Origin: Gammaproteobacteria bacterium
GTDB lineage: Bacteria; Pseudomonadota; Gammaproteobacteria; UBA6429
Reading direction: 5' to 3'
Assembly: GCA_003232015.1 (NCBI GenBank)
Contig: QIKU01000214.1
Location: forward strand, 1-19,113
Length of the DNA stretch: 19,113 bases
The translations under genes were made by a program, and so were the position numbers. Below, piece by piece: positions 1-19,113 of this stretch. Numbering within the stretch: position 1 is the stretch's first letter; each line of letters begins with the position of its first letter. Under the pieces are notes generated by a model. That model saw only the letters and a list, made by a program, of their open reading frames with translations. It did no database searches and had not been told where the DNA came from.

Positions 1-1
1 T

Positions 2-931
2 ATTTCGGCCGCTAGCCCATCAATGTTTGGTTTTGACAGCTATACCGAATTATCCAAACCACGCGACCTTGAAAAAATATTTGATTCGGCAGAATACATT
101 CCCTGGCGCAGCTTCCGTGATAGTGAAGATTCGCGCTTCGTTACCTTAACCATGCCACGGGTATTAGCCCGTCTGCCATACGGCGAAGCAACAAAGCCGG
201 TTGAAGTGTTTAACTTTGAAGAAGCACGTGTCACCAGCGATGGCAAGCACCTCGAAGGCGAGCATGATGAATATTGCTGGATGAATGCAGCTTACACAAT
301 GGGCACTACCATCACAAAATCATTTGCCGAAAATGGCTGGTGCACCAGTATCCGTGGCGCAGAAGGTGGCGGCAAAGTGGAAGGCTTGCCTTCGCATGTT
401 TTTGTCAGTGATGACGGTGACATGGATCAAAAGTGTCCCACTGAAATCGGTATTACCGACCGACGTGAAGCGGAACTCAGCAAACTGGGCTTCTTACCTT
501 TATGTCATTATAAAAATACCGATTACGCGGTCTTCTTTGGTGCGCAAACAACGCAAAAACCAAAATCATACGATGACCCGGATGCCTCCTCTAATGCCGA
601 AATATCTGCACGTCTGCCTTATGTAATGGCCACTTCCCGTATCGCCCATTTTCTTAAAGTGATGGCACGCGATAAAGTAGGTTCTTTTATGGAAGCCACC
701 GACGCAGAAGAATGGCTTAATCGCTGGATAGGCAACTATGTAAATGCCAGCCCCGGTGCCAGCCCAGAAATGAAAGCAAAATTCCCGTTTGCTGAAGCAC
801 AGGTTGAAGTAAAGGAAATCCCTGGCCAACCTGGCGTATATAATGCCGTGGCGTGGATGCGCCCGTGGTTGCAGATGGAAGAACTGACCGCTTCATTACG
901 GCTAGTCGCAAAAATACCAAAAGCAGGATAA
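2..931 (+). CDS. tssC: T6SS contractile sheath large subunit TssC (VipB), 5'-truncated by window edge
   Basis: This is the C-terminal ~309 residues of TssC, which with TssB forms the contractile sheath around the Hcp tube. The reading frame is open from base 2 and reads ISAASPSMFGFDSYTELS, which matches the middle of canonical TssC, so the methionine at 23 is internal and the true start lies upstream of the window. Family landmarks in view are the KPRDLEKIF / EYIPWRSFRDSEDSRFV / LTMPRVLARLPYG block and the C-terminal region VEVKEIPGQPGVYNAVAW. The family is about 500 residues, so roughly 190 are missing. The gene ends with TAA at 929-931. Fifty bases later a second TssC-family gene begins, followed by tssE, tssF, tssG and tssH. 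GC looks higher here than in the genes from 8728 on. I am sure of the family, and by order this is the canonical copy next to tssB. Confidence 0.95.
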   Translation: MSAASPSMFGFDSYTELSKPRDLEKIFDSAEYIPWRSFRDSEDSRFVTLTMPRVLARLPYGEATKPVEVFNFEEARVTSDGKHLEGEHDEYCWMNAAYTMGTTITKSFAENGWCTSIRGAEGGGKVEGLPSHVFVSDDGDMDQKCPTEIGITDRREAELSKLGFLPLCHYKNTDYAVFFGAQTTQKPKSYDDPDASSNAEISARLPYVMATSRIAHFLKVMARDKVGSFMEATDAEEWLNRWIGNYVNASPGASPEMKAKFPFAEAQVEVKEIPGQPGVYNAVAWMRPWLQMEELTASLRLVAKIPKAG

Positions 932-937
932 GTAATC

Positions 938-958
938 GCGGGGAGCAAACCTCCCCGC
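938..958 (+). promoter_or_regulatory. GC-rich intercistronic hairpin between the two tssC genes
   Basis: An 8-bp perfect stem (GCGGGGAG at 938-945, CTCCCCGC at 951-958) closes a 5-nt loop (CAAAC). It begins 6 nt after the first tssC stop codon and is followed by the T-rich ATTTATTT. By shape it could be a weak intrinsic terminator, or a processing or stability element that lowers or protects transcripts of the second tssC. The T-tract is interrupted by A, so full termination is unlikely and genes downstream can still be read through. The hairpin is seen directly; its function is inferred. Confidence 0.6.
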
Positions 959-981
959 ATTTATTTAAATGGATAAAAGCA

Positions 982-2499
982 GTGCTGTCGCCTAATAATG
1001 TAGAATCACCACAACAACCTATTAATTGTAGTCCTGTATTAAAGTCACTTACCGAACAGCCGGCCTATATAACCAGCCTTGATGAATTCCTGGCTGAAAC
1101 CGATACCATCAAAGCACTTTTTTACTGGTTAAGTGAACATGCACAGGAAAAATTAATACAGAACACCGATGATATTACAGCAGTTATCCACCGTTCTATT
1201 TCTGAAATTGATCACTTAATTAACGAACAGCTTAATAAAATAATCCACCACTCTCACTTCCAAAAACTGGAAGCCTCTTGGCGTGGACTCTGGTTTCTTA
1301 CTGTTCAGGCTGAAGATGCCCGCAATGTAAAAATAAAAGTACTGGATGCGAGTTGGGCAGACGTTACTAAAGATATTAGCCGCGCACTGGAATTTGACCA
1401 GAGCCAGTTATTCCAGAAGATTTATAATAACGAATACGGTATTGCCGGTGGCGAACCCTTTGGTGTACTTATTGGCGATTATGAAATAAGCCACCGAACA
1501 TCCAAACGCCATCCTCAGGATGACCTGGCCACGCTCGAGGGCATGGCTGAAATTGCAGCAACAGCCTTTGCCCCCTTTATTGCTGGTGCCTCAGCTGAGT
1601 TATTTGGTTTGGACAACTTTACAGGCTTAAGCCAGCCACTCAAATTACAAAATATTTTTAACCAGAAAGAATATATAAAATGGCAGCGATTCCGAGACAA
1701 GCCCGATTCTCGGTTTGTCGGCTTAACCCTTCCCCGAATCTTGCTGCGTTTACCCTACCGCTCCGAACCCGGTAGCTATAAAGGTATCTTCTTCTACGAG
1801 CAAACTGCAACAAGTAGCAACGAGCATTACCTTTGGGGTAATGCCTGCTATGGCTTTGCCGCTATTTTAATTCGTGAGTTTATCAACGTCGGCTGGTTTG
1901 GACATATACGTGGCGTTATACGCAACCAGATCGGTGGTGGTCTGTTAACTACACTGCCGGTGGAGACATTTAAAACCGATGCAGAAAATATCCAGCCGAA
2001 ACCCATCACCGATGTTATTATCACTGATAACCTTGAACGTGAACTAAGTGATCTTGGCTTAATACCACTATGCCAGTGCTACGACAGCCCGTTTGCCGCT
2101 TTTTATAATAATCAGTCAGTCCATAAGCCAAAACTACAAAGCAACAAAGAAGCCAATGTAAATGCCAAACTCTCCGTTATGTTACAGCATATCTTATGTG
2201 GTTCACGCATTGCGCACTATATAAAAGTCATCTTCAGAGACAAAATTGGCTCATTTCAATCGGCCAGCATGGTCGAAGAACATATCCAGAACTGGTTGCA
2301 TAAATACACCACTGGGCGGGAAGATTTAGAATGGGAAGCGCAAGCACGTTATCCGCTACGTGAAGCTTCGGTTAACGTAAAAGAACACCCGGCCAAACCC
2401 GGCCAATTTTTATGTGTTATTCATATGAAACCACATTATCAACTAGATCAAATGGTTTCTGAGCTTGAACTTGCAACTGAACTGTTAAAAGCAGGATAG
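982..2499 (+). CDS. Second TssC-family sheath protein (TssC paralogue)
   Basis: This is a full-length TssC-family protein (about 505 residues from the GTG at 982) in tandem with canonical tssC. In order it shows the helical N-terminal part with KLEASWRGLWFL, the FDQSQLFQKIYNNEYG / GGEPFGVLIGDYE motif, LEGMAEIAATAFAPFIAGAS, ELFGLDNFTGL and DSRFVGLTLPRILLRLPY, so both sheath-domain halves are present. An in-frame ATG at 853 would give 548 residues, but it lies inside the upstream tssC and its product would cross the hairpin at 938-958. There is no other in-frame ATG before 1543, so GTG 982, with GGA eight bases upstream, is the most sensible start. The stop is 2 nt before tssE. Tandem tssC copies are known, for example in Agrobacterium, where as I recall one copy is dispensable. 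This copy may form mixed sheaths or a specialised sheath segment; that is inference. Confidence 0.88.
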   Translation: MLSPNNVESPQQPINCSPVLKSLTEQPAYITSLDEFLAETDTIKALFYWLSEHAQEKLIQNTDDITAVIHRSISEIDHLINEQLNKIIHHSHFQKLEASWRGLWFLTVQAEDARNVKIKVLDASWADVTKDISRALEFDQSQLFQKIYNNEYGIAGGEPFGVLIGDYEISHRTSKRHPQDDLATLEGMAEIAATAFAPFIAGASAELFGLDNFTGLSQPLKLQNIFNQKEYIKWQRFRDKPDSRFVGLTLPRILLRLPYRSEPGSYKGIFFYEQTATSSNEHYLWGNACYGFAAILIREFINVGWFGHIRGVIRNQIGGGLLTTLPVETFKTDAENIQPKPITDVIITDNLERELSDLGLIPLCQCYDSPFAAFYNNQSVHKPKLQSNKEANVNAKLSVMLQHILCGSRIAHYIKVIFRDKIGSFQSASMVEEHIQNWLHKYTTGREDLEWEAQARYPLREASVNVKEHPAKPGQFLCVIHMKPHYQLDQMVSELELATELLKAG

Positions 2500-2501
2500 T
2501 C

Positions 2502-2999
2502 ATGGCTCAAGTCAATAAAAAAAGAAAGTTACGCGCCTCAATACTCGACCGATTACTGGACGATGAACCACAAATCACTGTTGATGCCGATACCAATAAA
2601 TACCATAAACTCAAAAATTTACGCAACAGTGTCCGTCGAGATCTTGAAAACTTGTTAAACACCCGACATCGAATTATGGAGCCAGCGGAGGAACTCAGTC
2701 AACTGGAGTTGTCACTGCTAAATTATGGCTTACCGGATCTCGCAACCGTGAATATGTCTGACATGGATAATAAACAACAATTCATCGATAATTTTGAATC
2801 CATATTAAGAGATTACGAACCCCGCTTTAAATCCGTTAAGGTTTCATTGCAGGATAATACCGACAAGCTCGACAGAACGGTGCGGTTTAGAATTGATGCC
2901 ACACTTTATGCTGACCCCTACCCGGAAGTTATCGTTTTTGATTCTGTACTAGAGCCAGTAACCCGTTCTATCAATGTAAAAGAGGTTGGCAATGTCTGA
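2502..2999 (+). CDS. tssE: T6SS baseplate subunit TssE (gp25-like)
   Basis: TssE is the wedge component of the T6SS baseplate, related to phage T4 gp25, and starts sheath polymerisation. The 165-residue length fits the family. The hallmark NSVRRDLENLLNTR is at about residues 42-55, the YGLPDL motif at 75-80, and a C-terminal beta segment (RFRIDATLYADPYPEVIVF) is near 128-146. The ATG at 2502 follows the upstream stop by 2 nt, which implies translational coupling. The end overlaps the start of tssF. There is no signal peptide; the protein should act in the cytoplasm at the inner membrane. Identification is secure from the motif and the gene order. Confidence 0.95.
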   Translation: MAQVNKKRKLRASILDRLLDDEPQITVDADTNKYHKLKNLRNSVRRDLENLLNTRHRIMEPAEELSQLELSLLNYGLPDLATVNMSDMDNKQQFIDNFESILRDYEPRFKSVKVSLQDNTDKLDRTVRFRIDATLYADPYPEVIVFDSVLEPVTRSINVKEVGNV

Positions 3000-4827
3000 C
3001 GAACTGTTACCCTATTTTGAAAAAGAGCTCGCCTTTATCCGCCAGATGGGGTCAGAGTTTTCAAAAGAACAGCCTAAAATTGCAGGGCGATTGGGTATTA
3101 ATGCTGACACCATTGAAGATCCACATGTTTCAAGATTAATCGAAAGCTTTGCGTATTTAAATGCGCGTATACAACACAAACTTGATGATGATTTTCCTGA
3201 ACTCAGTGATTCGCTACTCAATGTACTGTTCCCACATTATCAGCGCCCTGTTCCATCAATGAGCATTATTCAGTTTAACGCAGATAAAGAGCAACTCGAC
3301 TCAAGTTACACCGTCGAAAAAAATGCTTTACTCGAAACTGAATTATTTAAGGGTGAGCGTTGCCACTTTACAACCATATACCCAACTGAAATATTGCCGA
3401 TACAAGTCACATCGGCCAAAGTTATTGGCCGCCCCTTTGTGACACCCGGCTCATCTTCTGTAAAGGGTGCCCAGAGTGTACTAAAAATATCACTGGAAAC
3501 TTTTTCTAAAGAAATACTGTTTTCAGAACTTAATCTCGACACTGTGCGTTTTTATTTAAAAGGCCAATCTCAACATATTAATCCTTTATACCAGTTATTA
3601 TTAAACGACTGCTTAAATGTAGTGATGGCAAAATCTGAAGATGACACCACACCAGTTTACTTAGGTAAAGACTGCATTCAGGCGGTTGGGTTTAATGATG
3701 AAGAAGGTATGTTGCCTTACCCGCCTTCGTCCTTTACCGGTTACCGATTATTAACCGAATACTTTATTTTCCCTGAAAAGTTTATGTTCGTTGACTTTAC
3801 CGGCTTAACTAAAAAGTTAGCGGCGCACACAAGCAATCAACTGGATTTGTATATTTACTTTTCAACATCCGATGTTGAACTCGAACATAATATTTCAAGC
3901 GAAACCTTCCTGTTAGGGTGCACCCCGGTTATTAATTTATTTAAACAAAAAACAGATCCGATAAAGCTTGACCATACTCAGGATGAATATCAGATTATCC
4001 CGGACGTACGTCGCCCGGCTGGCTTCGAGGTTTATTCAATTGATAAAGTCACTGCAACCAACTCATCGGGTGAACATGAAGAATTCCATCCAATCTATGG
4101 GCTTACCCACGAGCATCAGGAAAGTGAAAGCCATTCTTTCTGGTCTGCATCACGGAGACATTCCAAGCTTGGTGATTTTGAAAGAGACGATGCAACCGAT
4201 GTTTATATTAACCTTGTCGACCTTAATTTTAATCCCAACCAGGCCGATGATCGTATTCTTATTATAAATACAACCTGCAGTAACCGTAATCAGCCCGCCA
4301 AACTCCCGTTTAATAACGAACAACCCGATTTGCAATGTGTTGACAGCGCACCGCCCTGCTCAAGCATTCGATGTATAACAAAACCAACAGTTAGCATACA
4401 ACCACCATTACGAAACCATGCACGCTGGCGATTGTTATCACATCTTAATTTAAACCATTTATCACTGACCGGCCAGGATAATGCCACAGAAGCATTAAAA
4501 GAAATTTTGCGCCTTTACGATTTTGGTGAATCAGCCGTCACCCGCGCATTGATTGCATCCATCGACAATGTCAATGCACACCCTATCAGCGCACCACTCA
4601 ATATCGATGGTCATGCCACCTTGTGCCGTGGCATTGAAGTTGAAATAACACTGGATGATTCACAACTCGCTGGCAGCAGCAGTTTTCTATTTGCCAGTAT
4701 TCTGGAACACTTTTTTGCTTTGTATTGCTCCATTAATTCATTTACTCGTGTACTTGTAAGATTAAAAAATAAAGAAGGTTATCTAAAAAAATGTCCTCCC
4801 CGAGCTGGCAAAAAAATACTTCTGTAA
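2992..4827 (+). CDS. tssF: T6SS baseplate subunit TssF
   Basis: TssF (ImpG/VasA family) forms the baseplate wedge together with TssG, TssE and TssK. The protein is about 611 residues. It opens with LLPYFEKELAFIRQMGSEF, then DPHVSRLIESFAYLNARI and HKLDDDFPELSDSLLNVLFPHY (residues 43-83), all typical of TssF, and ends with the family-like CPPRAGKKILL. I chose ATG 2992 rather than the in-frame TTG at 2986 because AGAGG lies 6 nt upstream of it and the product then begins MSDELLPYF. The start overlaps the tssE end by 8 nt and the 3' end overlaps tssG by 37 nt, so the three are translationally coupled. Confidence 0.95.
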   Translation: MSDELLPYFEKELAFIRQMGSEFSKEQPKIAGRLGINADTIEDPHVSRLIESFAYLNARIQHKLDDDFPELSDSLLNVLFPHYQRPVPSMSIIQFNADKEQLDSSYTVEKNALLETELFKGERCHFTTIYPTEILPIQVTSAKVIGRPFVTPGSSSVKGAQSVLKISLETFSKEILFSELNLDTVRFYLKGQSQHINPLYQLLLNDCLNVVMAKSEDDTTPVYLGKDCIQAVGFNDEEGMLPYPPSSFTGYRLLTEYFIFPEKFMFVDFTGLTKKLAAHTSNQLDLYIYFSTSDVELEHNISSETFLLGCTPVINLFKQKTDPIKLDHTQDEYQIIPDVRRPAGFEVYSIDKVTATNSSGEHEEFHPIYGLTHEHQESESHSFWSASRRHSKLGDFERDDATDVYINLVDLNFNPNQADDRILIINTTCSNRNQPAKLPFNNEQPDLQCVDSAPPCSSIRCITKPTVSIQPPLRNHARWRLLSHLNLNHLSLTGQDNATEALKEILRLYDFGESAVTRALIASIDNVNAHPISAPLNIDGHATLCRGIEVEITLDDSQLAGSSSFLFASILEHFFALYCSINSFTRVLVRLKNKEGYLKKCPPRAGKKILL

Positions 4828-5891
4828 CTCAAGATTTAACAACTAACACATCCGCATACTCTTTTATACAAACGGTGCGGCTGTTAGAGCGCAGTTGTTT
4901 TTATGATTTACAACTGGAATCAGATAGCAAAAACATAATGCCAGTTGCGCGTTTTGTACCGCCGGAAACCGAAGCTATTCGTTTTCATAGTCAGCAAAAA
5001 CTGGAATTTCACTCATCAGATATTGCAACTGTAGAAAAAGACAAGAGCAAGCAATGGCAGGTTTTAGTTAATTTAATGGGGCTAACGGGTGCAACCGGTG
5101 TATTGCCTTACCATTACACTGAAATGATCCTGCAGCGTCTTAAAATGAAAGATAAGTCACTGTTGGCATTCCTTGATCTGTTTAACCACCGAACAATTTC
5201 ATTATTCTATCAAGCATCGGTTAAATACCGTCTGCCGATTGAGTATGAAAGAAAAAGGCTAACGACAAAACATAACCCGGAAAAAGATGCACATACAAAA
5301 GTCCTCTTATCACTTATCGGACTTGGGACAAAACACCTCGATAACCGGCTTTATACCAATGATGAGTCACTGCTTTATTATAGTGGTTTATTAAGCCAGA
5401 ACGTAAAAACATCGACGAACTTAAAACAAATATTACAACGCCATTTTTCCATACCGGTACAAATAAAAGAATTTGTCGGCCAATGGCAACCTTTAATTGA
5501 CGACGTACGCACACGACTTACATCAAGAGCACACCCCAAAGGTCAAAATGCCAGCTTAAGCCGTTCAGCCATTCTTGGTAAAAAAGGCTGGTATGCGCAA
5601 GGGAAAATTCGCATTATTCTTGGGCCACTCGATAAAAAACAACAACAACACTTTGCACCGGGCACGCCTGCCCTCAAAGCGTTAAATGAAATTGTACGAC
5701 TTTATGCCGGCCTGGAATGCAATTATGATTTTATCATACGAGTTAAACGTTCAGACATCCCCGGCAAAGTGGAACTGAGTAAAAAATCACCACCCATAGT
5801 GGGTTGGAACACATGGCTACCAAAATCAGGGCAACAGAAAGAAAAAAGCAGCACGGTTGATATTGTAGTATCGCCTAATAGATTGAAATAA
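4791..5891 (+). CDS. tssG: T6SS baseplate subunit TssG
   Basis: TssG (ImpH/VasB family) pairs with TssF in the baseplate wedge. The 366 residues include VARFVPPETEAIRFHSQQKLEF-type N-terminal sequence (about 52-73), the conserved NLMGLTGATGVLPYHYTE block (94-111), FLDLFNHRTISLFYQA (127-142) and, toward the C-terminus, KKGWYAQGKIRIILGPL. ATG 4791 lies within the last 37 nt of tssF with GAAGG 12 nt upstream. The gene ends with TAA; 50 AT-rich bases without a clear hairpin separate it from tssH. Motifs and gene order agree, so the call is secure. Confidence 0.95.
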   Translation: MSSPSWQKNTSVTQDLTTNTSAYSFIQTVRLLERSCFYDLQLESDSKNIMPVARFVPPETEAIRFHSQQKLEFHSSDIATVEKDKSKQWQVLVNLMGLTGATGVLPYHYTEMILQRLKMKDKSLLAFLDLFNHRTISLFYQASVKYRLPIEYERKRLTTKHNPEKDAHTKVLLSLIGLGTKHLDNRLYTNDESLLYYSGLLSQNVKTSTNLKQILQRHFSIPVQIKEFVGQWQPLIDDVRTRLTSRAHPKGQNASLSRSAILGKKGWYAQGKIRIILGPLDKKQQQHFAPGTPALKALNEIVRLYAGLECNYDFIIRVKRSDIPGKVELSKKSPPIVGWNTWLPKSGQQKEKSSTVDIVVSPNRLK

Positions 5892-5941
5892 AATAAAATT
5901 TAAAAATATATAAGTAGAATCAGAAATAAAAAGGAACGATT

Positions 5942-8695
5942 ATGCTCAGCATCGACTTAAAATCATTAGTAGGGAAACTAAATAACCCTTGCCAAACAGC
6001 ACTCGAAGGTGCCGCAGGATTTTGCCTGTCACGCCAGCACTACAATGTAGAAATTGAGCATTGGCTGATTAAATTATTAGAAATACAGGACAGTGACCTG
6101 CTTGCGATTTTAGAAAAGTTTGAAATTAACCCGGGTAAGTTTGCCCAGGAATTAAATAAGGAACTGGAATACCTTAAATCAGGTAACACCCGTGCCCCGG
6201 CACTATCACCCTCGGTGGTCGAGCTGGCAAAAAGTGCCTGGATGCTGGCATCGATTGATTACCAACACCCGCTGGCAACATCAGCACATCTTTTAGGGGC
6301 AATGCTGCTTGACGACAATTTACGACGTGCAACCGAGGCCACATCAGGTGAACTGGATAAAATCACGCCCGACTCATTACGCGAAGTTATTCGTTCTATT
6401 GTAGGCAGTACAACCGAATCACGTGATTCCCATCTCGGCGATACATCAGCTACCCCTTCAGACAAAAACACTACCGGAACACCTAGCAAAACACCTTCAC
6501 TGGATAAATTCACCATCAATCTGACCGCATCTGCAAAACAGGGGAAAATTGATGCCGTACTGGGTCGGGATGAAGAAATTCGGCAAATTATTGATATATT
6601 AATTCGCCGTAGACAAAATAACCCCATCCTTACCGGCGAAGCTGGCGTAGGTAAAACAGCGGTTGCTGAAGGTTTTGCATTGCGTATCGCGTCCGGCGAT
6701 GTCCCTGACCAACTGAAAAATGTCTCACTGCTAAGTCTTGACCTTGGCTTATTACAAGCCGGTGCCAGCGTAAAGGGAGAATTTGAGAACCGATTAAAAT
6801 CGGTTATCAGTGAAGTTAAAGCATCACCTGAACCGATTGTACTATTTATTGATGAAGCCCACACCGCAGGCGGCAAAGAAGGCCAGGGCGATGCCGCTAA
6901 TTTATTAAAACCCGCACTCGCGCGCGGCGAACTCAGAACCATTGCCGCCACCACCTGGGCAGAATATAAAAAATACTTCGAACGCGATGCCGCTTTAACC
7001 CGGCGTTTTCAGGTTGTAAAAATAGAAGAACCCGATGAAGAAAAAGCCATTAATATGATGCGCGCTATTTCGGTAATGCTACAAAATCACCACGGTGTTC
7101 GCATTATGGATGAAGCCATTATTGACTCGGTTAAATTATCCAGCCGTTATATTACCGCACGGCAATTACCCGATAAGTCGGTTAGCTTGCTCGATACGGC
7201 CTGCGCACGTGTATCTTTAAGCCAAAGTGCCACCCCCGTAGCGGTTGAAGATACACGACGTCGAATTACACAATGCCAGACAAATATAAAATTACTTGAA
7301 CGAGAAAATGCTGTTCTCGGAAATTGTGATGACCGCATTGCTTTACAGAACGCTGAATTAAAGGAAATGCAAGAACGCTTGCTAAAGCAGGAAGCACAAT
7401 GGGATACAGAAAAACAAATTGTAGACAAAATCCATCAGTTGCAAAAAGAAATTGAGGATGACTTCCATGCAACAGATACAGGAAAGAAAGAAATAGCAGA
7501 AAAATCAAAAAGCAGTAAAAAAATATCACCCACAGAAAAAAACAAAATAAAAACAGCATTACAGAAATTAATGAACGAATTAACAAAAGTTCAGGCAGAA
7601 GAACCCATGATTCAGATAAATGTCGGAAGCCAGGCAATTGCCGAAGTTGTTGCAAACTGGACAGGCATTCCCGTTGGAAAAATGATGACAGATGAAATTC
7701 ATTCGATTATGGATCTCAAAAATATTCTGAGTAACCGAATTATCGGTCAACCACATGCATTAGAAGCCATCGCGCAAAGTATCCGCACATCAAGAGCCGG
7801 TTTAACCGACCCAAAAAAACCGGTAGGTGTATTCTTTATGGTCGGCTCCAGTGGCATCGGTAAAACTGAAACCGCACTGGCACTGGCCGATGTTCTTTAT
7901 GGTGGCGAGCAGAATATCACCACTATTAACATGTCCGAATTTAAAGAAGAACATAAAGTATCGATGCTATTAGGTTCACCCCCAGGCTATGTCGGCTACG
8001 GTGAAGGCGGCGTACTCACCGAAGCCGTTAGACGCAAACCACACAGTGTTATTTTGCTCGATGAAATGGAAAAAGCCCACCCCGGTGTTCAGGACATTTT
8101 CTATAATCTGTTTGACAAAGGAACCATCAAGGATGGCGAAGGACGTGATATTGACTTCCGAAACACCGTTATTATCATGACATCCAATGCGGGAGAAGAA
8201 CATATCCGTGCCATTTGCAAAGCCAGCGAAAAACGTCCTGAACCGGATGTGTTGCTAGATAATTTCCGCCCCCAGCTATTAAACTATTTTAAACCCGCAT
8301 TCCTGGGGAGAACCACGGTTATCCCCTACTACCCATTAGCTGATGAAGACTTAATGAAAATATGCAAAATAAATATGCGGAAAATCGAGAAAAGAGTTCG
8401 GGAAAATTACAATGCCCGGTTTGGTTATAATGATGATGTTATTTTACATATTGTTGCCCGAAGTCAGGAAGTAGATACCGGCGCACGCAACATAGAAAAT
8501 ATACTCACTAAAACCATGCTGCCAGAGTTGGCGTCAGAATGTTTATCTATGATGGCCAATAATATTGAAATAGCAAACATTTATGTTGATGTAACAGATG
8601 AAGGCTGCTTTGAATACACTATAAACAAGCAACCGACCTCGACTAAAAATACACAGCAGCAGAAGCCAAAAAAAACAGCGCTTATTGAAGACTAA
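5942..8695 (+). CDS. tssH: T6SS AAA+ ATPase TssH (ClpV), sheath disassembly
   Basis: ClpV is a ClpB-like hexameric ATPase that recycles contracted TssBC sheaths. The 917-residue protein has a Clp N-domain (about 1-150) that would bind the sheath, then a Ser/Thr-rich linker (about 160-190). AAA1 carries Walker A GEAGVGKT at 232-239 and Walker B FIDEAH around D304/E305. A coiled middle domain rich in Lys/Glu/Gln follows (about 440-560). AAA2 carries Walker A GSSGIGKT at 635-642 and Walker B LLDEMEKAH at D707/E708, plus GSPPGYVGYGEGG. The C-terminal ~20 residues are a low-complexity Lys/Thr/Gln tail. The middle region has an unusually long, lysine-rich insert, making the protein somewhat longer than many ClpV. 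The start is supported by AAGGA 7 nt upstream. Both ATPase sites look intact. The context, last of the sheath/baseplate genes, separates it from general ClpB. Confidence 0.96.
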   Translation: MLSIDLKSLVGKLNNPCQTALEGAAGFCLSRQHYNVEIEHWLIKLLEIQDSDLLAILEKFEINPGKFAQELNKELEYLKSGNTRAPALSPSVVELAKSAWMLASIDYQHPLATSAHLLGAMLLDDNLRRATEATSGELDKITPDSLREVIRSIVGSTTESRDSHLGDTSATPSDKNTTGTPSKTPSLDKFTINLTASAKQGKIDAVLGRDEEIRQIIDILIRRRQNNPILTGEAGVGKTAVAEGFALRIASGDVPDQLKNVSLLSLDLGLLQAGASVKGEFENRLKSVISEVKASPEPIVLFIDEAHTAGGKEGQGDAANLLKPALARGELRTIAATTWAEYKKYFERDAALTRRFQVVKIEEPDEEKAINMMRAISVMLQNHHGVRIMDEAIIDSVKLSSRYITARQLPDKSVSLLDTACARVSLSQSATPVAVEDTRRRITQCQTNIKLLERENAVLGNCDDRIALQNAELKEMQERLLKQEAQWDTEKQIVDKIHQLQKEIEDDFHATDTGKKEIAEKSKSSKKISPTEKNKIKTALQKLMNELTKVQAEEPMIQINVGSQAIAEVVANWTGIPVGKMMTDEIHSIMDLKNILSNRIIGQPHALEAIAQSIRTSRAGLTDPKKPVGVFFMVGSSGIGKTETALALADVLYGGEQNITTINMSEFKEEHKVSMLLGSPPGYVGYGEGGVLTEAVRRKPHSVILLDEMEKAHPGVQDIFYNLFDKGTIKDGEGRDIDFRNTVIIMTSNAGEEHIRAICKASEKRPEPDVLLDNFRPQLLNYFKPAFLGRTTVIPYYPLADEDLMKICKINMRKIEKRVRENYNARFGYNDDVILHIVARSQEVDTGARNIENILTKTMLPELASECLSMMANNIEIANIYVDVTDEGCFEYTINKQPTSTKNTQQQKPKKTALIED

Positions 8696-8727
8696 GACAT
8701 AAACAAAAGAAGTTACTCGGATACAAA

Positions 8728-10134
8728 ATGTTTAAACAGTCAGCGCTGGTTTTCTCTATATTACTATGGTTCACCCCAATTGCGGGTGTGCATTCCTTTA
8801 CGCCAGAAGAAAATAGAATAAAGGAAGAAATTAACAAGCTGGATGCCAGCTACACCAGATTATCAGAAAAAATATATAAAACCAGAAAATTAAAATCCAG
8901 CAATACATCTGCAAATATTAAAGATATAAAGCGACTAAAAAGCGCAGTGTCAGCACTCGAAAAAAAGGGTAACCACTTTAAAGCAATCCAGCTAATAAAA
9001 CAGCAGGAATCACTCATCCGAAAAAATATCGATGATTCATCTATATTTCTTTTTTTAAAGTTATTATTAGCACAGAATGAATGGCATACAGCAAATAGTT
9101 TATTTCAGTATGTTAAAAAGGAAGGTGATAAATCACTTATTTCCAACGTGAAATTTATATTTTCAGAATACTATTTCAATCGTAACAAGTGGAATAAAAC
9201 CCTGAATACACTCGAGGGAATTCATGAAGACCTGTCGCGTGACAATGGTCATTATTCATTAATAATGAACGGCATTGCTCTGCAAAATCTAAAAAAACAC
9301 CGTCAAGCATTACAGTTTTATCGGAAAGTGCCCACCGAGTCTGTTTATTATCATTATGCCAGACTAAACACCGCAATCGCATATATACGTCAGGGCTGGT
9401 GGACAGACGCCCATATCATTATATCCGAAATATTAAAAGAAAAATCATTAAAAAAAACAGATGAAGAAGAGTTTATTAACCGATTATATCTCGTGCTGGG
9501 TTATTCTTTCTTACAACAGGAATATTTCAGAGAAGCCAGAGAATCATTTCGCAATATAAACAAAAATAGCCGCTATGCAATTCGGGCTATGCTGGGCATC
9601 GCTCTTGCAGCCGCCAGCCAGGGGGATAATATTGGAGCCCTCAACATACTAAACCTGCTACAACAAAAAGACACCCATGCCCTGCCCGTTGAAGAGTCCT
9701 ATTTATTATTACCCTATATATACGAAAAACTTGGTCAACATAAAACCGCCTCTGCCAGTTATTCGATTGCTCTAGCTTATTATCAAAAAAGGGTTCGCGA
9801 GATAAACTCACTTCTAATGAACATAAACATTACTTCTAATACTTTACCCGCCATTAAAAATAATACGCTATTGATAAAAAATAATAAAATAGATCTGAGC
9901 AAAAACCACCTTATTTTATTTGTCAACAACCAGCAAAGATTGGGAAAATTTAAAGCTGCAATACCCCTCACTGAATTCCAGAATGAAATAAATGACCTTA
10001 CAAATAAATACAACACTTTATTCAAAAAAATTGTTATTACGGACTTAAAAAAACGAACCCTCTATTTAAAAAGTTATCAAAATCAGGCTCAGTATGGGCT
10101 AGCCCGATTATATGATAATAGCAAACCCAATTAA
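8728..10134 (+). CDS. Exported tetratricopeptide-repeat protein
   Basis: This 468-residue protein has a Sec signal peptide (MFKQSALVFSILLWF..., cleavage probably after VHS near residue 23), so it is predicted to be periplasmic. A basic helical region (about 25-100) is followed by TPR-like helix pairs (about 120-360), for example HYARLNTAIAYIRQGWWTDAHIII, NRLYLVLGYSFLQQEYFREA and AIRAMLGIALAAASQGDNIGA, then a long helical stretch. It begins 32 nt after tssH on the same strand with no terminator seen between, and its stop is 1 nt from the next start. Envelope TPR proteins of this general look occur beside TolQR/ExbBD-type motors and gliding-type complexes, but no motor genes are in the window. 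The molecular role is unknown. The gene is more AT-rich than tssC. Confidence 0.8.
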   Translation: MFKQSALVFSILLWFTPIAGVHSFTPEENRIKEEINKLDASYTRLSEKIYKTRKLKSSNTSANIKDIKRLKSAVSALEKKGNHFKAIQLIKQQESLIRKNIDDSSIFLFLKLLLAQNEWHTANSLFQYVKKEGDKSLISNVKFIFSEYYFNRNKWNKTLNTLEGIHEDLSRDNGHYSLIMNGIALQNLKKHRQALQFYRKVPTESVYYHYARLNTAIAYIRQGWWTDAHIIISEILKEKSLKKTDEEEFINRLYLVLGYSFLQQEYFREARESFRNINKNSRYAIRAMLGIALAAASQGDNIGALNILNLLQQKDTHALPVEESYLLLPYIYEKLGQHKTASASYSIALAYYQKRVREINSLLMNINITSNTLPAIKNNTLLIKNNKIDLSKNHLILFVNNQQRLGKFKAAIPLTEFQNEINDLTNKYNTLFKKIVITDLKKRTLYLKSYQNQAQYGLARLYDNSKPN

Positions 10135-10135
10135 T

Positions 10136-12943
10136 ATGAAATACTACACCCTTACTTTTTTTATAATCGGTAGCCTGCTATTAACTGCTTGCGCAACACA
10201 ACAGCGGCATAGCACATTACGTGATCTTGATATTATAAAAAAAGATGCCCGACAAAACATTATCTATATCAAACCAAAAACCAGTGAAGAAATTAAAGCC
10301 GCGTACCTTGAATACCTTAAACATGCCAACAGCAATAACAAAGCAAGAATGACTGCAATTAGCCGACTTGCCGAAATCGAATTTGACTTGAGCGACAAAT
10401 TACTTGATAACAGGAAAAAAGTAACAGGCAAAGAGATATGGGATGACAATAAATATTACGCAAGAGTTAATAAAACAATTGAACTGTTAACAACTTCACT
10501 CCAGGATTACCCAAAAGAAAAGAATAATGACCGACTCATTTATCAACTCTCAAAAGCATATGAACAAAAAGGGGATATTGGTAATCCAATAAAACAGCTC
10601 GAGAAGCTCGTAAAGTATTATCCAAAATCCGTCTATTATATTGAAGCACAGTTTAGAATTGGTGAGGCGGCATTTACACGCAGAGACTATATAACAGCCG
10701 AAGATGCATACACCGAAGTTATAAGCTCAAAGAAAAATGCACTTTACTATGAAAAAGCCACCTTTAAACGAGGCTGGGCACGATTTAAACAGAACTATTA
10801 TATCGAAGCTGTAGATGATTTAGTAACTGCAATTAATTATCACGATTTTGCGCCCTACGCATCACTCAGCAAGTCAGAAAAGTCACAGTTTGACGAATAC
10901 TACCGAACCATCGGCCTTGCCTTTGCCTATGCGGGTGGCATAAAACCTCTGCGTCAGTACATGAAGTCCAATCCAGCATTAAAATCCCGATATCAAATTT
11001 ACTTGAGTGTCAGCAATGTTTATCTAAAACAGGAACGATTTTCTGATGCCGTAGCGGTGCTTGAAAAATTTATACGACATGAAGAAATATCGACAAATAT
11101 CCCTGATGCCTACCTAAATATTCTTAATAGCTGGAGCAAGGGTGGCTTTGCCAATAAATTAAATAAAGCAGCAAACCAGTTTTATCTGGCCTACAATCCA
11201 CTTAGCCCATACTGGAAAAGAAAAAACATTAACCACAAAACCAGCCATTCGGTAGCCCTTACACTAAAAAAATACATTCTGAAAATGTCCAGTCATTATC
11301 ACAAAGCTTACCAACATAATAAAAAAATTGTAGATTATAAAAGTGCAAGCTTATGGTACAAACGCTATCTTAAACATTACCAGTCCCATATTCGAAAAGA
11401 CAACACTAACTATTTGTATGCCGAACTGCTATCAACTTCAGGACGGCTTTCGCAGGCGCTACACTATTACGAAAAAGCAGCTTATGATAATAAAATTATA
11501 CTTAATAAAGATGCGGCCTATGCAACAATTATTACAACAAGTCACTTATTAAAAACACCCAGGTTATCAGCACAAAAAACCAGCGTATATCTGAAAAAGA
11601 ACATTGACTACACTGCACTGTACAGCCAACTCTACCCTTATGATAAACGAACAGGCACTATCATAAACCATGCCTCTGAACTTGCCTTTAAACATAAAAA
11701 GTATTCCAGAGTAATATATTTAGAAAAATTGACCCCGGAATCAAGTTCAGAAAAAGTTACCCAAAAAACAAGCCTGTTAGCAGCACAGTCTTATTTTAAG
11801 CTAAAAAAATACCCTGAAGCTGAAGAAAGATACATTGAACTGCTAAAGCATAAATTGCCAAATTCTGCTAGCAGCCGGAATTTAAAAAACCACCTCGCTC
11901 TAACTATTTACAGACAGGCCGAGGAAGAAAAAATGCAGCAGAATATACAGTCTGCAACATCGCATTTTTTACGGATTGCCAGTATTGCGCCAGGCTCCGA
12001 AATAGCCCCAACCGGATTGTATGATGCAATATCATTATTTATGTCACATAAATTATGGGATAAAGCCATTTCCACAATAAAAATGTTTCAAAAATTATAT
12101 CCAACACATAAATTAAGCCACAATATTACCCAAAATCTTTCTCTGGCCTACCTAAACTCAGGACAAAACCTGAAAGCCGCACACGAATTTGAAAAACTGG
12201 CAAACTCAGGAACCGATCGTAATCTAAAGAAAACCGCTCTTTTACAAGCAGCAGAATTATACGAAAATAAAGATAATTACCCAGCAGCCATACGTTCATA
12301 TAAACGCTATATTTCCATATACAAAAAACCATTCTCTCAATACATGGAGTCGCTGAATAAGCTTGTTAAACTCAATAAAAATATTAATGCGCACAAGCAA
12401 GTTTCATACTGGCGAAAAAGAATTATCAAGGCAGACAAATCTGCCTATAAGAGCAAAACGGCACGAACTAAATATATCGCTGCAACCGCCCTTATCTCAC
12501 TCGCACGAGAAAAAGATCGAAAATACAGAGCGATAAAACTTATTCACCCATTAAAGAAAAGCTTACGGAGTAAGAAAAAAGAAATGCAGCGATCGGTACA
12601 ACTCTATGGAAAAGCATCCGTTTATAAAATTTCCGGAATCAGCACAGAAGCAACCTATGCAATTGCCAGCATTTACAATGATTTTAGCAAGGCGCTCCTT
12701 AAAGCAGAACTACCCCAAAATTTAAACAAAGACGAACGTGAACAGTACATAATTCTACTGGAAGATCAGGCCTTCCCCTTCGAAGAAAAAGCCATTGAAT
12801 TTTATGAGATCAACATGGAACACACAAAAAATAATGTTCATAACAAATGGATACAAAAGAGCATGGGCAAGCTGAAAATACTCTTCCCGGTCAGATATAA
12901 TCGTAAACTTAAAGTAGACAGGTACATTAATGTATTACACTAA
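10136..12943 (+). CDS. Large TPR lipoprotein
   Basis: This protein is about 935 residues long. The ATG at 10136 is preferred over one at 10112, because the product then starts MKYYTLTFFIIGSLLLTAC, a classic lipoprotein signal with lipobox LTAC and lipidated Cys19. The start is 1 nt after the preceding stop, so the two are translationally coupled. Residues after Cys19 carry no Asp at +2 (CATQQ), consistent with outer-membrane sorting. The rest is TPR-like helical repeats almost throughout, for example LIYQLSKAYEQKGDIGNPIKQLEKLV, IEAQFRIGEAAFTRRDYITAEDAY and FKRGWARFKQNYYIEAVDDL in the N-terminal third, with more near residues 560-760. The repeats resemble YbgF/AglT-like TPR_6 arrays, which act as scaffolds in envelope complexes. 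It ends overlapping the next gene by 14 nt. Function is not assigned; a structural or adaptor role at the outer membrane is inferred. Confidence 0.82.
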   Translation: MKYYTLTFFIIGSLLLTACATQQRHSTLRDLDIIKKDARQNIIYIKPKTSEEIKAAYLEYLKHANSNNKARMTAISRLAEIEFDLSDKLLDNRKKVTGKEIWDDNKYYARVNKTIELLTTSLQDYPKEKNNDRLIYQLSKAYEQKGDIGNPIKQLEKLVKYYPKSVYYIEAQFRIGEAAFTRRDYITAEDAYTEVISSKKNALYYEKATFKRGWARFKQNYYIEAVDDLVTAINYHDFAPYASLSKSEKSQFDEYYRTIGLAFAYAGGIKPLRQYMKSNPALKSRYQIYLSVSNVYLKQERFSDAVAVLEKFIRHEEISTNIPDAYLNILNSWSKGGFANKLNKAANQFYLAYNPLSPYWKRKNINHKTSHSVALTLKKYILKMSSHYHKAYQHNKKIVDYKSASLWYKRYLKHYQSHIRKDNTNYLYAELLSTSGRLSQALHYYEKAAYDNKIILNKDAAYATIITTSHLLKTPRLSAQKTSVYLKKNIDYTALYSQLYPYDKRTGTIINHASELAFKHKKYSRVIYLEKLTPESSSEKVTQKTSLLAAQSYFKLKKYPEAEERYIELLKHKLPNSASSRNLKNHLALTIYRQAEEEKMQQNIQSATSHFLRIASIAPGSEIAPTGLYDAISLFMSHKLWDKAISTIKMFQKLYPTHKLSHNITQNLSLAYLNSGQNLKAAHEFEKLANSGTDRNLKKTALLQAAELYENKDNYPAAIRSYKRYISIYKKPFSQYMESLNKLVKLNKNINAHKQVSYWRKRIIKADKSAYKSKTARTKYIAATALISLAREKDRKYRAIKLIHPLKKSLRSKKKEMQRSVQLYGKASVYKISGISTEATYAIASIYNDFSKALLKAELPQNLNKDEREQYIILLEDQAFPFEEKAIEFYEINMEHTKNNVHNKWIQKSMGKLKILFPVRYNRKLKVDRYINVLH

Positions 12944-13553
12944 CTGTATTGCCAAATACGCCATCTTAATACTGCTGATAACAGGCAGCCTAAGCTGCGC
13001 ACAACTACCAGAAGACAGCTCTTCATCGGCAACAGCAACAGAAGATAAAAGTAACAAACCGGTATTAAGCTCTAACGATTTGAATAATTACAAACAAGCA
13101 CTCTATGCACTGCGGGATAACAAACCCGAGCAAGCAGAAATTCTGTTGCTAAGCATAATAGAAAAACACCCCAACCTGGCAGGCCCACACGCCAATATTA
13201 GCCTGATATATTACCAAAAAGGCCAAACCGAACAGGCAAAAAAATCTCTGGAAAAAACCATTATCCTTAATCCAAAAAACCCATATGCCTATAATATATT
13301 AGGAATTATAGAGAATAATAAAGGCAATTTTTCCAGTGCAGAAAAGTATTTTTTACTGGCCATAAAATACAAAAATGACTATGCAAAAGCACACTACAAT
13401 ATCGCTTTACTTTATGATATTTACTTTCATGAATTAGAAAAATCAGCTCATCACTATCAAAAATACTTATCTATAATTAGCAAAAAAGGCATCAAAGACA
13501 AGCAAACAGCAGACTGGCTTAAGCAATTAGAAAGCTCGCTAAAACAAGGTTAA
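12930..13553 (+). CDS. Small TPR protein, probable lipoprotein
   Basis: This 207-residue protein has an N-terminal hydrophobic signal (AILILLITGSLSC) ending at Cys23. The residues before the cysteine are S-L-S, a poor match to the usual lipobox, so lipidation is probable but not certain. A short Ser/Thr-rich linker is followed by three canonical TPRs (about 55-165): YKQALYALRDNKPEQAEILL, PHANISLIYYQKGQTEQAKK and AYNILGIIENNKGNFSSAEK, with a fourth-like AKAHYNIALLYDI. The start overlaps the upstream lipoprotein gene by 14 nt, and the stop is 4 nt before the next gene. The TPRs resemble those of PilF-like or NlpI-like small envelope lipoproteins, but I do not assign it to either. It probably works with the two larger TPR proteins. 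Confidence 0.8.
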   Translation: MYYTNCIAKYAILILLITGSLSCAQLPEDSSSSATATEDKSNKPVLSSNDLNNYKQALYALRDNKPEQAEILLLSIIEKHPNLAGPHANISLIYYQKGQTEQAKKSLEKTIILNPKNPYAYNILGIIENNKGNFSSAEKYFLLAIKYKNDYAKAHYNIALLYDIYFHELEKSAHHYQKYLSIISKKGIKDKQTADWLKQLESSLKQG

Positions 13554-13557
13554 TTTA

Positions 13558-13812
13558 ATGTATAAATTTACACTAAAATTATTATTAATAGCAAGTATCG
13601 TTGTAGCTGTAATATTTCAAAATATCGCACATGCAGAAATTGAAATCCAAATGGACACAACAACCATCAAAGGCAATACAGAACTGCCCAAAATAATTTA
13701 CATTGTGCCCTGGCGGGAAATAAAACATTCAAAACAGAACGAACAGCAATTTGTTATTCATAGTTTATATGGTGACTTGTTTGACCCTGCATTGCCAGTA
13801 AAGCTGAATTAA
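13558..13812 (+). CDS. Small exported protein of unknown function
   Basis: This 84-residue product has a signal peptide (hydrophobic residues 6-22, likely cleavage after AHA at residue 27), leaving a ~57-residue mature periplasmic peptide. The mature part contains KIIYIVPWREI and SLYGDLFDPALPV. I have an impression of similar 'YIVPW' small proteins beside envelope TPR gene sets, but I cannot confirm it here. It starts 4 nt after the previous stop and is the last gene of the TPR set. There is no recognised domain. The tight coupling and the proper signal peptide argue that it is a real gene. Confidence 0.7.
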   Translation: MYKFTLKLLLIASIVVAVIFQNIAHAEIEIQMDTTTIKGNTELPKIIYIVPWREIKHSKQNEQQFVIHSLYGDLFDPALPVKLN

Positions 13813-13970
13813 GTCTCTATTTTCAGTACACAGTTATATTCTCACGAGGACGAAAAATAACTATTAAATTCAGCTATTTAGTATAATATATACCTTCACA
13901 CCCTCCCATATTAGCGCACTGTATGCTAAAATCAGCTACACCTGGTTAATTACGTAGATACACATTTAAG
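13813..13970 (+). promoter_or_regulatory. Intergenic region with a probable promoter for the O-antigen ligase gene
   Basis: This 158-nt AT-rich gap separates the TPR set from the O-antigen ligase gene. A perfect -10 hexamer TATAAT lies at 13882-13887, but no convincing -35 hexamer sits 16-18 nt upstream. A 9-bp inverted repeat (AGCTGAATT at 13802-13810, AATTCAGCT at 13867-13875) ends just upstream of the -10; it starts in the last codons of the small exported protein gene. Its arms could pair in RNA or bind a regulator. Transcription of the downstream gene probably starts here, but the evidence is modest. Confidence 0.35.
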
Positions 13971-15245
13971 ATGGAAAAAATCCTTAGCTGGGCATATAAA
14001 CCCTTCACTGCCTATCCCGATAAAACAGAACGCCTTGTTTATTTACTCATATTTTTATTCCCCATCGCAGGTATGAGTGTTAGACACTGGATTACAAATA
14101 TATTTAATCTTCTGGTTTTAATTGCATTATTTACACTTAGAAAACCCCGCGAACCTTTGTCTAAGCAGGAAAAAATATTTTTTTGGATTTGCGCCGCCTA
14201 TTTCTCAATGTTTATCATCTCATCCTTAGCCAATGGGTGGGGGCAAGCTCAAACTTATTACTTAGGCACTGAATTACGCTTCTTACTTGCAATTCCATTA
14301 TATATATTATTAAGGCGTTACTCAGATTGCAGCACCTGGTTATTACGCGGTAGCATTGTTGCTGGCTTTTTTCTTTTTGCTCAAGCCTATTATGATATTT
14401 ACATTGTTGGCCATGGCACAGCGCTTGGCGTATATAGCAAAAACATCATTGGGCCATTTTCAGTTTTAATTAGCTTCTGGTCACTCTATTATTTATGGCA
14501 GAATTTTAAACACCTTAATAAATTAGATATTTCAATAATTCTAATATCGGTAGCCGCTGCATTAACAACAGCAGCATTATCGGGCTCTCGTGGCGGCTAT
14601 GTTGGCTTCCTTATTACCGGTGTGTTTTGCGTTATGTTCTTTTCTAAACCTCGTTGGATGTTTGCAAGTTTAGCTACAATAGTCCTGGCTGCTCTTTTAA
14701 TATACCAAAGCTCAAGCACGGTCAAACAAAGAGTCGATATTTCAGTAACAGAAGTACAGCAATATTTTCAAGCCACAAACCATGTAAAAGACAGCAGTTC
14801 AACCACATCATCGGGTGTACGCCTGGAAATGTTACGAACAGGGATCTTAGTCATACAGGACAATCTACTAACAGGTGTCGGTCCTGGAAATTATAAAGAA
14901 GCAACAGAGAGCTACATTAAAGATAACAGAGCAAACTCTGCTGTTGGCCAGTATGCACACCCCCATAACGCGTTTATGGAATTAACCATAGCTAAAGGAA
15001 TATTTGGATTATTAACAATACTTTTGCTTTTTTACTATCCCGCATTTATTTATATTAAAGACTACAAAATATGCAAGAAAACTTCGGCACTTGGATTAAT
15101 TCATATTATTGCCATTTCAGCTTTTTCACTCACCGATCATTCTGTTGTGGTTAAAAATAACTATGCTTCAATACTACTATTAGGGATAGTTCTGTTCTTA
15201 TCAGCACACATACGAAGTTGCAAACAAATTAGAAATACAACCTGA
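13971..15245 (+). CDS. O-antigen ligase / polymerase family membrane protein (WaaL/Wzy_C)
   Basis: This 424-residue polytopic inner-membrane protein has roughly ten to twelve hydrophobic segments. It has the layout of the Wzy_C family: many helices, then a large periplasmic loop (about 245-330), then two or three C-terminal helices. The loop contains GVGPGNY and ends in the conserved HPHN motif (H330-P-H-N333). An SGSRGGY motif with Arg207 opens a helix after the fifth or sixth segment. Family members transfer O-antigen to lipid A-core, polymerise O-antigen, or glycosylate pilin, and sequence alone does not separate these. It starts with ATG after a weak upstream purine run. No LPS-core or glycosyltransferase genes are adjacent, so it is isolated from its usual pathway partners in this window. 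It ends 31 nt before a structured repeat. Confidence 0.85.
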   Translation: MEKILSWAYKPFTAYPDKTERLVYLLIFLFPIAGMSVRHWITNIFNLLVLIALFTLRKPREPLSKQEKIFFWICAAYFSMFIISSLANGWGQAQTYYLGTELRFLLAIPLYILLRRYSDCSTWLLRGSIVAGFFLFAQAYYDIYIVGHGTALGVYSKNIIGPFSVLISFWSLYYLWQNFKHLNKLDISIILISVAAALTTAALSGSRGGYVGFLITGVFCVMFFSKPRWMFASLATIVLAALLIYQSSSTVKQRVDISVTEVQQYFQATNHVKDSSSTTSSGVRLEMLRTGILVIQDNLLTGVGPGNYKEATESYIKDNRANSAVGQYAHPHNAFMELTIAKGIFGLLTILLLFYYPAFIYIKDYKICKKTSALGLIHIIAISAFSLTDHSVVVKNNYASILLLGIVLFLSAHIRSCKQIRNTT

Positions 15246-15276
15246 CAGTAATATTTATTCAAAGATATGCAATGGA

Positions 15277-15374
15277 TAGAACATGCCAATGTGCTCAGAT
15301 CTTGCCCTTTTCCCTTACTATCCGAAAAGGGACAACCATTAGCAGTTCCGAGTCAAAAGGCACGGGGCAAGACC
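15277..15374 (+). repeat. Structured repeat, copy 1 (~98 nt), downstream of the ligase gene
   Basis: This segment is repeated in direct orientation at 16899-16995 with one 1-nt indel and scattered substitutions. Shared blocks include TAGAACATGC, TCTTGCCC, CCCTTACTATCCG and GAGTCAAAAGGCACGGGGCA. It folds as an outer stem (TCTTGCCC 15300-15307 with GGGCAAGA 15365-15372) around a 7-bp inner hairpin (CCCTTTT 15305-15311 with AAAAGGG 15325-15331) whose loop is CCCTTACTATCCG. The two stems share three bases, so they are partly alternative. It may be a REP/MITE-like mobile repeat or a structured RNA. No encoded protein is supported here. Confidence 0.85.
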
Positions 15375-15523
15375 CCGATACCTCTAACCCCAATCATCAA
15401 AATTATGTTCTGTCACTCGATATTTTAGCTACAAATATGCTAGTCTTGTTGAAAAAATGCATGACGATAGAACAAGAACATTAATGGATTTAGCATTAAA
15501 TAAAACAACAAGGACGGTCAACA

Positions 15524-16480
15524 ATGATAACTAATACCGACACTATTTTCTACCATGTTCGTCCAGGTGACAATCTTGGTAAAATTATTAATCGCTACCA
15601 TGGGTTCGTCACTACTCCACAACGTGAAGCTATTATCAGCCAGATTAAAATCGACAACCCAGGCCTTAAAAACCCGAATAAAATATACCCAAACCAATTA
15701 CTCCAATTAAGTATTCCGCCACAATACTGCTCAATAACAAGCCATCAGGGCTCAACACCCGTGCTGCAAATTGATAAAGAACTGATTAAACCGCTACAAT
15801 CACAATGGCAACGCTCTAATCCACAAGAAAAAAAACTTCTTTCTACCTTAACCCCTATTATGCTGGGCACAGGTTATGCCAGTACGACAATGCTCAATAA
15901 AACCTTCACTGCCAACACTCCGTTATTAACTGAAATGGCACAAAACTACGATGACTATAGAGCGGGCACGATAACCAAAGGCCAATATGATTATCGTCGC
16001 AAAAAACTTGTATCAAATATTAAGGCAAGGATTGGGCCCTTAGGTAAAATCTTGAGTGGAACACGGACTCAAAGTGAAGTCCTCCGTATTTCAAAAACAA
16101 AAGGACGCACACCAACACAAAATATTACTCGCCAAATAGGTCGTATGAATCAATTAGCAAAACATGCTGCCCGTGGTGGCGTGGTTCTATCAGCAGTCAG
16201 TTTAGGCCTGGCTTGCAATGATATTGCAAACACCACTGACACCCATAAAAAAAATAAAATACTGGTTGAAAGCGTTGGAGGTGTATTCGGTGGGGCTGCC
16301 ACAGCAGTTGTTATTATGTTGATGTTTACACCCGTGGGTTGGGTTGCTGCACTGGCGGTCGGTACCGCAGGTGCTTTAGGTGGTTATGCCGCAGGAAAAG
16401 GAATGGGACAATGGTATGACACTTACGGAAGAAAAGTAGATATTGCATCGGCAACGGGAATTTCTCAATTATGTCGATAG
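15524..16480 (+). CDS. LysM protein with glycine-rich hydrophobic C-terminus; candidate pore-forming effector
   Basis: This is a 318-residue protein. Residues 9-65 are a LysM-like peptidoglycan-binding domain (FYHVRPGDNLGKII ... NPNKIYPNQLLQLSIP). A polar helical middle follows. Residues about 218-232 and 250-295 are hydrophobic and glycine-rich (VGGVFGGAATAVVIMLMF, GWVAALAVGTAGALGGYAAG), a glycine-zipper pattern seen in membrane-inserting toxins. There is no signal peptide, which suits a cytosolic protein delivered by a T6SS rather than a Sec-exported enzyme. The start is ATG 15524 with AAGGA about ten bases upstream. The next gene overlaps by 10 nt and encodes a small membrane protein, the usual layout of effector and immunity. 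The toxin role is inferred from architecture and context; no catalytic motif is visible. It could instead be a LysM envelope protein of another kind. Confidence 0.75.
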   Translation: MITNTDTIFYHVRPGDNLGKIINRYHGFVTTPQREAIISQIKIDNPGLKNPNKIYPNQLLQLSIPPQYCSITSHQGSTPVLQIDKELIKPLQSQWQRSNPQEKKLLSTLTPIMLGTGYASTTMLNKTFTANTPLLTEMAQNYDDYRAGTITKGQYDYRRKKLVSNIKARIGPLGKILSGTRTQSEVLRISKTKGRTPTQNITRQIGRMNQLAKHAARGGVVLSAVSLGLACNDIANTTDTHKKNKILVESVGGVFGGAATAVVIMLMFTPVGWVAALAVGTAGALGGYAAGKGMGQWYDTYGRKVDIASATGISQLCR

Positions 16481-16887
16481 ATTCACCTGACCTCATTTTT
16501 ATCATAGGAGCAGGCGGCGCTGGCATTGGAATCATTTTACTCGCTATCTTAATACCCTTTTTAATTATTATGCATAACCTGCTGTATCGACGACTCGATC
16601 CCATTCTTTTTCAGTCGCCCTGGTTTAACGAACAACAACTGGTTATGTTTAGCGCCTGGCCATTGAGTTTTATTAAAACCGTCATCTATATGTTCTTAAT
16701 CGCCTACCCGGATTATATTCGTAAGAAAAAACGTTTCAACAAACTTGAAAACGTTCCCACTGTTGAACCTGCTATAAAAATAGCGTGTAAAATCTATACC
16801 GCACTGCATGTGGCTTTTGCAGTAATTGGAGTTAGCTGGTTGCTATTTATTTTCAGCGTCTACGCATTGGATAACTGGTTTAGTTAA
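16471..16887 (+). CDS. Small three-helix membrane protein; candidate immunity protein
   Basis: This 138-residue protein has three predicted membrane segments, at about 8-33 (LIFIIGAGGAGIGIILLAIL...), 63-82 (FSAWPLSFIKTVIYMFLIAY) and 108-134 (ALHVAFAVIGVSWLLFIFSV). A basic cytoplasmic-type loop (YIRKKKRFNK) lies between the second and third. ATG 16471 lies inside the last codons of the LysM gene, so expression is coupled to it. Immunity proteins against membrane-depolarising T6SS toxins are typically small polytopic inner-membrane proteins encoded directly after the toxin, which fits. There is no recognised family. The stop is 11 nt before repeat copy 2. Confidence 0.75.
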   Translation: MSIDSPDLIFIIGAGGAGIGIILLAILIPFLIIMHNLLYRRLDPILFQSPWFNEQQLVMFSAWPLSFIKTVIYMFLIAYPDYIRKKKRFNKLENVPTVEPAIKIACKIYTALHVAFAVIGVSWLLFIFSVYALDNWFS

Positions 16888-16898
16888 AAAACTGGAGG

Positions 16899-16995
16899 TA
16901 GAACATGCTAACAAGCTCAGGTCTTGCCCTGTACCCTTACTATCCGCACAGGTGCAACCTTAACAGTTTCGAGTCAAAAGGCACGGGGCAAGACC
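16899..16995 (+). repeat. Structured repeat, copy 2 (~97 nt), downstream of the putative immunity gene
   Basis: This is the direct repeat of 15277-15374. The outer stem is a perfect 13 bp when one base pair beyond each repeat edge is included (TCAGGTCTTGCCC 16917-16929 with GGGCAAGACCTGA 16986-16998). The inner hairpin is CCTGT 16928-16932 with ACAGG 16948-16952, again with CCCTTACTATCC in the loop. Compared with copy 1, one inner base pair changes from T-A to G-C on both sides, so the pairing is kept while the bases differ. This suggests that the structure, not only the sequence, is maintained. Confidence 0.85.
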
Positions 16996-17079
16996 TGACC
17001 CTGACGGACTTGCGGGGCTAATTATTTAGTATCTCTTTGTTTTTATTACCTTATATTGGGATATTCGTGGGGATTCGTC

Positions 17080-17107
17080 AGGGCCTGACTCCCAGAGTTC
17101 AGGCCCT
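17080..17107. terminator. Hairpin between repeat copy 2 and the retron reverse transcriptase gene
   Basis: A 9-bp perfect inverted repeat (AGGGCCTGA 17080-17088, TCAGGCCCT 17099-17107) can be extended by an inner ACTC/GAGT pairing around CCA with one bulged T. It lies 16 nt beyond the stop codon of the minus-strand reverse transcriptase and about 85 nt after repeat copy 2 on the plus strand. It could end convergent transcription, but neither strand shows a U-tract after the stem, so factor-independent termination is not demonstrated. Confidence 0.45.
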
Positions 17108-17122
17108 TATCAGGCTTTCTAA

Positions 17123-18082
17123 TTATCCCTCACTATTCTCAACAGACTCAGAATATTTAACGTGTCCAGTAAGTCTACGTAAATCCTCATCTTTAACTTT
17201 ACCTGAATTAATCAAGTGCTTATAAGCACGAACCTTATTTCTATATCCTTTCGTTAATCTTGCTTTTTCTCCATTTACTAATAATCCGTGAACTTTTAGT
17301 CGTTGTCCTTTTGTAGCGTCTGCAAAATATTCTTTATTTGTAGATAACTCCCAGCATGTTCCCTCAAATATATCTTTTACACTTTGTTTAATGATTTCAG
17401 GAAATTCATTTATACCAGAGAAAATAATATCATCTGCATAGCGTGTAAATGTAATACCATGTTCAACCGACAAAGCAGATAACTTCTCATCAACAAGTTT
17501 CATTACTAAATTTGAAAGGACTGGACTAGCTGGTGAGCCTTGAGCCAACTTATCTATATAACAACATAATGGTACTATTAGATCACATGCTTTTTGAGAG
17601 TAGCCCAATTCTAATAACGCACGTTTCATAACACCTTCATTTGTTGTTGAAAAGAAATCTTTAATATCGACTGAATATATCCAAGTTGAATTACAATGTT
17701 TCTGTGCTGCATATACTGCAGAACGACCAGAAACAAAACCAAAAACATAATCTTCAACAGGTAAAGCTAAAGCCAAATGATAACCAAACCATTTTTGAAT
17801 AACTTTTATTGAAACTTTTGGAGCTTGTATTTTTCTTTTTTTCTTACCTTTGCGTATTGTGAATTCTCTATAGTATTTATAATTTTGAAACCGCATCGCA
17901 TTTACAAATTTAACTGTATAGCCAAAAAGAATTGCTAAACAACTTGAAGAAACAATGGGGGGTAGACCTTGTTCAACTAACGAACGAATTTCCACCTCAT
18001 ATTGGATACGGAGATTTTCTGGAAGAGCAGATAGATAATCTTCAACTGTTGAATAAGAAACTAGGAGTGGTGGGGCTAACAT
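17123..18082 (-). CDS. Retron reverse transcriptase
   Basis: This 319-residue RT is within the usual retron range. It shows the finger motif RKIQAPK (83-89), motif A VDIKDFF (138-144), motif B-like LAQGSPASPVLSN (179-191), catalytic YADD (215-218) and KVHGLLVN (263-270), the retron VTG-type region with His for Thr. The retron-typical NAxxH region appears as AAQKH (125-129). The enzyme would copy part of the adjacent non-coding RNA into msDNA. Start ATG 18080-18082 has GAAGAG about 8 nt upstream. The a2 arm of the retron RNA lies within codons 4-7, so folding of the RNA may compete with translation. An accessory gene is upstream on the same strand. There is no fused effector domain, and catalytic residues look intact. 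Confidence 0.93.
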   Translation of the reverse strand: MLAPPLLVSYSTVEDYLSALPENLRIQYEVEIRSLVEQGLPPIVSSSCLAILFGYTVKFVNAMRFQNYKYYREFTIRKGKKKRKIQAPKVSIKVIQKWFGYHLALALPVEDYVFGFVSGRSAVYAAQKHCNSTWIYSVDIKDFFSTTNEGVMKRALLELGYSQKACDLIVPLCCYIDKLAQGSPASPVLSNLVMKLVDEKLSALSVEHGITFTRYADDIIFSGINEFPEIIKQSVKDIFEGTCWELSTNKEYFADATKGQRLKVHGLLVNGEKARLTKGYRNKVRAYKHLINSGKVKDEDLRRLTGHVKYSESVENSEG

Positions 18083-18229
18083 GGCAAATTCTCTTCATGT
18101 TTCATTAATTCCGTTGGAATAACATCCAGCGATTCGAAGTAGCGCTGGATGTTATTCCAACGCCCTTCTGTGCCTAGCCTTCGCAAACGGGTATGATGCA
18201 CACCCTCACGAGTAAGAACCACCACTCCT
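18063..18229 (-). ncRNA. Retron msr-msd non-coding RNA
   Basis: On the minus strand, between the accessory gene stop and the RT, the RNA has the parts expected of a retron primer-template. The a1 arm AGGAGTGGTGG (18229-18219) is exactly complementary over 11 nt to the a2 arm CCACCACTCCT (18073-18063). An msr-like hairpin GGGTGTG/CATACCC with loop CAT (18205-18189, one G-U pair) follows a1. The msd-like hairpin is a perfect 20-bp stem (18162-18143 with 18131-18112) around an 11-nt loop. I could not place the branching guanosine. The boundaries are set by the a1/a2 arms and are approximate. Confidence 0.85.
18112..18162 (-). repeat. Perfect 20-bp inverted repeat, the msd stem
   Basis: Arms at 18112-18131 and 18143-18162 are exact reverse complements, with loop 18132-18142. 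No T-tract follows on either strand, so a terminator is unlikely. Its position inside the a1/a2 arms and before a retron RT identifies it as the template for the msDNA hairpin. Confidence 0.88.
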
Positions 18230-18239
18230 GAGGTCAATT

Positions 18240-18986
18240 TCACCACTTTCTTCTCCCAAGATCAAGTGCCCTGCCAATATCAGAACTCCTATAATTAGCA
18301 CCTGCTGGAACAACGCTCAAAGCTTCTGATGTTAAAGCATAATTGCCTGATTTTTCTCGAATTATTAACTTTTTCTTTCTCAACTGATCTAATTTATGAT
18401 TAAGCCATTTCTCACTTATAGTAGGAAACTCTTCCGATATGGCGCCTAAAAATTCTTTTAAGTTAATCGGTTGCCGTAATTTTAAAAATCTAAGTAGCCA
18501 TGGAAATGTTGGTAAATCACTCTGAGAGTTTATCCATTGTATAAGTCCATAGTGAAACCCTGCATCTTCTATCAATTTCTTATAATATTTCTCTATCTCA
18601 TCATTTAATTGAGATCCCTCATCTATAACCTCTACCCAAGCATTAACTTTATCTTCCTCGACAAAAGACATATAGAAAGATAGTACTTTACCTTTAAAGC
18701 GGTGATTGAGCATATTATGAATTGCACTTTCTAAATCTTGGTGGTTCTCCCATAAAGAATAAATAACTTCAACATCTCTTGAAAATTTTTCTTTTAATCG
18801 AAGGCTAAGATTATTCATCTGTCTGTAAGAAGTAAAACCAGCCTTAGCCTTACCAGCTACTTTTTCACGAGACACATATAGTAAAATAGCTTCATCACTT
18901 GGACGAAAACTTACATTATTAATAAAATTGCACAATCGCCTATCTATATGTGCCATAATTTCTTCTGCATCAAGCAAGGCCAACAT
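18240..18986 (-). CDS. Retron-associated accessory protein with C-terminal winged-helix-like region
   Basis: This protein is about 248 residues from ATG 18986-18984, which has AAGG 9 nt upstream. The frame also opens at a GTG at 19022, adding 12 residues, but that codon follows a stop directly, has no ribosome-binding site and lies at the insertion-sequence end. The N-terminal ~120 residues are a mixed alpha/beta region I do not recognise (SDEAILLYVSREKVAGKAKAGF ... GKVLSFYMSFVEEDKVNAWVEV). The C-terminal part resembles a winged helix (LKEFLGAISEEFPTISEKWLNHKLDQLRKKKLIIREKSGNYALT, in two pieces about 176-220 of this form), ending in a basic tail, GRALDLGRRKW. The stop is 10 nt upstream of the a1 arm, so gene, RNA and RT form one unit. 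By position it is the retron effector or a DNA-binding partner. The gene may have lost its native 5' end to the insertion. Confidence 0.75.
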   Translation of the reverse strand: MLALLDAEEIMAHIDRRLCNFINNVSFRPSDEAILLYVSREKVAGKAKAGFTSYRQMNNLSLRLKEKFSRDVEVIYSLWENHQDLESAIHNMLNHRFKGKVLSFYMSFVEEDKVNAWVEVIDEGSQLNDEIEKYYKKLIEDAGFHYGLIQWINSQSDLPTFPWLLRFLKLRQPINLKEFLGAISEEFPTISEKWLNHKLDQLRKKKLIIREKSGNYALTSEALSVVPAGANYRSSDIGRALDLGRRKW

Positions 18987-19017
18987 CTCCCCATACCTTA
19001 CGTATCGTTTTACTGAA

Positions 19018-19113
19018 TGCACTTAGAAGTGGACCCCGAAAATGAGACAGTAGCATAAGTGATAATCCTGATGTATTTTAACGTACGACAGGAGAAAGAC
19101 AATGAGACGAAAA
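19018..19113 (+). mobile_element. Left end of an insertion sequence (probably IS3-like), cut by the window edge
   Basis: Bases from about 19018 (TGCACTTAGAAGTGGACCCC, then GAAAATGAGACAG) resemble an IS3-type terminal inverted repeat, with a TG end and a GGACCCC...GAGACA body. About 50 nt of leader leads to a ribosome-binding site and a short open start. The exact boundary (19018-19024) and the family are uncertain, because the other end and the target duplication are outside the window. Confidence 0.5.
19102..19113 (+). CDS. Start of a probable transposase gene (MRRK...), truncated by window end
   Basis: ATG at 19102 is preceded by GGAG at 19091-19094 with 7-nt spacing, and encodes Met-Arg-Arg-Lys before the window ends. 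Basic starts of this kind are common in insertion-sequence orfA products. With four codons visible, the call rests on the apparent inverted repeat upstream. Confidence 0.4.

Follow-up and report, generated by a model that had tools for sequence, protein, structure and literature searches.

Overlap of the putative closing stem of a type IX retron RNA with the first codons of the reverse transcriptase gene

Genes at the retron locus

The window analysed in this study is the whole stretch of 19,113 nucleotides of contig QIKU01000214.1 (assembly GCA_003232015.1), from a gammaproteobacterium, and a retron occupies its right end, on the minus strand (Table 1). The reverse transcriptase (RT) matched the PADLOC model RT_IX nearly end to end (9e-135, profile positions 1-315 of 317), with the runner-up retron model at 7.4e-63, and it carries the catalytic YxDD motif as YADD at residues 215-218, of which Y, D and D were invariant in 30 aligned relatives. 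The open reading frame upstream of the RT gene matched the model HTH_IX (5.8e-63) and encodes a winged-helix (WH) protein, the probable start of which is ATG 18986 and not GTG 19022, as judged by comparison with the retron of Shewanella insulae (locus L001). For both proteins, the nearest solved relatives by sequence are those of retron-Kva2, a type IX system of Klebsiella variicola (PDB 36ht; PMC13405049), at 1.2e-75 for the RT and 6.9e-24 for the WH protein (36ht_B). Judged from sequence, the combination of these RT and WH genes identifies the locus as a type IX retron.

The type IX set in PADLOC comprises RT_IX, HTH_IX and HEPN_IX. The window shares the first two matches, whereas of the HEPN protein it shows, upstream of the WH gene, an apparent C-terminal tail only; in Kva2 the HEPN protein is whole, and phage defence through this HEPN tRNase is reported in the available passages of PMC13405049. 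The tail in the window (SKTIRKVWGDVGLA) is similar to those at locus L010 (KSIIKVWKEVGLA) and in S. insulae (LILRTWKELGLVGYK*), and its stop precedes the RT ATG by 890 nt, as in L001, L003, L011 and L053. The remainder of the gene either lies outside the window or has been cut by inserted DNA, and the HEPN effector may be interrupted at the window edge. We take the adjoining stretch, 19028-19113, to resemble the end of an insertion element; no match to an insertion sequence was obtained for it in a plasmid collection.

Two further features of the window were observed. Its left part (853-8695) is a type VI secretion cluster, with a VipB sheath protein, a gp25-like protein, TssF, TssG and a ClpB-like AAA ATPase. 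In addition, an inverted repeat of 27 nt (81% complementary) is located at 16912-17003, between an open reading frame ending at 16887 and the RT gene, and gave a sub-threshold match to an Rfam microRNA model.

Table 1. Coordinates of the retron features in the window
Feature	Position	Strand	Description
Type IX retron RT	17123..18082	-	319 aa; ATG 18082-18080
a2 arm	18063..18073	-	RT codons 4-7; exact complement of a1
Match of the distant-group covariance model	18067..18230	-	good over msr and msd; its ends do not define the arms
msd stem, 3' arm	18112..18131	-	pairs with 18143-18162; 11-nt loop
msd stem, 5' arm	18143..18162	-	20 bp, 100% complementary
msr hairpin	18189..18205	-	GGGTGTG-CAT-CATACCC
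a1 arm	18219..18229	-	exact complement of a2; starts 10 nt past the WH stop codon
WH gene, type IX	18240..19022	-	open reading frame from GTG 19022
Apparent last HEPN codons (SKTIRKVWGDVGLA*)	18970..19014	-	short; putative

Type IX loci used for comparison

Twelve type IX loci with DNA, the window included, were compared. Seven of them form a near group (the window, L001, L003, L009, L010, L011 and L053), in which the RTs of the six relatives are 48-59% identical to that of the window, and five form a distant group (L004, L006, L007, L008 and L051), with RTs 43-47% identical to it. L001, L004, L007, L008 and L051 were scanned with PADLOC, and RT_IX was the best model in all of them; L003 and L006 were outside that scan. 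Genome searches with the RT_IX model supplied L009, L010, L011, L051 and L053, at 2.4e-128 or better. Duplicate rows were removed (L002, identical to L001, and L020-L022, identical to L006-L008).

Type IX retrons were scarce in the genome searches; for example, six of 394 genomes were above the cut-off, two of these matches being weak and to other types. The RT region of L009 gave no match in one DNA search of Escherichia coli genomes, nor did the window RT in a search of phage records. Two scans of viral contigs for the msr-hairpin pattern yielded 37 and 3 stretches, and the three stretches with a type IX RT were L006-L008. In the other 34 of the 37, a covariance model recovered only the seed hairpin, at E 0.14 or worse, or nothing.

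Two of the relatives have features of their own. The S. insulae locus matches all three PADLOC type IX models, and its retron is flanked by stretches (1777-3342 and 6002-6538 of L001) that we take to resemble TniQ/TnsD-type transposition proteins; this retron may be the cargo of a transposon. The RT gene of L010 has an internal TAA, and its RNA and the pairing described below are still kept.

The retron RNA and its closing stem

An msr-msd RNA, closed by the inverted repeats a1 and a2, is supported between the WH and RT genes both by folding and by the covariation described below. The single-sequence fold, in which the a1/a2 stem closes, reached -82 kcal/mol (z -5.4), and none of 200 shuffled sequences was as low. 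The msr hairpin and the perfect 20-bp msd stem, both proposed in an earlier note on this DNA, were found at the positions given in Table 1. The 11-nt msd loop carries CTTC (GAAG in the DNA copy), which recurs in 10 of the 11 other type IX loci (L009 has CATTC) and fits the loop G26-A27-A28-G29 of the Kva2 msDNA, as given in the passages of PMC13405049 that were available. The Rfam scan of the whole window returned no retron family, its sole match up to E = 1 being to a microRNA model elsewhere; PADLOC is described in the available passages of PMC9252829 as having msr-msd models of its own.

The earlier note had further claimed that a1 pairs exactly with bases inside the RT gene, and the sequence agrees. 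The RT gene reads ATG TTA GCC CCA CCA CTC CTA from 18082, and a2 consists of codons 4-6 and two bases of codon 7; read on the plus strand, ccaccactcct (18219-18229) and aggagtggtgg (18063-18073) are exact reverse complements. The last base of the start codon lies 6 nt before a2. The distance from the WH stop to the RT ATG is 160-169 nt in the near group and 143-148 nt in the distant group, and with so tight a gap the RNA fills the space between the genes and extends into the RT gene.

A second pairing was also observed in the window, between GGCTA in the msr (18175-18179) and TAGCC in RT codons 2-3 (18074-18078), which would stack near a1/a2. Over the seven near-group loci, just 68.6% of its cells pair.

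Position of a2 in type IX and other retrons

In each of the 12 type IX loci, a2 falls within the start of the RT gene or spans it, at one of two offsets. In the near group, it begins at base +10 of the RT gene in the window and at +11 in the other six loci, and in the distant group it begins at the U of the RT AUG. With the alignment anchored by hand on a CTCC-like core, the shift between the two groups is 9 bases, that is, three codons in frame. The distance from a1 to the msr hairpin is 13-14 nt in the near group vs 5 nt in the distant group, which places a1 about 9 nt further out, and the conserved N-terminal peptide of the RT moves along with a2. We infer that the a1/a2 helices of the two groups are one element.

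For comparison, a panel of retron loci of other types was assembled, of which 14 of 17 were scanned; L056 (no annotated start), L064 (RNA apart from the RT) and L059 were left out. In L062, L063 and L052 the second-ranked helix was taken as a1/a2, as the first looked like the msd, and the TTG start of the RT in L054 is uncertain. Inverted repeats flanking a hairpin RNA beside the RT are likewise found in retrons of types I-A, I-C, II-A and III-A (L005, L012, L055, L057, L061, L062 and L065). In these loci, and in 11 of the 14 scanned loci overall, a2 stops 1-43 nt upstream of the RT start, whereas in the window it is inside the gene. Two loci that are not type IX, namely L058 (III-A branch, on a plasmid of Shigella sonnei) and L052 (best matched by the type XIII model), have an a2 candidate that extends across the RT start codon, and the position of a2 in L066, the fourteenth, is ambiguous. 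Thus, the panel in general shows an a1/a2 stem near the RT start, and an a2 wholly within the gene is a trait of the near group. The RNA/coding overlap may have arisen more than once, as suggested by the candidates in L058 and L052, each of them a single locus.

A location of a2 inside the RT gene is undescribed in the available passages of PMC13405049, PMC12548924, PMC8989520, PMC6868368 and PMC9252829. Kva2 was compared through its proteins and the published text rather than its DNA, and neither 'overlap' nor 'start codon' appears in the main text of PMC13405049. The overlap may be implicit or stated in the 2020 classification, the 2024 census or the PADLOC msr-msd models. As far as the sequences go, the retron in the window is an ordinary one of type IX, and its RNA/coding overlap is type-wide (12 of the 12 loci examined) and undescribed in the portions of the literature searched.

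Covariation of a1 with the RT codons

An 11-nt match is modest when taken alone, as about 3% of 300 shuffles of the flanks scored as high in a search zone of 170 x 75 bases. The statement in the earlier note that a chance match is unlikely does not hold for the 11-nt match by itself, and it holds once the relatives are counted. A blind scan for helices put a1/a2 at the top of the ranking in 11 of the 12 type IX loci; in L008, a different helix came first. Over the 11-pair core, with anchors set by hand and with five poorly pairing outer columns lying outside the 132 cells counted, 126 of the 132 cells are standard pairs and 123 are Watson-Crick pairs. When a2 was shuffled within groups, the number of pairs was reached in 3 of 5000 shuffles and the number of Watson-Crick pairs also in 3 of 5000; shuffling across all loci never reached the pairing (0 of 5000), which partly mirrors the difference between the groups. 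The match is secure because of the 12 loci and their covariation and not because of its length alone. As the helix recurs in all of them at one of two offsets, with compensation, the probability that the complement arose by chance is close to nil, even with the roughly 3% of shuffled flanks that give an equally good helix.

Two-sided changes were found in 2 of the 11 counted pairs of a1/a2 in the near group, with 92.2% of cells paired, and in 4 of 12 pairs in the distant group, with 60 of 60 cells paired; L011 represents a U-G intermediate. Since the window and L011 share states, the two-sided changes are few and partly inherited together, and independent events are few. The whole structures, written from the window for the near group and from L007 for the distant group, exceeded all 500 shuffles in both groups for the percentage of paired cells and for the covariation score, although alignment of the msd stem is poor in the distant group (66.3% of cells). 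The number of further pair types was reached by 1 of 500 shuffles in the near group and by 134 of 500 in the distant group, the latter being no excess. RNAalifold, unprompted, recovered the a1/a2 helix in the alignments of both groups. The alignment of relatives called for in the earlier note accordingly has a1 and the RT codons co-varying, with compensated changes, and in none of the 12 loci are the codons conserved without pairing to a1. The sequences thus indicate that a1/a2 is conserved by base-pair compensation and that this stretch is selected as RNA besides coding for protein.

The question of whether the N-terminus is kept for the protein alone, with a1 merely adapting to existing codons, is raised by the recurrence of P, L and S in the RTs of both groups and of Kva2, where PLLFSY aligns with PLLVSY of the window RT. 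The conservation of this peptide is strong. Among the best 120 of 928 relatives of the window RT (itself included), 102 have a start of the M-x-A-P-P-L-L-V-S-Y type, 7 more have the motif within 60 residues and 11 are without a match; among the best 120 of 919 relatives of the L007 RT, 102 start with M[RKQ]xP, and 108 have this motif within 60 residues. The silent positions, however, are also held. Among same-residue comparisons in the near group, the codon is identical in 105 of 127 over codons 3-9 vs 1567 of 3417 elsewhere, the six best of 108 seven-codon segments begin at codons 1-6, and the silent positions of CTC CTA are the same in all seven loci. No such excess of codon identity was found over a2 in the distant group (11 of 26 vs 479 of 1410 elsewhere). 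In addition, all but one of the six two-sided changes concern third codon positions, in codons 4 and 5 for the near group and in codons 2, 3 and 4 for the distant group; the exception, in L004, affects the first base of codon 3. Conservation of the protein alone does not account for the compensated pairs, and an a1 that is still adapting in order to pair implies that the helix is functional; conservation of the N-terminus solely for the protein is thus very unlikely, and the protein and RNA layers probably both contribute to it.

A covariance model from the distant group

A covariance model was built from the five distant type IX loci only. It matched the window at 82.1 bits (E 5.8e-21) and the other six near-group loci at 48-65 bits; the same search found nothing up to E 0.1 in five retron loci of other types and 34 viral loci known from the pattern only. 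One additional weak match (E 0.041) fell within the L003 RT gene, and each of the five distant loci was matched on its opposite strand as well.

The closing stem of the model is off the true a1/a2 in all seven near-group loci. In the window, it is placed on bases beside a1/a2, with four non-standard pairs; it is mostly deleted in L003 and L053 and unmatched in L009, and in L001, L010 and L011 the match stops at the AUG. The match in the window was consequently dropped as independent support for a2, the alignment having revealed the misplaced stem. At the sequence level, the model supports common descent of the msr-msd and not the position of a2.

These placements bear on the view that the true closing stem has its arm upstream of the RT start and that the coding match is secondary. 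Such a view is in keeping with the 11 of 14 other retrons in which a2 is upstream, with the model itself, by which the 3' arm is located no further downstream than the AUG in five of the seven near loci, and with the short pairing of GGCTA to RT codons 2-3 in the window. We consider it highly improbable, as the stem drawn by the model contains non-standard pairs or is mostly missing in the near group, while the coding arm has a conserved place, covaries and was found by consensus folding that had not been prompted.

Accessibility of the RT start

According to the earlier note, closure of the a1/a2 stem encloses the RT start codon and the region that recruits ribosomes. The a2 arm does lie inside the start of the RT gene, but the predicted openness of the AUG in the window is unaffected by a1 (0.17 with a1 and 0.15 without it at +1..+9), and occlusion of the start codon by a1 is not supported there. 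The predicted effect of a1 in the window falls on +10..+20, with an openness of 0.60 without a1 and 0.01 with it; at -16..-5, the values were 0.64 with a1 and 0.55 without it. In the other six near loci, openness at +1..+9 was predicted to be 0.31-0.62 with a1 and 0.23-0.63 without it, so that in most of them the AUG is, if anything, slightly more open with a1. The corresponding values in the distant group were 0.12-0.15 with a1 vs 0.19-0.82 without it, and the AUG itself is thus predicted to be tied up by a1 in the distant group only. Nor is enclosure of the region upstream of the RT start special to this retron, given the 11 of 14 retrons of other types with a2 just before the start.

In 8 of the 12 type IX loci, a mini-ORF of 5-9 codons was observed that begins between the msd stem and the RT gene and ends with a stop codon overlapping the RT start; that of the window runs from ATG 18105 to a TAG over RT codons 2-3 (18076-18105). 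Mini-ORFs of this kind arise in 9-17% of shuffled spacers per locus, and the loci are not independent. In the distant group, the same spacer holds a small covarying hairpin.

The feedback proposed in the earlier note, by which a transcript would serve as primer-template or as RT mRNA but not as both, would correspond to an evolved switch, in which RT bound to its own closed RNA represses RT translation until all of the RNA is occupied. The AUG lies within the stem in 5 of the 12 loci, with a2 inside the initiation footprint in the other seven, the ribosome-binding sequence appears weak or absent by eye in several loci (e.g., L003 and L053), and the mini-ORF stops over the RT AUG could couple translation. 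In contrast, removal of a1 is not predicted to open the AUG of the window, that of most of its near relatives is predicted to be, if anything, slightly more open with a1, and retrons commonly have a stem near the RT start. On the basis of these predictions, such a switch is possible but doubtful.

Proposed competition between template and messenger

The explanation that we favour, and regard as somewhat more likely than not, is that of a type IX retron (HEPN remnant, WH gene, msr/msd and RT gene) in which the 3' arm of the closing stem lies within the first RT codons, such that the uses of the transcript as template and as mRNA compete. According to the available passages of PMC8989520, retron RTs prime from the 2'-OH of a guanosine adjacent to the a1/a2 repeats. 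By analogy with known retron biology, the RT would bind the closed RNA, prime from the 2'-OH beside a1/a2 and copy the msd; a retron is expected to make msDNA linked to its RNA through a 2'-5' bond. Because a2 is coding, a ribosome initiating on the RT gene would have to open the a1/a2 stem, and a transcript bound by RT could not be translated at the same time; the two uses would compete on one molecule, and RT and RNA would tend to be kept in step. We think that this competition is an outcome of compact packing and not a dedicated switch. The sizes given for Kva2 in the available passages of PMC13405049 (an msr of 37 nt and an msDNA of 55 nt) count against the closing-stem reading, since the mature ends may sit away from a2.

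A more far-reaching idea is that the first stretch to be copied contains or adjoins the RT start codon, so that msDNA synthesis would copy this codon and RNase H would then destroy the start of the messenger. One RT mRNA would then be consumed for each msDNA, an irreversible feedback on single molecules that would set the ratio of RT to msDNA, and the mini-ORFs ending on the RT AUG would be the means by which the ribosome opens the stem. This idea depends on where copying begins, and the Kva2 sizes suggest that the mature DNA may start nearer the msd stem or be trimmed; we regard it as unlikely.

If the favoured explanation is right, the RNA and the RT gene would be inseparable across the whole of type IX, and the making of msDNA should be disrupted when the first codons are silently recoded. 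Cloning designs in which the RT of a type IX retron is codon-optimised or tagged, or in which the ncRNA and the RT are on separate plasmids, would be affected, and the balance between RT and RNA in retrons would become directly testable by silent mutations.
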